Below are positions 1-64,000 of a DNA stretch of 64,000 bases, piece by piece. The notes beneath the pieces are model-generated. The model was not told the DNA's origin. It searched no databases and worked only from the letters and a program-made list of their open reading frames with translations. Both the position numbers and the translations under genes were made by a program. Source of the stretch: Butyricimonas synergistica DSM 23225 (lineage in GTDB: Bacteria; Bacteroidota; Bacteroidia; Bacteroidales; Marinifilaceae); the NCBI RefSeq assembly GCF_000379665.1, contig NZ_KB903368.1:62001-126000 (forward strand), read 5' to 3'. Positions within the stretch are counted from its first letter, which is position 1, and each line of letters starts with the position of its first letter.

Positions 1-280
1 GTCGGGGATAACCGCTTGCATCAATCACGGGATCGACACTCGTGACGGTTCCAGACACGGAACTGTGAATGTTGGCAGAGATAAATCCTGCCGCCTGACC
101 GATAAGTTGTCCTACTTTTACTGTATCACCTTTTTTCACCGTGGGTGCGGCAGGTGCCCCGATATGTTGAGATAATGGAATAATAACTTGTTCGGGGAGG
201 GGAAGCGTGATGATTTCCCCTTGTGCTGATAATTTATTTTCGGGTGGATGTACACCCCCTATTTTAAATGTCTTTAGCAC
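1..280 (-). CDS. rnfC: RnfC, electron transport complex subunit C (N-terminal part, runs off the window)
   Basis: This is the N-terminal 93 codons of the Rnf complex subunit C, which takes part in sodium- or proton-coupled electron transfer between ferredoxin and NAD+. The translated start contains GGVHPPENK, then PLSQHIGAPA, then SSVSGTV, which are typical of the RnfC N-terminal barrel-sandwich region. The start is a GTG at 278-280. The only in-frame codons upstream are GCC and TAC before a TAA stop, so the GTG is forced. The gene lies downstream of rnfB on the same strand, after an 85-bp spacer holding a hairpin. The NADH/FMN and Fe-S parts lie outside the window. Confidence 0.9.
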   Translation of the reverse strand, partial: MLKTFKIGGVHPPENKLSAQGEIITLPLPEQVIIPLSQHIGAPAAPTVKKGDTVKVGQLIGQAAGFISANIHSSVSGTVTSVDPVIDASGYPR

Positions 281-325
281 GGCGTATTAATTTTAGATTT
301 ACGATTTTAAATTTAAGATCTTATG

Positions 326-360
326 GATTCAGTGATTTATAATCACATAATCATTGAATC
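326..360 (-). terminator. Hairpin between rnfB and rnfC (attenuator or processing site)
   Basis: Arms 326-337 and 349-360 are inverted repeats of 12 bp with one mismatch around an 11-nt loop, starting 5 nt after the rnfB stop. No clear T-run follows, and rnfC follows within 50 bp. It is more likely an intercistronic stabiliser or attenuator than a full terminator. Confidence 0.4.
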
Positions 361-365
361 GACAA

Positions 366-1241
366 TTACTGAATGGATTCGTCGTTTTTCGCTTCCGTGG
401 TTGCCGGTTCCGTGATCTTTCGCGGCGGGAAGTTTACCTCGTGGATAGCGTGTGTCGGGCATACGCTTACACACTTGCGGCAAAGTTTGCACTTGCGGAA
501 ATCGATGTAGGCCAAGTTGTTTTCCAGGGTGATAGCCTCGAATGGACATTCTTTGACGCATTTTCCACAACCGATGCAAGCGACTGTACAAGCCTTGCGG
601 GCGATATTCCCCTTGTCCTTGTTCACGCAGCACACGAAAACACGGCGGTCTTTCGGACCTTTGTTCCGCAATTCGATGATGTTTCTCGGGCAGGTTTTCA
701 CGCAGGCACCGCAGGCAACACATTTCTCGTCGGAAACGACGGGCAGACCGTTGGCATCCATGTGTATGGCATCGAATGCGCAAACGTTGACGCAATCGCC
801 GCAACCAAGACATCCGTAGGTACAATCCGTTTCACCCCGGTAGAGGGAATGCTCGATCGCACATGAACGGTACCCGTCGTAGGTACTCGTGCGTTGACGA
901 TGGTCACAAGTGCCGTTACATCTCACGACCGCTATCTGCGGTGTTTGTGCCGATACTTCCATACCTAGCGCGGAGGCGACTTTCGCCATAGTTTCCGCTC
1001 CTCCCACCGGACAAAACAGTCCATCCAATGAAGTGGCTTTTACCGTGGCTTCCGCGAAACCCCTACACCCGGGTTTGCCGCATCCCCCGCAATTTGCCCC
1101 AGGCAGAATGCTTTCCACGATATCAATTCTCGGGTCTTCCTCGACCTTGAACTTTTGCGCGACAAAATAAAGAATCACTGCCGATGCGATCCCTATGGCG
1201 CATAAAAAAATGATGGTGTAAATAATGGTAGTAGTCATCAT
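366..1241 (-). CDS. rnfB: RnfB, ferredoxin-type subunit of the Rnf complex
   Basis: RnfB passes electrons from ferredoxin into the membrane Rnf complex. The 291-residue protein has one N-terminal membrane segment (about residues 6-28). The cysteine-rich Fe-S domain follows, with CGGCGKPGC at 51-59 and a further Cys at 77. Four CxxCxxC-type ferredoxin clusters come next (CLGCGDCVNVC, CVACGACVKTC, CIGCGKCVKEC, CKLCRKCVSVC). The long polyferredoxin tail is usual for Bacteroidota RnfB. Two adjacent ATG codons (1239-1241 and 1236-1238) are possible starts. rseC lies 66 bp upstream and rnfC downstream, the usual order in this phylum. Confidence 0.95.
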   Translation of the reverse strand: MMTTTIIYTIIFLCAIGIASAVILYFVAQKFKVEEDPRIDIVESILPGANCGGCGKPGCRGFAEATVKATSLDGLFCPVGGAETMAKVASALGMEVSAQTPQIAVVRCNGTCDHRQRTSTYDGYRSCAIEHSLYRGETDCTYGCLGCGDCVNVCAFDAIHMDANGLPVVSDEKCVACGACVKTCPRNIIELRNKGPKDRRVFVCCVNKDKGNIARKACTVACIGCGKCVKECPFEAITLENNLAYIDFRKCKLCRKCVSVCPTHAIHEVNFPPRKITEPATTEAKNDESIQ

Positions 1242-1307
1242 AAGGTGTTTGTTTTGTCTCCTCTAGTTCTGTTATAACGCCCGTAAAGTTATTATTTTTT
1301 TTCTAGG

Positions 1308-1724
1308 TTATGCTATTTTAACCTTAAATTTTATTTTCCGGGCAAAGCTATTTCTGCAAAAATACAGTATGGTAAAGTAAACTGCGACGGCTAGGAGAAC
1401 AAGAGAGGCGGCAACGATTTCACTCGTCCCCGATAAAGTTAGCAGGGCGAGTAACGCGATAATCAAGACAGAGGGAAGAATATAGGCGAAAACGACTGAT
1501 AACGTGGCGTTCCGGGTGCTGGCGGTGACGATGACTTTATCACCGACAGCCACGGGAATGTCAGGTCGTTCCGCCGTGATATTTTTTTGCACGACTTCCG
1601 ATAGACCACAAGCGCTTTTGGAATGGCAGGATGCACACGCCGATTGATTCTGTATTGCCACGATGATAGAGGATTCCTCTACTTTTATAACAATCCCGTC
1701 GTGTTCTATCGTGTCTTTTGCCAT
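1308..1724 (-). CDS. rseC: RseC/MucC-family SoxR-reducing system protein
   Basis: This small membrane protein of 138 residues has an N-terminal cytoplasmic domain with a CxxCxxxxxC pattern (CASCHSKSAC, about residues 30-39). Two hydrophobic segments (about 79-97 and 103-122) and a basic tail follow. These features match the RseC/MucC family, which is often the first gene of Rnf operons in Bacteroidota and is linked to redox maintenance of Fe-S proteins together with Rnf. It lies 16 bp downstream of der and 66 bp upstream of rnfB on the same strand. Its role in the Rnf operon here is inferred from family and position. Confidence 0.85.
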   Translation of the reverse strand: MAKDTIEHDGIVIKVEESSIIVAIQNQSACASCHSKSACGLSEVVQKNITAERPDIPVAVGDKVIVTASTRNATLSVVFAYILPSVLIIALLALLTLSGTSEIVAASLVLLAVAVYFTILYFCRNSFARKIKFKVKIA

Positions 1725-1740
1725 CTCTGCCTTCCCTTTC

Positions 1741-3048
1741 TTATTTTTTACGCATAAACACGTTGATCGGAACCCCGGTGAAATTCCAGTGCTCCCGGAT
1801 TTTGTTTTCCAGGAAACGCTTGTACGGGTCTTTCACGTATTGCGGTAAGTTGCAGTAGAATGCGAAAGACGGCGTCTTTGTGGGTAATTGCGTTACGTAT
1901 TTAATGCGGATATATTTTCCTTTTAAACTTGGCGGGGGATAGTTTTCTATCTCTTCCAGCATAATCCGGTTCAATTCCGAGGTCTTGAGTTTCTGTTTCC
2001 GGCTTTCGTAAGTTGCTATGGCGGCTTCCAGTGCTTTCAGCAAGCGCTGTTTCGTGAGGGCGGAGGTGAAAATGATCTCCACGTCGTTGAAAGGAGCCAT
2101 TTTAGCCCGCAGGTCTTTCTCGAAATTGATAGTGGTCTTGTTGTCCTTCTCGATTAAGTCCCACTTGTTCACTAGAACCACGATTCCTTTCTGGTTACGC
2201 TCGATCAGGTGAAATATGGTCAAGTCCTGGGCTTCCATGCCCCGGGTGGCATCAATCAATAGCATACACACGTCGCAATCCTCGATGGCACGTACGGAAC
2301 GCATCACGGAATAGAATTCCACGTCCTCGTTTACTTTGGCTTTCTTGCGCAGTCCGGCTGTATCCACGAGCAGGAAGTCGTGCCCGAAGCGGTTGTAACG
2401 GGTGGTCAACGTGTCGCGTGTCGTTCCCGCTATTTCGGTAACGATATTTCGCTCTTCCCCGATCAAGGCGTTGATCGTGGAGGATTTTCCCACGTTGGGG
2501 CGTCCCACGATAGCAATTTTCGGCAGCTCGTCTTCTTCTTCCAGCGGTTCGTCGGTAAAGTGGGATACCAGTTTATCAAGCAATTCTCCCGTTCCCGATC
2601 CGTTGATGGATGAGATGGGAAATATTTCTTCCCCGACACCTAGTTTGTAGAATTCGTGAACGTCGTAAAGTCGTTCACCGTTATCCACTTTGTTGGCAAC
2701 AAGGTAGATTGGTTTCGTTACTTTCCGCAACATGCGGGCGAAACTATAATCCAGGTCGGTGATGCCTAGTTCCACGTCGCACACGAACAGGATCACGTCC
2801 GCTTCGTCCATGGCTAGTAGCACCTGTTTGTTGATTTCTTCCTCGAAAATATCAGAACTGTTGGAAACGTACCCTCCCGTGTCGATAACGGAAAAGTCTT
2901 TGCCGTTCCACACTGATTTACCGTAGTTCCGGTCACGGGTCACACCGCTTTCCTCGTTCACGATGGCTACACGTCCACCGACCAAGCGATTGAAAAGTGT
3001 TGATTTTCCCACGTTGGGGCGTCCTACTATGGCAACAATATTACTCAT
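1741..3048 (-). CDS. der: Der (EngA), tandem-domain ribosome-assembly GTPase
   Basis: Der is an essential GTPase in large-subunit maturation. The protein has two GTPase domains in tandem, each with GRPNVGKS (near residues 8 and 182 of the chosen protein), matching DTGG/DTAG switch motifs and NKVD/NKWD specificity motifs. A KH-like C-terminal domain follows and ends in MRKK. The start chosen is the ATG at 3046-3048, which begins [12 protein letters not shown], directly at the P-loop strand as in the family. The frame stays open 16 codons further, but that stretch is low-complexity intergenic sequence and does not look coding. The length of 435 residues is normal. Confidence 0.95.
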
Positions 3049-3066
3049 CTTATGAATTGAAAATTG

Positions 3067-3100
3067 AAAATTGAGAATGATGATTTGCAATCTCAATTTT
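3067..3100 (-). terminator. Perfect 10-bp hairpin between era and der
   Basis: Arms 3067-3076 and 3091-3100 are perfect inverted repeats of 10 bp around a 14-nt loop, placed 11 bp after the era stop. On the minus strand a T-rich stretch follows the hairpin (3054-3066), with short direct repeats of the AATTGAAA type. It may reduce read-through from era into der. Confidence 0.55.
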
Positions 3101-3111
3101 AGTTATTAATG

Positions 3112-3996
3112 TTATAATTGTTTGTAACCGAAGCGTTTCAAGTCATTTTCCTTGTTGCGCCAGTCTTTCAGGACTTTGACGTACAGGTTGAGGAAAACTT
3201 TTTTACTGAAAAAAGCTTCGATGTCGGCACGGGCTTCCGTTCCGACTTTTTTCAAGGCAGAGCCTTGGTGCCCGATGAGGATGCCTTTTTGGGAATCGCG
3301 TTCGACGTTGATAACCGCCATGATGTTGATTCGTTTGGCATCTTCTTTGAATTCTTCGATGACCACCTCTACGGAGTAAGGAATTTCTTTGTCATAGTTC
3401 AACAAAATCTTTTCCCGGATAATTTCTGTCACGAAGAAACGGGCGGGCATATCCGTCATTTCTTCCTTGTCAAAGTAAGGTTCCCCGACGGGAAGCAATT
3501 CCAGAATCCGTTTGTACAGGTTGTCAACGTTGAAGTTCTCGGTTGCCGAGATTGGAAATATTTCCGCTTGCGGAATGATTTCCTTCCATTTCGTGAATAG
3601 TGCATCCAGCTTATCCGGCGTGGTCAGATCGATTTTGTTCAATACCAACAGGATGGGAACTTCGCTTTTCTTTACCTTCTCGATAAAGTCGGCATTCTTC
3701 TCGAAATTCTCCACCACGTCAGTAACGTAGAGGATGATGTCCGCATCGATGATGGCAGTCTTCGAGAAGTCCAGCATATATTCCTGCATCTTGTAACTTG
3801 GCTTCACGACTCCCGGGGTGTCTGAAAACACGATTTGAAAATCCTCTCCGTTCACGATACCTTTGATGCGGTGGCGTGTGGTTTGGGATTTAGACGTGAT
3901 AATCGATAATTTTTCCCCGACTAATCGATTCATCAAGGTGGATTTTCCCACGTTGGGATTTCCTAAAATATTGACAAAACCTGCTTTATGCTCCAT
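3112..3996 (-). CDS. era: Era, 16S rRNA-binding GTPase
   Basis: Era helps assemble the 30S subunit. The 294-residue protein has an N-terminal GTPase domain with GNPNVGKS near residue 12, DTPG in switch II and NKID in G4. A C-terminal KH RNA-binding domain carries the segment GILIGHQGSALKKVG (about residues 234-248). The length is normal. It is the first gene of the era-der-rseC-rnf run on the minus strand. A -7-type promoter element lies 23 bp upstream of its start. Confidence 0.95.
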   Translation of the reverse strand: MEHKAGFVNILGNPNVGKSTLMNRLVGEKLSIITSKSQTTRHRIKGIVNGEDFQIVFSDTPGVVKPSYKMQEYMLDFSKTAIIDADIILYVTDVVENFEKNADFIEKVKKSEVPILLVLNKIDLTTPDKLDALFTKWKEIIPQAEIFPISATENFNVDNLYKRILELLPVGEPYFDKEEMTDMPARFFVTEIIREKILLNYDKEIPYSVEVVIEEFKEDAKRINIMAVINVERDSQKGILIGHQGSALKKVGTEARADIEAFFSKKVFLNLYVKVLKDWRNKENDLKRFGYKQL

Positions 3997-4018
3997 GTAC
4001 TCAAAAATTTATTGGGTA

Positions 4019-4026
4019 CAAAAGTA
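4019..4026 (-). promoter_or_regulatory. Probable era promoter -7 element (TACTTTTG)
   Basis: The minus strand reads TACTTTTG, matching the Bacteroidota consensus TAnnTTTG, 23 bp before the era ATG. A TTG lies 25 bp further upstream, longer than the usual 19-21 bp, so the -33 part is uncertain. Confidence 0.45.
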
Positions 4027-4284
4027 CAATTAAAAATTGGATTTGAGAAATCAACTCTTATCAATCTCCAATCTATCCTCTATCGGGATAGATTTAGGAT
4101 AGCCTTTTATTTGCAATTAGAAAAAAATTGTTATAAATCAACTTGCAGGTATGTTTATTATTGAATTCCGACAGGGGTAGTTCCTCTCCGTTATCACGGC
4201 TTTATCTTTTTAGGAAATGGAACAAGAAAAGTTATTTATGCTATATGACTCGCTTGGCTGGACGAGCAGATTGAAAAATGGTAA

Positions 4285-4312
4285 TACCCCGCCGTTTGCA
4301 CGTGGCGGGGTA
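4285..4312 (-). terminator. Rho-independent-type terminator of the YD-repeat-like gene
   Basis: A GC-rich 9-bp perfect stem (4285-4293 with 4304-4312) encloses a 10-nt loop. On the minus strand it is followed by TTACCATTTTT. It lies 40 bp beyond the stop of the gene at 4353-6092. Confidence 0.8.
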
Positions 4313-4352
4313 AATGCTTGTATCTGCGGTATGACCGGGATTGGTGGAATTG

Positions 4353-6092
4353 TTACTTGTATATGTATTCTATCTTTTCCGAGTTGGCGGGATTTTGCGG
4401 GTCGGTTTTGACAATCCATGCTCCCGTGTTGTCGTACTCGTACTTGTAACGAGGATCGGTCTGGTTGCCGAATTCATCGTAATGGATGGTCGTGTTGCCC
4501 GTGATCTTCTCGTTTTGCAGGTTTTCTTTCTCGTAGGATATGGCGGTGAGGTAACCGTAAGGGTTGTAACCGTAGCGCGACGTTTGTTTTGTGATCGGGT
4601 TATGGATGTCCGGTTTCAGGTTTATTTTGATTTCTTGCATCAGGCGTCCTTTGTTGTCGTATGTCAGATCGGTTTGGGCGTATATTTGCCCGTTGGCGTA
4701 TTCTTGTATTTGAATGATTTGTCCTTCGTTGTTATAGGTTTCTATACGGTTCCTGTCGTTATGCCATTTCGTGTTTTTCATGCTGATATGCCCTTGTATG
4801 TTGTACTGGCAATTGACTTGGCACAGGATGTTCTTGGAAAGGGAATCCACTGTTTCCTCCTCGAAGCATTTGCCGAGGTCGTTGTATTTGAAGGTCGTGA
4901 CGACCGTGGACAGGGTGGAATCTTTTACCAGTGTCGTGGTGACGGATTCCAATAAATAGCCGTGATCATTGTATTTATAGCAAACATTGGTAGTGGTATC
5001 TCCCGTCACGAGGGTTTCGCAAGTGATTTTGTTGCCCCTGTAATATTTCGTGCACGAGGGGGTAGACCATATCATGGAGTCCACGAATTGTTCTCTTAAC
5101 TGGTACGCCTTGTCCCTGAATGGCTTGTACTTGTGGTCTTGCAGGTATTTTTTCACGAGAGGGAGTCGTGCGGACGAGTCAATTTGGGCGATCAGGATCA
5201 CGAGATCGACGCTGTCATTCGTGTATTCTACTTCCGGCAGGAAGTTTCTCGGGCAGCCGCTGAGATACGGGCAGTTCAGGTAGGCGTTGATGGCAGTTTT
5301 CATTTCTTCCGGGTTGTAGGCGTTCTTGATTTCGCCGTACAAATGTATGTCGTACATTTTTTCCACGTCTGCTTTATAGGGACGAGGTTCTTTCGTGCCC
5401 GAGTAGAATGTTTTCAGCACGGGGTTGTTGAAGAAAGCCAGTATGCTCGAGTCGGTGGTACAAGTACAAGCACCGTCGTAAAGTAGTTTGTTGTAAATGG
5501 TGGCTACTGCCGGATAGTTGTACAAGGTGTCGAAATCCGTGAAGTAGGTTTCGCATTTGCCCAAGGTCGGTTGTGATTTCAGATCGGCGAATTGTACCTT
5601 TTCTTTCAGTACGATGATCGAGTTGAATATTTTCGGGGTTATCGCGTATTTGTATTTTGCCAGCAGACCGAGCAAGGTGCGCGAATCTTTCAGTTGAGAG
5701 TCGGAATACGCCAGAATGGCGTAGATCGTGGAGTCGGCTTTCCAAACGAAAGTTTCGTAGTTCAGCCCAGCATCCCGGCAGATGGAACGGACACGAGCCC
5801 CGTCGTCCTGTTGATTTTCTTCCATGCTGGTTTTCAAGTAAGGTTCGACAGCCCCGAGGCTAGGGTCGAAAAGAAGTGTTTCCAGTGCATCGGCAAGAGC
5901 GATTTCATGTTTATACGTTTCGGCACTCTTGAGGTCAATCCTCTCTTTTACCCTCGCGTATTTATCCCGTTCCACTCTTGCGATGTGCTCGTATAGTTTT
6001 TCAATCCTGTTTTGCTTCTGCGCGAAAAGGTCGTTGGTGAAGCCCCCCGTGAAAAGCGTACAAATGATAATCGTTGGTAATAATTTTTTCAT
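4353..6092 (-). CDS. Secreted protein of unknown function with C-terminal YD/RHS-like repeats
   Basis: The 579-residue protein has a signal peptide (MKKLLPTIIICTLFTGGFTN, cleavage likely near AQ at 25). A mostly helical N-terminal region of about 330 residues comes next. The C-terminal third has repeated short motifs such as YKYNDHGYL, FKYNDLGK, YNNEGQI, YDNKGRL, YGYNPYGYL, YDEFGNQ and YEYDNTGA. These resemble the YD-type strands of RHS-like secreted proteins, although no full RHS core or toxin tip is visible. The N-terminal part has many Cys residues (for example CTCTT and CPYLSGCP). I do not recognise a characterised family. The gene is monocistronic, with a promoter at 6101-6108 and a terminator at 4285-4312. 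It faces away from the yhcH-like gene. Confidence 0.75.
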   Translation of the reverse strand: MKKLLPTIIICTLFTGGFTNDLFAQKQNRIEKLYEHIARVERDKYARVKERIDLKSAETYKHEIALADALETLLFDPSLGAVEPYLKTSMEENQQDDGARVRSICRDAGLNYETFVWKADSTIYAILAYSDSQLKDSRTLLGLLAKYKYAITPKIFNSIIVLKEKVQFADLKSQPTLGKCETYFTDFDTLYNYPAVATIYNKLLYDGACTCTTDSSILAFFNNPVLKTFYSGTKEPRPYKADVEKMYDIHLYGEIKNAYNPEEMKTAINAYLNCPYLSGCPRNFLPEVEYTNDSVDLVILIAQIDSSARLPLVKKYLQDHKYKPFRDKAYQLREQFVDSMIWSTPSCTKYYRGNKITCETLVTGDTTTNVCYKYNDHGYLLESVTTTLVKDSTLSTVVTTFKYNDLGKCFEEETVDSLSKNILCQVNCQYNIQGHISMKNTKWHNDRNRIETYNNEGQIIQIQEYANGQIYAQTDLTYDNKGRLMQEIKINLKPDIHNPITKQTSRYGYNPYGYLTAISYEKENLQNEKITGNTTIHYDEFGNQTDPRYKYEYDNTGAWIVKTDPQNPANSEKIEYIYK

Positions 6093-6100
6093 ATCGTTCT

Positions 6101-6108
6101 CAAATTTA
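6101..6108 (-). promoter_or_regulatory. -7 element for the YD-repeat-like gene (TAAATTTG)
   Basis: The minus strand reads TAAATTTG, a match to TAnnTTTG, only 8 bp before the ATG at 6090-6092. Transcription from it would give a nearly leaderless mRNA. A small inverted repeat (CGTAG-TAT-CTACG, 6110-6122) sits just upstream and could be an operator. Confidence 0.5.
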
Positions 6109-6173
6109 GCGTAGTATCTACGTAAAAATAGGGATAAAGTTCGATGTGGATAACAGTTTTAGCTATAATTATC

Positions 6174-6181
6174 TATCTTTG
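6174..6181 (+). promoter_or_regulatory. -7 element for the yhcH-like gene (TATCTTTG)
   Basis: TATCTTTG matches the TAnnTTTG consensus and lies 23 bp before the ATG at 6205. No TTTG is found at the ideal -33 distance. Confidence 0.5.
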
Positions 6182-6204
6182 TTAGGTAATTTTAAATACG
6201 AGTT

Positions 6205-6663
6205 ATGATTATTGATGTGATTGGCAATACGGAAAAAATAGAAGGATTAAATCCTTGGTTTAAAGTTGTTTTTGAGTATATAAGAACGCATGATCTCGTG
6301 AATATGCCCGTGGGGAGGATCGATGTGGCGGGGGATGATGCTTATATCAAGATCGAGGATGCCCGGGGACGAAGTGTCGGGGAGGCTGTGTATGAACGGC
6401 ATGATAAATATATCGATATTCAGATGCCTCTGTCCGGGCAGGAATCTTACGGGTGGAAGGCAAAAAGCCGGTTGGGTGAGGAGTCTGCTCCCTATAACAA
6501 AGAGGGAGATTATACGTTTTATAAAGATCGGGTGGAGGATGTATTATTTACGCTTTCTCCCGGTGAATTCGTGATCTTCTTCCCGGAGGATGCCCACGCG
6601 CCTTGTATTGGCGAGGGAGTAATCCGGAAGATGGTGGCGAAAGTGAAAAATTCTGTAATTTAG
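6205..6663 (+). CDS. YhcH/YjgK/YiaL (DUF386) family protein
   Basis: The protein is 152 residues. It belongs to the YhcH/YjgK/YiaL family of cupin-like metal-binding proteins, which include the beta subunit EbgC of evolved beta-galactosidase and proteins in sialic acid catabolism. Supporting features are the central segment VYERHDKYIDIQ (about residues 72-83), the GWKAKSR region and the C-terminal FVIFFPEDAHAPCI with its His ligand. The length is typical. The substrate cannot be told, as the neighbours (a serine hydrolase and an unrelated divergent gene) do not point to a pathway. Confidence 0.85.
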   Translation: MIIDVIGNTEKIEGLNPWFKVVFEYIRTHDLVNMPVGRIDVAGDDAYIKIEDARGRSVGEAVYERHDKYIDIQMPLSGQESYGWKAKSRLGEESAPYNKEGDYTFYKDRVEDVLFTLSPGEFVIFFPEDAHAPCIGEGVIRKMVAKVKNSVI

Positions 6664-6730
6664 TGATTTTCGATTGTCGATTTATGATTGGCTGTCGTGA
6701 ACCTAGGAGAAAATTATAAATTGAGTTATT

Positions 6731-7879
6731 ATGAAGAAATGGCATAAAATTGTATTGGGGATCGTGGCGGTTTTGGTGATCGCTTATTTTTGTTTGCCTT
6801 ACTATGCCCGGCAGGCTCTGTTGTACTGGTATCCTTCCATTGACGATTTGTCGATGTTTGACAGGCACACGGTGCGGAAAGCCGATTCTACCTGGAATTG
6901 GGCTCAGGCAAGGGATTACAATACTTACGAGATGAGTTCGGAGGATGATGCTTACCTGGATAATTTTCGTACGGTGTCGTTTCTCGTGATTCAGAATGAC
7001 AGTATCGTGTACGAGGAATATCGTTCCGGGTGGAATGACACGAAGACTTCGAATATATTTTCTTCGACGAAGAGTATCGTGGGGTTGTTGGTCGGGGTGG
7101 CTTATGACGAGGGGAAGATCGAGAGTTTGGACGATCCCGTGTGGAAATATGTTCCCGAGTTCAAGGAGGGGGAGAAGAAGAAGATCACGATTCGCGATTT
7201 GTTGACAATGAGTGGCGGGTTGAACTGGGACGAGGCTTATGCTTCCTTGTTTTCCGTGACGACACACGGGTATTACGGGAATGATTTGTACGAGTTGGTA
7301 ACCGGGTTGGACGTGATCGAGGAGCCGGGAAAGCGGTTCTCTTACCGGAGTGGCGACACGCAGATATTGGCGTTTGTTGTGGAGAAGGCGACGGGGAAGA
7401 CGATCAGCGATTACGCGGAGGAGAAGCTGTGGCGACCGATGCAGGCGGGGCAGGATGCTTACTGGTTGCTGGATAAGAAGGACGGGGACGAGAAATCGTT
7501 CTGTTGTTTCCATACCACCGCCCGTGAGGTGGCTCGCTTTGCCCGCCTGATGTTGCATCACGGCAATTGGAACGGGAAGCAATTGATCTCGGAAGAGTAT
7601 ATCAACGAGGCTATGAGTCCGGCGAGATACCTGAAAGACGAGTGGGGAAAGGATTCCCTGGATTATTACGGTTTCCAGATTTGGATTATGAATTATCACG
7701 GTCAGCGTAACCCGTATTTCCGGGGAATGCTGGGACAGTATATTATTGCCATACCGGAACGGAACGCTATTATTGTCCGGCTGGGACATAAAAAAGATGA
7801 AAAACGTATTCGGGAAACTACCCGTGACGTGTACCGCTATATGGATATCGGGATGAAGATTTTGGATAATAGACAATAG
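6731..7879 (+). CDS. Membrane-anchored serine hydrolase (class C beta-lactamase / penicillin-binding-like family)
   Basis: The 382-residue protein has an N-terminal hydrophobic anchor (about residues 6-25). The rest is a serine beta-lactamase-like fold. The SxxK motif is SSTK at 111-114, the second motif is YRS at 205-207, and HHGNWNGKQLIS follows in the C-terminal half. Family members are peptidases or esterases of the cell envelope, and most are not antibiotic-degrading enzymes. The 67-bp gap to the upstream yhcH-like gene suggests possible co-transcription. The substrate is unknown. Confidence 0.85.
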   Translation: MKKWHKIVLGIVAVLVIAYFCLPYYARQALLYWYPSIDDLSMFDRHTVRKADSTWNWAQARDYNTYEMSSEDDAYLDNFRTVSFLVIQNDSIVYEEYRSGWNDTKTSNIFSSTKSIVGLLVGVAYDEGKIESLDDPVWKYVPEFKEGEKKKITIRDLLTMSGGLNWDEAYASLFSVTTHGYYGNDLYELVTGLDVIEEPGKRFSYRSGDTQILAFVVEKATGKTISDYAEEKLWRPMQAGQDAYWLLDKKDGDEKSFCCFHTTAREVARFARLMLHHGNWNGKQLISEEYINEAMSPARYLKDEWGKDSLDYYGFQIWIMNYHGQRNPYFRGMLGQYIIAIPERNAIIVRLGHKKDEKRIRETTRDVYRYMDIGMKILDNRQ

Positions 7880-7884
7880 AGTGT

Positions 7885-7916
7885 TTTGTAGATTTTAAAA
7901 GAAAAATCTATATTTG
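7885..7916 (+). promoter_or_regulatory. Bacteroidota promoter of the first FecI-FecR locus
   Basis: TTTG at 7885-7888 and TATATTTG at 7909-7916 are separated by 20 bp. This is a full match to the -33/-7 consensus. It lies 24 bp before the chosen sigma factor ATG (7941) and excludes a TTG at 7914 as the translation start. Confidence 0.85.
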
Positions 7917-7940
7917 TATATTCAACAAGGGTTGATTTAC

Positions 7941-8507
7941 ATGGATATGGATGAAATACGTTCAGATGAAATCTTCGAGGCTATAAAGCGGAGGGAGCAT
8001 GGTGTCTTTAAGCAACTTTTTGAAACTTATTTCAAGAAGATGACGCTTTTTGCCGAATATTTTCTTCTGGACAGGGATGAGGCGGAGGATATCGCACAGG
8101 AGATTTTCGTGGATTTGTGGAATAATGCACCGACGCTTCCGGGAATTGCAAATTTGAAGTCTTATCTTTTCGTGCAAGTCCGGAATAAATGTTTGAATCG
8201 GTTGAAGCATCTTCACGTGGAAGACCATTATAAGCAATGGTTAGCGGAAGCACAAGCATATGCGGAGATCCCGGAGGTGGAGATTGACCCGGAATTGTTG
8301 CAGCGGGTGTATGAGGTGATCGAGGAGTTGCCCGATCAATCCCGCCTTGTTTTTAAAAGTTGTGTGTTGGAAGGGAAAAAGTATAAGGACGTGGCGGAAG
8401 AAATGGGAATTTCAGTCAACACGGTGAATACCCAGATGAAACGGGCGTATAAATATATTCGAACCCGTTTGGGAGTTTCTTTTTTGATTATTCTTGCTGT
8501 TGTCTAG
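7941..8507 (+). CDS. ECF sigma factor, FecI-like (first Sus-type locus)
   Basis: This 188-residue sigma-70 family protein of the ECF type would direct RNA polymerase to its own cell-surface-signalling regulon. Region 2 contains DEAEDIAQEIFVDLWNN and region 4 contains a helix-turn-helix (YKDVAEEMGISVNTVNTQMK). The start ATG at 7941 is chosen because AAGGG lies 10 bp before it. A longer reading from TTG 7914 would begin inside the -7 promoter box. The C-terminus ends in a hydrophobic stretch (VSFLIILAVV), which is frequent in Bacteroidota FecI paralogs. A FecR gene follows after 104 bp containing a run of 14 A (8529-8542). Confidence 0.92.
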   Translation: MDMDEIRSDEIFEAIKRREHGVFKQLFETYFKKMTLFAEYFLLDRDEAEDIAQEIFVDLWNNAPTLPGIANLKSYLFVQVRNKCLNRLKHLHVEDHYKQWLAEAQAYAEIPEVEIDPELLQRVYEVIEELPDQSRLVFKSCVLEGKKYKDVAEEMGISVNTVNTQMKRAYKYIRTRLGVSFLIILAVV

Positions 8508-8611
8508 GTCGGATAATCAGTGTTTTACAAAAAAAAAAAAAATTCTTCGGATTTTTGTCACTGTGTTTTTCCTTGAAGTTGTCTTATATATGATTACAGC
8601 AAATAAATGCT

Positions 8612-9751
8612 ATGCAAAAAATAGATTGGTACATATTGAAACGATCGATAAAAGGCGATTTGACGGACGAGGAAAAGCAGACTCTAGGTGTTTGGCTGAA
8701 TGAATCGGAGGAGAATAGAGGCTATTATCGGAAAATGCAGAGTTTCTTTGCCCACGGAGAGGAGGACAAAGAGATTGATGTTTTGAAGAATTTCAGGCAA
8801 TTTGAACGGAAAACATATGGTAAACGGCGACGTTTGATTTTTGGTGTATTAAAATATGCTGCTGTGCTGGTTGTGTTGGTCGGGAGTGTTGTCCTGTGGC
8901 GAGGATTGGGTACTGATTCCCGGGAAACGGGTACGAGACAATTCGCTTTAGCACCGGGTATAGAGAAAGCTATATTATACACGGGGACGGGAGAGCGGAT
9001 TGTGCTGGAAGCACAAGTGAGGAGAAATATCGTGGTTGCCGATAGTTTCCGGGTACAGCAAGATAGCAACGTGTTGAATTATGCAGCGATGAATGCGGAA
9101 GGAAAGGTCATCAACGAAATGCACATGATGCGGGTGCCCCGGGGCGGAGAGTTCTCCATGAAGTTGAGTGACGGTACGATGGTGTACCTCAACGCGGAAA
9201 CCGACTTGCGTTATCCCGTGCAGTTTAACGATGACGAAAGACGTGTAGTTCTCATGGGCGAGGCGTATTTCGACGTGACGAAGTCGGGTAAGCCGTTTGT
9301 CGTAGAAGTAAACGGATTCGAGGTGAGGGTGTTGGGTACTCGTTTTAATGTGCATGCTTACAAGGGAGAAACTCGTTTTGAAACGACCTTGGAGCAGGGA
9401 AGCGTGGAAGTAAAGACCAAAGATCATTTTTTGCTTCTGGAACCGGGAGAACAAGCGGTGTTGACCGACGAGGGTAGATTAAGCAAGCAGAAAGTAGATG
9501 TCCATCGCTACACGGCATGGAAGGATGGGCATTTTGTCTTTGATGACGAGCGGCTGGAAGACGTGATGAACACGGTAGCCCGGTGGTATGATATAAAAGT
9601 GTTCTATCATAACCAGGACGTGAAAGATGTTCGAATAAACGGGAATATTAGCCGGTACAGGGATTTTTCCGTGTTATTGGAGAAAATAGAAAAATTGGAT
9701 GTGGCACAATTTGAAATAAAAGAGAATACAATCATAGTGAAAAGTAGATAA
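8612..9751 (+). CDS. FecR-like anti-sigma factor / transmembrane signal transducer
   Basis: This 379-residue protein would hold the local sigma factor inactive and pass on the signal from the SusC receptor. It has an N-terminal cytoplasmic anti-sigma segment (about 1-70) and a single membrane helix (about 76-94). The periplasmic FecR domain begins with RVPRGGEFSMKLSDGT, followed by YLNAETDLRYPV. A C-terminal DUF4974-like domain ends in NTIIVKSR and resembles an STN fold for contact with the receptor. It lies between the sigma factor and the SusC gene. A stem-loop begins directly after its stop codon. Confidence 0.92.
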   Translation: MQKIDWYILKRSIKGDLTDEEKQTLGVWLNESEENRGYYRKMQSFFAHGEEDKEIDVLKNFRQFERKTYGKRRRLIFGVLKYAAVLVVLVGSVVLWRGLGTDSRETGTRQFALAPGIEKAILYTGTGERIVLEAQVRRNIVVADSFRVQQDSNVLNYAAMNAEGKVINEMHMMRVPRGGEFSMKLSDGTMVYLNAETDLRYPVQFNDDERRVVLMGEAYFDVTKSGKPFVVEVNGFEVRVLGTRFNVHAYKGETRFETTLEQGSVEVKTKDHFLLLEPGEQAVLTDEGRLSKQKVDVHRYTAWKDGHFVFDDERLEDVMNTVARWYDIKVFYHNQDVKDVRINGNISRYRDFSVLLEKIEKLDVAQFEIKENTIIVKSR

Positions 9752-9752
9752 A

Positions 9753-9785
9753 AGGAAGAGGAGTGTCCCCACACTCCCCGTTCCT
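9753..9785 (+). terminator. Stem-loop between fecR and susC (first locus)
   Basis: An inner 7-bp stem (9760-9766 with 9771-9777, loop CCCC) is stacked on an outer 5-bp stem (9753-9757 with 9781-9785). It starts 2 nt after the fecR stop and lies 38 bp before the susC ATG. There is no T-run, so it looks like an attenuator or processing hairpin. The second locus has hairpins at the same place. Confidence 0.6.
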
Positions 9786-9822
9786 GATTACAAAATTAGT
9801 CTTATTCAAACACTACAAAGTT

Positions 9823-12800
9823 ATGACAAAAAAATGGAAAGGTGACTTTCTCTACCCGAGAAAGTGTACTCAAATTATGCGATTTATGAAAATTTATGTA
9901 TTACTGATGGTGGTGGGTATGCTTCACGCGTATGGACGTGTACATTCACAGAATCTGACACTTAAGGTGAAAGATGTCACGTTAAAGGAGGTTTTTAAAG
10001 AGATCGAGAAAAGCTCGGAGTATCGCTTCTTGTTTAAATCGGACGATGTGGCGAACGTCAAGGGATTGACGCTGTCTGTTTCTATGGCTGACATTGACGA
10101 GGTGTTGGCATTGTGCCTGAAAGGGACGAAGTTGGTGTACGAGAAAGATGGTTCTTTAATCATAGTAAAGCGAGGAACAGACGAGGAGAAACCCCAGAAA
10201 AAACTGATAAAAGGAAAGATATTGGATGAAAACGGGGCAACTCTACCCGGGGCAACGATCGTGTTGAAAGGTACGGCTTTGGGGGGAGTGGCTAACGTGA
10301 AGGGTGAGTTTGCTCTTGAGATTCCTTACCGGGATTCCGTCGTGTTGTTGATTACTTTCGTGGGGTACGAGATGCAAGAGGTCGCTTTAGGCAAAGAGGA
10401 TAATAAGGAGTTGGTTATCCGTTTGAAACCGGATGTGACGGAAATCGAGGAAGTGGTGATCACGGGATACGGGAAAGTGGATAAGCGATTGTCCGCCAGT
10501 GCGACCACTACTATAAAGATGGATGACATCCGTATTCCGAACGTGGCTTCGGTCGATGCAATGTTGCAGGGACGTGTGCCGGGATTGATGGTGATGACAA
10601 GTTCCGGTAGTCCGAACGCGACGCCTCGCATGAGAATCCGTGGTTCTTCCACTATTCATGGGAATGCCGCCCCGGTATGGGTGGTCGACGGAATTATCCA
10701 GGAAGATCCGGTAGAATTGTCTAACGACGAGATCAATAACGTGATCGCCGGTACGGATGCCACGTTGCGGGGACAATTGAACGATAACGCTAGTTTCAGT
10801 TTGCTGGGAAACGCTATTTCCGGTTTGAACCCGAGCGATATTGAAACGATGACATTCTTGAAGGATGCTTCCGCCACGGCTATTTACGGAACACGTGCGG
10901 CGAACGGGGTAATCGTGGTTACAACTAAAAAAGGACGGGTAGGTAAGCCTTCGGTTAATTTTTCTTCTTCTTTTGGTTTCACGGCTCGCCCGAGATACGA
11001 GGATTATAAATTGATGAATTCCAAAGAGCGGGTCGGGGTTTCCCGGGAAGTGGCGGAGAGTGGCTATCTGTATTCGGTAATGCCTTTTTCTACCGGTTAC
11101 GAGGGGGCGTTGTTTGACTACTATGACGGAAAGATCAGTAAAAGTGAATTTGATGCACGTGTGGCTTCACTGGAAACGATGAACACGGACTGGTTCAAAA
11201 TCTTGTTTCGGAATGCTTTCAATCAGGATTACGCTTTGAGTGTATCCGGGGGAACGGAAAATACCCGTTATTATCTTTCTGTCGGTTTTAATGATAGCAA
11301 GGGAAGTACCAAGGGCGACGATTTGCGGCGGTATAACGTGAACATGAATATCAATACTAAAATTGGTCGTTTCGTGGATGTCGAGGGAAAGTTGAGTTTT
11401 TCAGACCGGAAATCGGATGGTTTTTACATGGTGAATCCTTTGGATTACGCTTTGAAAGCCTCCCGGGCGATCAGTAAAGACGAGTTTTACACGACACAGT
11501 TGACAACGGTAGCGGGAATATCATCCAATTTTCCGTTGACCTATAATATTCTGAACGAGATCAAGCATACAGGCAACGAGGCAAAGGTTCGCCAAACGAA
11601 CGCGAGCGTGGGTATCAATGCCAAGATTTTACCCGAGTTGACTTTGAATACACTTTTCGGGGTTACTTATGCCAATACCTTGAACTCGAAGTGGGCGGGT
11701 GAACGTTCAAATTATATTACTCAGATTCGAGGATATGATTACGGGAGTGTGGCGCCGAATAGCGCAGAGGAGAAGGCTTCCCGCTTGCCCAAGGGTGGTA
11801 TTTTGATCTACGAGAACAAGAATAACACGACATTCACGGCTCGGGCTTCCATGAATTATAACAAAGTATTTTCCGAGGATCACGTGATTAATGCCATGTT
11901 GGGGTACGAGATTCGTTCTATCAAGTATGACGGTTTCAACACGACGGAATGGGGTTATTTCCCGGATCGGGGATTGGGTATCAGCTACGAGTACGACACG
12001 GGGACTTCCGGAAGTACATCATTAACCGGTAATTCTTCACTGGAAAAACACACGTCGAAGTTGACGAATACGGTATCCAACACGGTGTCGGGGTATGCGA
12101 CTTTGGTGTATGCTTTCAAGAATCGCTACGTGCTGAATGCCAATATCCGTATGGATGCTTCCAATCGTTTCGGGCAATACACGAACAACAAGGCTCTGCC
12201 CGTGTGGAGCTTGGCGGGACGTTGGAGCGTATCGGAGGAACCCTGGTTCCGGCAGTTGGGCGAACAGGCGGAATTGAGTTTGCGCGCTTCTTTCGGTCGT
12301 CAGGGAAACGTGCCGTCTTCCGTGGGACCGAATTTGGTGGTAAAGTACCCGCAGACGGTAATCAATCGTTGGTCTGGAGAGTACGTGTTGAATATTAGTC
12401 GTTTGCCTTACCCGAATCTGCGTTGGGAGAAAACGAACACAATCAACTTGGGATTGGATTTCTCTTTCTTGAAAGGACGTATCAGCGGTACGGTGGATTA
12501 TTATTACAAGAAAGGAAACGATATTATATTTAGCTTGGATGTGCCTGCCGAGTTTGGTGTGGCTAAGACTTATAAAAACGGGGCGGATATCAAAAATACC
12601 GGTTTCGAGTTGGCGTTGACTTTCGTGCCCGTGCGGACAAAGGATATCACGTGGACAATATCCCCGATATATTCAAAGAATAGTAACAACGTGGACAATA
12701 CCGGAAAGAGTGAATACACGTACTTGGACTATTTGGCAGGAAATGCTTTCGAGAGCGGTAAGCCGGTGAATGCCATTTATTCGTGGAAATTCACGGGATT

Positions 12801-13452
12801 AGACCCGCAATACGGTTATGCTACTTTCGCGAATACTTCGCGGGTACAAAGTGAGGTGGTGAAAATGGATGACCCGAAAGAATATTTGGTGTATTCCGGT
12901 CAGAAAGATCCGAAGATCAGCGGAGGTTTTACTACTAGCTTGCGGTACAAAAACTTGACGTTGAATGCGAATTTCGCTTATAGTTTCGGAAACGTGAAAC
13001 GTTTGAATTTCTTGTATGATGGCAAGTTCATGATGCCGTCGCCGCAGGATAATCTGCATTCCGATTTGCTGAAGCGTTGGAAAAAACCGGGTGACGAGGC
13101 GAAGACTAATATTCCGGGATTCGTGCTTGATGGTACCAGCGAGTATAATTTGTACGTGCCGATTCCGTCAACCGTATCGTTGAATTCTTATGATATGTAC
13201 AATTACTCGGATATCCGGGTTGTTAAGGGTGATTTCTTGAGATGTCGTAATTTGTCGTTATCTTACGTGGTCCCCCCGAAGTTTATTCAGGATTTGGGTT
13301 TATCCTCGGCGTCCTGCACGTTCAACGTGACGAACCCGTTGACGATTTGCAGCAGCAAGTTCCGCGGACAGGATCCGGAACAGGAAGGAACGGGAGGTAC
13401 GGCACTACCGATAATCCAGACTTACACGTTTTCTTTAAACATCAGTTTTTAA
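9823..13452 (+). CDS. SusC/RagA-family TonB-linked outer membrane protein with STN domain (first locus)
   Basis: This 1209-residue outer-membrane importer has a basic N-terminal extension and a signal peptide ending near VHSQ. An STN domain comes next (LTLKVKDVTLKEVFKEIEKS to LIIVKR). A carboxypeptidase-regulatory-like domain (KGKILDENGATLPGATIVLK), the SusC plug (TGYGKVDKRLSASATT, RIRGSSTIHG, ATAIYGTRAANG) and a 22-strand barrel follow. The STN domain marks it as a FecA-like transducer for the FecR-FecI pair upstream. The ATG at 9823 is chosen because the leader ACAAAGTTATG is shared exactly with the second SusC gene. The ligand is unknown. The cargo genes downstream (thioredoxins) argue for a peptide or metal complex as much as for a glycan. 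Confidence 0.93.
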   Translation: MTKKWKGDFLYPRKCTQIMRFMKIYVLLMVVGMLHAYGRVHSQNLTLKVKDVTLKEVFKEIEKSSEYRFLFKSDDVANVKGLTLSVSMADIDEVLALCLKGTKLVYEKDGSLIIVKRGTDEEKPQKKLIKGKILDENGATLPGATIVLKGTALGGVANVKGEFALEIPYRDSVVLLITFVGYEMQEVALGKEDNKELVIRLKPDVTEIEEVVITGYGKVDKRLSASATTTIKMDDIRIPNVASVDAMLQGRVPGLMVMTSSGSPNATPRMRIRGSSTIHGNAAPVWVVDGIIQEDPVELSNDEINNVIAGTDATLRGQLNDNASFSLLGNAISGLNPSDIETMTFLKDASATAIYGTRAANGVIVVTTKKGRVGKPSVNFSSSFGFTARPRYEDYKLMNSKERVGVSREVAESGYLYSVMPFSTGYEGALFDYYDGKISKSEFDARVASLETMNTDWFKILFRNAFNQDYALSVSGGTENTRYYLSVGFNDSKGSTKGDDLRRYNVNMNINTKIGRFVDVEGKLSFSDRKSDGFYMVNPLDYALKASRAISKDEFYTTQLTTVAGISSNFPLTYNILNEIKHTGNEAKVRQTNASVGINAKILPELTLNTLFGVTYANTLNSKWAGERSNYITQIRGYDYGSVAPNSAEEKASRLPKGGILIYENKNNTTFTARASMNYNKVFSEDHVINAMLGYEIRSIKYDGFNTTEWGYFPDRGLGISYEYDTGTSGSTSLTGNSSLEKHTSKLTNTVSNTVSGYATLVYAFKNRYVLNANIRMDASNRFGQYTNNKALPVWSLAGRWSVSEEPWFRQLGEQAELSLRASFGRQGNVPSSVGPNLVVKYPQTVINRWSGEYVLNISRLPYPNLRWEKTNTINLGLDFSFLKGRISGTVDYYYKKGNDIIFSLDVPAEFGVAKTYKNGADIKNTGFELALTFVPVRTKDITWTISPIYSKNSNNVDNTGKSEYTYLDYLAGNAFESGKPVNAIYSWKFTGLDPQYGYATFANTSRVQSEVVKMDDPKEYLVYSGQKDPKISGGFTTSLRYKNLTLNANFAYSFGNVKRLNFLYDGKFMMPSPQDNLHSDLLKRWKKPGDEAKTNIPGFVLDGTSEYNLYVPIPSTVSLNSYDMYNYSDIRVVKGDFLRCRNLSLSYVVPPKFIQDLGLSSASCTFNVTNPLTICSSKFRGQDPEQEGTGGTALPIIQTYTFSLNISF

Positions 13453-13472
13453 TCTTTCAAAACGAGTGAACT

Positions 13473-14924
13473 ATGATTTCTAAATTGAATATAATCTTAT
13501 TAACCGTACTCGTTTTCGCGAGTGTTTCTTGCGGGGACTTTCTGAAAGAAGTTTCGCAGGATGAGTTCGAGCCTTCAACAACCACCGCTTACACGGAATT
13601 GTTGAATGGAGAAGGGTATAATTATAGCGTGGTAGATGCGTTGACTTGGTACATGGACGATGATGTGGACGGATGCGTGTCTTATACGCCTTCCGATGCA
13701 CAAATGGCTTACAAGGATGTTTTCACGTGGCAATATTATATGGATCAGTCTTTGAAAGAGGCTTATTCGCAAGATCAGAGCACGTACGAGAATTTTTATT
13801 CCAAGATCATGGCGTGCAACGTGGTGATCGATAACGTGGAATCTTCTTTGGGAACAGAGTCGGAAATCGCTAACGTGTTGGGAGAGGCATTGACCTTGCG
13901 GGCGTACTATTATTTCCACCTGGTGAATATTTTCGCTACCCCGTACAATGATGCTCGCTCGGCTCCCGAGCAGAGATTAGGTGTGTCTTTGGTGACAAAA
14001 TCCGAGATATTGGACGAAGGATACGCCCGTAATACGGTGGCGGAAGTGTACAAACAGATAACAGAGGATATCGAGAGGGCGATTGTTTTGTTGGAAAAGG
14101 ATAAGGTCGATAACGGGCGTTTCCGAGTGAACTATGTGGCAGCCCATTTGATTGCTTCCCGGATTTACCTTTACATGGAAGAGTGGGATCAAGTGATAGA
14201 CCATGCCACGAAAGCCATAGCAGGGGCTCCGGGATTGGTGTATTTGCCGGGATATACGTTTAGCGTGCCCAATTATCCGGAGAACTCCACGAATCCGGTT
14301 GTTTCATCTAATTTCCCGGAAACGATATTCGTGTATGGTTCGATGCCGTCGACGATGGGATTTGCCGGAACTCCGGTTTGTTTATCCGATGCCGTTGTCA
14401 ATAGCTATACGGATAATGGTGACAGCCGGGTCGGGGCGTATTTCAAGAGGACAGCAAGTTATCTGAATTATCCTTACATGGAATTGAAGCACGGGAGAGC
14501 GGAACGGGGTTATGTGTGGCGTACCGCCGAATTGTACCTGAACAGGGCAGAGGCATATATGCAGAAATACAAGGAAGGGGAATCTTCTGCCGGGCAGTTG
14601 GCGGTGAATGATTTGAATGAATTGAGGAGCAACCGGATCACGAATTACACGAACTACCAGTTGAGTACGGCGGAGGATCTGGAAACGTTGTGCAAGCTGG
14701 AACGTCGTCGTGAATTGATTTTCGAGGGACACCGTTGGTTTGATTTGCGCCGTTACGGGATGCCACAGATTCAGCACAAGTGGATTGCCGATGAGGGAAG
14801 AACTACCACGTACACGTTAAGCGAGAAAGACCCGGGATACACGGTACCCATCCCCCAAGCCGTGTTGGATAGGAATAAGAAGTTGGTGCAAAATGAATTG
14901 GCTCCGGATAGACAAGGTTATTAA
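13473..14924 (+). CDS. SusD/RagB-family surface lipoprotein (first locus)
   Basis: This 483-residue lipoprotein is the ligand-capturing lid of the SusC importer. The signal peptide ends in the lipobox SVSC (Cys20), and TPR-like helices follow (LRAYYYFHLVNIFATPY). The conserved C-terminal SusD segment RRRELIFEGHRWFDLRRYG is followed by a tail with VPIPQAVLDRN. It starts 20 bp after susC. The length is on the short side for the family. Surface exposure is inferred from the family. Confidence 0.93.
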   Translation: MISKLNIILLTVLVFASVSCGDFLKEVSQDEFEPSTTTAYTELLNGEGYNYSVVDALTWYMDDDVDGCVSYTPSDAQMAYKDVFTWQYYMDQSLKEAYSQDQSTYENFYSKIMACNVVIDNVESSLGTESEIANVLGEALTLRAYYYFHLVNIFATPYNDARSAPEQRLGVSLVTKSEILDEGYARNTVAEVYKQITEDIERAIVLLEKDKVDNGRFRVNYVAAHLIASRIYLYMEEWDQVIDHATKAIAGAPGLVYLPGYTFSVPNYPENSTNPVVSSNFPETIFVYGSMPSTMGFAGTPVCLSDAVVNSYTDNGDSRVGAYFKRTASYLNYPYMELKHGRAERGYVWRTAELYLNRAEAYMQKYKEGESSAGQLAVNDLNELRSNRITNYTNYQLSTAEDLETLCKLERRRELIFEGHRWFDLRRYGMPQIQHKWIADEGRTTTYTLSEKDPGYTVPIPQAVLDRNKKLVQNELAPDRQGY

Positions 14925-14943
14925 CTGATAAAACACGAGAAAG

Positions 14944-15861
14944 ATGAAAAATATATTATTTCTGTTATTGCTGATGGCTGGTATCATCGTGGCTTGCGAT
15001 GAGGATAAGTTGACCCCGTCGGAACCTCAGGAGTTTTATGAGTTCCCGCAAGGTGATTCTGATTACGACCGGGAATTTGTAACTTTTTACGAGAAGTATA
15101 ACACGCAATTCCTGTATAGATATAATGAATCTGATTTCCGCTGGAACGTGACGAGTTATATTCCTTTTTATTCAGTACCGGCGGATGAGGCATACGTGGA
15201 GAAAGCTTATCATTTTATAAAAGAGAGATGTTTGGACACGTGGGGAGAGGGCTTTTACAAGAATATATTACCGATGCGAATATTGTTGTCATCCAAAATC
15301 TATAGTGTGGCACAGAAATATGGTTCCATCTGGAATGAAGAAACGCAACAGTGGGAGTATAAAAGTTATTATGACACTACTTATCATGCTTCCACTTATG
15401 GTCTGAATCATATCGCTTTTGGTTACACGAGCGAGAAGTTTGATGAGTTGACGCCGGCGGAACAATTAAATGCAGTGGGAGAGTTGAATAAATCCTTGAT
15501 CGGGTATGCGGCTTCCCGGGATAAAATTGTCATACCGGCAGAGTTTGTCGAATGGTATGATAAATATAGAAACAGTGTTTGGGAGGGTGCAGAGAATCGT
15601 TACGGTTTCCTTGAGTACTACAAGGATATGGATGTCGCTTATGATTTCGGGCTTTACGTGAAGTACCTGACCACGATGAGTGAAGAAGCGTTCAAGGCAT
15701 GGGCGTTGTCAGATGATGTCGATACGAGTCAGGATTGGGATCAAGCGTCCGGTACGTACAAGCGGACTTACGCGATTACTAATAAATACAAGATCGTGTT
15801 GGAGTATTTCAAGACCGAGTTTAATATCGATCTTCATGCTATCGGAAATCAAGCTAATTAA
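14944..15861 (+). CDS. Lipoprotein downstream of SusCD, metallopeptidase-like position but no HExxH
   Basis: The 305-residue lipoprotein has lipobox IVAC (Cys18) and no recognised catalytic motif. Many SusCD pairs of this kind are followed by a putative zinc-binding metallopeptidase lipoprotein with an HExxH motif. This one occupies that place and has a similar length and helical character (YEKYNTQFLYRYNESDFRW near the N-terminus), but HExxH is absent. It may be an inactive binding relative. The assignment to that family is tentative. The second locus has a similar gene at 32413-33360, also without the motif. It starts 19 bp after susD. Confidence 0.65.
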   Translation: MKNILFLLLLMAGIIVACDEDKLTPSEPQEFYEFPQGDSDYDREFVTFYEKYNTQFLYRYNESDFRWNVTSYIPFYSVPADEAYVEKAYHFIKERCLDTWGEGFYKNILPMRILLSSKIYSVAQKYGSIWNEETQQWEYKSYYDTTYHASTYGLNHIAFGYTSEKFDELTPAEQLNAVGELNKSLIGYAASRDKIVIPAEFVEWYDKYRNSVWEGAENRYGFLEYYKDMDVAYDFGLYVKYLTTMSEEAFKAWALSDDVDTSQDWDQASGTYKRTYAITNKYKIVLEYFKTEFNIDLHAIGNQAN

Positions 15862-15869
15862 ATGATAGA

Positions 15870-15898
15870 TATTGCCGATGAAGTAATCATCGGCAATA
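15870..15898 (+). terminator. Perfect 12-bp hairpin splitting susCD from the thioredoxin genes
   Basis: Arms 15870-15881 and 15887-15898 are perfect, with a 5-nt loop, placed 8 bp after the lipoprotein stop. No T-run follows. It is likely an mRNA-processing or attenuation element that sets a lower level for the two downstream genes. Confidence 0.6.
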
Positions 15899-15919
15899 AA
15901 GAATGATAAAATAATCACT

Positions 15920-17941
15920 ATGAAAAATAAGTTCGTAATTATTGTAATGCTGTTATGTGGTCTTGCCGTCAACGTGTTTGGGCAAGAGGAAAGCGTGGTT
16001 CAAGACCAGCAAGAGATTTCACGGTTGACGTTAAATCCGGAAGTTCCCCTGGTCGGGCGATCACTAGAATTGACCTATAACCCGGCGGGAGGACCGTTGG
16101 AGGGGAAGACAGATTTGGTCGGGATTGTCTATATGTATAATTTTTATCGTTGGGAGATTGGTGATGTACAACTGAAGCAGGAGGGGAAACTTTGGAAAGG
16201 AACGTTTGAAATGCCGGAGAATTGTGCATTTGTGGCTTTTAAATTCCAATCGACTTTTACTTTGCAACCGGATACAACGGATAACAACGGGGATAAAGGA
16301 TTTATGTTCATTCCGAAAGATGCTACCGGGAATTATCTGCCGGGAAGGTATCTGGCTTGGGGGGTATTTCGTATGCCTTCGTTGGGCGAAGGGACGGGAA
16401 GTTATTTCACAGGGAATTACAAAGAGATTTCCGACGACGCGATTATGCTTTGGATAGATCAGGAGGCGAAGCATTATCCCCAGTACGGGCGTCTTTTTTT
16501 CGGGGTGATGAAGTCTGCTTTGAGAAAAATTCATGGAGATAATGCTAGTCGGGGGATTGCGCATTTGCTTAAAGTGATGGAGAATCAAGAAAATCTGACG
16601 GAAAATGAATACATGGAGATAAGTCATACTTACCGGTATGATTTAAAGAATAAAGAGAAAGCGGACAGTCTGGATCAAGTTATTCTTAAACTGTTCCCGC
16701 GTGGCGGATTGGCAAGGTTCAATCGTTCTTTGATCATGAATACAGTTCCGGCTGAAGAATATTTTGTCGCTGCCGATCAGTTTAGAAAAGATTTCCCGAT
16801 AGCAGAATGGCGGAAGAATCCGGATTCAAGAGGATTCGTGTATGGTAATTTCTACCGGGAGTTAGCCACTAGATATTATAAAGCGGGAGATTACGGCAAA
16901 TTGGAGGAAATATTACCGGAGATGAGTATGGTTATGCTGAATGATGTTTTTCGGAAAAGCGTGGAATTCGCGATTCGGAAAACTCCCACGCCGGCAGAAA
17001 CTTTTGTCGATATATCCAAAAAGTTTATCGACCAGATGATCGTGAAAGTGGGTGATGGTTCGTATATGCAGGGAATGCAGTATTCTCCCCGTCAGGCGGA
17101 GGATCTGGCTCGTTTGTGGTTATATTATTACATTGGGGTTCATGCCCAGGTGGCAGAGAAGAGCGGTCGTTACGAGGAAGCCGTGAACTCGATGAACTTG
17201 ATAGAAGAAGACCAACGTTATCTGTTCTATCCGGCGGGGAACGAGGCATATATTACAAGTTTGGAGAAATTGGGACGTCAGGCAGAGGCTTTCGAAGCGA
17301 TGAAAGGAGCGGCTGGAGCAGGACAGATGACCCCGGTTATCTATGATAAGTTACGGGAGTATTATACGAGTTTGGAGAAGAAACCGGCAACTTTTGAAGC
17401 TTGGGTCGCGTCATTAAAACCTCGGAGTGAAGTAGAGAAAATAAAAAATAAACTTCGGGCAAAGATGATCGATATACCTTTTGAATCTTTTGTTTTGGAA
17501 TCGCATCTTGGTGGTAAGGTGAAATCTGCCGGTTTCAAGAAGAATGAAATTGTGATACTTGATTTTTGGGCGTTGTGGTGTGCCCCGTGTATTGCCGCTT
17601 TGGATGGGATGCAGATGGCTGTGGATCTCTATGCGGACGATCCGAGTGTAAAATTCTATTTTATTATCACGCAGGACGAACCTAATAAGGTGAAGATCGA
17701 TGCCTTGTGGAAAAAGAATAATTTCCATAACATGGAAGTGCTTTATGATGCTAACCGGGATGGAAAAAAATCTCGTGATGCCGTGTATAAATCCATGTTC
17801 CCCGGAACCTCGGGTATTCCCCAGAAAGCGATCCTTAAAAACGGTCGTATCCGTTATCTTGCAGAGGGATACGGGGGTAGTCCCAGTGGTTTGATGGATG
17901 AAATTTCTTACGTGGTTGAAATGCTAAAAGAAGAGAAATGA
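15920..17941 (+). CDS. Large TlpA-family thioredoxin-domain protein
   Basis: The 673-residue protein has a signal peptide (cleavage near VFGQ, residue 22). A beta-rich N-terminal domain (about 30-130) and a long helical TPR-like middle (about 190-510, with YEEAVNSMNLIEED) come next. The C-terminal thioredoxin domain has the redox site WCAPC (about residue 553) in DFWALWCAPCIAALDG and a cis-Pro region (SGIPQKAIL). It would act in the periplasm as a thiol-disulfide oxidoreductase. The stop overlaps the start of the next gene (ATGA), showing translational coupling. The substrate is unknown. Confidence 0.88.
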   Translation: MKNKFVIIVMLLCGLAVNVFGQEESVVQDQQEISRLTLNPEVPLVGRSLELTYNPAGGPLEGKTDLVGIVYMYNFYRWEIGDVQLKQEGKLWKGTFEMPENCAFVAFKFQSTFTLQPDTTDNNGDKGFMFIPKDATGNYLPGRYLAWGVFRMPSLGEGTGSYFTGNYKEISDDAIMLWIDQEAKHYPQYGRLFFGVMKSALRKIHGDNASRGIAHLLKVMENQENLTENEYMEISHTYRYDLKNKEKADSLDQVILKLFPRGGLARFNRSLIMNTVPAEEYFVAADQFRKDFPIAEWRKNPDSRGFVYGNFYRELATRYYKAGDYGKLEEILPEMSMVMLNDVFRKSVEFAIRKTPTPAETFVDISKKFIDQMIVKVGDGSYMQGMQYSPRQAEDLARLWLYYYIGVHAQVAEKSGRYEEAVNSMNLIEEDQRYLFYPAGNEAYITSLEKLGRQAEAFEAMKGAAGAGQMTPVIYDKLREYYTSLEKKPATFEAWVASLKPRSEVEKIKNKLRAKMIDIPFESFVLESHLGGKVKSAGFKKNEIVILDFWALWCAPCIAALDGMQMAVDLYADDPSVKFYFIITQDEPNKVKIDALWKKNNFHNMEVLYDANRDGKKSRDAVYKSMFPGTSGIPQKAILKNGRIRYLAEGYGGSPSGLMDEISYVVEMLKEEK

Positions 17942-19128
17942 TGATGTTGAAAAATAGTTTTATTGTCCTGTTGCTTGCGGCAACGGGACTCTTTTGCTCC
18001 TGTGGGAACGGGAATAATTACACGCTTACCGGTAGTTTGCCGATACGTTATGATGGTTGCCGTGTCTTCATGTCGCCCGCTACATATTATTTCTCTCCGG
18101 AAAAGCCTGCTCCGGTGGATAGTGGTGTGATCCGGAATGGAGAGTTTCAGTTCAGGGGAACGATTCAAGAACCCGCGGTGTTTGTCCTGACAGTCGAGGA
18201 TGTGCGTGACAATGAAATTCCGGGTATGTATTCCACCCCGGTGATTATCGAACGGGGGAATATTAAAATTCTTTATGACACGGCAGGAATCACTTTATCC
18301 GGAACCCCTATCAACGATCGCTATATGGCAACTGTCGGGAAGGGACGGCTGGAGGAAAGGCGTAAACGACAGATATTGTTTCACGAGAGGGATAGTGTAC
18401 TGCGTTTATCGGGACACGCCGGCAATGAGGTGAATAATTACTATAATACGCGAAGTCAAATCCTTTTTAGAGAAATCATGATTCCTGCAGCGGAAGAATT
18501 TATTCGAACGTATGCCGGAACAAGCGTAGGAGATTATTTCTTCTTTGATTGTTGTGCAAAAGATCTTTATAGTGAAGCTTTTGTCGAGGCTGTCTATCCA
18601 ACGATCCAGCCGAAACTACGGGATCAGTATGAAACGTTAATTAGGACACGTCAGGAAAAGCAGAATTATTTTTCCAGTTCTCAGAAAGCGACGGAAGAGG
18701 GAATGCCTTTTCGTGAGATTGCGGCTCAAACCATCGAGGGGCAGGAAATCCGTTTGTCAGAATGCGTGAAAAAAGGAGGACTCGTGTTGTTGGATTTTTG
18801 GGGGTCATGGTGTATTCCCTGCATTCAGGAAATGCCTTTGCTGAAGGAATTACACGAGAAATACAGGAAGAAAGGTTTGGTGATAATAGGTATTTCGCTA
18901 GATAAAGATCGGGAAAAATGGCAAAATTCTCTCGAGAAATATAAGCCGACAGGTATTCAGGTTTCCGAGTTGAAGGGATGGGAAAGTGCTTCCCGTAATG
19001 ATTACGGGGTTCAAGCGATCCCGTTTACACTATTGATAGACGGTTCCGGGAAAATTATAGCCCGCAACCCGCATGGTCCGAAATTAGTTGAAGCCATTGA
19101 GCAATATTTTGGTCATAAATCAAAATAG
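17938..19128 (+). CDS. TlpA-family thioredoxin lipoprotein with DUF4369-type N-terminal domain
   Basis: The 396-residue protein has a lipobox near LFCSC. A DUF4369-like beta domain (YTLTGSLPIRYDGCRVFM and following) and a helical linker come next. The C-terminal TlpA/thioredoxin domain has WCIPC in DFWGSWCIPCIQEMP and the cis-Pro segment VQAIPFTLLIDG. It would be a membrane-anchored periplasmic reductant. Its ATG overlaps the stop of the preceding thioredoxin gene by 4 bp. The strong hairpin at 19140-19190 ends the operon. Confidence 0.9.
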   Translation: MMMLKNSFIVLLLAATGLFCSCGNGNNYTLTGSLPIRYDGCRVFMSPATYYFSPEKPAPVDSGVIRNGEFQFRGTIQEPAVFVLTVEDVRDNEIPGMYSTPVIIERGNIKILYDTAGITLSGTPINDRYMATVGKGRLEERRKRQILFHERDSVLRLSGHAGNEVNNYYNTRSQILFREIMIPAAEEFIRTYAGTSVGDYFFFDCCAKDLYSEAFVEAVYPTIQPKLRDQYETLIRTRQEKQNYFSSSQKATEEGMPFREIAAQTIEGQEIRLSECVKKGGLVLLDFWGSWCIPCIQEMPLLKELHEKYRKKGLVIIGISLDKDREKWQNSLEKYKPTGIQVSELKGWESASRNDYGVQAIPFTLLIDGSGKIIARNPHGPKLVEAIEQYFGHKSK

Positions 19129-19139
19129 GGATTGTAATT

Positions 19140-19190
19140 AAAACCGTGGCGGCAAAGACTGGATAATTCTAATCTTGCCGCCACGGTTTT
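19140..19190. terminator. Bidirectional 16-bp terminator
   Basis: Arms 19140-19155 and 19175-19190 form a perfect 16-bp stem with AAAA at one end and TTTT at the other, around a 19-nt loop. It lies between the stop of the plus-strand thioredoxin gene (19128) and the stop of the minus-strand gene (19193), so it can serve both. Confidence 0.9.
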
Positions 19191-19192
19191 AA

Positions 19193-19687
19193 TCATTTGT
19201 GTTCTTCGCAACTGCCGCATCCTTTGCAATCCTGTTTTTCGTTCTTTACAGCCGGATTGTCTTGCCCGCCTCGTTGACCGTGGTGATTCATGCCTTCCTT
19301 GCGGCGTTTTTCCATTTCTTGTTTTCTCTTTTCCAGGTTGGTTTGATAAATTTTATATTGCTCTTCCGTCAAAATTTTCTTTAAGGATAAATTCTGTTGG
19401 TCTTCAATTTTCTTGTTGTAGAACATCACGGAATCACGTTGTCCTTGGTATTTTTTCATGAGTTCGCCTCTTTTCTTGAAGTTTTCCGTGAACAACTCTT
19501 TCACTTGTTTTTCTTGTTTCTCGTCGAGTTTCAGTTCGGTCTTCATTTGTTCGACCATCTTTTTGACCATTTCTTCGGGATTCATGTGACCTCTTGGTCC
19601 GCGGTGTTGTTGCCCACGTTCTTGTGCGTTCAGATTAACAGTCATTAAAATGAATAATGACGAAATGATAAGGGTTAAAGTTTTCAT
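19193..19687 (-). CDS. Spy/CpxP-like periplasmic protein with a Cys-rich tail
   Basis: The 164-residue protein has a signal peptide (cleavage near LNAQ, residue 21) and a charged all-helical body. The body has LTXXQ-like spacing (MKTELKLDEKQEKQVKELF and LTEEQYKIYQTNLEKRKQ), as in Spy/CpxP-type chaperones and the Bacteroidota DUF4890 group. The last residues are CKGCGSCEEHK, three closely spaced cysteines with nearby His and Glu. This tail is unusual for the family and could bind metal or be a redox site. It is convergent with the thioredoxin operon and shares its terminator. A link to the thioredoxins is suggestive only. Confidence 0.75.
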   Translation of the reverse strand: MKTLTLIISSLFILMTVNLNAQERGQQHRGPRGHMNPEEMVKKMVEQMKTELKLDEKQEKQVKELFTENFKKRGELMKKYQGQRDSVMFYNKKIEDQQNLSLKKILTEEQYKIYQTNLEKRKQEMEKRRKEGMNHHGQRGGQDNPAVKNEKQDCKGCGSCEEHK

Positions 19688-19907
19688 GTTTTTATTCTTT
19701 AATTGTTTATAATTGCACGGGATTTAGGGGAAAAGAATATCCGTAAATCTCATGCTCGTTATTAAAATAGTTCTGCTTCTAAGACAAAACGGGAAAGAAA
19801 AGGTTTATCTGTATATATTTCATTTTCAAAAAAATCTTTAGGCGTGCGTCCAAAAAGGCTTTGTCTGCTTGCTATACAATTTAGAAATAAAATGAAGTGG
19901 AAAAAGT

Positions 19908-19937
19908 TTTGTTTCTACGGTTTTCTTCATAAGTTTG
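19908..19937 (+). promoter_or_regulatory. Promoter of the activase-tetR operon
   Basis: TTTG at 19908-19911 and TAAGTTTG at 19930-19937 are 18 bp apart and fit the Bacteroidota consensus. The expected transcription start falls near 19943, about 45 bp before the ATG at 19990. Confidence 0.7.
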
Positions 19938-19944
19938 TGGTGTT

Positions 19945-19958
19945 TGACATATATGTCA
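19945..19958. promoter_or_regulatory. 14-bp perfect palindrome, likely repressor operator
   Basis: TGACATATATGTCA is a perfect palindrome placed at or just after the predicted transcription start. The operon encodes a TetR regulator, a family that binds such palindromes and often controls its own operon. Binding by this TetR is inferred. Confidence 0.6.
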
Positions 19959-19989
19959 GATTTGATCGTCAATCATAGGTCTATTTGTT

Positions 19990-22900
19990 ATGAATGTTTA
20001 TAAAGTTGGTCTTGATATTGGTTCTACCACGGCTAAGATAGTCGTATTGGATAAGAACGGAACGGATGTCCTTTTTTATAAGTATGAAAGGCATCAGGCA
20101 AAAGTGCAGGAATGTTTGTCCGGCTTTTTCCGGGAATTGGGAGAATTGGTCGGGGATGCCCCGTTGGCTGTTCAGGTTACCGGTTCTGTCGGTATGGGAG
20201 TTGCCGAGAAATGTGGCTTGCCATTCGTGCAGGAGGTCGTGGCAGCCACGAACTACATTCGTCAGCATCACCCCGGTGTTGCCAGTATGATTGACATCGG
20301 GGGAGAAGACGCCAAGGTCGTGTTCTTTCAGGATCATCAGGCTACCGACTTGCGGATGAACGGGAATTGTGCCGGGGGGACGGGAGCGTTCATCGATCAG
20401 ATGGCAATACTGCTGGGTGTATCGGTTGAAGAATTGAATGAATTAGGATGCCGGGCGACACAAGTCTACCCGATAGCCTCCCGGTGTGGCGTGTTTAGCA
20501 AGACGGACGTGCAGAATTTAATCGCTAAAAACATATCGAAGGAGAATATCGCTGTTTCTATTTTTCACGCGGTAGCCGTGCAGACGGTTGTTACTCTTGC
20601 CCGCGGGTGTGATATAACAGCCCCAGTATTGTTTTGTGGCGGACCTTTGACTTTTATTCCGGCTCTTCGGAAAGCTTTTGCCGATTATTTGAATTTGTCT
20701 TTGGAAAAGGATTTCGTCCTGCCGGAGAAAGGTAATCTGATCCCGGCTTGGGGTGCCGCTTTAGCCATGACACCCCATGACATAAGTTTGTCCGCTTTAC
20801 TCCGACTTTTGGAAACCCGCTTGGGCAATATATCATGTTCGGGTAGTAGCCTTCCGCCTATTTTCAAAGATCAATCGGAATATTCACGATGGAAAGAACG
20901 ATTGGTACGGTACGGAATACAACGTGCAGAATTGAAAGCGAGAGTACAGCAGGTTGTTATCGGGATAGATTCCGGTTCCACCACGACAAAAATCGTGGTA
21001 CTCGATGCGGATGACCGGATGGTTTATTCCTATTACCACGATAATAACGGGAATCCGATAAAAGCCGTGGAAGACGGGTTGCGGGAATTGTATGAAGAAT
21101 GCCAAAGAAAAGGAACGACCTTGAAAATCAAGGGTGGTTGCTCTACCGGGTATGGAGAAGAATTAATCAAGGCGGCATTCCAGATGGACGCCAGTATTAT
21201 CGAAACCATAGCCCACTATACTGCCGCCAAGCATATAGATAAGGACGTGTCTTTTATTTTGGATATTGGCGGGCAGGACATGAAGGCGATTTGCATCCAC
21301 GACGGGGTAATTAACCGGATAGAAATCAATGAAGCCTGTTCGTCCGGTTGTGGTTCTTTCATCAGTACCTTTGCGCAATCCTTGGATTACGGGATTGACG
21401 ATTTCGCCAAAGCTGCTTGTCATTCGCGAGCCCCGAGTGATCTGGGTACGCGTTGTACCGTTTTCATGAACTCCAAGGTGAAACAGGTACTCCGGGAAGG
21501 TGCTTCCGTGGCGGATATTGCGGCGGGATTGTCGTATTCGGTGGTTAAAAACTGCCTTTATAAGGTCTTGCAATTGAAAAACACGGACGAGCTTGGCGAG
21601 CATATCGTCGTGCAAGGGGGTACAATGCGCAATGACTCTATCGTGCGGGGACTGGAAATACTCACGGGACGGGAAGTTGCTCGTGGTGATTGTCCCGAAT
21701 TGATGGGAGCCTTGGGATGTGCTTTGTATGCGCGACATATTGAACAAGCCCGAGAAATGGATTTGCGGGATATGATACATCTTGCCCGGTTCACTTCCAG
21801 CCAGTTGCAATGCCGGGGGTGCGAGAATCAATGCGCTGTTACCCGTTACACGTTTGATAACAAGAACAGTTATTTTTCCGGAAACCGGTGCGAGAAGGCG
21901 TACACGAACAAGGGAAACATCTCGGGCGAGGGAGTGAACGTGTACGAGAGAAAGATCAAGTTACTGTTCGACCGGGAGGCGCCCGTCGCTCGTCCTTTGC
22001 TGACCATCGGTATTCCCCGTTGCCTGAATATGTATGAAGAATATCCTTTTTGGCATACCCTGTTTTCCCGTTGCGGCATTCAGGTCAGCCTGTCATCCCC
22101 TTCCACCTTTGACAAGTATGAAACGGCAGCCAATAGGGTGATGTCAGACAACATCTGTTTCCCGGCGAAGTTGGTACACGGTCACGTCCAAGATCTTGTA
22201 GAACGTCGTGTCGACCGGATATTCATGCCGTTTGTCGTGTTCGAGAAAATGGACAAGCAACAGCAGAATAGTTACAATTGCCCCATCGTGTCCGGTTACT
22301 CGGAAGTGATCAAGAGTGTACAGTCCGAGGATATACCGGTTGATGCCCCGGCTATCACGTTTAAAGACCAAGCCTTGTTGTACAAGCAATGCGCTGAATA
22401 CCTCGGGGCATTGGGTGTTCCCGGGCACACGTTTCGGGCGGCATTCGAGCGGGCATTGAAAGAACAGGATGCTTTCGAGCGGGAGATTGCCGCCTATGCC
22501 CGTGAGGTCATGGAAGAAGGGCGTCGGAAGCATAAGCTGGTGATCCTGCTTGCCGGGCGTCCTTATCATTCCGATCCGCTGATACAGCATAAGGTGTCGA
22601 ATATGATTGCCGCGATGGGAGTGTACGTGATCACGGATGATATTGTCCGTCAACAAAAAATCTCGTTGGAAGGAGTAAATTTTCTCCCTCAATGGGCGTT
22701 CACGAACCGTATCTTGAAAGCGGCGAAATGGGCTGCCGGGCAAGGCAACGAGGTACAGTATATGCAATTGACCTCCTTCGGTTGCGGACCGGACGCATTC
22801 CTGACCGACGAAGTCCGCGCTTTATTGAAACAGTACGGGAAAAATCTTACCCTGCTGAAAATAGACGACGTTAGCAATATCGGTTCCATCAAATTGCGGG

Positions 22901-24195
22901 TACGTTCTTTGGTGGAGAGCCTGCATATCAGTCTGCGTCAGTCCGCTGACGGGTCAAAACGGATCGTTTCTACTCGCCCTTTCGTGAAAGAAGACAAAAA
23001 GAAGAAGATCATCGTTCCTTTCTTCACGCCTTTTATTTCACCGCTCATCCCGCCGCTCATGAAAGTAGCGGGGTATGATGCCGAGAATCTGCCGATAAGC
23101 GATACCCGTTCGTGTGATTGGGGGTTAAAGTATTCCAATAACGAGGTGTGTTACCCGGCTACCCTGATCGTGGGCGACATCGTGAAGGCTTTCAAGGACG
23201 GGCTTTATGACCCGGACAACACTTGTGTTGCCATTACCCAGACGGGTGGTCAGTGTCGTGCCAGCAATTACATTTCTCTGATCAAAAAGGCATTGATCGA
23301 GAATGGATACGTCAATACCCCGGTCGTGTCGCTTGCCCTCGGAAGCGGGATCAGTAACGATCAACCCGGGTTCAGCATCAATTGGTCTAAGATCGTGCCG
23401 ATAGCCCTTGCCGCGGTATTGTACAGTGATTGTATCGCGAAATTCTATTACGCCTCTGTCGTTCGGGAGAGGGAGCAAGGGCAAGCAGCCGGGTTAAGGG
23501 ATCTGTATCTAGAAAAGGCAAAAGTGGCTATTTTACGGAAAAGCATGGGCGATTTGTACCGTGATCTCTCGTTGGCAGCCCGCGATTTCGACAGGATTTG
23601 CCAGCAAAAGTTCACACCTAAAGTCGGTGTCGTTGGAGAGATATTCTTGAAATTCAATCCTTTCGCTCAAAAGAACGTCATGTCGTGGCTTGTCGATAAA
23701 CAGATTGAGGTGATCCCCCCGTTGATGTCCGATTTCTTCATGCAGAGTTTTGTCAATTTGAAAGCGATGCAAGACAGTCATTTGAAACGCAAGTATGTAC
23801 CGGATGTCGTGATCGACTGGCTGTATGGCAAGGTGCGGAAGCAAATCAACCGGATCAACGAGATCGGGAAAGAGTTTAAATACTTTCTTCCGTTCGAGAG
23901 TATTTACGAGAAAGCGGAAAATGCCAAGCGGGTGATCTCCCTGAACGCCCAGTTCGGCGAGGGATGGTTGATTGCCGGGGAGATGGTGTCGTTTGCCGCC
24001 CGGGGGATCAATCATGTCATCAGTTTGCAACCTTTCGGCTGTATAGCCAACCATATCGTGGAAAAAGGAATAGAAAAACGGATAAAATCTTTTTATCCGC
24101 AAGTGAATATACTATCTTTAGACTTTGATAGCAGTGTCAGTGATGTGAATATTGTCAATCGAATGTTATTGTTCATTGACAACATAAAAAAGTGA
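19990..24195 (+). CDS. Acyl-CoA dehydratase activase-related giant protein (BadF/BcrA-type ATPase domains)
   Basis: The 1401-residue protein belongs to the fused 2-hydroxyacyl-CoA dehydratase activase family, oxygen-sensitive ATP-driven electron donors of strict anaerobes. It has two ASKHA ATPase domains: DIGSTTAK at 9-16 with the cluster cysteine in NCAGGTGAF (C127), and a second with DSGSTTTK (about 324-331) and SSGCGSF near residue 450. A cysteine segment CRGCENQC lies near residue 608. DUF2229-like and HgdA/B-like parts follow, with CFPAKLVHGHV, GCGPDAFLTDE and a C-terminal GWLIAGEMVSF region. The acyl-CoA substrate is unknown. A TetR gene follows after 3 bp. Confidence 0.9.
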   Translation: MNVYKVGLDIGSTTAKIVVLDKNGTDVLFYKYERHQAKVQECLSGFFRELGELVGDAPLAVQVTGSVGMGVAEKCGLPFVQEVVAATNYIRQHHPGVASMIDIGGEDAKVVFFQDHQATDLRMNGNCAGGTGAFIDQMAILLGVSVEELNELGCRATQVYPIASRCGVFSKTDVQNLIAKNISKENIAVSIFHAVAVQTVVTLARGCDITAPVLFCGGPLTFIPALRKAFADYLNLSLEKDFVLPEKGNLIPAWGAALAMTPHDISLSALLRLLETRLGNISCSGSSLPPIFKDQSEYSRWKERLVRYGIQRAELKARVQQVVIGIDSGSTTTKIVVLDADDRMVYSYYHDNNGNPIKAVEDGLRELYEECQRKGTTLKIKGGCSTGYGEELIKAAFQMDASIIETIAHYTAAKHIDKDVSFILDIGGQDMKAICIHDGVINRIEINEACSSGCGSFISTFAQSLDYGIDDFAKAACHSRAPSDLGTRCTVFMNSKVKQVLREGASVADIAAGLSYSVVKNCLYKVLQLKNTDELGEHIVVQGGTMRNDSIVRGLEILTGREVARGDCPELMGALGCALYARHIEQAREMDLRDMIHLARFTSSQLQCRGCENQCAVTRYTFDNKNSYFSGNRCEKAYTNKGNISGEGVNVYERKIKLLFDREAPVARPLLTIGIPRCLNMYEEYPFWHTLFSRCGIQVSLSSPSTFDKYETAANRVMSDNICFPAKLVHGHVQDLVERRVDRIFMPFVVFEKMDKQQQNSYNCPIVSGYSEVIKSVQSEDIPVDAPAITFKDQALLYKQCAEYLGALGVPGHTFRAAFERALKEQDAFEREIAAYAREVMEEGRRKHKLVILLAGRPYHSDPLIQHKVSNMIAAMGVYVITDDIVRQQKISLEGVNFLPQWAFTNRILKAAKWAAGQGNEVQYMQLTSFGCGPDAFLTDEVRALLKQYGKNLTLLKIDDVSNIGSIKLRVRSLVESLHISLRQSADGSKRIVSTRPFVKEDKKKKIIVPFFTPFISPLIPPLMKVAGYDAENLPISDTRSCDWGLKYSNNEVCYPATLIVGDIVKAFKDGLYDPDNTCVAITQTGGQCRASNYISLIKKALIENGYVNTPVVSLALGSGISNDQPGFSINWSKIVPIALAAVLYSDCIAKFYYASVVREREQGQAAGLRDLYLEKAKVAILRKSMGDLYRDLSLAARDFDRICQQKFTPKVGVVGEIFLKFNPFAQKNVMSWLVDKQIEVIPPLMSDFFMQSFVNLKAMQDSHLKRKYVPDVVIDWLYGKVRKQINRINEIGKEFKYFLPFESIYEKAENAKRVISLNAQFGEGWLIAGEMVSFAARGINHVISLQPFGCIANHIVEKGIEKRIKSFYPQVNILSLDFDSSVSDVNIVNRMLLFIDNIKK

Positions 24196-24198
24196 AAC

Positions 24199-24819
24199 AT
24201 GGGAGCATTAGAAAACAACGAGTTAGAGCAACAAATAATAGAAACGGCGAAGCGGCTTTTTGTGGAAAAAGGGTTTGTCGAAACCAGCATGAGTGATATT
24301 GCGGCAACCGTCGGGATAAACCGTCCCACGTTACATTACTATTTTAGGACGAAAGACCGGATGTTTCAGGCGGTGTTCAGTTCGATCGTCATGTCCTTGT
24401 TGCCGCGGGTACGGGAAATCATGAAACGGGATATTCCGTTTATGGAACGGGTGAGTATGGTACTGGATGAATATTTGGTACGTTTTATCGAGAATCCCTA
24501 TATTCCTAAATTTATATGCGAGGAAGTACAACGGGATGTGAATCATCTACTTGCGACTGCCAAGGAAATGCAATTTGAGGAAACTTTTGCCATCATCAAG
24601 GAGGGATTACAGTCCGAGATGGAGGCGGGACGCTTGAAAACCGTGCCCCTGCATATTTTATTCCTGACGTTTTATGGTTTACTTCTTTTCCCACTTTTGT
24701 CGAAAAATTTGGTGGTCACCCTGTTCTTGAAAGAGGATTCCGAATTTGAACTTTTGTTGTGGGAGTGGAAACAATATATCCTTCTCCATTTGAAGAATTT
24801 GTTGTGTGTCGATGGATAA
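24199..24819 (+). CDS. TetR/AcrR-family transcriptional regulator
   Basis: The 206-residue protein has an N-terminal TetR helix-turn-helix (about residues 12-58) with GFVETSMSDIAATVGINRPT followed by LHYYFRTKDRMF. The helical C-terminal ligand domain is diverse. It starts 3 bp after the activase stop, so the two are co-transcribed. Autoregulation through the palindrome at 19945-19958, perhaps with an acyl-CoA or fatty acid ligand, is a reasonable inference from TetR family habits. Confidence 0.9.
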   Translation: MGALENNELEQQIIETAKRLFVEKGFVETSMSDIAATVGINRPTLHYYFRTKDRMFQAVFSSIVMSLLPRVREIMKRDIPFMERVSMVLDEYLVRFIENPYIPKFICEEVQRDVNHLLATAKEMQFEETFAIIKEGLQSEMEAGRLKTVPLHILFLTFYGLLLFPLLSKNLVVTLFLKEDSEFELLLWEWKQYILLHLKNLLCVDG

Positions 24820-24870
24820 ATGGAAATTAAAAAATTACCCAAAAAGAAATGGGAGTAGTATCTTTTGTCG

Positions 24871-24878
24871 TATTTTTG
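24871..24878 (+). promoter_or_regulatory. Possible -7 element for the second FecI gene (TATTTTTG)
   Basis: TATTTTTG fits TAnnTTTG and lies 63 bp before the chosen start codon. No TTTG is found at the expected -33 spacing. Confidence 0.4.
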
Positions 24879-24941
24879 TGGGGAAATAGGTGATGAGAGT
24901 CAAAGAGGTATTCAAAAAATAACTTTCATAATGGTGGTAAT

Positions 24942-25499
24942 TTGGGAAACGAAGAAGTAGATATTATTCTTGAATTTGCCCGTGGGGAGGAGAAAGCGTT
25001 CCGCGTGCTGTATGACAGGTATGCGGTTGCCTTGCGTTATTTTGCGGCGAAGTACGTGAGCGATGAGGATGTGATCGAGGATATCCTGCAGGACGCTTTC
25101 GTGGCATTGTGGGAGAAAAGAACGGAATTTTGCGTGGAAAATGCCGTGAAGGCTTATCTTTATAAGGTCGTGCGGCACGGTTGCCTGAATCTGATCCGAC
25201 ACAAACAGGTCGAAAATAAGTACGCAGAGAAGATATTGCAAGAGGGGGATGAGGCGGAGTCTTTTCTCGACCAAATACTGGAATCCGAGATATTCCAAGT
25301 ATTGCTTACCGTGTTCGATGAATTATCTCCCGCCTGTAAAGAGGTTTACCGGATGAGTTTGAATGGGGACAGTCACGAGGAGATTGCCCGAAAGTTGAAT
25401 ATCTCTATCAATACCGTGAAAAAACACAAGAATAACGCTAACCATTATATGAAGGAGCGTTTGAAAAATGTGTTGTCCATCTTGTTGTGGATTTCCTGA
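24942..25499 (+). CDS. ECF sigma factor, FecI-like (second Sus-type locus)
   Basis: The 185-residue ECF sigma has region 2 (DVIEDILQDAFVALWEKR) and region 4 (HEEIARKLNISINTVKKHKN). The start appears to be TTG at 24942. The nearby ATG at 24930 is in another frame that stops after nine codons, and no ATG or GTG is in frame upstream. From this TTG the N-terminus has normal ECF length. A hydrophobic C-terminal tail (VLSILLWIS) resembles that of the first FecI. The FecR gene is 337 bp downstream, much further than in the first locus. Confidence 0.88.
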   Translation: MGNEEVDIILEFARGEEKAFRVLYDRYAVALRYFAAKYVSDEDVIEDILQDAFVALWEKRTEFCVENAVKAYLYKVVRHGCLNLIRHKQVENKYAEKILQEGDEAESFLDQILESEIFQVLLTVFDELSPACKEVYRMSLNGDSHEEIARKLNISINTVKKHKNNANHYMKERLKNVLSILLWIS

Positions 25500-25836
25500 A
25501 AAAGGGGATGTTTCAAGACAAATTCTAGCGTGTTAAGTGTGAAATAATATCAATGAAAGATATTTTATAGTAATCATTTTCGTATTTTCTTGGTAGCCTC
25601 TCCCATTCATCTCCCATTCTTTCCCTATTCATAGCCTATTTTAATAGTAAAAATATAGGATTTTTAAATAATTTATATGGTGTAAAATTCCTTATTGATA
25701 TATAAAATATTCGAGATATATAAGGAGCATTGGTATAAATTGTATAGGACTTCGGTGGAAAAATAAAAAAAGTGCGGTTTGCTATTACACCAAATGGTAC
25801 TTTGCGTGCTTTAGTATAAAACTAAAGAATGAAAGT
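25500..25836. other. AT-rich spacer between the second fecI and fecR
   Basis: This is 337 bp with no gene. It contains an imperfect AT-rich inverted repeat around 25692-25724. A weak promoter-like pair (TTTG 25778-25781, TACTTTG 25798-25804) could serve fecR. A 7-bp hairpin (25809-25815 with 25821-25827) ends 9 bp before the fecR ATG and could limit its translation. Confidence 0.5.
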
Positions 25837-27003
25837 ATGCGAATGCGAGATGATAATAGGATAAAACAGTTGATCGTGGACCACGTGAAAGGAGTGTTGG
25901 ACGACGTGGGGGAACGGGAGTTGTGGGTTTGGCGGAAAATGAGCGTGGAGCACGAGGAGATGTTTCAGCGGTTGGTATACATGCAGCGTTTGGAAGAAGG
26001 ATTCCGTCGGTTCGTGAAGTCGCCGGAGGCGGAGAATCGGGCATGGGAAAGGATATTGAACCGAACGACACGTAAGGGACAGCGTGTAAGGAAATTATCG
26101 TGGCTTAAGTATGCGGCGATATTCGCTTTGCCGTTATTGATAGGAGGAATGATTTATTTTGCCTTGAACCGTGAGGACAAGAAGGTGCCGTTGGCTGTCG
26201 TGACAGAGATTATGCCGGGTAAGGCAAAGGCTGAACTTGTTTTGCCGGGAGGAGATAAAGTTTTGTTGGCAGACGGGACAAGACGGACGGTACGAAATGG
26301 GGTAAGTAATACGGGAGATACATTGCGTTATGAAGAAACGGAAGGCGAACCGTCGGACGGAGTGGAGGAATATCACTTGTTGCGGGTGCCGCGGGGTGGG
26401 GAATACACGCTCGTGTTAGCGGATGGGACGACGGTGTACCTGAATGCCGAATCGGAGTTGAGGTATCCCGTGAAGTTCTCGGGCGAGAGGCGGAAGGTGT
26501 ACTTGCAGGGGGAGGCTTATTTCGACGTGGCACGTGATGAACGGAAGCCTTTCACGGTGGAGGCGCAAGGGATGGAAGTGCTGGTGTTGGGAACTTCTTT
26601 CGGTGTGCGGGCATACGGGAGTGAGGAAAACGTGCTGGCTACACTCGTGCAGGGACGAGTAGATATCTTGGTCGATGGGCAACGTGCCGAATTGGTACCC
26701 GGGCAACAGGCTGATTTTAACCGGAAGAGCGATCGGTTGACAGTGGCGGAAGTGGATGTCGAGTTGTATGTCGGTTGGAAGGATGGTCGGTTGGTGTTTG
26801 ATAATCAACCGTTGTCCGTGATCTTGAACGAGCTGGGACGCTGGTATTCGTTCGACGTGGTTTACACGAACAAAGAGTTGAAGCGGATACCCTATTCGTT
26901 GAATATCAAGAAGCATGAGGATATAGCCCACGTGTTGAAGTTTATTGAACGGACGGGGAAAGTGAAATTTGAAATTAACAAGAATATGATTATCGTGAAA
27001 TAA
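25837..27003 (+). CDS. FecR-like anti-sigma factor (second locus)
   Basis: The 388-residue protein has an N-terminal cytoplasmic region and one membrane helix (about residues 89-108, YAAIFALPLLIGGMIYFAL). The FecR domain starts at RVPRGGEYTLVLADGTTVYL and includes ESELRYPVKF. The C-terminal DUF4974-like domain ends in NKNMIIVK. It pairs with the sigma factor upstream and the STN-bearing SusC downstream. A second ATG two codons downstream (25843) is also possible. Confidence 0.92.
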   Translation: MRMRDDNRIKQLIVDHVKGVLDDVGERELWVWRKMSVEHEEMFQRLVYMQRLEEGFRRFVKSPEAENRAWERILNRTTRKGQRVRKLSWLKYAAIFALPLLIGGMIYFALNREDKKVPLAVVTEIMPGKAKAELVLPGGDKVLLADGTRRTVRNGVSNTGDTLRYEETEGEPSDGVEEYHLLRVPRGGEYTLVLADGTTVYLNAESELRYPVKFSGERRKVYLQGEAYFDVARDERKPFTVEAQGMEVLVLGTSFGVRAYGSEENVLATLVQGRVDILVDGQRAELVPGQQADFNRKSDRLTVAEVDVELYVGWKDGRLVFDNQPLSVILNELGRWYSFDVVYTNKELKRIPYSLNIKKHEDIAHVLKFIERTGKVKFEINKNMIIVK

Positions 27004-27013
27004 AAATAAAAGA

Positions 27014-27032
27014 GCAGTGCTGCGAACACTGC
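27014..27032 (+). terminator. First of two hairpins between fecR and susC (second locus)
   Basis: A 6-bp stem (27014-27019 with 27027-27032) encloses the loop CTGCGAA, 11 bp after the fecR stop, followed by CCTTTGTC. The loop sequence is identical to that of the next hairpin. Confidence 0.55.
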
Positions 27033-27045
27033 CCTTTGTCAAACT

Positions 27046-27075
27046 TTTCAATCCTGCTGCGAACAGGAGTTGAAA
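27046..27075 (+). terminator. Second of two hairpins between fecR and susC (second locus)
   Basis: An 11-bp stem with one bulged G (27046-27056 with 27064-27075) encloses the loop CTGCGAA. It lies 26 bp before the susC ATG. An attenuator, antisense target or protein site is possible. Confidence 0.6.
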
Positions 27076-27101
27076 TATTGTTCAATCATAAACACAAAGT
27101 T

Positions 27102-30100
27102 ATGGAAAAAAGATGTTATGCCTATATGGATAGGCGTAGAAAAGTAATGAAGTTTATTTTAATGATGAAAGCGACGTTTATTTTATCGGTTTTATTCGTG
27201 CTGCAAGTGCACGCGGGGGTGTATTCCCAGCAGATTCGGATGAGTATGACGTTGGACAAGGCGTCACTTAAGCAGATTATTGGGGAGATCAAGAAAAACA
27301 CGGAATTTAGTTTCGTGTATAGTGATGCGGATATTGCCGGGGTGGTGCGAGAGCATGTATCATTTAAGGATGAAACGGTGGAAAAGATTCTGGAGGTTTG
27401 CCTGAAAGGGACAGGGTTGCACTTCTCTATCGAGGAAAAAACGATTGTTATCCGGAAGGAGAATCCGTCGGAACAACATGCGGTTGAAAAAAAAGTGGTG
27501 AAAGGTTTGGTGACGGACGAGAAGGGGGTGCCGCTTCCTGGCGTGACTGTGTTATTGAAGGGAACGACGATGGGGGTGACGACCGATGTGAAGGGGAAAT
27601 TTTCTATTTTGATTTCAGATACGACAAAGACCGAATTGGTTTTTCGTTTCGTGGGGATGAAAACCCTGACACTCAAGTATCAGGATCGCCCGAAAAAGGG
27701 AGAGTGGACGATACAGATGGAAGAGGATTTAGTGGCAATGGATGAGGTAGTCGTGGTGAGCACCGGTTATGGAGATGTGGATCGTCGTCGTTTGACGAGT
27801 GCCGTGACTTCTTTGAAGATGGACGATATCATGGTTGCGGGATTAAATTCCGTGGATCAGATGTTAGAAGGACGTATCCCGGGAATGATTTTCATGCAAA
27901 ATTCTGGACAAGTGGGTGCTACCCCGAAGGTGAGAATCAGGGGGAATTCCACGGTGATTGGTAATAGGGAACCCTTGTGGGTGGTGGACGGTATCGTGCA
28001 GAGTGATCCCGTGAATGTGGATCCTGCACAGTTGAATGACTTGGATTTCGTGAATTTGTTAGGTAACGCGATTGCCGGGTTGAACCCGGAGGATATCGAA
28101 CGGATCGACGTGTTGAAGGACGCTGCCGCCACGGCAATTTACGGAACCCGGGCGGCTAACGGGGTAATTGTGATTACGACGAAGAAAGGTAAGATGGGAC
28201 CTCCGACTGTTTCTTATGCTTTCACGGGAACGTTTACTCGTCGTCCCCATTACACGGATGATGCGATCTATATGATGAATTCTAAGCAGCGCGTGGAGGC
28301 TTCCAGGGAGTTGTTCGACCGGCAGATTGGTTACGAAAATGTTTACAATTTCGTGGGATTTGAGAAAGCTGTATTGGATTATAATGCTGGACGCATTGAT
28401 TACAAGGAGCTTTCCCGATTGACCGATTACTACGAGACGTTGAACACGGACTGGTTCGATATCCTTTGCCGGAATTCATTTTCAAACAAGCATACTTTGA
28501 GTTTGAACGGAGGGTCCGAGAATATTCACTATTATGCTTCCGTGGGGTATAATGACCAGCAGGGTGTGATTAAAAAGGAAGAGTATAAACAAATGACCGC
28601 GAATTTGAAGTTGAACGGGACATTTAATAAGTTGCAATTCCAATTCAGCACGAATTTCAATACTTTGAAGAAACATTATACCCCAAGTGTGGATGGGGTC
28701 AGCGTGACACAATATGCTTACGAAACGAACCGGGCATTGCCTGCTTATAATCCTGATGGTAGCCGGGCTTTTTACCAGAAGAGCGAGGTCGGGTTGAACA
28801 AGGAGTTGTTGTTCAATATGGAGAACGAGATGGATAAAACCTACCAGAAGATCGAGGGCAATACGGTGAATCTTACCGGATTGGTGAAATACATGTTTTG
28901 GGATGTTTTGACCGTGGAGGGGACGGCTTCGTATTCTTCCAGCGTGACGAACCAGGATGATATTTACGAGGAGGGCTCCTATTATATCGGAAAATTGCGA
29001 GGAACAACTGATAATAAATATAATCTGTGTCCTGTTGGTGGCGAGTGGAATAATATGAATACGCGGCAAAATTCATGGTTAGCCCGTTTGCAACTAAATT
29101 ATATAAAGGAATTCGGAGAAAATAATGAGCATTACGTGGTAGGAACTTTAGGAGGGGAGCTTTCGTCTAAAAAGTACAACACGGTAAAGATGACTCAAAG
29201 AGGGTATTACCCGGATAGGGGATTGAGTTTCGGGAATGTGGATAGTAAGGATTTGCTTGATAACGGTCTGGACGGGTATACTGAGTTCCGTAATTGGTTG
29301 GCCTCTAATGAGCCGAAACTCACGGAAATGAAGACGAATTTAGGTTCATTGTATTTCTCTGCCAGTTACACGTATAATAATTTGTACACGATTAATTTCA
29401 ATACCCGTATGGATGTTTCGAATCAATTCGGTAGCCGTAGCCGGGAAAAGTTGTTGCCTATCTGGTCCGTGTCCGGGCGTTGGGATATCGGGCGCCAGTT
29501 TTGGAAAGATAATGATAACGTGAATGAATTGGCGTTAAAGTTGTCTTATGGGCACCAGGGGAATATGATTGACGGGCAGACTAGTAGAATGATTATTAAT
29601 AAAGATGCTCCTGATGAGTATTTCGGAAAATTTGTTTCCACGTTAAATGCGTTCCCGAATCCGGATTTGAAATGGGAAACGACTTCTTCTTATAATGCCG
29701 AGTTGACGTTTTCGTTGCTGAAGAATAAAATCTCGGGTTCCGTGGGTTATTTCTACAAGAAGACGAGCAATGCTTTCTTGAATAAAACGATTTCTACGGT
29801 GAACGGGCGTAAAACTTACGTGGTAAACGAAGGAACTTTGGAGAATCAGGGAGTGGAAGTTACCTTGAGTTTTATGCCGTTTAATCAACAAGTTGGGGCT
29901 AACGGTAAGCGGGGATTCGTGTGGCGTTTCGATCCGCAAATCGGTCAGGTCGTGAATAATTTGATCAATAAGGCTATTAATAATGATAATAACGTGTTGC
30001 GCAATGACGTGACTTACGAAGATTTCTTAAACGGTGATGCGGAAGTGTCCGGGAAACCGTTGGAAACTTTTTATTCATACCGGTTTAAGGGATTAAGTCC

Positions 30101-30797
30101 AGAGGATGGTAGTCCCTTGTTTTATGGGCTTGAAGCGGATCGGGCAGAAGAGTTGGCCGAGAAATATAGTAAGATGTCGAACGAGAACGTGATTTTGGAG
30201 GTGATGGAGTCTAGTGGAACCCGTGTGCCGGTGTTGCAAGGTGGTTTCTCGAACTATTTCGGGTATCGTCAATTCGGGTTGTCGTTTAATTTTACATACA
30301 GTTTGGGAAACAAGATTCGTATGTTGAAGTTGTGCGAAGATTTTAATATTCGTCCTTATCCGCATAAAAATATGCGTCGCGAGTTCGTGAATCGTTGGCG
30401 GCGTCCGGGTGATGAGGCAAAAACCAATATCCCGGGATTGGTTACCGGTGATAAAGCGGGTAGAGGTTCTAGCTGGTGGAATAATACAAGTTATACGTTT
30501 GAGTTTGCGGATAGAGCTGATTCTTATTACTCTTTATATGATTATTCAGATGTCCGCGTGATAAAAGGTGATTATTTGAAGCTGCAATCCCTTTCGTTAC
30601 GTTATAACGTGGATGACAGGCTTTGCCAGAAATTGGGGTTGAAGTCTGCTTATGTTAGTTTGTCGGGAACGAACCTTTTCACTTGGCAAAGTAAAAAAGC
30701 AAAGGGAATGGACGTGACTTCGCAGTCAGGAAGCGCATCGGTGATTAATTTGTCCGTTCGTCCGAGTTATTCATTATCCTTAAATGTAACTTTTTAA
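27102..30797 (+). CDS. SusC/RagA-family TonB-linked outer membrane protein with STN domain (second locus)
   Basis: This 1231-residue importer has a basic leader and a signal peptide ending near VYSQ. An STN domain (RMSMTLDKASLKQIIGEIKK to TIVIRK) and a CarboxypepD_reg-like domain (KGLVTDEKGVPLPGVTVLLK) come next. The plug (VSTGYGDVDRRRLTSAVTS, RIRGNSTVIGNREPLW, ATAIYGTRAANG) and barrel follow. The ATG at 27102 is preceded by the same ACAAAGTTATG leader as the first SusC. The STN domain fits signalling through FecR. It is clearly related to the first SusC but diverged, so a different ligand is likely. Confidence 0.93.
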   Translation: MEKRCYAYMDRRRKVMKFILMMKATFILSVLFVLQVHAGVYSQQIRMSMTLDKASLKQIIGEIKKNTEFSFVYSDADIAGVVREHVSFKDETVEKILEVCLKGTGLHFSIEEKTIVIRKENPSEQHAVEKKVVKGLVTDEKGVPLPGVTVLLKGTTMGVTTDVKGKFSILISDTTKTELVFRFVGMKTLTLKYQDRPKKGEWTIQMEEDLVAMDEVVVVSTGYGDVDRRRLTSAVTSLKMDDIMVAGLNSVDQMLEGRIPGMIFMQNSGQVGATPKVRIRGNSTVIGNREPLWVVDGIVQSDPVNVDPAQLNDLDFVNLLGNAIAGLNPEDIERIDVLKDAAATAIYGTRAANGVIVITTKKGKMGPPTVSYAFTGTFTRRPHYTDDAIYMMNSKQRVEASRELFDRQIGYENVYNFVGFEKAVLDYNAGRIDYKELSRLTDYYETLNTDWFDILCRNSFSNKHTLSLNGGSENIHYYASVGYNDQQGVIKKEEYKQMTANLKLNGTFNKLQFQFSTNFNTLKKHYTPSVDGVSVTQYAYETNRALPAYNPDGSRAFYQKSEVGLNKELLFNMENEMDKTYQKIEGNTVNLTGLVKYMFWDVLTVEGTASYSSSVTNQDDIYEEGSYYIGKLRGTTDNKYNLCPVGGEWNNMNTRQNSWLARLQLNYIKEFGENNEHYVVGTLGGELSSKKYNTVKMTQRGYYPDRGLSFGNVDSKDLLDNGLDGYTEFRNWLASNEPKLTEMKTNLGSLYFSASYTYNNLYTINFNTRMDVSNQFGSRSREKLLPIWSVSGRWDIGRQFWKDNDNVNELALKLSYGHQGNMIDGQTSRMIINKDAPDEYFGKFVSTLNAFPNPDLKWETTSSYNAELTFSLLKNKISGSVGYFYKKTSNAFLNKTISTVNGRKTYVVNEGTLENQGVEVTLSFMPFNQQVGANGKRGFVWRFDPQIGQVVNNLINKAINNDNNVLRNDVTYEDFLNGDAEVSGKPLETFYSYRFKGLSPEDGSPLFYGLEADRAEELAEKYSKMSNENVILEVMESSGTRVPVLQGGFSNYFGYRQFGLSFNFTYSLGNKIRMLKLCEDFNIRPYPHKNMRREFVNRWRRPGDEAKTNIPGLVTGDKAGRGSSWWNNTSYTFEFADRADSYYSLYDYSDVRVIKGDYLKLQSLSLRYNVDDRLCQKLGLKSAYVSLSGTNLFTWQSKKAKGMDVTSQSGSASVINLSVRPSYSLSLNVTF

Positions 30798-30807
30798 TTG
30801 AACTATC

Positions 30808-32403
30808 ATGAAGATATTGAAATTGTTGTTTGTCGGAATCATAATCATTCCTACGCTTTGTGCATGTGGTGATTTCTTCGAGGAAGATTCACAAAATCAG
30901 GCTTACGTGAGTAGTGTCGCGGATTTGGATGAATTGTTGATGGGGGAGGCATATATTAATGTGCCCGGTTTTGCAATCAGCTTAAAAGCTCATCAAAGTC
31001 AATTACTTACTCACACGGATAAATATTTTCCATGGATTCATTTACAAGATGACGATATCACGGAGTTTGCAGAGGGATATGATAGTTCAATCGATAGTTG
31101 GATACGTTCGAATACGGCTTCCGCTTACCGATGGCAGGAGAATCCGTTTTGGAATAAAGAGCATGTGGAGTATAAACCGGATGATTGGGAAAAGGCGTAT
31201 AAACGAATTGCCATATTGAATTCCATTCTTTCAGAGTTGGATAATGTGCGGGAAGGGGAGTCGGATACGTTAGCTAACCGGGTGGCTGGAGAAGCATATT
31301 TCTTGCGGGCGTATAATTATTATTGGCTGGTGAACGTTTATGCCCAACCTTATGCCTTGAGCTCGGCGGATAAGGAGTTGGGAGTTCCTTTAAAAATTGT
31401 AGGAGAGGTGGAGGACAAACACTTCTCTAGGGCTTCGGTGCAAGCTGTTTATACGCAAATCCGGAGTGATTTGGCAAATAGTGTCGCAGCCTTTCGGGAG
31501 ATTCCCAAGTACAGTCGTCCGATCAGGGCGGATTACACGGCGGCTTGTATCTTGATGAGTAGGGTGTGTCTTTACATGGAGGATTACGAGGAGGCTGTTG
31601 CTTACGCGGACTCCGCTATTCTACGAGAGAGTCATTCTATTTTGGATTTAAATAGTTTAGAAGAAGGGGACAGTTTTACTTACGAGGGGTCGCCGGAAAC
31701 GGTGTTTACTCAAGGAGGGTATATTATGGCTCAAATACATACGTCTGATGCTTGCTGGTGGAATTCTTCCAGTACGGCTTCTTCTTATAAAACTTCGGAT
31801 GATTTGTTGAATTGTTACGGGGAGAATGATTTGCGTCGTAAGATTTTTTTCACGCACCCACCATTCTCCACGGATGCTTGGCGTTGTTTGAAGTTTCGTG
31901 AAGAATCCGGGCGTATCGGGGATTACATGTTGTTCCGTTTTCCCGAGGCTTATTTGAATAAGGCTGAGGCACAGGCGATACTTGGAGATGAAGCGGGGGC
32001 AAAGAGTACTTTGAACGTGTTGCGAGAAAAACGTTTCCTCGTGGGAGAAATGCCCGCGATCGAGGAGGAGATGGCAAGGAGTGGAGAGAATTTAGTGAAC
32101 TTTATCCGGAGTGAACGCCGCCGAGAGTTCTGTTACGAGGGACAACGTTGGTTTGATTTACGCCGTTATGCGGTAAATAGCAAGTATCCGTTTAGTAAAC
32201 CGATTCGCCATGAGGTAAGAGAACGGCAAGGAGGAGAAGGGGCAGAGGGACATTACGTGACGGTCGGATATTACGAGTTGAAACCTTATGCCGAGGATCG
32301 GGCTGCTTACGTGTTCCCGTTGCCTTCCAGCGAAATTATTTTTAACAAGGGAACTTTGGTGCAAAACGAGGACCGTCCGGCAAGAAAAATGGTTCGTTAT
32401 TAA
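30808..32403 (+). CDS. SusD/RagB-family surface lipoprotein (second locus)
   Basis: The 531-residue lipoprotein has lipobox LCAC (Cys20) and TPR-like helices (GEAYFLRAYNYYWLVNVYA). The SusD C-terminal signature RRREFCYEGQRWFDLRRYA is followed by a late segment with FPLPSSEI. It starts 10 bp after the SusC stop. It would form the lid on the SusC barrel. Confidence 0.93.
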   Translation: MKILKLLFVGIIIIPTLCACGDFFEEDSQNQAYVSSVADLDELLMGEAYINVPGFAISLKAHQSQLLTHTDKYFPWIHLQDDDITEFAEGYDSSIDSWIRSNTASAYRWQENPFWNKEHVEYKPDDWEKAYKRIAILNSILSELDNVREGESDTLANRVAGEAYFLRAYNYYWLVNVYAQPYALSSADKELGVPLKIVGEVEDKHFSRASVQAVYTQIRSDLANSVAAFREIPKYSRPIRADYTAACILMSRVCLYMEDYEEAVAYADSAILRESHSILDLNSLEEGDSFTYEGSPETVFTQGGYIMAQIHTSDACWWNSSSTASSYKTSDDLLNCYGENDLRRKIFFTHPPFSTDAWRCLKFREESGRIGDYMLFRFPEAYLNKAEAQAILGDEAGAKSTLNVLREKRFLVGEMPAIEEEMARSGENLVNFIRSERRREFCYEGQRWFDLRRYAVNSKYPFSKPIRHEVRERQGGEGAEGHYVTVGYYELKPYAEDRAAYVFPLPSSEIIFNKGTLVQNEDRPARKMVRY

Positions 32404-32412
32404 TTTTTAGAA

Positions 32413-33360
32413 ATGATAGTTATGAGGAATATATATATTATTGGATTATTGATAAGCCTCTTTTTAACAATCGCTTGCGAGAAAGAGGATGCCTTGAGTC
32501 CTTCCGGTTACGGGAGAGATTGGAAAATTATTGAAGAGCCGACGACGGATGATCCCGTGGATTGGGTGCGTTATGAAATCTATAAGAATTACGGTATTTC
32601 CACGTATTATAATGATACGTTAGGTTTCGAGAAACGGACAGATATGTCGGGTAACGATTATATATTTTACGAAACATTGAAAGTGTATTATATGCCGGGA
32701 AGTAGTAAACCGGACGGGATCTACGATTTACTGGAGGATCATTCCGTTTTGGAACCGATACTTACGTATTTTTCCAAACATGTATTTCCCCGTTTTGGCA
32801 ATGCTGATTTGTTACCTTCTTTTTTATTCGTGGACAAAATATGGAGTGATAAGTGGCGTGATTCAGAATTGAATGATTATTTCGGCTATAATACAATGGT
32901 TTTCAAAGCTGTGAATGGTTTTGCCTCTTTGCCTGTCGAAGAGCAACAAGCATACGCCAATTCTTTCATATCTGCTTATTTTGGTAATATGTTGGCTTCA
33001 TCCACTCATGCCGCCTGGCGAGATAAGTTTTTAGGAATTAGTAAGGCATTGAATCCTAATAAACCGGATTTGTATTCGACGGAATTAAATTATGGAACAC
33101 TGTTGAATGCTTATCAGGCTTTTAAAGGGACGAATTTCACGGAAAAGGAACAATTGGGATTTATCGCGTCTGTCAAGAATTCGAGAGGGCAGGATATCAC
33201 CCCGACAATAGCGCTTGATTTGGGTTCTTATGTTGAAGCCGTGTTGACTTGTACCCAAGCCGAATTTCAGGCTATGTACGGGAAATATGATGGAGTGATG
33301 AAGAAATTCAAGATGATGCGGGAGCAGTTGAAGGCATTGAAGTTTGTATTGGAAGATTGA
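32413..33360 (+). CDS. Lipoprotein downstream of SusCD, no catalytic motif (second locus)
   Basis: The 315-residue lipoprotein has lipobox TIAC. Either the ATG at 32413 or the one at 32422 could be the start; the second gives the more normal signal peptide. Like the gene at 14944 it occupies the slot where a zinc metallopeptidase lipoprotein is often found, yet no HExxH is present. Its body contains DLLEDHSVLEPILTYFSKHV and a long helical C-terminus (YDGVMKKFKMMREQLKALKF). The function is unknown. A binding role for the SusCD ligand is plausible. An AT-only 8-bp hairpin (33371-33393) separates it from the next gene. Confidence 0.65.
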   Translation: MIVMRNIYIIGLLISLFLTIACEKEDALSPSGYGRDWKIIEEPTTDDPVDWVRYEIYKNYGISTYYNDTLGFEKRTDMSGNDYIFYETLKVYYMPGSSKPDGIYDLLEDHSVLEPILTYFSKHVFPRFGNADLLPSFLFVDKIWSDKWRDSELNDYFGYNTMVFKAVNGFASLPVEEQQAYANSFISAYFGNMLASSTHAAWRDKFLGISKALNPNKPDLYSTELNYGTLLNAYQAFKGTNFTEKEQLGFIASVKNSRGQDITPTIALDLGSYVEAVLTCTQAEFQAMYGKYDGVMKKFKMMREQLKALKFVLED

Positions 33361-33401
33361 TATAGACAATTTAAAAATCATTTAAATTTTTAACAGTAAT
33401 C

Positions 33402-36065
33402 ATGATGAAAAAGAGTATTGTATTACTAGCACTGGTATTGTTTGTTTTACCATTTTTTGAGGTTACGGAAGCGTGTGCAAAAGAAAAAAAGAAAGGGAAA
33501 AAAGGAGAGGTTGAAAAGGTGGAGAAGGATAAAACTCAAAGCAAGTATGATAAATTATTGAAAAAGCCGGAAACGCAAACGGTTGCCGGTAAGTTTATCA
33601 CGTTGCATCGGGTGGGGAATAAATTGTATTTTGAATACCCTGTGAAATTTTTGGGGCGTGAATTGTTGATCGCTTCCACAATTACGGAAACCAGTAATCC
33701 TCAACTTTGTACGGTGGGTTACAAACCGTCTGATCCGTTACATGTTCGTTTTGATTTGATTGATAGTAATCTGTATATGCGTTCGGTAAATTCCGTCGTG
33801 GATTTTGATAAGGCGGATGCCAATATCGGAGAGGCTGTCCAGTTGAATTATATTGATCCGTATATGAAGAAATATTCAATTGCCGCTTATAATGCGGATA
33901 GTTCGGCTGTCGTTTTTGATGTGACACCGTTATTTGCCGCAAATGAGCCGGATTTGGCTCCCGTAGGGGAAATGGATATGGGAATGATTTCACTGAGTTC
34001 GACTCCTAAAACGGAATTATTCTTTTTAGGAGAGATGAAAGCTTTTGACGATAACGTGTCTATCCAAACTACGATGACCCATAGTGTAAAAGCATCAGTA
34101 CTTTTTTTCTCGATGGATTTGGGAGACGTTTCTAACAAGATGACCCGTACGGTGTTGTTATTACCTGAGGACAAGGATCGGATGAAACCGAGAATCTCGG
34201 ATTCGCGTGTTGGTATTTTCTTGACGGGGAAACAATATATTTCCACGGAAGAAGACGGTATTCAAGCGTACACTTACGCGAATCGTTGGAGAGTAGAGCC
34301 GAAAGACGCACGGGCTTGGGAACGCGGTGAGTTGGTTGAAGCGGTAAAACCGATCGTATGGTACGTGGATAATACTTTCCCGGAAGATTGGAAAGGTGCG
34401 ATTCGTAAGGGGATTTTAAGATGGAACCAAGCTTTTGAGAAAATCGGTTTAAAAAATGCCGTTCAGGTACGTGATTTCCCGACGAAAGAGGAGGACCCTG
34501 AATTTGATCCGGATAATTTGAAATATTCTTGCGTTCGTTATTCTCCTGTGAGAATGATGAATGCTTTCGGTCCGAGTTGGGTAGACCCGAAAACCGGAGA
34601 GATTATTAGTGCTTCCGTGGTTATATATAATGATGTGGTGAAGTTGAATAACATGTGGCGTTTCACGCAAACAGCGCAGATCGATCCTCGCGTAAGAGCT
34701 AAAAAGATGCCTAAAGAGGTGATGGATGAATCGTTGGAATATGTTGTCGCTCACGAGATCGGTCACACGTTGGGTTTGATGCATAATATGGCGGCTTCCA
34801 GTGCCTTTCCTGTCGACTCTTTGCGGTCTGCTTCTTTCACGCAAAAATATGGAACTACAGCTTCTATTATGGATTATGCTCGATTTAATTATGTAGCACA
34901 ACCCGGGGATAAAAATATTAAATTGACTCCTCCTGTACTTGGTTGTTATGATGAGTATGCTATTAAATGGTTGTATTCTCCGATAGCCGGAAATTTGAGT
35001 GTCAAGGAGGAAGCGAAAATCTTGGAATCTTGGGTAGATGAAAAGGCCGGAGATCCGTATTATCGTTACGGGAAACAGCAAATAGCTTCTCGCTATGATC
35101 CGAGTTCTGTGGAGGAAGATTTGGGTGATGATCCGTTGAAAGCCGGTGAATATGGTATTAAGAATTTGAAATATATAATGGCTCATTTGAACGAGTGGGT
35201 ACCGGATGATGCTTCTACCGCTCACCGTCAATTTTTGCACCAGGGGATTATAACACAGTATTACCGCTATTTAATGAACGTGTTATACAATGTGGGTGGT
35301 ATTTATTTGACAGAGGTAAAAGATGGTACTCCAGGTGCTCGTTTTCAACCTGTAGATGCCAAGTGTCAGAGCGCTTCCTTGAAATGGTTTATGAAGCAAT
35401 TGAGTGATAATGAATGGTTGGATGATGAAAAGGTGCTTTCTAAATTTGGCTTCTCCGCAACTGGAACGAGTATGAAATTGTATACCAAATTGATTGAGTC
35501 GGCATTTAAAGCAGGTGTAAAGGTGAATGTGGCTTCTCAACTTGCCGGTAGCGATTATACACAGAAAGATTTTTATGATGATTTGTATGCTGCGGTATTC
35601 GCTAATACAATAAAAGGTAATAAGTTGACGAGAATTGATAAGGCTATGCAGCGTGAGATCGTGAAGCAAGTTGCTCTCCGCATGAAGGCTGCGGGAGCAG
35701 ACGCAAAGAGCAAATTGACAGATGTTGCTCCTTATACTCCTTCTTTTGATGAAGTATTGGCGTATGGGTTGGATGAAAGTGGTTTTCTTGCTTATTTTAA
35801 AGAGCAATTGCAAGAGATTGAAAGTAAAGAGGGAATTGGAACGGTAATGTCTCAAATGAAACAGCAACAGTTTGGTGATGTCTATGGGTATGGTTTCTTG
35901 CGTGAAGTGAATGCGGGGTTGTATGATGAAACGGCGACTCATTACGTGTCGATGTATGCTAAAGTACTTTCTTTGTTAAAGTCAAAGATTGATACAGCTC
36001 ATAAAGACGACCGTTCACATTATCAAGCAATGATTGTTGCTTTGCAAGCAGTGCAGAATAAATAG
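33402..36065 (+). CDS. Large zinc-dependent metalloprotease, metzincin type (DUF5117/DUF5118 family)
   Basis: This 887-residue secreted protease has a signal peptide (to about residue 26) followed by a Lys-rich stretch (KEKKKGKKGEVEKVEKDK). A large beta-rich N-terminal region leads to the metzincin zinc site HEIGHTLGLMHN (about residues 451-462). A methionine occurs about 36 residues later in ASIMDYARF and may be the Met-turn. The C-terminal third is helical. The family is common in Bacteroidota, often near SusCD pairs. The terminator at 36086-36117 closes the locus. It probably processes the peptide or protein ligand of this SusCD system, which is an inference. Confidence 0.9.
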   Translation: MMKKSIVLLALVLFVLPFFEVTEACAKEKKKGKKGEVEKVEKDKTQSKYDKLLKKPETQTVAGKFITLHRVGNKLYFEYPVKFLGRELLIASTITETSNPQLCTVGYKPSDPLHVRFDLIDSNLYMRSVNSVVDFDKADANIGEAVQLNYIDPYMKKYSIAAYNADSSAVVFDVTPLFAANEPDLAPVGEMDMGMISLSSTPKTELFFLGEMKAFDDNVSIQTTMTHSVKASVLFFSMDLGDVSNKMTRTVLLLPEDKDRMKPRISDSRVGIFLTGKQYISTEEDGIQAYTYANRWRVEPKDARAWERGELVEAVKPIVWYVDNTFPEDWKGAIRKGILRWNQAFEKIGLKNAVQVRDFPTKEEDPEFDPDNLKYSCVRYSPVRMMNAFGPSWVDPKTGEIISASVVIYNDVVKLNNMWRFTQTAQIDPRVRAKKMPKEVMDESLEYVVAHEIGHTLGLMHNMAASSAFPVDSLRSASFTQKYGTTASIMDYARFNYVAQPGDKNIKLTPPVLGCYDEYAIKWLYSPIAGNLSVKEEAKILESWVDEKAGDPYYRYGKQQIASRYDPSSVEEDLGDDPLKAGEYGIKNLKYIMAHLNEWVPDDASTAHRQFLHQGIITQYYRYLMNVLYNVGGIYLTEVKDGTPGARFQPVDAKCQSASLKWFMKQLSDNEWLDDEKVLSKFGFSATGTSMKLYTKLIESAFKAGVKVNVASQLAGSDYTQKDFYDDLYAAVFANTIKGNKLTRIDKAMQREIVKQVALRMKAAGADAKSKLTDVAPYTPSFDEVLAYGLDESGFLAYFKEQLQEIESKEGIGTVMSQMKQQQFGDVYGYGFLREVNAGLYDETATHYVSMYAKVLSLLKSKIDTAHKDDRSHYQAMIVALQAVQNK

Positions 36066-36085
36066 TATTATATGTTTGTATAAGT

Positions 36086-36117
36086 AGGGGGAGTCCATGG
36101 AGTTCATGGCTCCCTTT
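36086..36117 (+). terminator. Terminator of the second Sus-type locus
   Basis: GGGAG (36087-36091), a one-base bulge, then CCATG (36093-36097) pair with CATGG (36103-36107) and CTCCC (36108-36112), followed by TTTTT. The hairpin begins 21 bp after the metalloprotease stop. Confidence 0.85.
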
Positions 36118-36176
36118 TTCTTGACTTCGTCACTCAAAAAATGCTAATTTTTAAATTCCTTATAATTAATTATTTG

Positions 36177-36340
36177 TAGCTTTGCATACCCTGATTTTGG
36201 GGTACGCAAAGTGTTTTCATAAGAAAATTGTTATAGGACACTTGTATACAATGTATCACTAGTACAACTTTCACATAGAAGTTATACCATGTAATCGTTC
36301 TAAATAGTGGTCAATCATTGATCGTTATTTGGAACGATTT
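36177..36340 (+). ncRNA. Candidate small RNA ending in a long stem-loop
   Basis: TAGCTTTG (36177-36184) fits the -7 consensus. About 110 bp on, 36293-36315 and 36317-36339 pair at all 23 positions, using 19 Watson-Crick and 4 G-U pairs when read as plus-strand RNA, followed by TTTTATCTTTATT. On the minus strand the four G-U pairs would be A-C mismatches, so the fold is plus-strand specific. No -33 box is obvious. Confidence 0.4.
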
Positions 36341-36449
36341 TATCTTTATTAATTTTCTCGTTACAAATATCAAAATTATAAATAGTAATTTAAATAAATC
36401 AAACATTTTTGCCGCAAAGTACTATATAAATACCAAAACTATTGCAAAA

Positions 36450-36690
36450 GCGCTAGCTTCAAGTGCAGGTCGAGCAAGGAACCGCAAAAACGCAACTCCG
36501 TCGTCTTCGGCATGGTGACCGGTATGGAACGCTGGCTACTCAAAATTATCCGCATCGAGTTCCCCGGTCACAACGATTACCCGAAAGGAGCCAATGGCTT
36601 CGCCACGAGTGCTTCCGGGAAAGAAGCTTCCGACTCGATATGCTTGCGGGAACCCTGCGGACAACCTGCTTGACCAAGAAACCACCGAAC
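36450..36690. other. GC-rich patch of unknown origin, possible gene remnant
   Basis: This block is visibly richer in G and C than its flanks. One plus-strand frame stays open to a TGA at 36672 and reads GMVTGMERWLLKIIRIEF and more, but no family is recognised and there is no good start site. An 8-bp inverted repeat (GTGACCGG with CCGGTCAC) lies inside. It could be a decayed gene or the scar of a mobile element. Confidence 0.35.
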
Positions 36691-36742
36691 AACAAGCATA
36701 CAAATATTTAAAATTTCACTTCTTTATTTCCTATTTTTCAAA

Positions 36743-36771
36743 TAGCTTTGCATAAATACAACATATTTTTG
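36743..36771 (+). promoter_or_regulatory. Promoter region of the dynamin operon (two -7-like boxes)
   Basis: TAGCTTTG (36743-36750) and TATTTTTG (36764-36771) both fit TAnnTTTG, upstream of the ATG at 36797. The 12-mer TAGCTTTGCATA occurs here (36743-36754) and also at 36177-36188. A -33 element at perfect spacing was not seen. Confidence 0.5.
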
Positions 36772-36796
36772 TACGGATGTGTGTGAAACGAATGAT

Positions 36797-37831
36797 ATGA
36801 AAACAGGGAATAAATACAGTAACCCGGAAGAGGAAGAATACCTCTCCGAACCGGAAGATGAAAAGTATCAAGAGAATAATCGGGATGTATCCCGCGACCT
36901 TAAGCCTAATATCCGCCTCAGGAAGATCGGTAAGAAATACGCGGGCATCCCGGAAGAAGATTTCTATCAATTCATGCTTTACAAATTCCGTCAGGATGAC
37001 ATGGATTTCATCATGGACATTTTCGAGGGAGCGGATTTCCTCGGACCATCAATATTGAAAGCCTACAAGAAAGATTACCGGGGAGAATTGACGTTCAGGG
37101 AACTGATGGATGAACTTTACCTTCACCTGAAAGAAAATGACTGGAAGGCCCTCTCGGATTTCAGGGGGGAATGCAGCCTGGTCATCTGGTTACGTTCGAT
37201 CGCCTCCAATTTCTTCAAGAGATTTTACAAGCAAAATCACTTGAATCATCCAACTTCCCCAAAAGAACAATTCAACATCGAATCACCTTATGCCACGGAG
37301 TATGACGTGGTCAATCTCATCAACCGGATCAGCGAGGAAAAAGAAAAAAATCTACTTTTTTTGAAATACGTTCAGAGAATTCCCGACGAGGAGACTCTTA
37401 TAAAAATGAAGCTGAAGGATAACAAGAGCCTCGAACGCCTCCACCGCTTGGCGATCGAACGGGCCGGAAGGATGGCCGCCCAAGACGAATTTCTGAGCGC
37501 TATCTTTTTCGAGCAAGTCAACGGGGGAGTAGCAACGGTCCCGTTATCCGCGGTAAATTTAAACCATCACCACGGGTTGCTTGAAGAGCCCGAATGGAGT
37601 TATAATTTAACGACAGAGCAAATGAAAGATATTGTAAGAAATACGATTTCAAAATGGAAAACGGAAACCTATCGACGGGTCATCGAACTCCGGCTTTTGG
37701 AAGGGAAATCGACCGAGGAAACGGCCGAGGAAATGGGAGTTACACCCGGTAAAGTGTATAATTACCTGAACATCGCTTACAAGCGATTGCTGACGGAGAT
37801 TCAAAACAATAAAAATAAATACTATGCCTGA
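36797..37831 (+). CDS. Atypical sigma-70-like protein heading the dynamin operon
   Basis: The 344-residue protein has an acidic N-terminus (EEEEYLSEPEDE). Its middle resembles sigma region 2 (about residues 95-145: LTFRELMDELYLHLKENDW, then DFRGECSLVIWLRSIASNFF). A spacer of about 135 residues follows, much longer than in ECF sigmas. The C-terminal region 4-like helix-turn-helix (about 285-335) has STEETAEEMGVTPGKVYNYL. It is nearly twice as long as a normal ECF sigma. The start is the ATG at 36797; a GTG at 36779 is less likely. The next gene overlaps by 8 bp. It probably controls this operon, but sigma activity is inferred. Confidence 0.7.
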   Translation: MKTGNKYSNPEEEEYLSEPEDEKYQENNRDVSRDLKPNIRLRKIGKKYAGIPEEDFYQFMLYKFRQDDMDFIMDIFEGADFLGPSILKAYKKDYRGELTFRELMDELYLHLKENDWKALSDFRGECSLVIWLRSIASNFFKRFYKQNHLNHPTSPKEQFNIESPYATEYDVVNLINRISEEKEKNLLFLKYVQRIPDEETLIKMKLKDNKSLERLHRLAIERAGRMAAQDEFLSAIFFEQVNGGVATVPLSAVNLNHHHGLLEEPEWSYNLTTEQMKDIVRNTISKWKTETYRRVIELRLLEGKSTEETAEEMGVTPGKVYNYLNIAYKRLLTEIQNNKNKYYA

Positions 37832-38159
37832 AAGATCGAAACAAACGAAGAAAATCACTCTTGACCAGATAGAGAAAATTCTTGACGGCAGTGCCTCGGC
37901 GGAAGAATCGCTTGCCGGATTAAGTGCGGCCGTCGCTAACGAAGAGGTGGGAGAACTACTGACATCGGAGACCCCGGAAAACGACAAGCAAGACATCCGT
38001 TTCTTCAACAATATGTTTGCGAAGTATGAAGACGAGATCAAACGTTTTATAGAGAAACGAGAAAAGGGTAAAGTCGTTAACGTTGATTTTAAACCGGGTA
38101 ACACCGGGGTCGCCGCAGCCCTGCCCCAAATCCCATCAAAAAAGAAGAAAAAGAAATAA
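37824..38159 (+). CDS. Small protein of unknown function coupled to the sigma-like gene
   Basis: This 111-residue soluble protein starts with KITLDQIEKILDGSASAEES, a layout reminiscent of the short N-terminal helices of anti-sigma factors. It ends with PSKKKKKK. There is no membrane segment. Its start overlaps the end of the sigma-like gene by 8 bp, which implies coupled translation and a possible partner role, for example as an anti-sigma factor. I do not recognise a family. Confidence 0.6.
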   Translation: MPERSKQTKKITLDQIEKILDGSASAEESLAGLSAAVANEEVGELLTSETPENDKQDIRFFNNMFAKYEDEIKRFIEKREKGKVVNVDFKPGNTGVAAALPQIPSKKKKKK

Positions 38160-38171
38160 ATATTACCGATC

Positions 38172-38681
38172 ATGAATGAATTCAATCAGTTGTGGGACGA
38201 AGTCTCGATCATGGTAGATTTCGAGGCCAAAAGAATTAAAAACAGTTCAGGCAAAGTGAACGTGCAACAAATTGAGAACTATTATAAAATCGAGATTATT
38301 GATAAACTATGGTTCAATTTCACGTTTCCCAATAAATACAACAAGTGGGTATGTGATTATTACGGAGAAAAACCTGCCGTTCAACAAGCGATCAGGAAAG
38401 AGATGGACCATTTTTCTCCCGCCTCCCGGGGAAAACGGTCTATCGGATTACTCGCGACCGGAATCGTGATTCTCATTCTGGGACTTCTATCTTACGCGAT
38501 CCCGGATATAAAAAACGTTGTCCCGCTCGGCCTGACGTTAATCGGGATCGGTCTCACGATAGGCGGGACGGTCAAAAATGGTAACTCCCGAAAGTATTGT
38601 GATATGGCAAGCCTGACCGGAGAATTAAACCGAATAAAGAATCAAGTAAATACCCTCATACATGAGCATGCAAATATTTGA
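38172..38681 (+). CDS. Two-helix membrane protein, paralog of the last gene of the operon
   Basis: The 169-residue protein has an N-terminal cytoplasmic region with LWDEVSIMVDFEAKRI and FTFPNKYNKW. Two membrane helices follow (about residues 98-113 and 120-137: LLATGIVILILGLLSYAI, VVPLGLTLIGIGLTIGG), then a short helical tail. The N-terminal part matches the protein at 44361-44882 (LWDEVKVMVDFETKRL, ESFPNKYNAW). No named family is recognised. It starts 12 bp after the previous gene and overlaps the next by 20 bp. Confidence 0.75.
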   Translation: MNEFNQLWDEVSIMVDFEAKRIKNSSGKVNVQQIENYYKIEIIDKLWFNFTFPNKYNKWVCDYYGEKPAVQQAIRKEMDHFSPASRGKRSIGLLATGIVILILGLLSYAIPDIKNVVPLGLTLIGIGLTIGGTVKNGNSRKYCDMASLTGELNRIKNQVNTLIHEHANI

Positions 38682-39591
38682 CAACACGTATCTTTCTCTT
38701 TCCGAATACATGGAGAAAGAGGTACAAGGGTTCAAGAAATTTATCGACCCCCCGTTGTACGTGACCGAACAGGAAAAGGAGTTTTTGGACAGTATCGCCA
38801 AGTTTAACGAGGTGGCACCGGGATTTATCAAGTACACGTTCAACGAGAGTAATATGCTGCGTATTCAAGTTCTCCGGAGCGTACTTGACAGACAACCTGT
38901 TAACGTGAACAATAATTCTCGTCTTTTTGATATTATCACGACGCTATGCAAAAATCTGGGCATCCCGATGCCGTTGGTATACGTGTATTCGGACGAGGAT
39001 ATATACCGGATGGAACGGGCTTTGGAGGAAACGAGTCTGAAAGGACAAGAGCTTTTCCAAAGCAACAACGCTTTTACCTGCGGGTCAAAGGAGATGTTGT
39101 ATGTCTTTATTTCCGAAGAATTGATGGCAAAGACGGAATACACGGACTTGGAGATCATGGCCCTGATCGGGCACGAAATCGGGCACGCTTTGGCGAATCA
39201 CCCGATTAAAGGCAGTATCATGGCAACAGATTTGTCAACGATAACCAACCCGCAGGTGATTGCCCGGATCAAGCAATTGCAACAGAATAATCAATATTCC
39301 CGGTTGCAGGAGATCACGGCAGACCGGGCGGCGGTGATCGCTTGTCGCGACGCCGCAGCAGCTCAATCCATGATCAAGAAAATGAATAACCTGGACGAGG
39401 CTCTTTGGGATTATGATCATTCGGAAGCAAGTCATCCTAACGGAAAGACCCGCGCACGGGCGATCGAACTTTTCGGGAAATCGCTTCTCTATGCCCGTTG
39501 TATCGAATTGATCGATCACACGACCGTTGACAAGAGTGCTTATCTTTTGTCAGCCCGTGATTTGCAAGCAGAAATCATGAAAATCATCTAA
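38662..39591 (+). CDS. M48-type zinc metalloprotease, soluble, inside the dynamin operon
   Basis: The 309-residue protein has the M48 zinc site HEIGH at 171-175 and the third ligand Glu217 in EITADRA. No signal peptide or clear membrane helix is seen, so it is probably cytoplasmic, unlike HtpX or BepA. The N-terminal 160 residues include GIPMPLVYVYSDEDIY, the usual strand before the catalytic helix. Its start lies 20 bp inside the preceding membrane-protein gene. It could process one of the membrane or dynamin-like partners. A second M48 protein is encoded at 45009. Confidence 0.88.
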   Translation: MSMQIFDNTYLSLSEYMEKEVQGFKKFIDPPLYVTEQEKEFLDSIAKFNEVAPGFIKYTFNESNMLRIQVLRSVLDRQPVNVNNNSRLFDIITTLCKNLGIPMPLVYVYSDEDIYRMERALEETSLKGQELFQSNNAFTCGSKEMLYVFISEELMAKTEYTDLEIMALIGHEIGHALANHPIKGSIMATDLSTITNPQVIARIKQLQQNNQYSRLQEITADRAAVIACRDAAAAQSMIKKMNNLDEALWDYDHSEASHPNGKTRARAIELFGKSLLYARCIELIDHTTVDKSAYLLSARDLQAEIMKII

Positions 39592-39606
39592 ACCTATAAA
39601 CCCGTT

Positions 39607-41052
39607 ATGAGTGACAAAAATGATATATTGATTCCGGATCTACCCGGAGAGATCGGTTCGAAAGTGCAGGAGATGGTTGATCTCATTCCCTCTTCCGAGA
39701 AACAAGTATGTATCGCGTGTAGTCGGGATATTGAAGCCGAGGTCTGCTCGCTGTTCTCGGGGATGCTTCATTCCGGGATGTTTGAAGATTACACGTTTGA
39801 ATTTTCTTCTATCGGCAACGACGAGGATATTTCCCGAAATGCACCTGTAAACCGGGCGGCACGTAATGTACTCGTGATGGATGCACAACACCTTCTGAAA
39901 GGTTCAGATGTAGCCTTACTTGATTACATCGCAGTACACGACGCGCTCCGGGCCGGACTGGCGATAGTGCTTCTTCACGCTCACTTGATCCCTTCCGTGA
40001 CAGAGGCGGTAGCCACCGTGGAAAAGGTGTTGGAGGTAAAAGGGATCACGGCTCCCGTACACGTGGAAGGCAAAGGGAATACCGGGGTGTGGCTCGTGCA
40101 GCATTTCATATCAAATCCGGTTAACCTGGATGATGTGGCTCGCGAGAAAGCACGTGATATAGACGTTTTCGTGCAGGCTTCTTTGGAAGAACAGTTAGCC
40201 CGGGTGGAGGGCAAGCTGGAAACTCTCGAACAGGCTATCGCTCGTTTCAAAGAGCGGCGGGAATCGTTCGAGGTATACGCGAAACAGCTTGACCTGACGT
40301 TATGGGTGAAGATTCAGAATTACTGCTCGACTCATTTTGACGAGGATATCACGAAGTTCGCCCGAGAAGCTCGCTTACTGATTGACAAGGAATTGCATGC
40401 GATAGATGTTCAGAAAATACAATTTTATTTCAGCCCTTATCTCAACTACCTGTGGGGAGAGTTCTTGTGCAACGAGATCAGGAAGACGATGGACGTGGTG
40501 CGTGATGACATGGAATACAAATTGGCTTCGTTGACAGCGAAGTACAAAAGCTATTTCGGGAAAGAGATGGATGTTTTGCATCTGGAAGCGGACGGGGTTC
40601 GTGCGGGAAATCAACCGATCAGTTTCGACACGGTCGATTTGTATAACAATTCGATCAAGAACGCGGTTGAAGGCGTGATTCGTAACGTGCTCGTGTTCGT
40701 GGCTAGTTTTCATGGCGGATTCTGGGGATATTTGCTGGGAGAGGTCGTGACGAATATTCTCATGAAGCTTTTTGGCGGCTTGCTGAAGATTAAACGCAGT
40801 AACACGGAACTCGTGCAACTTTACTCGGAGGCATTGACCCAGCAGTTTCAAGAAGGGCTTGAACACATCAAAACGCAACTCAAAGAGACGCTGATGCCCT
40901 TGCTGGAGAGAAATTTCAAAAATTCTATTCACGAGATCAAGGAGATGTTCCTGAAAAATATCGACGAGATCGGACAACAATACGAGGGGGAAAGGACAAA
41001 CCTTCTGGCTCGTCAGGCGAAGTTGAAGAATTTGCTAAATAAGATGATTTGA
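39607..41052 (+). CDS. Dynamin-like helical protein lacking a P-loop
   Basis: The N-terminal 165 residues of this 481-residue protein show alternating strands and helices like a GTPase core (QVCIACS, NVLVMDAQHLL, GLAIVLLHAHL) but have no GxxxxGKS motif, DxxG or NKxD. A coiled coil (about 190-225) and a helical bundle follow. A hydrophobic glycine-rich patch (about 354-394: VLVFVASFHGGFWGYLLGEV) is like the membrane paddle of bacterial dynamins, and a second coiled coil ends the protein (about 405-480). It lies 46 bp before the large dynamin-like GTPase. A nucleotide-free partner or scaffold role is inferred. Confidence 0.65.
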   Translation: MSDKNDILIPDLPGEIGSKVQEMVDLIPSSEKQVCIACSRDIEAEVCSLFSGMLHSGMFEDYTFEFSSIGNDEDISRNAPVNRAARNVLVMDAQHLLKGSDVALLDYIAVHDALRAGLAIVLLHAHLIPSVTEAVATVEKVLEVKGITAPVHVEGKGNTGVWLVQHFISNPVNLDDVAREKARDIDVFVQASLEEQLARVEGKLETLEQAIARFKERRESFEVYAKQLDLTLWVKIQNYCSTHFDEDITKFAREARLLIDKELHAIDVQKIQFYFSPYLNYLWGEFLCNEIRKTMDVVRDDMEYKLASLTAKYKSYFGKEMDVLHLEADGVRAGNQPISFDTVDLYNNSIKNAVEGVIRNVLVFVASFHGGFWGYLLGEVVTNILMKLFGGLLKIKRSNTELVQLYSEALTQQFQEGLEHIKTQLKETLMPLLERNFKNSIHEIKEMFLKNIDEIGQQYEGERTNLLARQAKLKNLLNKMI

Positions 41053-41098
41053 GTGTTATAAAAACAGTTGGTTATACAAAAATAATCTTTAAGATTGT

Positions 41099-43363
41099 AT
41101 GAACGTAAAAGAATTTAACGAGACGGTTAACGTTTGCAACAAGTCTCTTCAAGATGTATTACTTAATATCGGTCATGAAGCACCCGCGTTGCAGTCCGCG
41201 GCTACGATCGAATACGCCGAAGCTATAGCGAAAGAATCCGTACGTAATAACATGGGACTTGTACGGGTGCTGTTCTTGGGAGCATCAAATTCGGGTAAGA
41301 GTGCGCTGATCAACAATTTGGCACGTAAGATTATTGTCCCGGAGGTAATTCATACCTCGACGCTCATGCCTACCTGGATCGGACGCACGGAGGATTACGC
41401 GAACGAGGGGGTTACGGTGAACTATTTTGATATTGACAAGGAAGGACGCCGGAAAGGTAGTTTGAAATCCAAACGGGAGACGATTGATGATTTTCGCTGT
41501 TATTATTGTTACACGGAGAAAGATTTGGCCGATCGTGATCGTCTCGTGAAACCCGATCGCTTTAAAAGTATGGAACTGAACGAGGCTTATATTTCGCTTC
41601 ACGAGGTGGAGGGTGCCTGTAAAGATTACGCCCTCGTGCTTGTCGATACATTGGGGAACGGGGCTTCAAGCGTGGATGACGAGAAGGCCCAACACAACAT
41701 GAAGAATTGCGATTTCGCTTTCGTGTTGGTTGATTCCCTTGGGAATCTCACGGATCAAGATATTGATTTTTTCGGTTCCACGCTTTTTAACCCGAAGGTT
41801 TCCAATATCAAGCCGGAGCATATTATTTTTGTCATCAACAAGATCGACCTGTCTCCCTCTCGGCATGGTTCAATCGAGAATTGCAAGAACAATATCGCGG
41901 CCCTGTTGAAAAAAGCCTATTCCGGTAAAGTGCCCAAGGAACTTTATGAACGATTGTGTTCGCAGATCGTGACTTACTCCGCTTTATATAATCGTCTGGC
42001 ATTTTGCGGCGTGTATCCCTACAAGGAAGATGCCATTAAAATCAATGGCCTGAATCGAAAGGAGTTGGAAACTTCGGATGAGAAAAAGGTGGAGACCATT
42101 CGCACGATCGTGAAGGAGAAGGAAGAATTTGAAGAGGAAAAATCCTATCTGCCTAAAGAAATGTTACTTAAAAAGGGGTATTACGAGGATTTTAACGCCA
42201 TATTGGGCAAGGTGATCGGCAACATGTTCGCTGACGGTACGATCTATGATAATCACCTGAACGGCACGAAAGAGATGGCGATGAATATTCGGCTGGCGAT
42301 TCAGAATAGGATCAACGCCCTCGCATCAAATGCCGAGGCGATCGAGGCAAAGATAGCGGCATTCCAGAAAGCGAAAGAGACGATCCAGACCCTTTCCGGC
42401 AATTACGAACAGGAGAGCGAAACGATCGCCCGCAACTTCCCGTCGGAAGTCGATACGTATATCAAGCATCATTCCCAACAATTGCTTATTAGCGCAACCG
42501 TGGGGATCAACAAGATGATTGACGGGATCAAAATAGATGTCCCTCATGGTAATTACACGCCAAAGTCTTTGAAGGAGCTGACTTCCATCGAGATTGAAAA
42601 TGACTTTTTACCTTCCCTGCTTAAACCGGTTCCCAAGATTGTCGATTTGATATGTAACACGATTAGCGCAAATATATTCACTCCCGTACAAACAACCCGG
42701 CAAACCCCGTATCGCCAGATCGTGGATAAGTTATCACAATCCATGAATAATTATATCACGTCTGTATTGGATGAGATTCGCGCTATCAATTCGGATAACA
42801 AATTTAAGGTTACCGTGGTGAACAAATCTATTTTCGAGAAAAAGATCAGCGACAGCCTGTACGAGATGAGCGTGCTTCTGATTATTATTATCCAGAAACA
42901 GATTGACGAGATCATCAACACGTCGATCTCTTCGACGGTCAGGAAATCGTTACGCGGGTGGTGGACTAGCGTGAAGATATTTTTCGGAGGCGGTAACGTG
43001 GATAAGATGTTCGAGAAGATGGAGGAAGCAGCTCGTACAGAGTTGCGGAACAAGATAAATTCGGATATTGCCGGACGTTTGGTTCGTTCGGAAGGTTTTC
43101 TGGGCAAGGATGCTACCCTGAATTTGTATAGCCTTCTTTCGAAAGCCACCCGCGAATGTGATAATATGGTCAAACTTTATCTCAGCAATATCGAACACGA
43201 GCTTAACGCTCTTCGCGATCACCTGCAGGAGAATCAGGGGCGTATAGAGTTCTATCGTGATTTTGCCACGGAGAAGGTGAATAAACCCCTGGATCACGTA
43301 ATCGAGGAAATTGATCGGTTGCGCGCGGACGTGATCGCTAACGGGATAGATACGATAAATTAG
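41099..43363 (+). CDS. Dynamin-like GTPase, full length
   Basis: The 754-residue protein has a dynamin-type GTPase domain: GASNSGKS at 61-68, switch I threonines in HTSTLMPTW (85-93), DTLG at 183-186 and NKID at 247-250. A long helical bundle follows (about 380-754). It contains hydrophobic stretches such as SVLLIIIIQKQID and a short basic-Trp region (RGWWTSVKIFFGGG) that could insert in membrane. It is probably a bacterial dynamin-like protein that remodels or tethers membranes. The next GTPase gene follows after 4 bp. Bacterial dynamin-like proteins often work in pairs. Confidence 0.82.
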   Translation: MNVKEFNETVNVCNKSLQDVLLNIGHEAPALQSAATIEYAEAIAKESVRNNMGLVRVLFLGASNSGKSALINNLARKIIVPEVIHTSTLMPTWIGRTEDYANEGVTVNYFDIDKEGRRKGSLKSKRETIDDFRCYYCYTEKDLADRDRLVKPDRFKSMELNEAYISLHEVEGACKDYALVLVDTLGNGASSVDDEKAQHNMKNCDFAFVLVDSLGNLTDQDIDFFGSTLFNPKVSNIKPEHIIFVINKIDLSPSRHGSIENCKNNIAALLKKAYSGKVPKELYERLCSQIVTYSALYNRLAFCGVYPYKEDAIKINGLNRKELETSDEKKVETIRTIVKEKEEFEEEKSYLPKEMLLKKGYYEDFNAILGKVIGNMFADGTIYDNHLNGTKEMAMNIRLAIQNRINALASNAEAIEAKIAAFQKAKETIQTLSGNYEQESETIARNFPSEVDTYIKHHSQQLLISATVGINKMIDGIKIDVPHGNYTPKSLKELTSIEIENDFLPSLLKPVPKIVDLICNTISANIFTPVQTTRQTPYRQIVDKLSQSMNNYITSVLDEIRAINSDNKFKVTVVNKSIFEKKISDSLYEMSVLLIIIIQKQIDEIINTSISSTVRKSLRGWWTSVKIFFGGGNVDKMFEKMEEAARTELRNKINSDIAGRLVRSEGFLGKDATLNLYSLLSKATRECDNMVKLYLSNIEHELNALRDHLQENQGRIEFYRDFATEKVNKPLDHVIEEIDRLRADVIANGIDTIN

Positions 43364-43367
43364 TGCC

Positions 43368-44360
43368 ATGCCAACTCTTGATATAGAAGAAATAACCGAG
43401 ATTCAGAAGCACCTGCTACTTTGTAAATCTTTATCTTTCCGCCGTAAGTTGGCCCTTGATTTAGGACTGTACAAGGTGGTAGTGGCGGGGACTTCGAATT
43501 CCGGGAAAAGTACGCTTGTCAATGCACTCTCGGGGCGGGAATTACTCCCGGAATCCATGTCTACGAGCACAAAAATCACGACTTATATCGGGCGTTCGTG
43601 TCTCGGGGCTAGCTATGATGTTATCGTTATGGGAGGCCAGGACAGGACACGGCAACACATGGAATATGACGCTTTTCTTCGCGAGTATGTTTATGGTTTG
43701 AAAGAAATTTATCAGGGGGAGCAAAGTGCCGAGAATTTAATGTCGGGATTCGTCAATTGTTCCCATGATTTGACGGATCACGGGGTGTGCCTGATTGACA
43801 CGATCGGTATCGGGATTAATGACTACGACGTGAAACGCACGGCTGAGATTATGCGGGAGGCTGATGTTGTCGTGTTCCTTTATGACGGTTCCAAGCATGG
43901 AAATCTCACCAGTGATGAGATTGATTTTCTCAAAGCAACGTTGTTCAAAGATAAGAAACGGCCGTTGTTGCCTTACGAGCGAATGATTTTTGCCCCTAAC
44001 AAGATGGATTGTGTCGCCTCGACGGCTCAGATCAAACAGATATTAAGTTATGATCTTGGTAATTTCGTCCCATCGGGTTCCGGGGAATGGCAGCAACTCG
44101 TGAAGAATATTTTCCCGATTTCAGCCCGCTATCACCGTTTGGCTCAAGTGGGAATCGCGAATTACTCGGCCGTGAAGGATTCAATGACCAGAGCCGAATT
44201 GATGAACAATGATTTTGAAATTATACAAAACGCCAGTTTTCGAAGCGGTGATTATAAAAATTACCTGAAAGAACGGTCGGGAGTGAACCTTTTAGTTGAT
44301 CGTATCGTTGATATATTAGGAGATATCGACATAGACGATATTATAGATAAATATATTTAA
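43368..44360 (+). CDS. Short dynamin-like GTPase without a long stalk
   Basis: The 330-residue protein has GTSNSGKS at 41-48, STSTKITTY in switch I (65-73), DTIG at 144-147 and NKMD at 211-214. The G domain fills nearly the whole protein and only a short helical tail remains, so the usual dynamin stalk is missing. The motifs match the neighbouring 754-residue GTPase closely (ASNSGKS/TSNSGKS). It begins 4 bp after that gene and ends directly at the start of the last gene. Pairing with the stalk-only protein at 39607 is an attractive but untested idea. Confidence 0.82.
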   Translation: MPTLDIEEITEIQKHLLLCKSLSFRRKLALDLGLYKVVVAGTSNSGKSTLVNALSGRELLPESMSTSTKITTYIGRSCLGASYDVIVMGGQDRTRQHMEYDAFLREYVYGLKEIYQGEQSAENLMSGFVNCSHDLTDHGVCLIDTIGIGINDYDVKRTAEIMREADVVVFLYDGSKHGNLTSDEIDFLKATLFKDKKRPLLPYERMIFAPNKMDCVASTAQIKQILSYDLGNFVPSGSGEWQQLVKNIFPISARYHRLAQVGIANYSAVKDSMTRAELMNNDFEIIQNASFRSGDYKNYLKERSGVNLLVDRIVDILGDIDIDDIIDKYI

Positions 44361-44882
44361 ATGCAACTTGTTATGGAAGCGTATTTAGTAGATCAGTTCA
44401 AGACACTATGGGACGAGGTAAAGGTCATGGTGGATTTCGAGACCAAACGGTTGGTAGGGATGCACGATCAGAATATCGTGAAAAAACTCAACGGGTATTA
44501 CGTTTATGAAATTCTTCGCGGCTTGTGGTTCTCCGAATCATTTCCCAACAAGTATAATGCCTGGTATGCCGCTCTCGCCGAGGCTGACCATCTCCGTGCG
44601 GAGAAAGTTGAAAAGATTTTGATGAAAAATAATGCTCTTCTGGATGATAATGATGAAGATCGGCTTGTGCGTAACGTGATCACGGGAGGATTGACGGGAA
44701 CCGGATTGTTCGCCGCTCTTGCCAAGAAGCCCAAATTGGCATTGTTTATGCTTGGAGCAGCTTTGATTACCTTCTTTTTCACGGGCAATGAAAACAAGAT
44801 TATCGCCGAGGCCCAGTCGCTCGTATCCAAACGATTATCCGAGATTGAAAACGAGATTCTCTCTATTCTCGTGGAACCGTAA
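44361..44882 (+). CDS. Membrane protein, paralog of the third gene of the operon
   Basis: The 173-residue protein shares the N-terminal motif with 38172-38681 (TLWDEVKVMVDFETKRL, GYYVYEILRGLWF, SFPNKYNAWY). A glycine-rich segment (VITGGLTGTGLFAALA, about 109-124) and one clear membrane helix (about 127-145, LALFMLGAALITFFF) follow, with a charged tail. It starts immediately after the short GTPase stop. A second ATG (44373) may be the true start. The pair may form the membrane anchor of the dynamin complex. Confidence 0.75.
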   Translation: MQLVMEAYLVDQFKTLWDEVKVMVDFETKRLVGMHDQNIVKKLNGYYVYEILRGLWFSESFPNKYNAWYAALAEADHLRAEKVEKILMKNNALLDDNDEDRLVRNVITGGLTGTGLFAALAKKPKLALFMLGAALITFFFTGNENKIIAEAQSLVSKRLSEIENEILSILVEP

Positions 44883-44904
44883 ATCCTACGTTATAGACCG
44901 ATAG

Positions 44905-44940
44905 AAAGCAAGTGCGACAAAAAAATGTCGCACTTGCTTT
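44905..44940 (+). terminator. Strong terminator of the dynamin operon
   Basis: A 15-bp perfect stem (44905-44919 with 44926-44940) encloses a 6-A loop, with six Ts running from the end of the right arm (44938-44943). It lies 22 bp after the last stop and marks the operon end. Confidence 0.95.
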
Positions 44941-45008
44941 TTTATTTCAGAGATTTTCTTCGAGGATGCCTCTATTGTATTTAGAAAGCGAATAATAATA
45001 CAAATAAC

Positions 45009-45893
45009 ATGAACGATTTTGTAAATACATTTGTACATCCGGAAGATGCCGCCGCCCTCAAATTGATGAAATCAATTCCCGGCTTTGATCTGGTGGTGAA
45101 GAAGGTTCTCGACCTGAGCTACGAAACTCTCTTGTACGGGATCAACATGGCCTCGAAAATCAGGCTCTCGGAAAAGCAAATGCCCAAGTTATATTATCGC
45201 CTTGTCATCATATGCAAACGACTGGGCATTGATGTTCCCGAGTTCTACCTCGAAATGAATCCCTATCCCAACGCCTACACATTCGGAGATACCCGGATAT
45301 TTCTGGTTATCACCTCCGGCTTGCTTCAATACCTCAAAGAAGATGAGGTCGATTCCGTGTTAGCCCACGAATGCGGACACATCCTATGCCGTCACGTGCT
45401 ATATACCACGATGGCCGACCTGCTGAAAACAGGCGGGGATGCCTTGGGACTTCTCGGACCTTTCCTAGTCCCGCTTCAATACGCCATGCTATACTGGTCA
45501 CGCAAGAGCGAGCTATCGGCAGACCGCGTGGGAGCGATTATCAGCGGCAAGGATACGATCGTGAAAACTCAATTGCGACTGGCCGGTGGACCGGAAGAGG
45601 TTACCGGCGAGGTTAACGTGGAAGAGTGGGCGAAACAGGCCGACAGTTACGAGGAAATTCGGGACGGGAAGACATGGGACAAATTCCTCCAGATCGTGGC
45701 AACCGCAAATCTTGATCACCCGTTCGCCGCCGTCCGGGTGAGAGAAATCATGAAATGGTGTGACACTCCCGATTTTCAGGATGCCCGAAAATATATTCAC
45801 GAACATTACGCGATCAAAAATCGCTGTCCCCGTTGCGGGGCCAAAGTTGAGGAAAACTGGATCCATTGTATCTATTGCAACACGAAACTTTAA
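45009..45893 (+). CDS. M48-type metalloprotease with C-terminal zinc ribbon
   Basis: The 294-residue protein has HECGH at 120-124 and Glu168 in ELSADR as the third ligand. A hydrophobic segment lies between them (about 146-162, LGLLGPFLVPLQYAMLYW), and a zinc ribbon at the end has CPRC (273-276) and CIYC (287-290). There is no signal peptide. It differs from the M48 protein in the dynamin operon, and the ribbon suggests binding to a protein or nucleic acid partner. It heads a second run of plus-strand genes after the dynamin operon terminator. Confidence 0.88.
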   Translation: MNDFVNTFVHPEDAAALKLMKSIPGFDLVVKKVLDLSYETLLYGINMASKIRLSEKQMPKLYYRLVIICKRLGIDVPEFYLEMNPYPNAYTFGDTRIFLVITSGLLQYLKEDEVDSVLAHECGHILCRHVLYTTMADLLKTGGDALGLLGPFLVPLQYAMLYWSRKSELSADRVGAIISGKDTIVKTQLRLAGGPEEVTGEVNVEEWAKQADSYEEIRDGKTWDKFLQIVATANLDHPFAAVRVREIMKWCDTPDFQDARKYIHEHYAIKNRCPRCGAKVEENWIHCIYCNTKL

Positions 45894-45935
45894 ACGCTCT
45901 TGTTTCATAAGTTCTAATCCAATAAATCATTTGTC

Positions 45936-46298
45936 ATGAAAAAAGAAAAGACAATCAAGCATTCCTCCCTCCGGGAGAAACTGTTAGAATATTCGAGAAA
46001 AGTGGGAAGGGCAAGCGCTCGCCCGGTACTACTCATGTACCAAGTCATGAAAAGTCCGAAAACCCCGAAGGGCGACAAACTTCTGATCTTTGCCGCGCTC
46101 TCCTACCTGTTACTACCCATGGACATTATCCCAGTAAAACGGTTGCCCCTTCTCGGCTGGTTCGACGAGATATTCTCGCTAACCGTAGTTTACCAAAAAG
46201 TCTGCAAGTATATCACCCCGGAAATAGAATACAAGGTTAATTGTACCCTGGACAAGTGGTTCCCAGAATACTCCAAATACGAGGTATTAACCCAATAA
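45936..46298 (+). CDS. DUF1232 (YkvA-like) membrane protein
   Basis: The 120-residue protein carries the DUF1232 core GDKLLIFAALSYLLLPMDII followed by PVKRLPLLGWFDEIFSL, with its typical LLPMD and FDE elements. A basic N-terminus (MKKEKTIKHSSLREKL) precedes it. The function of the family is unknown. It lies 42 bp after the M48 gene and 14 bp before the next. Confidence 0.85.
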   Translation: MKKEKTIKHSSLREKLLEYSRKVGRASARPVLLMYQVMKSPKTPKGDKLLIFAALSYLLLPMDIIPVKRLPLLGWFDEIFSLTVVYQKVCKYITPEIEYKVNCTLDKWFPEYSKYEVLTQ

Positions 46299-46312
46299 CA
46301 AAGAACACCCGC

Positions 46313-46822
46313 ATGAACAGAGAATTACGATATGCTTTACAGGGGACAGCCCGACACACTATCTTCGAGGGTGAAACATGGGTCAGCGATCTATTGGCCG
46401 ACCTCACGGAAGAAAACGCGCGACACCAGATCTCCCAAAGATTTGACGACCGTTTTTCATACACCTGGTTCGGGATTTTGTTCCAGCGAGGCCGAGCAAG
46501 CTGGGTCGAGAAATACGGGCTATTGTCGTTATTCAACAAGGGAAGTCACTTCATGTACATGCCGATTCACAAGAAACAATTCCGAGATCCCATCTGGGAT
46601 AATTATCTGCCGGAACGTCTGAAAATGCTAAAGAAAGGGCATGTTCTGGCAGAACTCTCCTGGATTTCGGAAGACGAGATCGAACTCAACAAATGCATCC
46701 GAAAATATACCGACTGCGACAACGAGGAGTACGATGAACTGGAAATCCGGATGAAAGGATTTTATAACAGGAACGGTCATTTGAAAGCCCCGTTTACTAT
46801 TGAAAAAGTTGAAATATATTAA
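46313..46822 (+). CDS. Protein of unknown function
   Basis: The 169-residue soluble protein begins MNRELRYALQGTARHTIFEG and has no signal peptide or membrane segment. It is rich in aromatic residues (DDRFSYTWFGILFQRGRASW). The ATG at 46313 is chosen because earlier in-frame codons overlap the preceding gene. I recognise no family. Its place between the DUF1232 gene and the next unknown gene, with gaps of 14 and 16 bp, implies co-transcription. Confidence 0.6.
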   Translation: MNRELRYALQGTARHTIFEGETWVSDLLADLTEENARHQISQRFDDRFSYTWFGILFQRGRASWVEKYGLLSLFNKGSHFMYMPIHKKQFRDPIWDNYLPERLKMLKKGHVLAELSWISEDEIELNKCIRKYTDCDNEEYDELEIRMKGFYNRNGHLKAPFTIEKVEIY

Positions 46823-46838
46823 ATTAAAATACAAAACC

Positions 46839-47456
46839 ATGAAATATTACGAAGTATGGGGACAGGACACATTTGCCGGAGAAGACTACTTTTGCGGGCG
46901 GTATCTTACCCGTCAGGAAGCTGTTGAAGCACTCCTGCAAAAAGAGAAAGAAGTCGAGAAAACACAAGACGAAGAAATACGAGATACATATTCCATTATC
47001 GTCATTACCGAAAACGAAATCGAAGAACGGGAAAAAGAACAAAACCGGATTAATATCGAGAAAGCAGCCGAAGTGTCCTTCAACGTAAAACACTTGACCC
47101 TCCACATTCGCGAACTTTTAAGGCTATTCAAGAATGCATGGGAAAAAACCGATCCAATAGATTTATTAAGAAAAAACGAAGAAGAAAACAAGTTAATCCA
47201 AGAAGTAACATGCAATAATGAAGAAGATTGTTTCTCTCAAATAGGATTCAGCACATTTCACAGCAACGGGTGGCTCATCGTCAGCATTAATGTCACGGTA
47301 CGAAGCGGAAAATATTTCCACGGAGGCCGTATCACGTCCAACCACGTGTTTATAAACTCCCGACGGGCTATGTTGGAATGGGCCGATACGAAGGAAGCCC
47401 TGGACGATTGCACGAACAAGATAAAAGAATTAATAAAAACTTTTTACAAAGACTAG
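46839..47456 (+). CDS. Protein of unknown function, charged helical middle
   Basis: The 205-residue protein starts MKYYEVWGQDTFAGEDYFCG, which resembles small 'wgr'-like or DUF openings. A strongly charged helix comes next (KEKEVEKTQDEEIRDTYS, then NEIEEREKEQNRIN). The beta-rich C-terminal part includes GFSTFHSNGWLIVSINVTV. There is no signal peptide. The ATG at 46839 is chosen as the first after the stop of the preceding gene. No family is recognised. Confidence 0.6.
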   Translation: MKYYEVWGQDTFAGEDYFCGRYLTRQEAVEALLQKEKEVEKTQDEEIRDTYSIIVITENEIEEREKEQNRINIEKAAEVSFNVKHLTLHIRELLRLFKNAWEKTDPIDLLRKNEEENKLIQEVTCNNEEDCFSQIGFSTFHSNGWLIVSINVTVRSGKYFHGGRITSNHVFINSRRAMLEWADTKEALDDCTNKIKELIKTFYKD

Positions 47457-47478
47457 TCTGAATAAAAAAAAGAAAGCT

Positions 47479-48540
47479 ATGAAAAGATTGAAAAACATGA
47501 CCATATTCTGGAAAATCATTGCCGGGAGCCTGACCGCTTGTATTTTGATTTTCACGCTGGCATTCTGCTATTTTTTCTACGAGAAAGAAATAAAAGATGA
47601 CTTGTTTTATACATCCGAGTATTATGATACACAAATATCAAGGCATATATGGTACCACAAAAGCAGTTATGACGGCAAGGGATACATTTTCAACTGTGAA
47701 ACCGGGAAGAAAACATTGAAAGATGTTAGCTGGATTACCCTCTCGGAAGAAGGAGATCCTCTTGCTGTCTTCTCCACGGGAGAGAAAAGAGGATATTTCA
47801 ATATCCACACCGGGAAAGTATCCTTACCCGCCCAGTATTCCAAAGCCTGGATATTCTCGGAAGGTGTTGCAGCCGTGTCAACGAATGACAGCCTATTTTT
47901 TATAGACCACACGGGAGAGAAAATATTCGAGCATGGTTTCATCCTCCCGCAAGAAACAAGGGATTACTGTTTCCACAACGGTTATTGCCTGTTGGCAAAC
48001 GAAAAAGGACAAATGGGATTGATTGACAAAAGCGGTAATTGGGCTCTTGCCCCGGAATACGATAACCTAGTACGTGAAGGACGCAATTACTGGTCCGCTT
48101 GCAAGGATGGACACTGGGGTGTTTACTCCGATTCTCTGGTAGAGATTCTCGCTTGTGAATATGAAATGGTCACCGTGTCGGAAGACCGCGGGATTTACAT
48201 CTCCCAAAGCGATCACATCCAAAAACGTTGCGACTACGACGGTACGATCCTCGACGATTTTATTTGCGGAAGTATCTATCAACTCAGTTACGACACGGGA
48301 ATATACAACGAAAACGGAGAGACCATGATGGCCACGGCTCAATGCTGGATGTACGCGGTGGAAACCGGATATTACGGATTAATAAGTCCCGAGGGTAAAC
48401 TCATCACCCCTCCTCGCTATAAAAACATCGAGGCTCTTGGCAAAGATATTTATCTCTGTTCATACGATTATAACGGAATATTCAGCCTTCTCCTTGACAG
48501 CAAGGGAAATATTATTCATCCACAATCGAGCAACCATTAA
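47479..48540 (+). CDS. Membrane-anchored WG-repeat protein
   Basis: The 353-residue protein has a single N-terminal membrane helix (about residues 9-30, FWKIIAGSLTACILIFTLAF). WG-type beta repeats follow (KGQMGLIDKSGNWALAPEYD, then GHWGVYSD, ETGYYGLISPEGKLITPPRY, NGIFSLLLDSKG). WG repeats are common in Bacteroidota envelope proteins and are thought to bind other proteins. It is in the same run as the M48/DUF1232 genes, 22 bp after the previous stop. Confidence 0.8.
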   Translation: MKRLKNMTIFWKIIAGSLTACILIFTLAFCYFFYEKEIKDDLFYTSEYYDTQISRHIWYHKSSYDGKGYIFNCETGKKTLKDVSWITLSEEGDPLAVFSTGEKRGYFNIHTGKVSLPAQYSKAWIFSEGVAAVSTNDSLFFIDHTGEKIFEHGFILPQETRDYCFHNGYCLLANEKGQMGLIDKSGNWALAPEYDNLVREGRNYWSACKDGHWGVYSDSLVEILACEYEMVTVSEDRGIYISQSDHIQKRCDYDGTILDDFICGSIYQLSYDTGIYNENGETMMATAQCWMYAVETGYYGLISPEGKLITPPRYKNIEALGKDIYLCSYDYNGIFSLLLDSKGNIIHPQSSNH

Positions 48541-48547
48541 TCGGGAC

Positions 48548-48895
48548 ATGATGAAATTCAAAATTCATAAAGCGACAATCTACCAAGATGCTTTCGACAA
48601 AGAAATCGGAACCTGTATCACCGTATATATCGAAAACGGGATTCTCTCGATCATTCAAGTCGATTGGGGCGGCATTACCCACGAATACTCCCGCGACGGC
48701 GAGGTCGAAAGCTTCCTGTTCTTCGATCTACCGAACATGAAGAAACTCGCCGGGACCTTACATGTCAAAGGAGATGAAATGCTGGTAAAGAAAATCGCAG
48801 AACATTTCGGACGACACAAGAGTTTTGCCAAGCACGAGATCCAAAAATACTGCGACAAACGGGAAATCATGTATAAAACTCACGTGTATTACTAG
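48548..48895 (+). CDS. Small protein of unknown function
   Basis: The 115-residue soluble protein starts at one of two adjacent ATGs (48548 or 48551). It contains VDWGGITHEYSRDGEVESF and a helical C-terminal half rich in Lys. No family is recognised. It is 7 bp downstream of the WG-repeat gene. Its 3' end overlaps the convergent YjbR-type gene by 29 bp. Confidence 0.6.
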   Translation: MMKFKIHKATIYQDAFDKEIGTCITVYIENGILSIIQVDWGGITHEYSRDGEVESFLFFDLPNMKKLAGTLHVKGDEMLVKKIAEHFGRHKSFAKHEIQKYCDKREIMYKTHVYY

Positions 48896-49127
48896 CGGAT
48901 AATTTCTCCCGTTCTTTCTTGGTAAGGCCGTTGACTACAATATCGTAAGATTTTTTCACAAGTTCCCGGATCTTGTTATCCGGGACATCCTGGTTGAAAT
49001 GGACGCTAATCCAATATTTCTTGTTCATGTGCCAGCCGGGGGTTATCCCGACGTACCGGGCCCGTAATTCTACCGATTCGTCGGGATCACACTTGATACA
49101 ACAAAAATCGAACACCTCGATATTCAT
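48867..49127 (-). CDS. MmcQ/YjbR-family protein with apparent internal deletion
   Basis: The 86-residue product matches the C-terminal half of MmcQ/YjbR proteins (CIKCDPDESVELRARYVGIT, PGWHMNKKYWISVHF, then ELVKKSYDIVVNGL). Full-length relatives are around 115-120 residues and begin MNIEE followed by a long N-terminal strand-helix part. Here the start MNIE passes directly into the central strand (VFDFCCIKC), so about 40-50 codons seem to be missing in frame. The frame remains open. The product may be nonfunctional or a minimal form. A -7-like box (TATATTTG, minus, 49166-49173) lies upstream. Confidence 0.7.
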   Translation of the reverse strand: MNIEVFDFCCIKCDPDESVELRARYVGITPGWHMNKKYWISVHFNQDVPDNKIRELVKKSYDIVVNGLTKKEREKLSASNTREFYT

Positions 49128-49315
49128 TTTATCTGACTTTTTCCGATTCCGGTTTTACCCGCACCCAAATATAAAGAATTCTAAAGAGTATGATTGTGTA
49201 CAAAATAAAGAGAATGAGTTATATGTTCAAAGTCCGTCTTGTATTTATGAATTACTAAAAAAAGAATATCTCATGGCTATCTTGTAACGTATTTCAATAA
49301 AAACTTGTCCTGTGT

Positions 49316-50797
49316 TTACTTTATTTTAATCTTTTTCCCTTTCGACTCGTTGTGGAAGCGGTCGATGGCGGTAATCACGTAACGGTATTTTGTTCGGGAG
49401 ACGGGGAGATAACATTCCGTGTAACGCGTGATGGCGGCGATTTTGGTGGGATCGTTGAGGTTGATCTTTTCTTTCGGGGCAAAGCGGTAGATCACGAAAT
49501 ATTGGGGATTGCGCGGATCTTCGCGGTCGCCGATAGAGAACCATTTCACGGTGTAGCCTTTGTCCGTGCGTTCGGTTCGGGGTTTGGCGATTTTCTTGGG
49601 GTGTCCGTTGTGCATATGCGTGTACGCGGGAATCAATGCCGGGTAGCGGTGGTAATGCTCCCGGAGGCTGTCGGCGACGCCCTTGTTATTCCACAATATC
49701 TCGTTGGCAGGCCAAAAGCAATTGCCTTTCACGTGGCGTAGGGAACGGGCGGTTTCCATTTTGGTCGTCAGGTCGCCGGCTTTCATCGTTCGAGCCACGT
49801 CTTGCCCGAGGTAAAGGTGGATGTCGTGAGCGTTTTTGTTCCACCATTGGGCAAGGGTGATATAGTCTGCTGCCGGGTGTCCGATTTCCCAGTATACCTG
49901 GGGGATGTTGTAATCGATCCATTTCTTTTTAACCCACAGCGTCACGTCTGCGTACAGGTTGTCGTAGTTCTGCAACCCGTTGGTATTGCTGCCGCTACCG
50001 TCCGGGGTGCTTTGTTTGTTGCGGTATATCCCGAAGGGGCTGATACCGAAACGTACCCAAGGTTTGGTTTGAACGATTGTTCGTTTCAGATCCCGGATGA
50101 GTTGGTTCACGTTCTCTCGGCGCCAGTCATCCCGTTCGTCGGGTGAATATCCTTTCGCCTGCCCGTAAGTATGGAAACTATTGTCGTCGGGGAAAGGCAT
50201 CCCGTTCACGGGATACGGGTAAAAGTAGTCGTCCATGTGAATGGCGTCCACGTCATAGCGGCTTACGATGTCTTCCACTACCCGGCAGATGTATTCCCGG
50301 CAGGCGGGGATGCCCGGGTCAAAAAGCAATTGCTTGTTATAGGTGACGAACCACTCTGGATGCTCGTGATAGACGTGGGAATCCGACAAGGTGGCGGTTC
50401 CCGAGGTACACGCCCGGAAGGGGTTCAACCAGGCGTGAAATTCCATGTTCCGGCGGTGGCATTCTCGGATGAGGAAAGCCATCGGGTCAAAGAACGGCTC
50501 CGGGGCAACTCCTTGTTTACCGGTGCAGAAACGGCTCCACGGTTCGATCTCCGAGTGATACCATGCGTCGGCTTCCGGTCGTACCTGGAAAACGATAGCG
50601 TTTATCCCGCATTCCTGCAAATAATTCAATTTGCGGATAAAGTCAGCTTTCATCTCGTCCGGTGACATCTTGGCATATTCGCTCTGGAACACGGTTTGTA
50701 TCCATGCCCCGCGAAATTCGTGTTTCGGGTATTCCTGTGCCGAGAGGCGTGCCGTGCCGAGAAGTGCTAGAAAAATGAACGATAGAATATATTTCAT
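49316..50797 (-). CDS. Secreted glycoside hydrolase-like protein, GHL10 (DUF187) family
   Basis: The 493-residue protein has a signal peptide (cleavage near RLSAQ, residue 21). The GHL10 barrel includes FRGAWIQTVFQSEY, GINAIVFQVRPEADAWY, HAWLNPFRA, DAIHMDDYFYPYP and RFGISPFGIYRN. The C-terminal part (about 410-493) looks like a fibronectin III domain (YTVKWFSIGDREDPRNPQYF). Family members act on glycan or peptidoglycan substrates, but most are uncharacterised. The gene is preceded by the terminator of the O-antigen-ligase operon, so it is a separate unit. Confidence 0.9.
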   Translation of the reverse strand: MKYILSFIFLALLGTARLSAQEYPKHEFRGAWIQTVFQSEYAKMSPDEMKADFIRKLNYLQECGINAIVFQVRPEADAWYHSEIEPWSRFCTGKQGVAPEPFFDPMAFLIRECHRRNMEFHAWLNPFRACTSGTATLSDSHVYHEHPEWFVTYNKQLLFDPGIPACREYICRVVEDIVSRYDVDAIHMDDYFYPYPVNGMPFPDDNSFHTYGQAKGYSPDERDDWRRENVNQLIRDLKRTIVQTKPWVRFGISPFGIYRNKQSTPDGSGSNTNGLQNYDNLYADVTLWVKKKWIDYNIPQVYWEIGHPAADYITLAQWWNKNAHDIHLYLGQDVARTMKAGDLTTKMETARSLRHVKGNCFWPANEILWNNKGVADSLREHYHRYPALIPAYTHMHNGHPKKIAKPRTERTDKGYTVKWFSIGDREDPRNPQYFVIYRFAPKEKINLNDPTKIAAITRYTECYLPVSRTKYRYVITAIDRFHNESKGKKIKIK

Positions 50798-50849
50798 GTT
50801 TCGGGTCTTTGATTTTGATTGTCGCGAATATACGGATTTATAGGTATAA

Positions 50850-50877
50850 AAGAAAAGGGAGACTTAGAATGTCTCCC
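50850..50877 (-). terminator. Terminator of the NVEALA / O-antigen-ligase operon
   Basis: A 7-bp perfect stem (50857-50863 with 50871-50877) with a 7-nt loop is followed on the minus strand by TTTTCTTTTATA. It lies 63 bp beyond the ligase stop. Confidence 0.75.
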
Positions 50878-50940
50878 CAAAGTGATGGATTTAGATGTAC
50901 TATGGTGTGAATGGACCAGGACGGTCCTAGGTGGGCTTTT

Positions 50941-52794
50941 TTAATGGATACTCCTAATGAGTGACTCCATTTGCTTTTTCATTTCCTGTGTTTCTTTTGA
51001 TTCTTTTTTCGTTTTTTGCGTGATTACTTGTTGGGCGCATTGCAGGGTTTCGTCGTGCAGTCCCATTTCGTGGTAAAGGTTTGCCAGCAAATAATTGGAG
51101 TACACGAGGCTGGGGGTCATGTAATGAGCCCTTCGGAAATTCTGTTCGGCAAGCTTGTACTCACCCATGGCCTGATAATTTTTCCCGATAATATTGTATA
51201 TCATCGGGTCGGATACAGATTGTGACACTTCTTGGAGAACAGTGATACTATCTTCATATCGACCTATTTGGGAGAGTGCTTGCCCGTATTCAAACAAGAA
51301 ATTAGGATGTTTCAATGTTTTCGTCAACGGGGTATATATATTGACCGCCACCGCGTATATTTTCATGTCGTAATAGCGTTTGCCGTTAGCCCACGAGCGA
51401 TAGGTTTTGTATTCTTCCAATCGGGGGTACGTGCACATGATGGCAATTCCTGCCAGCACGAGGTAGATCAGGTTGAAACTTAGTTTGGTTTTTTCGTTGC
51501 GGACAGCCCGGGGAGTGCATAAGACTAGTAAAAGTGTCAGAACGATAGCCAATGGTAACGATTTGAGAGGGGATGATAAGATCCCTGCCAACGAGAACGT
51601 GACCAAAGCCCCGAGGATAGCCAGTTTCTCCGGATGTCCTTTTAAATCCCGGAAGCCTTTCACGAGAATGGTACCGATAAGCCCAAGGATGAGCAGGAGC
51701 CCGAGGAACCCGGTTGCGGCAGTAATCCGGATAATATCACTGATAGGGTGTTTGGGCGTGTTTGCTAACGAGAGTTCCCGCTCGTCGTGATCGCCGTGTG
51801 CAAAATAGTCGGATTGGGCGTCACCGAATGCTTTTTGGAAGTTTCCGATGCCGATGCCGAATAACGGGTTTTCGGACAGCACGTTCATGGATATTTTCCA
51901 CGACAGCAATTGTTCGTCCACGGCGTCTTTCCGGAGTTTATAATAGCCTCCCAATGAGCAACAAGCGATCAGGAAAACGATTAATGGGAAAATGATTCTT
52001 TGTTTTCGAGTTTGCAGGTAACGACTTTTGATTCTCGTGTAAATATTCAATTTGAAGTACAGGATAAGCCCGCACCCGCAAGCGGCAGTGAACCAGGCAA
52101 TCCATTTCCCGGTGAAGGGGAGAATGGTGGCAATCCCGATAAGCCCGAGAGCGGATAGCAAAAATAACATGATCTCGTCGATGGTTTCAGACCTGCTTTG
52201 CTCGGAATAGGAGGGTGTCGCAAGTTTTTGGATTAATCCCTGGTAAAGCGTGATTGTCCAGTAGAGGGCAATGGGGGCGACTGTTGCCAAGAATAGGGCA
52301 TAAGCGTATGCGCTGTTGAACGATCCCCGGAGTCGGAAATCCGTTTGCAATTCCGGGATATAGACGTACAATTGACAATAGCCCCAAATGACTTCTAGCA
52401 GGGCGAAGCCGACCAGTATGAAGTGAAATTTATTGATAGCCTTTATGTTGTGATGGAAATAGATGTCGAAGAAAAAAAAGGAAATGACTACTAGCAGAAA
52501 TATTTCCGCGTTCATCATTTCCCATCTGGAGTTGCGGGATATGCCAATAATCACTACAGTCAGTATCCCTAGTATGATAGTTTTGATCTCATCGACACGT
52601 GTTGTCGACGTCTTATAAAAAGCCAAAATGATAGACAGAACGCCTGTCACGCACATGAAAATATAGAACCAGAAACGTTTGGCAACAGCAATCCCGTTCA
52701 TGCTCTCGGCATCGATCACCACGATCGTGGCAAGGAGCAGGAGAAGTCCTATGAAGGACACGGAATTTACTATGTTACTGATCCATTTTGTCAT
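50941..52794 (-). CDS. O-antigen ligase/polymerase-like membrane protein with C-terminal TPRs
   Basis: The 617-residue protein has about ten membrane helices in its first 430 residues, with a large loop (SWKISMNVLSENPLFGIGIG, then the typical NFQKAFGDAQSDYF) seen in Wzy/WaaL-type enzymes. TPR repeats follow in the tail (YEDSITVLQEVSQS, MGEYKLAEQNFRRAHYMTPS). The start chosen is the ATG at 52792-52794; the longer frame would begin 22 codons inside the previous gene. It overlaps that gene by 20 bp. Such Wzy-TPR proteins recur next to NVEALA/propeller genes in Bacteroidota. The substrate is unknown and need not be O-antigen. Confidence 0.85.
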   Translation of the reverse strand: MTKWISNIVNSVSFIGLLLLLATIVVIDAESMNGIAVAKRFWFYIFMCVTGVLSIILAFYKTSTTRVDEIKTIILGILTVVIIGISRNSRWEMMNAEIFLLVVISFFFFDIYFHHNIKAINKFHFILVGFALLEVIWGYCQLYVYIPELQTDFRLRGSFNSAYAYALFLATVAPIALYWTITLYQGLIQKLATPSYSEQSRSETIDEIMLFLLSALGLIGIATILPFTGKWIAWFTAACGCGLILYFKLNIYTRIKSRYLQTRKQRIIFPLIVFLIACCSLGGYYKLRKDAVDEQLLSWKISMNVLSENPLFGIGIGNFQKAFGDAQSDYFAHGDHDERELSLANTPKHPISDIIRITAATGFLGLLLILGLIGTILVKGFRDLKGHPEKLAILGALVTFSLAGILSSPLKSLPLAIVLTLLLVLCTPRAVRNEKTKLSFNLIYLVLAGIAIMCTYPRLEEYKTYRSWANGKRYYDMKIYAVAVNIYTPLTKTLKHPNFLFEYGQALSQIGRYEDSITVLQEVSQSVSDPMIYNIIGKNYQAMGEYKLAEQNFRRAHYMTPSLVYSNYLLANLYHEMGLHDETLQCAQQVITQKTKKESKETQEMKKQMESLIRSIH

Positions 52795-53353
52795 GTGTCG
52801 TTTTTTCAATTTGTTGTTTGTATAGTTTCCACAACGAGTTGTTTCTCGCCGGATTACCAATTAACACGACCTTTTGCTCCCGATCGAGGAGGAATGCTTG
52901 CAATTCGGGGCAGTCCGGCAGGTTCGGGTTTGCCTTCCATAGGGCATTGTCCGTGTCGTAGAATATCAAGTGGTCGAACTTGTTCTTCACGGCAAATGCC
53001 GATACCGCCTCATCGTTTTTAGCGTGGACGACAAAGATGAAGTTGACTTTATCTTGTTGCCCGGCTATATCTTTTACGCGTAGGTGCCAATCATGCAATT
53101 TCATGTTGCACTCCGTACACCCGGTTGAATCAAAAAAAGCAAGAACGCAATATTCTTTATCCAGTAGTTCCGTGATCGTGACGGTGGTATCTCTCCCGAG
53201 GATTTTTGCCTCCGGCGAGTCGGGGAACGTGACCGTTTTCCCGTACCACTCTTCGATTGCTTTTCGGGCTTTGTAATCCTTGGAATGACATCCCCCGAGG
53301 AGGATGAACATCCCAAGGCACAAAACTCTCACACGGAAATTAATCCAATGCAT
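52775..53353 (-). CDS. Thioredoxin-like lipoprotein (redoxin domain)
   Basis: The 192-residue lipoprotein has lipobox LGGC (Cys22). A thioredoxin-like fold follows, with FFDSTGCTECNMKLHDW (CTEC as the likely redox pair, about residues 78-81) and a later segment NPNLPDCPELQAFLLDREQK in the cis-Pro region. It overlaps the propeller gene by 14 bp and the ligase gene by 20 bp, so all three are translated together. It probably acts on the periplasmic face. The partner could be the Cys-containing NVEALA peptide, an inference. Confidence 0.8.
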   Translation of the reverse strand: MHWINFRVRVLCLGMFILLGGCHSKDYKARKAIEEWYGKTVTFPDSPEAKILGRDTTVTITELLDKEYCVLAFFDSTGCTECNMKLHDWHLRVKDIAGQQDKVNFIFVVHAKNDEAVSAFAVKNKFDHLIFYDTDNALWKANPNLPDCPELQAFLLDREQKVVLIGNPARNNSLWKLYKQQIEKTTHDKMDQ

Positions 53354-54404
53354 ATTTAATCAACACTGAATTCGGATGGTTTGTCAAGCCATAAATGGCA
53401 TTTTCTTCTTTACAAAAGGAGATAGAGGTGAACGGATTGCCTAACAAGTAGGTGTGAACGTGATTGCCCTCCCAGTCGAACACAACAATCCGCTCACCGT
53501 AACCTATCTGATCTTTGTATTTGCTGTAGCTTCTTCCTGAATACAAAGCGTATATGTATTCGTCGGAAACTTCAACATCCAAGAATCCTAAAAGGTTGTC
53601 TGTGGAATACGCGACGGGCTTTCTCCTGGTACTCTTGACCGTGGCTTTTGGAGAATAGAGATTTTGCTCGGTGATGCGAGTGATGGTGTTGCAAGGTATG
53701 AGAGAGCAAACATCTATTACACCGCTCTGCATATTCGCACAGACAAATTTCGTTCCATCTGGTTTTATCTTTATTATATTACTTGCAAATAAAATGCTTT
53801 GTTCCGTGGTTTTATTGTCGCGGAAAGACGGAATCTTCGGGTAATCGAGGAAGAATTCTTCTTTGCCGTTTTCCAATAGTCCGTAACGTTTGTCGAACAT
53901 TCCCGTGGACACGATTGTGTTGCCCGATTTAGCCGCACACAAGTGCCTTTTGTCTGTGGGGACGGGCGTAAAGGTCGGACCAAATCCGGCTTGTCCCAAT
54001 TGTTTCAAGTCAAACTCTACCATCCGGTTGTTTCCGAAATCATAAGCAGACAGGATATCCTTCTCGTCAAGGTGCATGGTCAGGATATATAGACCATTGT
54101 TTTCTCCTAATCCCGTCGGGAGATACTTCCCGATCTGAGTTCCATCCTTTTTGTAGAAAGAAATCTTGTTTAAACCATCCCGGTCAAGTACGATAAGTAA
54201 GGAATCTTTTTTGATTACTTTGGTCGGGTTGTAAATTCCGATTTCCTTCAAATTGATTCTTGTATCCAATTTGTTTAATGAAACGGCACGACTCATGCTA
54301 AACAATGGATTTTGCTCTTTTGGTTTTGTATTACGAACTTCATCAGAACAACTGTAACCGAATGCGATAACGAGTAATATGGATAGTATCTTTTTCATAG
54401 TCAT
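53340..54404 (-). CDS. BF3164-type six-bladed beta-propeller lipoprotein
   Basis: The 354-residue lipoprotein has lipobox GYSC (Cys19). Repeats of beta-propeller type follow, including LLIVLDRDGLNKISFYKKDG, TMHLDEKDILSAYDFGNNRM and VEVSDEYIYALYSGRSYSKY, ending with ERIVVFDWEGNHVHTYLLGN. This matches the BF3164 family of propeller lipoproteins found with NVEALA peptides in Bacteroides relatives. A second ATG two codons in (54398) is also possible. It starts 5 bp after the NVEALA gene stop. Ligand binding is inferred. Confidence 0.88.
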   Translation of the reverse strand: MTMKKILSILLVIAFGYSCSDEVRNTKPKEQNPLFSMSRAVSLNKLDTRINLKEIGIYNPTKVIKKDSLLIVLDRDGLNKISFYKKDGTQIGKYLPTGLGENNGLYILTMHLDEKDILSAYDFGNNRMVEFDLKQLGQAGFGPTFTPVPTDKRHLCAAKSGNTIVSTGMFDKRYGLLENGKEEFFLDYPKIPSFRDNKTTEQSILFASNIIKIKPDGTKFVCANMQSGVIDVCSLIPCNTITRITEQNLYSPKATVKSTRRKPVAYSTDNLLGFLDVEVSDEYIYALYSGRSYSKYKDQIGYGERIVVFDWEGNHVHTYLLGNPFTSISFCKEENAIYGLTNHPNSVLIKYALD

Positions 54405-54409
54405 ATTTT

Positions 54410-54646
54410 TTATATATCAAGGGCTAGTCCCGGGCAAAATATAGGGTTACCTTGGGTGTCGTAATATATACAAAGAGTGCCGATTACGTAACACTGATCC
54501 GGACCACCCGGTTCATTTTCTCCTAACGCTTCGATATTTTTTAATTTTATATCTATATTCGTGTCATCTTTCCTAAGGGTAACATTAACTAATGTTAGCC
54601 CAAGGGTGATAGTTATGAACAGAATACTAAAAATTATTTTCTTCAT
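54410..54646 (-). CDS. NVEALA-family secreted peptide
   Basis: The 78-residue peptide has a hydrophobic N-terminus (KKIIFSILFITITLGLTL). The family motif appears as NIEALGENE at 37-45 (consensus NVEALA followed by a short acidic part). The Cys-containing tail has C52, C59 and C71. NVEALA peptides are small, exported and of unknown function in Bacteroidota. It is the first gene of a four-gene operon (propeller, thioredoxin-like, O-antigen-ligase-TPR) and faces a histidine kinase gene across 160 bp. The cut after the motif, if any, is not shown by the sequence. Confidence 0.85.
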   Translation of the reverse strand: MKKIIFSILFITITLGLTLVNVTLRKDDTNIDIKLKNIEALGENEPGGPDQCYVIGTLCIYYDTQGNPIFCPGLALDI

Positions 54647-54689
54647 AATTGTTATGAGTTTTGATGTGCTACAAAAATATAATGAAAAG

Positions 54690-54729
54690 TTGAGACAAAT
54701 TGTACCACAATTGTATCGATTTGTCTTAA
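54690..54729. promoter_or_regulatory. Operator-like dyad between the NVEALA operon and the two-component genes
   Basis: Arms 54690-54700 and 54719-54729 form an 11-bp inverted repeat with one G-T mismatch and an 18-bp centre (containing ACAATTGT). The left arm overlaps a possible TTTG -33 element of the NVEALA promoter on the minus strand, whose -7 box TATTTTTG lies just downstream at 54672-54679. This is a plausible binding site for the neighbouring response regulator. Confidence 0.5.
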
Positions 54730-54807
54730 ATTTTTCTTAAAATTGCAGTACGAGGGAATGGGGTAAAATGATGAAATTATTATATATTTATGTGTGATTT
54801 TTAATTG

Positions 54808-56187
54808 ATGTTTATGAGTATAAGAATCCATGTAGCCTCCGCTATTTCTATGTTTGCGATAGCCTGTCTGTTGACATTTCAGGCGTTTTGGTTGTATCGT
54901 ACAGTCAAATATAAAGAGGCTGAATTCATAACTAATGTTAATGAAATTTTGGCAATGGCAGTGGAGACAGGTTTCGAGGAATATTTGGTCGGAAATCAAA
55001 CTTTACGACAAAATTATCCTCGGGTGAGTTTTAATATAGACCAGGAATTGGTCACGTTTGTAAATAGAGGTGACACAACTGCTTTAGACTTTAATAAAGG
55101 TGGAGGTTATTCGGGGCTATTTAGAAAAATCTGCTATGATGTGATTAATCGACAATCGGCAGAAAATATGCTTGCGCTAGATAGTATTTGTCAAACCTAT
55201 TTTAAACGTAATGGCATTACAGATAATTTTATCCTCGAATTAATTGATATAGAAAGTGGTCAAATTATAGCGACCACGGAAAATGGTTCTTCTCGTGTTG
55301 ATAAGCGTATTATTTCCAATGTGATAGAACTTGGTCTGAAAAGTCATCACGGATTGATGGCTTATTTTGATATGCCTTATAAGATGTTCTTTTTCCAGAT
55401 GGCAGGTGCAATTGCAAGCTCGTTTCTTATGTTGATATTTATAGTTGTTTGTTTCATATACCAATGGAAAACAATATCCTTCCAATTTGATGTGGCGAAG
55501 ATCAGGGAAGAGTTTATGACGAGTATGGTGCATGAGTTGAAGTTGCCTTTGGCGATTATTCAAAAGGGTTTTCTTGATTTGAAGCTGGAAAATGTTGAGG
55601 GATTGAAGAAAGAGCAGCTGGAACAATTGAATGCCGTTTCGTTCCGGGTGCAGAGATTGGCTAATTTTGTGCATAAATTATTAAATGTTTGGAAGCAGGG
55701 GTTCAAAATAACGTGGAAAAAGCTAAATTTGCGTGTTACAATTGATGAACTTGTTCAACAGTTTGATTCCGTCTTCGACGAGAAAAAGGTTTCGATCAAG
55801 GTTGATTATCAATTGGGAGTTGACGTTGTTGAAGCCGATACGCTCCATTTTCCCAACGCAATCAGTAATTTGATCGAGAATGCGATCAAGTATTCTGGGG
55901 ATACGCCGGAAATTGAAGTTTTGTGCAGGAGAGAGGGGAAAATGTTACTCGTGGCGGTGAAAGACCACGGGATTGGTATCCCGGAAAAACTTAGAGAGAA
56001 GATATTCGATCGTTATTTCCGGATTTCAAAAGGTCGTTCCGCTGACGTGCACGGTTTCGGTATCGGGTTAAGTTACGTGAAACAGGTAATAGAAGGACAT
56101 AACGGCGTGATTCGGGTAGAGGACACGGAAGGAGGCGGAACCACGTTTATCGTAATGATTCCTTTAATAGTAGATGAAAACGATTAA
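54808..56187 (+). CDS. Sensor histidine kinase, two-TM, divergent from the NVEALA operon
   Basis: The kinase is about 459 residues, with a first membrane helix (about 9-29), a periplasmic sensor of about 170 residues and a second helix (about 203-222). The HisKA domain has the phospho-acceptor in MVHELKLPLAII. The ATP-binding domain has an N box (NAISNLIENAIKYS) and G boxes (DHGIGIPEKLREKIFDRYF, GFGIGLSYVKQVIEG). The acceptor motif has KLP in place of RTP. The start may be the ATG at 54808 or 54814. The response regulator begins 17 bp after its stop. The peptide operon across the dyad may be its target or its signal. Confidence 0.88.
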   Translation: MFMSIRIHVASAISMFAIACLLTFQAFWLYRTVKYKEAEFITNVNEILAMAVETGFEEYLVGNQTLRQNYPRVSFNIDQELVTFVNRGDTTALDFNKGGGYSGLFRKICYDVINRQSAENMLALDSICQTYFKRNGITDNFILELIDIESGQIIATTENGSSRVDKRIISNVIELGLKSHHGLMAYFDMPYKMFFFQMAGAIASSFLMLIFIVVCFIYQWKTISFQFDVAKIREEFMTSMVHELKLPLAIIQKGFLDLKLENVEGLKKEQLEQLNAVSFRVQRLANFVHKLLNVWKQGFKITWKKLNLRVTIDELVQQFDSVFDEKKVSIKVDYQLGVDVVEADTLHFPNAISNLIENAIKYSGDTPEIEVLCRREGKMLLVAVKDHGIGIPEKLREKIFDRYFRISKGRSADVHGFGIGLSYVKQVIEGHNGVIRVEDTEGGGTTFIVMIPLIVDEND

Positions 56188-56204
56188 TATTTGACAAAAC
56201 GGGA

Positions 56205-56891
56205 ATGGCTAAGATTTTGTATGCTGAAGACGAGGCAGAATGGTGGGTAGGTTGTATTGATTTCTTGAAAAAGAAAGGTTACACGGTTTATCATGCCGAG
56301 GATGGCGAGCAGGCTCTGAAAATGTACAAGCAGGTGAAGCCGGATTTGGTGTTGCTTGATATGATGATGCCGAAGATGACCGGCTTGGAAGTGGCACAAG
56401 CTATCCGAAAGGACGACCTTTTGATTCCGATCCTATTTTTGAGTACACTCGGCGAAACGATGAACGTGGTAATCGGGTTGAAGACTGGTGCGAACGATTA
56501 TATCCGGAAAGAAGTTAGCAACGAGGAATTGGCTGCCCGCATCGAAGTGGGATTGAGGTTAGTCGGTTTTCGAGAACGCAGCGAAAAAGTCATTGAAATA
56601 AACGATAAGGATTATCTTGATTTAGTAAATCGTGAACTTGTCGTGAACAACCAAGTGATTCCGCTTACCCCGTTAGAAATTAAGATTATGATCGAATTGT
56701 GCATGAACAAAAATTGCTATATACCAAAGAAAGCACTGGTGGAAGCGGTGTGGGGCAACAAGTTCAAGGAAACAGTCCGTTATCTGGACAGGCATCTGGT
56801 GAATTTGAGAAAAGCGATCCCGAAAGGTTGCTCTATCTCTATTGCCTCCTCGTGGGGTACGGGAATTGGATTGATGGTGAAGGAGAAATAA
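56205..56891 (+). CDS. OmpR-type response regulator
   Basis: The 228-residue protein has a receiver domain with the acidic pair in YAEDEAEWW, phospho-Asp in VLLDMMMPKMTG (about residue 52), Thr/Ser in FLSTLGE and the usual Lys in IRKEVS. A winged-helix DNA-binding domain follows (IPLTPLEIKIMIELCMN, YLDRHLVNLRKAIP, ending SWGTGIGLMVKEK). Together with the kinase upstream it forms a standard pair. The dyad at 54690-54729 is a candidate site. It is convergent with the amidase gene, 4 bp away. Confidence 0.92.
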   Translation: MAKILYAEDEAEWWVGCIDFLKKKGYTVYHAEDGEQALKMYKQVKPDLVLLDMMMPKMTGLEVAQAIRKDDLLIPILFLSTLGETMNVVIGLKTGANDYIRKEVSNEELAARIEVGLRLVGFRERSEKVIEINDKDYLDLVNRELVVNNQVIPLTPLEIKIMIELCMNKNCYIPKKALVEAVWGNKFKETVRYLDRHLVNLRKAIPKGCSISIASSWGTGIGLMVKEK

Positions 56892-56895
56892 AGGT

Positions 56896-57873
56896 TTACT
56901 TCCGTTTGGAATGATATTGAAAGTCTTGTATCAAGCCCTCGCTAATCCAATTTGCCAAGGCTTGGCGGTTGTCGTTGAGGAGAAAACGTTGTTGATCCCG
57001 GCTGTTTTGGATGTTTCCCAGTTCAAGGAAAACGGCGACGGGCAGGGTTTGTTTGATGACGTATAGGTCACGGGTATTTACAGTGCCGGAGAATCCCCTG
57101 TTGGGTTGGTGTTTATCGTATTTTTTGTTGAATACTTCTTGTAGCGTGTTGGCTAGGTGTTGCCCCTTGGCGCTTCCCTCGTAATGGTAGAAAAAGACGT
57201 CGATCTGTTTGCTCTCGCTTCGGCTGTCCAGGTGGATAAAGATTGCCCGGCGGTAGGCTTCTTTGTCTTTGCGGAAGAGGGTGTTGATCTTATCGCAGCG
57301 TTGTTTGAGGCGTTGTACCTGATTCAAGGGAATCGGGTCGTCCATACAGGTTTCCCGATCACTGGTGGCAAGGAATTTATCGTCCCGGATGCCATCCACG
57401 GCGTCTTGAATGATGATGTGTACTTTGGCGCCCTTCGATAGGAGAACACGAGCCAGTCGAAGCGTGATGTCATAGGCATACTCGTCCTCGTGCAACTGGT
57501 GTCCCCGTAATACCCCGATGGCGCCGGGATCGGGTCCGCCATGACCGGAAACCAGATAAAAACAGGCTCCGTTGAGTTCGTCGGATTCTATTGTGTATTT
57601 TTTTAGCGGGCTACCGAACAAAGGTTCGACTCCCTCCCGGTTCATTGGGGGAAGGGTGTATTTTACTCCCAAGCGAAGCCCGTTATTTTTATCTAATTTG
57701 CTTTTGTTCAGTTCTAGAAATTGCGCGTGATGCTCCGGTTTCGTACGATCGAAACGTTTCAGGAATTGAAGCACGCCTTCCCCTTTTCTCGGGGTGGCGG
57801 TTTCTTGCGCGAAACCGGGAGTGGCGAAAAGGATAAATACAATGCCCGTGTATATAATAAGTATATATTTCAT
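56896..57873 (-). CDS. N-acetylmuramoyl-L-alanine amidase (Amidase_3)
   Basis: The 325-residue protein has a signal peptide (cleavage near GFAQ, residue 23) and a LysM-like segment (GEGVLQFLKRFDRTKPEH). The amidase_3 catalytic domain has zinc ligands His111 in SGHGGPDPGAIG, a Glu in HEDEYAYDITL (about 129-131) and His214 in FIHLDSRS. The catalytic Glu284 is in VFLELGNIQNSRD. It cleaves the bond between muramic acid and the stem peptide. The fit to the family is good. The gene ends 4 bp from the convergent response regulator. Confidence 0.9.
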   Translation of the reverse strand: MKYILIIYTGIVFILFATPGFAQETATPRKGEGVLQFLKRFDRTKPEHHAQFLELNKSKLDKNNGLRLGVKYTLPPMNREGVEPLFGSPLKKYTIESDELNGACFYLVSGHGGPDPGAIGVLRGHQLHEDEYAYDITLRLARVLLSKGAKVHIIIQDAVDGIRDDKFLATSDRETCMDDPIPLNQVQRLKQRCDKINTLFRKDKEAYRRAIFIHLDSRSESKQIDVFFYHYEGSAKGQHLANTLQEVFNKKYDKHQPNRGFSGTVNTRDLYVIKQTLPVAVFLELGNIQNSRDQQRFLLNDNRQALANWISEGLIQDFQYHSKRK

Positions 57874-58090
57874 GGTTGATTTCTGCCTGAGTTTAAAATG
57901 TCATTGCAAATATAGTTTTTTTCGTTAGTACCCGAAAGATATTGTTACAAAGAAGGATATAACAGGTAAAATAGCGGTGGGAAAATAATAAATTTAGACA
58001 AACGAAAATTAAAAAATACAATAATTCAACCACTTGACGCAACGAAAGGGAAATAATGGCATCTTATAAGTAAACGTTAAAAAAACAGCT

Positions 58091-58963
58091 ATGAAAAGTA
58101 AGACATGGAAAATTGCATTAATGTTGTCGTTATTTGTTGCCGTGTTCGCGGCGTGTGACGACGATGACGAGTATTATTACGTGAGCGGTGGAAGCTCGTG
58201 GATCAGTTACGGGAATCTCGAGAAGATAGATAACGGCACACGTTCTAAATTCGCGATCCGTCGGGATGACGGTAGTCGCCTGATCGTATCCGAGGGAGCG
58301 GCGATTAATTCTTCCGATGCAGAGGAAGGTTTGCGGGTATTCGCCAATTACTCTATCCTGGGAAGCGAGAGAGATGAAACCGGATTGGAGGGGAATATGA
58401 ATTATTATATCCGTTTGTACCGTGCAACCGAGGTGTTGACGAAAGATCCCGTGAAGCTTTCTTTTATCAAAGAAAACGAGGAAGTACGTCAAGACAGTAT
58501 CGGTAATGACCCGATCAACGTGTCGGAAGCATGGTTCGGTGGGAAATACCTGAACGTGGAATTTAGAATTCCCGTGAAGTCCGGTTCTTCGACCAAGCAT
58601 TTTATTAACCTGGTAGAGGACGACGTGGAGGTTCACCATGACACCGTGTACGTTACCTTGCGTCACAATGCTTACGGGGAAGCTCCTAAAGAAGGCGACC
58701 GGGGTACGGGTTCTCACGTGTGGAGCCGTGGCAGAGTGTCGTTTGACTTGACTTCTATTGTCCCCGAGGGACAGAAATCCGTACCGGTGAAACTAATCTG
58801 GACGGAATACAAGAAAGATTCATCCGAAACCGTTACCCGTGAAGATAGCGGAACCTTCACTTTGTCCGAAACCAACGAGCCGGAAGTAACCAACGGTTTG
58901 AATCAAAACAATAACGAGCGGAAATTGGTTACCAGCGAGGATGTTGTAGGGGAGATTAACTAA
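58091..58963 (+). CDS. NigD-like lipoprotein
   Basis: The 290-residue lipoprotein has lipobox FAAC (Cys21) followed by an acidic stretch (DDDDEYYYV). An N-terminal small beta domain (WISYGNLEKIDNGTRSKFAI) and a larger C-terminal beta domain (NVEFRIPVKSGSSTKHFINL, DDVEVHHDTVYVTLRHNAYG) come next. This layout fits NigD-like proteins of Bacteroidota, a family named after a bacteriocin-associated gene but mostly of unknown function. The last 50 residues are an unusual polar tail. It is a single gene with its own terminator at 59000-59037. Confidence 0.8.
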   Translation: MKSKTWKIALMLSLFVAVFAACDDDDEYYYVSGGSSWISYGNLEKIDNGTRSKFAIRRDDGSRLIVSEGAAINSSDAEEGLRVFANYSILGSERDETGLEGNMNYYIRLYRATEVLTKDPVKLSFIKENEEVRQDSIGNDPINVSEAWFGGKYLNVEFRIPVKSGSSTKHFINLVEDDVEVHHDTVYVTLRHNAYGEAPKEGDRGTGSHVWSRGRVSFDLTSIVPEGQKSVPVKLIWTEYKKDSSETVTREDSGTFTLSETNEPEVTNGLNQNNNERKLVTSEDVVGEIN

Positions 58964-58999
58964 GATATTAAATTCAAGTAATAAAACTACTCTAAGGGA

Positions 59000-59037
59000 A
59001 AATAAAGGGGCTGTCCGTGAAGACAGTCCTTTTATTT
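59000..59037 (+). terminator. Terminator of the NigD-like gene
   Basis: A 16-bp stem (59000-59015 with 59022-59037) contains two G-U pairs in plus-strand RNA, a 6-nt loop and a T-rich right flank. It lies 36 bp after the stop. Confidence 0.9.
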
Positions 59038-59106
59038 TTCCCAATATTGATAAAAATATTTTCTACCAAATGGTATTATACCTTTGGGTGAAGAATTGAA
59101 ATGAGA

Positions 59107-59141
59107 ATCCCGTGGAGCTTTAGATTTGGGCTCCACGGGAT
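59107..59141 (-). terminator. Terminator of the TonB-dependent receptor gene
   Basis: A perfect 12-bp stem (59107-59118 with 59130-59141) encloses an 11-nt loop, 28 bp beyond the receptor stop. The minus-strand flank reads TTCTCATTTC. Confidence 0.8.
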
Positions 59142-59169
59142 ATTAAGGAAGGTAATCTTGATCTGTTTT

Positions 59170-61476
59170 TTAGAATATACCAAATTTAATTCCGGCGAAA
59201 TAGGTTCTCGGGAGACCGGGACCGTAGATGTAACCGGAATCCCGGAATTCACCCTTGTCGAAATCGTTCTGGTAGCTGTCGAACACGTTTTGCACGCCAC
59301 CATTGACTTGTATCGTGTAGCCGCTGCCGATCTTGATGTCATAAGCCAGTTTCAGGGTACCGTCAAAGAAAGAGGATGTTTTCTTCAATACGTCTTTCTC
59401 GATATATCCGGCGAAATGCCCCACGTACATGGAACCCGTGTAGGTTCCCGATAGGGCGGCAGAGAAATTCTTGAAGGGGAGCAAGCTCAACGTGATGTAG
59501 CCGTATTCGTCCGGGGAACGTAGTAATTTACGGCAGGGTGCCACCTCCGGGTCATTGCTCCAAGCCACGGGATCGGCGTATTTGCTGCTTTGCAGGGTGG
59601 CGCCGAATTGGATCTGGGCGGATTTGTGTGGGGCGATTCTTCCCTCGATGTTGATGCCTTTTACTTTGGCATCCGAACCGTTCCGGCGTTCCAGTATTTT
59701 GTTTTCCTCATCTTCGGTTTCAATTTCTTCCAGCACAAAAGGATTTCTTAATCGGGTGTAGAATCCCTCCACGAGCAAATTGATCTGCACGGGACCCAGC
59801 GTGGTGTAATAATCGACGGAAGCACTGTAACTGCGGGACTTTTCTGTTTTCAAGTCTTCGGCAACCTGGATCAGGGTTACTTCTCCACCGACTGCCGCGA
59901 CGTGTAAGTCCTCGTCGTAAGTTTGGGGAGCCCGGAATCCTTCCGAGTAGCTGGCCCGGAAACTAAGGTCTGTGACCGGGTTGTAGCGGATGTTTACGCG
60001 GGGACTGAATATCGGGTTGTCCACGTTGCTGTTCTTGTCAAGTCGTCCGCCCAACAAGAAACTGAAACGGGCTGTTTTCCATTCATTTTGCAGGTAAGCG
60101 CTGTAAACGTTTACTTCCTGGTTGATCTCCCGGTTGTAACCGAGCATCTTGTCATGTAATTTATTGTGCGAAAATTCAATCCCCATGGTTAGCACGGAAG
60201 GCATGAATAGCAAATTGTCGAAATCATAAGCGTATTGTGCTCCGCCCACGACGGTGAAGTCCTTGGTTCGCCCGTAAGCGTTCGGGTCTTGTCCGGCGCC
60301 GTAATAAGATTTCCGCTCAATGTTTTGCAAGGAGGTGTACGCGTTGAAACGATGCTTGTAGTCTTTGGACGATAGCGTGTAATTTAGTCCTCCCCCGTGG
60401 ATATTATGGTCGGCTTGTTCCGCCACGTCTGCCTCATGAGGGGGAAGGTCTAAATTGTTTCCTCCCCGGCGGAATTCCTTGATGTGGTGGTATTCCATCG
60501 AGAGCTTGCTGAAATGCGTGGGTTTGTAGTAAGTGCGAAACCCTAGCGTGGTGCTGTTGATTTCTCCCAATTCGGAGTATCCGTCGCTGTCATGGTCGTA
60601 AGGTTGACGGTCACGTACCATGCCGAAAAGATGAATCCCGGCGTTGCGTTGCTCGCTGACGATAGCCCCGTTGAATGAGGTCACGTTGTCGAAACTATCG
60701 CCGTTAATGGCAGAGATGGTGTGTCCTATCTGAAAATAATTGTATAACGGTTCTTTGGTGATGATGTTGATCGTTCCGGCGATTGCGTTTGCCCCGAATA
60801 ATGCGGAACCGCCCCCTCGAAGGATTTCTACCCGTTCGATCATGTTTGCTGGGATTTGTTCCAGACCGTAAACTCCGGCGAGGGAGCTGCACATGGGGCG
60901 GCTGTCAATCAATATTTGCGAGTACGGACCGTCCAATCCGTTGATGCGTACTTGTTGAAATCCACAGTTCTGGCAATTGTTCTCTACCCGTAAGCCCGGT
61001 TGGAAATTCAAACCTTGCGATAGGCATACCGAATTTGTGTTCTCGAATATTTTGGGTGACAGGACATTTACCACCACGGGTGCTTCCCGGCGATCCGTTT
61101 CGTTTCGGTTGGCGGTAATCACGGCTCCTTCAAGCATGACAACGTCTTCCTCTAGTTCGAAGTTAACCTCTAGTGTTTTGCCTTTTACAATATTGATTTC
61201 TTTCTCGATGCTTTTGTAGCCTACACCCTGCACCCGTAGTGTGTATTTTCCGAGAGGAAGGTTTTTCAGGAAGTAGTGTCCGCTTTCGTCGGTGGCGGTA
61301 CCGATGTTTGTTCCTTTTAGCAATATCGTGAGAAAGGGGAGGTGTTCTCCGGTTTCTTTAAGGATAACATGCCCATTGATGTTCGCATCGGTCGTTTTTT
61401 TGATTTTTTCTTCTTCCTCGGCGCGACAATAAAGAACGGGAAGGAGAAGTATAATAAGTGTAAGTAAGTTTTTCAT
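59170..61476 (-). CDS. TonB-dependent outer membrane receptor, probably for a metal complex
   Basis: The 768-residue protein has a signal peptide (MKNLLTLIILLLPVLYCRAE). A carboxypeptidase-regulatory-like domain follows (INGHVILKETGEHLPFLTIL, then GHYFLKNLPLGKYTLRVQG). The TonB plug has an unusual CxxC (NNCQNCGFQQVRINGLDG, about residues 158-175) and ends in SALFGANAIAGTINIITKEP. A 22-strand barrel completes it. There is no STN domain and no SusD partner, so it is a CirA/BtuB-style receptor. A His-rich small protein lies upstream on the same strand. The ligand is inferred to be a metal or metal chelate, not a glycan. Confidence 0.88.
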   Translation of the reverse strand: MKNLLTLIILLLPVLYCRAEEEEKIKKTTDANINGHVILKETGEHLPFLTILLKGTNIGTATDESGHYFLKNLPLGKYTLRVQGVGYKSIEKEINIVKGKTLEVNFELEEDVVMLEGAVITANRNETDRREAPVVVNVLSPKIFENTNSVCLSQGLNFQPGLRVENNCQNCGFQQVRINGLDGPYSQILIDSRPMCSSLAGVYGLEQIPANMIERVEILRGGGSALFGANAIAGTINIITKEPLYNYFQIGHTISAINGDSFDNVTSFNGAIVSEQRNAGIHLFGMVRDRQPYDHDSDGYSELGEINSTTLGFRTYYKPTHFSKLSMEYHHIKEFRRGGNNLDLPPHEADVAEQADHNIHGGGLNYTLSSKDYKHRFNAYTSLQNIERKSYYGAGQDPNAYGRTKDFTVVGGAQYAYDFDNLLFMPSVLTMGIEFSHNKLHDKMLGYNREINQEVNVYSAYLQNEWKTARFSFLLGGRLDKNSNVDNPIFSPRVNIRYNPVTDLSFRASYSEGFRAPQTYDEDLHVAAVGGEVTLIQVAEDLKTEKSRSYSASVDYYTTLGPVQINLLVEGFYTRLRNPFVLEEIETEDEENKILERRNGSDAKVKGINIEGRIAPHKSAQIQFGATLQSSKYADPVAWSNDPEVAPCRKLLRSPDEYGYITLSLLPFKNFSAALSGTYTGSMYVGHFAGYIEKDVLKKTSSFFDGTLKLAYDIKIGSGYTIQVNGGVQNVFDSYQNDFDKGEFRDSGYIYGPGLPRTYFAGIKFGIF

Positions 61477-61623
61477 AATCCATATTTTTTACGGGTGTAC
61501 CTATGTTATATGGGTACAACCTCGAGTGCTGTTTCAAAATGAAATAACATATATACCCGTGATAGATTTTTTGTTTTATTTCACGGGATACTGACCGAAG
61601 GAATACTTCGGTAGAAAAATAAT

Positions 61624-61986
61624 TTACACGGCGAAGGGTGGAGCCCGGAGGAGGCTTAGCGTGAATGTTTGTTTATCAGGTTCTTTTGCCTGGTTGAAAA
61701 TATAGTGATGTACTTTGTGAATAAGATGAGGGGTCACAATAGCGAGAGCTACGCTAATCAGCGTGATGAAGTTGCTCAAGTGAGCTATTAAAGTAAGCTC
61801 TTTAGCCGTGTGGGTATGATCGGCACCCCCGTCCGAATTGGAATTACCGCAGAAAAAGTGCGAGTGCACGATGGTAACTCCGTTGACCACGTGGTAGTGC
61901 GAGAAAAACGTGATACTCCCGTAGTAGCTCAGGAAAAGAACTAACAGGAACAGGTGTATAAGCTTATTTACATTTTTTCTGTGCAT
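61624..61986 (-). CDS. Small His-rich membrane protein next to the TonB receptor
   Basis: The 120-residue protein has a membrane segment at the N-terminus (about residues 8-28, LFLLVLFLSYYGSITFF). A His-rich stretch (HYHVVNGVTIVHSHFF) and an acidic-His stretch (SDGGADHTHTAKE) come next. A second membrane helix follows (about 76-96), then a basic tail. The start is the ATG at 61986; a TTG at 62004 falls at the predicted transcription start just after a TACATTTG -7 box (62007-62014). Proteins of this kind are commonly next to TonB receptors in Bacteroidota. The His clusters suggest metal binding. The function is unproven. Confidence 0.7.
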   Translation of the reverse strand: MHRKNVNKLIHLFLLVLFLSYYGSITFFSHYHVVNGVTIVHSHFFCGNSNSDGGADHTHTAKELTLIAHLSNFITLISVALAIVTPHLIHKVHHYIFNQAKEPDKQTFTLSLLRAPPFAV

Positions 61987-62006
61987 ACCTTGTGTACATT
62001 GCAAGA

Positions 62007-62014
62007 CAAATGTA
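62007..62014 (-). promoter_or_regulatory. -7 element for the His-rich protein and TonB receptor genes (TACATTTG)
   Basis: The minus strand reads TACATTTG, a match to TAnnTTTG, 20 bp before the ATG at 61986. A -33 TTTG at ideal spacing was not found. Confidence 0.5.
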
Positions 62015-62083
62015 GAGCATTTCTAAATAATAATAAGGAATTTGTTTCTTAAAAATATATTAAATAAATGGAGGGGAAAAGGA

Positions 62084-62123
62084 AATCCGTAAAGTTCCGG
62101 GATGTTCCCGAACTTTACGGATT
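62084..62123 (-). terminator. Terminator of the alpha-2-macroglobulin gene
   Basis: An 18-bp stem with one bulged base (62084-62102 with 62106-62123) has a TGT loop. On the minus strand it is followed by TTCCTTTTCCC. It lies 20 bp after the stop. Confidence 0.8.
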
Positions 62124-62143
62124 GTATTGAAAGGGAGATAAAT

Positions 62144-64000
62144 CTATTCTCCCCGGGAGATCGTGATCTTGTTACCCGGTAGGGTGGCGGTGATTGAGTT
62201 ATCATACATCGCCGCACAAGTGACAGCCGGAAGTAAATAAGTGCCTGGATAGGCAGCGTTGAAACGCAACCTAAAAGTCTTCGAGTTCCCTTGTTGGAGC
62301 GAGAAGTAGAGGTGCACCCGGTCGTCGCGGATGTCCACGTTATCGGCTCCCTTGAACGGGTTCTCGTTCGTGGTAAGGCGTTCATTTAGGAATTCAAAGC
62401 CGGAGGGGAACATGAACGTCAAAGCCAGTTCCTCGTAAAGTCCAATGTTTCCGGTATTTTGAATCGTGATTTCAGCCACGATATCCTCTCCTTGGCGGTA
62501 GTTGGTTTGGTTGTTGAGAACTCCGTCACGGTAGTAATTGACGGTCATTTTCAAACCGGACATTTCGCTCTCCGTGATGATTCCCAGCGGGGTCGAACTG
62601 TTGATCGTGCGCACGTGAAGGGTGCCGGAAGTGTTATTCTTCACGGTCACCTCCGAACGGTTGTCTTTTACAGCAAGTTCTTTCTGCAGCACAGTCTTCG
62701 TGGTTTTGAAGTTTTCTTTGCCGATTTGTACGTCAATGCCGTTGCCATCCTTGAAGTAGCGACCCACGTAATTGCCGATAGCACAGAGCCCAAAGGCGCT
62801 TTCCTGGGTACTTAGCCACTCGTTGGAAGCGAATTTGCGAGCTATCTTTTGCAATAACTTGTAGGCTTCATCCTTCTTGTCTATATCTATCATACTTTGC
62901 ATGATGATGGCGTTGTCCCGTAAGTCTGAACCGTAGCATCTGCCCAATTGGCGGTAAAGTTTGGCTTCCGCCGGAAGGTTGGCAACGAGGTTGTTGGCTA
63001 TCTTGTCATGTTTGCCGAGGGCGTAAGCACCTGCCAATTGCCAACGGGCGACCGGGTTGTTGTAGGTGTCCTCCTTCATCCGGTTCATGGCTGCCATATT
63101 GGGCTTGCCTGCCAGCGCCAACACGTAGAGGCGGTATGATTGTTCCAATTCGGAGTAATAATCTCCCCGACGCCAGGAATTGGCTTGTTTTGACAGGTAA
63201 TCAAGAGCCGACGTCTTCATGGAAGCCGGAATCCGATAACCCAGTTTCTCGGCTTGCGTCAGGAAGTCCGTGATGTAGGTCGAAACCCAGTCGGACACGT
63301 AGTTTGAGTTAGTCCAATAACTGAATCCTCCGTTGCTTAGCTGGTAATTCCGCAAGCGGTTGATAACGTCCTTCACGTGCAATTCCGCCGTGACTTTTTG
63401 AGCCTCGCTGAGATCCATCAGTCGGTCGAGCATCAATTGTGGGAAGACGGCAGAGGTGATCTGTTCGCCGCATCCGTGAGGATAGCGGATCAGGTATTGA
63501 AGGCGTTCCTCCAGATTTAATGGCGGGATGGACGTGATCTCCAGGAAGGAGGTCGGTTCCAGCCCGTCCAGGGTATTGTTGAAGGTGATTGATTCGCCGC
63601 TTGCCATCTCTCGGGCATCTACACGGGTAACTCTGGGGTTGGGTACCCGGATGTCCACGTCGCAACTGAAATGCGCTTTCTCCGATCCGCTTTGAGCGGT
63701 GAAGGTAAGCGTGGATTTGCCGATAACTTCTTTGATCTTCGCTTTCAGGAATACGATTTGTTCGCCTGTCCCGGAGAATTTAATCTCTTGGCTTGCCGGG
63801 GCAATGACTTCTATTTTGTCGTCTGTTTTGAGGTTCACGGTAACGTCCTTGATGTTGTCCTTCATGGCGAACACGGTGACGGGGATCTCAATGATGTCCC
63901 CGGGCGTGAACAAACGAGGCATCGTGACGTTGAGCATCAACGGTTTGTTGACTTTCGTGTTACGGGATGCCGAACCGTAGCGACCATTGTCCTCGGCTAC
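62144..64000 (-). CDS. Bacterial alpha-2-macroglobulin, C-terminal part (5' end outside the window)
   Basis: The visible 618 residues are the C-terminal part of a large bacterial alpha-2-macroglobulin. The part starts in the region just before MG-type domains (NKPLMLNVTMPRLFTPGD). The thioester motif HGCGEQ follows and is intact, so covalent trapping of proteases is possible. The TED helical domain (SNGGFSYWTNSNYVSDWVST) comes next, then C-terminal beta domains (ELALTFMFPSGFEFLNERL). In Bacteroidota such proteins are envelope lipoproteins thought to guard against host or phage-associated proteases. The frame is open to the window edge. Confidence 0.9.
   Translation of the reverse strand, partial: VAEDNGRYGSASRNTKVNKPLMLNVTMPRLFTPGDIIEIPVTVFAMKDNIKDVTVNLKTDDKIEVIAPASQEIKFSGTGEQIVFLKAKIKEVIGKSTLTFTAQSGSEKAHFSCDVDIRVPNPRVTRVDAREMASGESITFNNTLDGLEPTSFLEITSIPPLNLEERLQYLIRYPHGCGEQITSAVFPQLMLDRLMDLSEAQKVTAELHVKDVINRLRNYQLSNGGFSYWTNSNYVSDWVSTYITDFLTQAEKLGYRIPASMKTSALDYLSKQANSWRRGDYYSELEQSYRLYVLALAGKPNMAAMNRMKEDTYNNPVARWQLAGAYALGKHDKIANNLVANLPAEAKLYRQLGRCYGSDLRDNAIIMQSMIDIDKKDEAYKLLQKIARKFASNEWLSTQESAFGLCAIGNYVGRYFKDGNGIDVQIGKENFKTTKTVLQKELAVKDNRSEVTVKNNTSGTLHVRTINSSTPLGIITESEMSGLKMTVNYYRDGVLNNQTNYRQGEDIVAEITIQNTGNIGLYEELALTFMFPSGFEFLNERLTTNENPFKGADNVDIRDDRVHLYFSLQQGNSKTFRLRFNAAYPGTYLLPAVTCAAMYDNSITATLPGNKITISRGE

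What the first reader, a model, noticed from the sequence alone, without database searches (positions are those of the whole stretch)
36797..44940. Eight-gene operon combining a sigma-like protein, M48 protease, dynamin-like GTPases and paired membrane proteins
Seen directly: eight plus-strand genes with gaps from -20 to +46 bp, closed by a 15-bp terminator at 44905-44940. The set holds one sigma-like regulator, one small partner, two related membrane proteins, one M48 protease, two P-loop dynamin-like GTPases and one helical dynamin-like protein without a P-loop. Family knowledge: bacterial dynamins remodel or tether membranes and some are linked to phage or stress defence; M48 proteases act in membrane quality control. 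Inference: a membrane-repair or anti-phage machine under its own sigma factor. I do not know this gene combination as a described system.
Basis: partly seen in the sequence, partly recalled or inferred. Interest (0 to 1): 0.87.

Follow-up and report, generated by a model that had tools for sequence, protein, structure and literature searches.

The report
Sigma-led dynamin and M48 protease island
A gut-type Bacteroidota genome carries an island, absent from the same site in its five sampled sister species, in which a dedicated gene switch sits in front of three membrane-shaping dynamin-like proteins, a cytosolic protease and two small membrane proteins; related switch genes elsewhere drive dynamins, proteases or immune-type genes, so this is probably a phage- or stress-response module and not housekeeping.

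Summary
In detail: eight tightly packed plus-strand genes (36797-44882), then a strong terminator. Domain calls hold: ECF-like sigma, M48 protease (HEIGH...E), two dynamin GTPases with intact P-loops, one P-loop-less protein whose C-half matches the LeoBC dynamin profile (shuffled controls do not), and two paralogous membrane proteins. The small second gene resembles, weakly, the anti-sigma-like partner of related loci and overlaps the sigma gene by the same 8 bases.

The operon lies in a ~13-kb segment (about 36.1-49.2 kb) missing at this site in all five congeners examined. It also holds a second M48 protease with a zinc ribbon, a DUF1232 protein and a WG-repeat protein. The exact gene set was not found in other genomes sampled. 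Its sigma, second M48, WG protein and a dynamin do have relatives in loci with one chassis: sigma, overlapping C39-type partner, then dynamins, Hsp70, DO-GTPases, M48, or TIR plus STAND ATPase. A cyanobacterial plasmid carries the C39-dynamin-Hsp70-DO-GTPase set without the sigma.

Best reading: an inducible dynamin-based conflict (anti-phage or envelope-damage) module, a new variant of a known kind. Function is inferred. HtpX-like membrane quality control is not supported: neither M48 protein has a transmembrane segment.

The parts
36797..37831 (+). ECF-like sigma factor (344 aa): region 2 near residues 97-150, region 4 near 270-340, with an insert of about 120 aa between them
   Evidence: Sigma70_r4_2 E 1.7e-9; TIGR02937 1.4e-12; 66.4 bits to the HMM of the cassette sigma family, against 16-25 bits for other sigma-like ORFs in the same set
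37824..38159 (+). small soluble protein (111 aa), candidate anti-sigma-like partner, overlaps the sigma gene by 8 bp
   Evidence: same 8-bp overlap as in L038, L039, L043; local similarity 'LDGSASAEES' to the partner N-terminus 'LDGNTTPEE' (best shuffle p 0.0003), but no HMM-level hit: inconclusive
38172..38681 (+). membrane protein A, two predicted TM helices, LWDEVxxMVDFExKR / FPNKYNxW motifs
   Evidence: hydropathy 2.35 and 1.87; 37% identical to 44361-44882; no Pfam family
38662..39591 (+). soluble M48 metalloprotease, HEIGH at 171, E217 (EITAD)
   Evidence: Peptidase_M48 8.7e-18; motifs and absence of a TM segment
39607..41052 (+). dynamin-like protein without GTPase motifs (no GxxxxGKS, no NKxD), C-terminal helical stalk-like half
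   Evidence: LeoBC profile 1.1e-6 over 178-478, controls negative; motif search
41099..43363 (+). large dynamin-like GTPase (754 aa), G1 GASNSGKS 61-68, G3 DTLG 183, G4 NKID 247, long C-terminal half
   Evidence: Dynamin_N 7e-8; motifs; 32% identical to the next protein over the GTPase domain
43368..44360 (+). short dynamin-like GTPase (330 aa), G1 GTSNSGKS 41-48, G3 DTIG 144, G4 NKMD 211, no stalk
   Evidence: Dynamin_N 6.4e-12; related to the dynamins of L040 (2e-10) and of an Anabaena plasmid (1e-9)
44361..44882 (+). membrane protein B, paralogue of membrane protein A (alternative start at 44373)
   Evidence: alignment; one hydrophobic segment at 124-142 above threshold; SLATT_4 similarity only E 0.032
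44905..44945 (+). intrinsic terminator hairpin
   Evidence: -26.1 kcal/mol, z -8.0
45009..45893 (+). second soluble M48 metalloprotease with C-terminal zinc ribbon
   Evidence: Peptidase_M48 6.6e-18, Zn_ribbon_3 1.9e-5; 2.8e-98 to the M48 gene of L039, which starts 12 bp behind the sigma/C39 pair there
45936..46298 (+). DUF1232 (YkvA-type) small membrane protein
   Evidence: DUF1232 4.2e-8; relative beside three dynamins in L017 (1.4e-4)
46313..47456 (+). two genes of unknown function (46313-46822, 46839-47456)
   Evidence: no Pfam match of note
47479..48540 (+). WG-repeat protein with an N-terminal hydrophobic stretch
   Evidence: WG_beta_rep 2.5e-16; 4e-46 and 3e-45 to WG proteins in sigma-led loci L044 and L043
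36066..49171 (.). accessory segment absent from this site in five congeners (left edge approximate)
   Evidence: the conserved GHL10 gene directly follows the SusCD/TlpA-type genes in L026-L029, and a small two-gene cargo in L025

Best explanation
An accessory, inducible dynamin-based conflict or membrane-damage module. SHOWN: one compact unit of sigma, small overlapping partner, 2TM protein, soluble M48, P-loop-less dynamin-like protein, long dynamin, short dynamin and 2TM paralogue, with a strong terminator, inside a ~13-kb segment missing from congeners. INFERRED: the small partner holds the sigma factor inactive. A trigger (phage attack or envelope damage) releases it, perhaps by M48 proteolysis in place of the C39 peptidase that is fused to the partner in sister loci. 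The sigma then drives its own operon. The long GTPase, the short GTPase and the P-loop-less subunit form a hetero-oligomer recruited to the inner membrane by the paired 2TM proteins, where GTP turnover tethers or remodels membrane, either sealing or isolating damage and delaying lysis (as reported for DynA) or shutting down the infected cell.
For: Compact operon and terminator. Sigma closer to the cassette sigma family than other sigma-like ORFs are (66 bits against 16-25). In eight loci with that sigma (L018, L038-L044), seven have a partner with C39-like sequence directly behind it, and cargo includes dynamins (L018, L038, L040), M48 (L039, L044), Hsp70 (L018, L040), DO-GTPase (L040), kinase and phosphatase (L018), TIR plus nSTAND1 (L043). 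The window's second M48 and WG proteins are strong homologues of genes in these loci (2.8e-98, 4e-46). An Anabaena plasmid carries C39, two dynamins, Hsp70 and DO-GTPases together. The P-loop-less protein matches LeoBC with clean controls. Presence/absence at the site. Literature: DynA delays phage lysis (PMC8844932); Eleos is described as a dynamin-like defence system (PMC11811056); DO-GTPase/Hsp70 systems are predicted counter-invader systems (PMC7159879).
Against: The exact gene set occurs in no other genome sampled, so co-conservation of the eight genes cannot be shown. P0002 as anti-sigma is only weakly supported. No C39 domain was found in the island. No defence profile hits P0006, P0003, P0004 or P0008. 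Similarity of P0007 to cassette dynamins is modest (about 1e-10). No integrase, tRNA or terminal repeats mark the segment, and its GC matches the flanks. Structure predictions failed (pLDDT 40 and 46).
Confidence: 0.5

Rival explanations
1. Envelope-stress repair operon without a defence role: the sigma/partner pair senses inner-membrane damage, the dynamins and 2TM proteins patch the membrane, and the M48 protease clears damaged proteins.
For: Dynamins and an own regulator fit stress repair; M48 proteins have stress roles (family knowledge); the WG-repeat and DUF1232 neighbours have hydrophobic segments. DynA also acts in membrane surveillance (PMC8844932).
Against: Absent from five congeners and from almost all sampled relatives, unusual for core stress repair; M48 proteins lack TM segments; sister loci carry TIR, nSTAND and DO-GTPases.
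Confidence: 0.25
2. LeoABC-like vesicle or secretion machine: dynamins drive membrane vesicle release, with no immune role.
For: Three dynamin-type genes in tandem and a LeoBC match, as in ETEC leoC-leoB-leoA, whose deletion halves vesicle cargo (PMC4159319).
Against: No sigma, M48 or 2TM pair is described for LeoABC; the order differs; the LeoBC match covers only the stalk half; no N-terminal membrane anchor or export signal was seen in the dynamins.
Confidence: 0.1
3. A chance or patchwork cluster of unrelated accessory genes that happen to share a strand.
For: The full set was not found elsewhere; unmarked segment edges.
Against: Junctions of -20 to +46 bp, two paralogous pairs inside the set, a single terminator, and independent co-occurrence of the sigma family with dynamins or M48 in other genomes.
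Confidence: 0.1

Closest known systems
LeoABC / Eleos dynamin systems
   Same: Tandem dynamin genes; C-half of P0005 matches LeoBC and the GTPase domain of P0007 matches LeoA/LeoBC weakly.
   Different: Here the subunits are a P-loop-less stalk protein, a long GTPase and a short GTPase, with sigma, M48 and 2TM genes in the same operon.
Bacterial paired DLPs (C. jejuni DLP1/2, cyanobacterial BDLP, DynA)
   Same: Heterotypic dynamin-like GTPases, operon-encoded or fused.
   Different: Dedicated sigma and protease; three subunits, one without GTPase motifs.
GTPase-centric (DO-GTPase/GAP1/Hsp70) conflict systems of Kaur et al. 2020 (PMC7159879)
   Same: Related sigma-led locus L040 and the Anabaena plasmid carry DO-GTPases and Hsp70 together with dynamins; modular regulated cargo.
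   Different: The window has no DO-GTPase or Hsp70; that paper's main text mentions no dynamin, sigma factor, C39 or M48.
ECF sigma plus caspase/EACC2 neighbourhoods (PMC8195603)
   Same: An ECF sigma coupled to a protease-based conflict system, as a concept.
   Different: Caspase and TPR proteins there; M48 and dynamins here.
HtpX / M48 quality-control proteases
   Same: M48 fold and zinc motif.
   Different: No TM segments, far below NCBIfam HtpX cut-offs, operon context.

Membership tests
Bacterial dynamin-like proteins | Dynamin_N GTPase domain with G1, G3, G4 motifs (P0006, P0007) | tested here: met
   Dynamin_N above the curated cut-off, motifs present
Bacterial dynamin-like proteins | Dynamin_N GTPase domain with G1, G3, G4 motifs (P0005) | tested here: not met
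   no P-loop or NKxD; only the stalk half matches LeoBC
LeoABC / Eleos | LeoA and LeoBC proteins across their full length | tested here: not met
   partial matches only: P0005 to 317-592/601, P0007 to short GTPase stretches; P0006 none
ECF-type sigma factor | sigma regions 2 and 4 | tested here: met
   region 4 by Pfam, regions 2 and 4 by the family HMM in two segments, TIGR02937 above its cut-off; promoter recognition not testable
Sigma-led C39/dynamin cassettes seen in L018, L038-L044 | sigma of that family | tested here: met
   66 bits against 16-25 for other sigma-like ORFs
Sigma-led C39/dynamin cassettes seen in L018, L038-L044 | overlapping anti-sigma-like partner | tested here: inconclusive
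   8-bp overlap and local similarity to L038, but no HMM hit
Sigma-led C39/dynamin cassettes seen in L018, L038-L044 | C39-like peptidase fused to the partner | tested here: not met
   P0002 is 111 aa with no C39 domain; L044's partner is also too short to hold one
M48 peptidase | HExxH plus downstream Glu | tested here: met
   HEIGH/EITAD and HECGH/ELSAD
HtpX membrane protease | transmembrane helices around the M48 domain | tested here: not met
   no hydrophobic segment above threshold in either protein
SLATT 2TM effectors | SLATT profile match | tested here: inconclusive
   only P0008, E 0.032, far below cut-off
Anti-phage defence system | reduces phage propagation | not testable with these tools
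   needs plaque assays

The most novel reading that the evidence does not exclude
A modular class of conflict cassettes, not described in the papers searched here, in which a dedicated sigma factor and an overlapping anti-sigma/peptidase partner form a constant switch in front of exchangeable effectors (dynamins, M48, Hsp70/DO-GTPases, TIR-STAND). The window is a divergent member in which the partner is reduced and M48 proteases take the proteolytic role.
Probability: 0.4. Interest if true: 0.8.

Novelty: new variant of a known kind. Interest (0 to 1): 0.62.

Why it matters
Bacterial dynamins are common but few have a known trigger or partners. This locus links three dynamin-type subunits, one without GTPase motifs, to a dedicated sigma factor, a soluble M48 protease and paired membrane proteins, and ties them to a wider set of sigma-led loci that also carry C39 peptidases, Hsp70, DO-GTPases and TIR/STAND genes. 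If right, it gives a testable switch for dynamin-based immunity: transcription-level amplification through a private sigma factor.

Tried and rejected
Searches for the exact system: plasmids, phages, viral contigs and two genome-contig scans found no relative of P0006, P0006/P0007 or P0003/P0008; the contig scans need short exact peptides, so they speak only about close relatives. A LeoBC family search of whole genomes was non-specific, ringing in all 14 control genomes, but it led to L017 and L018. The cassette-sigma alignment over 212 class genomes gave nothing, but it did not recover the home genome's own sigma either, so that result is uninformative. Structure prediction gave unusable models, so no fold search was run. 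An internal repeat of region 4 in P0001 was not significant (p 0.067). P0005 is not detectably similar to P0006 in pairwise tests. The SLATT reading of P0008 was not significant. The plasmid neighbourhood of a P0009 relative in Bernardetia was ordinary. No tRNA, Rfam RNA or terminal repeats were found. Considered and rejected: HtpX-type quality control, because there are no TM segments.
Full report
The observation. The eight genes are real and tightly packed on the plus strand from 36797 to 44882, with junctions of -8, +12, -20, +15, +46, +4 and 0 bp. A hairpin at 44905-44945 folds at -26.1 kcal/mol, z -8.0 against dinucleotide shuffles, and is followed by a T/A-rich tract. This is more than chance: the set also contains two paralogous pairs, the 2TM proteins (37% identity) and the two GTPases (32% over the GTPase domain).

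Identity of the parts. P0001 is an ECF-like sigma factor (Sigma70_r4_2 1.7e-9; TIGR02937 1.4e-12 above its cut-off) with a long insert between regions 2 and 4. P0004 is an M48 protease with HEIGH and a downstream EITAD glutamate and no transmembrane segment. P0006 and P0007 are dynamin-family GTPases with complete G1, G3 and G4 motifs; P0007 is essentially only the GTPase domain. P0005 has no P-loop and no NKxD, but its C-terminal 300 residues match the LeoBC profile at 1.1e-6, while reversed, shuffled and heptad-shuffled versions give no LeoBC match. It is best described as a dynamin-like stalk protein; that its N-terminal part is a decayed GTPase domain is inference. P0003 and P0008 share an N-terminal motif (LWDEVxxMVDFExKR ... 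FPNKYNxW) and have a hydrophobic C-terminal part. They have no Pfam family. P0002 is a small soluble protein.

The island. In five congeners the conserved GHL10 gene (window 49316-50797) lies behind a SusCD/TlpA-type gene set, with no counterpart of 36.1-49.17 kb. One congener, L025, holds a different two-gene cargo there, and the window keeps a remnant of about 120 bp of it from 49171. The site therefore seems to exchange cargo. No tRNA or terminal repeat was found, and GC is not distinctive.

Distribution. P0006 was found only in the home genome among 59 family and 295 order genomes, P0007 among 395 phylum genomes, the 2TM pair among 295 class genomes and P0005 among 198 class genomes. The thresholds were strict for P0006 and P0007 (1e-8 to 1e-15), and the search scores only a limited number of first-look candidates, so distant relatives would be missed. 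Plasmid, phage, viral and genome-contig scans found no close relative of P0006 or the 2TM pair.

The related chassis. Following a LeoBC-like pair in a same-family genome led to L018: a sigma factor overlapping a C39-like protein, then two dynamins, Hsp70-like protein, zinc-ribbon/WG protein, Ser/Thr kinase and PP2C phosphatase. That sigma has relatives in 7 of 198 order genomes. Their loci (L038-L044) repeat the design: sigma; a partner, overlapping by 8, 8, 8, 11 or 14 bp in five of the seven, with an N-terminus like 'ISEELLAAYLDGNTTPEE' (weak zf-HC2 similarity in two) and usually a C39-like domain; then cargo. Cargo is two dynamins in L038; dynamin, Hsp70, two DO-GTPase-like proteins and a dynamin in L040; an M48 with zinc ribbon in L039; an M48 and a WG protein in L044; TIR, nSTAND1 and a WG protein in L043. 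L041 and L042 show no such effector, and L039, L041 and L042 are cut by contig ends. The window's sigma scores 66 bits against the HMM of this sigma family, where the other sigma-like ORFs in the fetched set score 16-25. The window's second M48 matches that of L039 at 2.8e-98 and its WG protein those of L044 and L043 at 4e-46 and 3e-45. P0007 matches the L040 dynamin at 2e-10. An Anabaena plasmid carries Hsp70, two DO-GTPase-like genes, a C39 peptidase and two dynamins, all homologous to genes of L040 or L018, so the linkage of C39 with dynamins and Hsp70 crosses phyla, without the sigma.

The partner. P0002 starts with the same 8-bp overlap as in L038, L039 and L043 and aligns to the L038 partner (LDGSASAEES / LDGNTTPEET; 1 of 3000 shuffles as good), but scores nothing against the HMM of partner N-termini. 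Its role as anti-sigma factor is a reasonable inference, not a result.

Mechanism. The likeliest reading is an inducible module: sigma held by P0002, released on infection or membrane damage, with M48 proteolysis as the possible release step or as an effector; then expression of a three-part dynamin assembly recruited to the inner membrane by the 2TM pair. Shown: the parts, their order, motifs and links to sister loci. Inferred: release, assembly, target and outcome. Anti-phage function is plausible from precedent: DynA delays phage lysis (PMC8844932), Eleos is described as a dynamin-like defence system (PMC11811056), and DO-GTPase/Hsp70 neighbourhoods are predicted counter-invader systems (PMC7159879). 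That last paper's main text mentions no dynamin, sigma factor, C39 or M48, and none of the ten paper searches turned up a description of this combination; the library is open-access only.

Verdict. The locus is a new variant of a known kind (dynamin-based accessory systems), with a fair chance that it belongs to a wider sigma-led class that has not been described.

Noticed in passing
L018:6112-17739 (same-family genome): Sigma, C39-like protein, two dynamins, Hsp70-like protein, zinc-ribbon/WG protein, Ser/Thr kinase, zinc-ribbon proteins and PP2C in one strand run.
   Followed up: yes
L040:3636-13521: Sigma, C39 partner, dynamin, Hsp70, two DO-GTPase-like proteins, a protein related by eye to two Anabaena plasmid hypotheticals, and a second dynamin.
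   Followed up: partly
L043:3170-18329: Same sigma/partner pair in front of TIR, nSTAND1 ATPase, ankyrin-like, membrane and WG-repeat proteins.
   Followed up: partly
L046:2221-13882 (Anabaena sp. 90 plasmid pANA01): Hsp70, two DO-GTPase-like genes, C39 peptidase and two dynamins beside a CHAT-domain gene, without the sigma; linkage of C39 with dynamins across phyla.
   Followed up: yes
L017:4957-12677: DUF1232-type protein followed by three dynamin-like GTPases, a membrane protein and a DUF3990-like gene (last name by eye).
   Followed up: no
window 49171-49300 and L025:17300-18230: The window keeps a remnant of a small gene that is intact in the congener L025 next to a DUF3990-like gene: the site exchanges cargo.
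   Followed up: partly
window 48890-49110, minus strand: Short ORF that looks by eye like a truncated MmcQ/YjbR-type protein at the right edge of the segment.
   Followed up: no
window 36400-36720: Fragment with decayed reading frames between the upstream DUF4953 gene and the sigma gene; single copy in the genome.
   Followed up: partly
window 36293-36339: 20-pair inverted repeat followed by a T-rich tract, probably ending the upstream SusCD/DUF4953 transcript.
   Followed up: no
window 36743-36771: Two TAnnTTTG (-7 like) Bacteroidota motifs just upstream of the sigma gene, without a TTTG at the usual distance.
   Followed up: no
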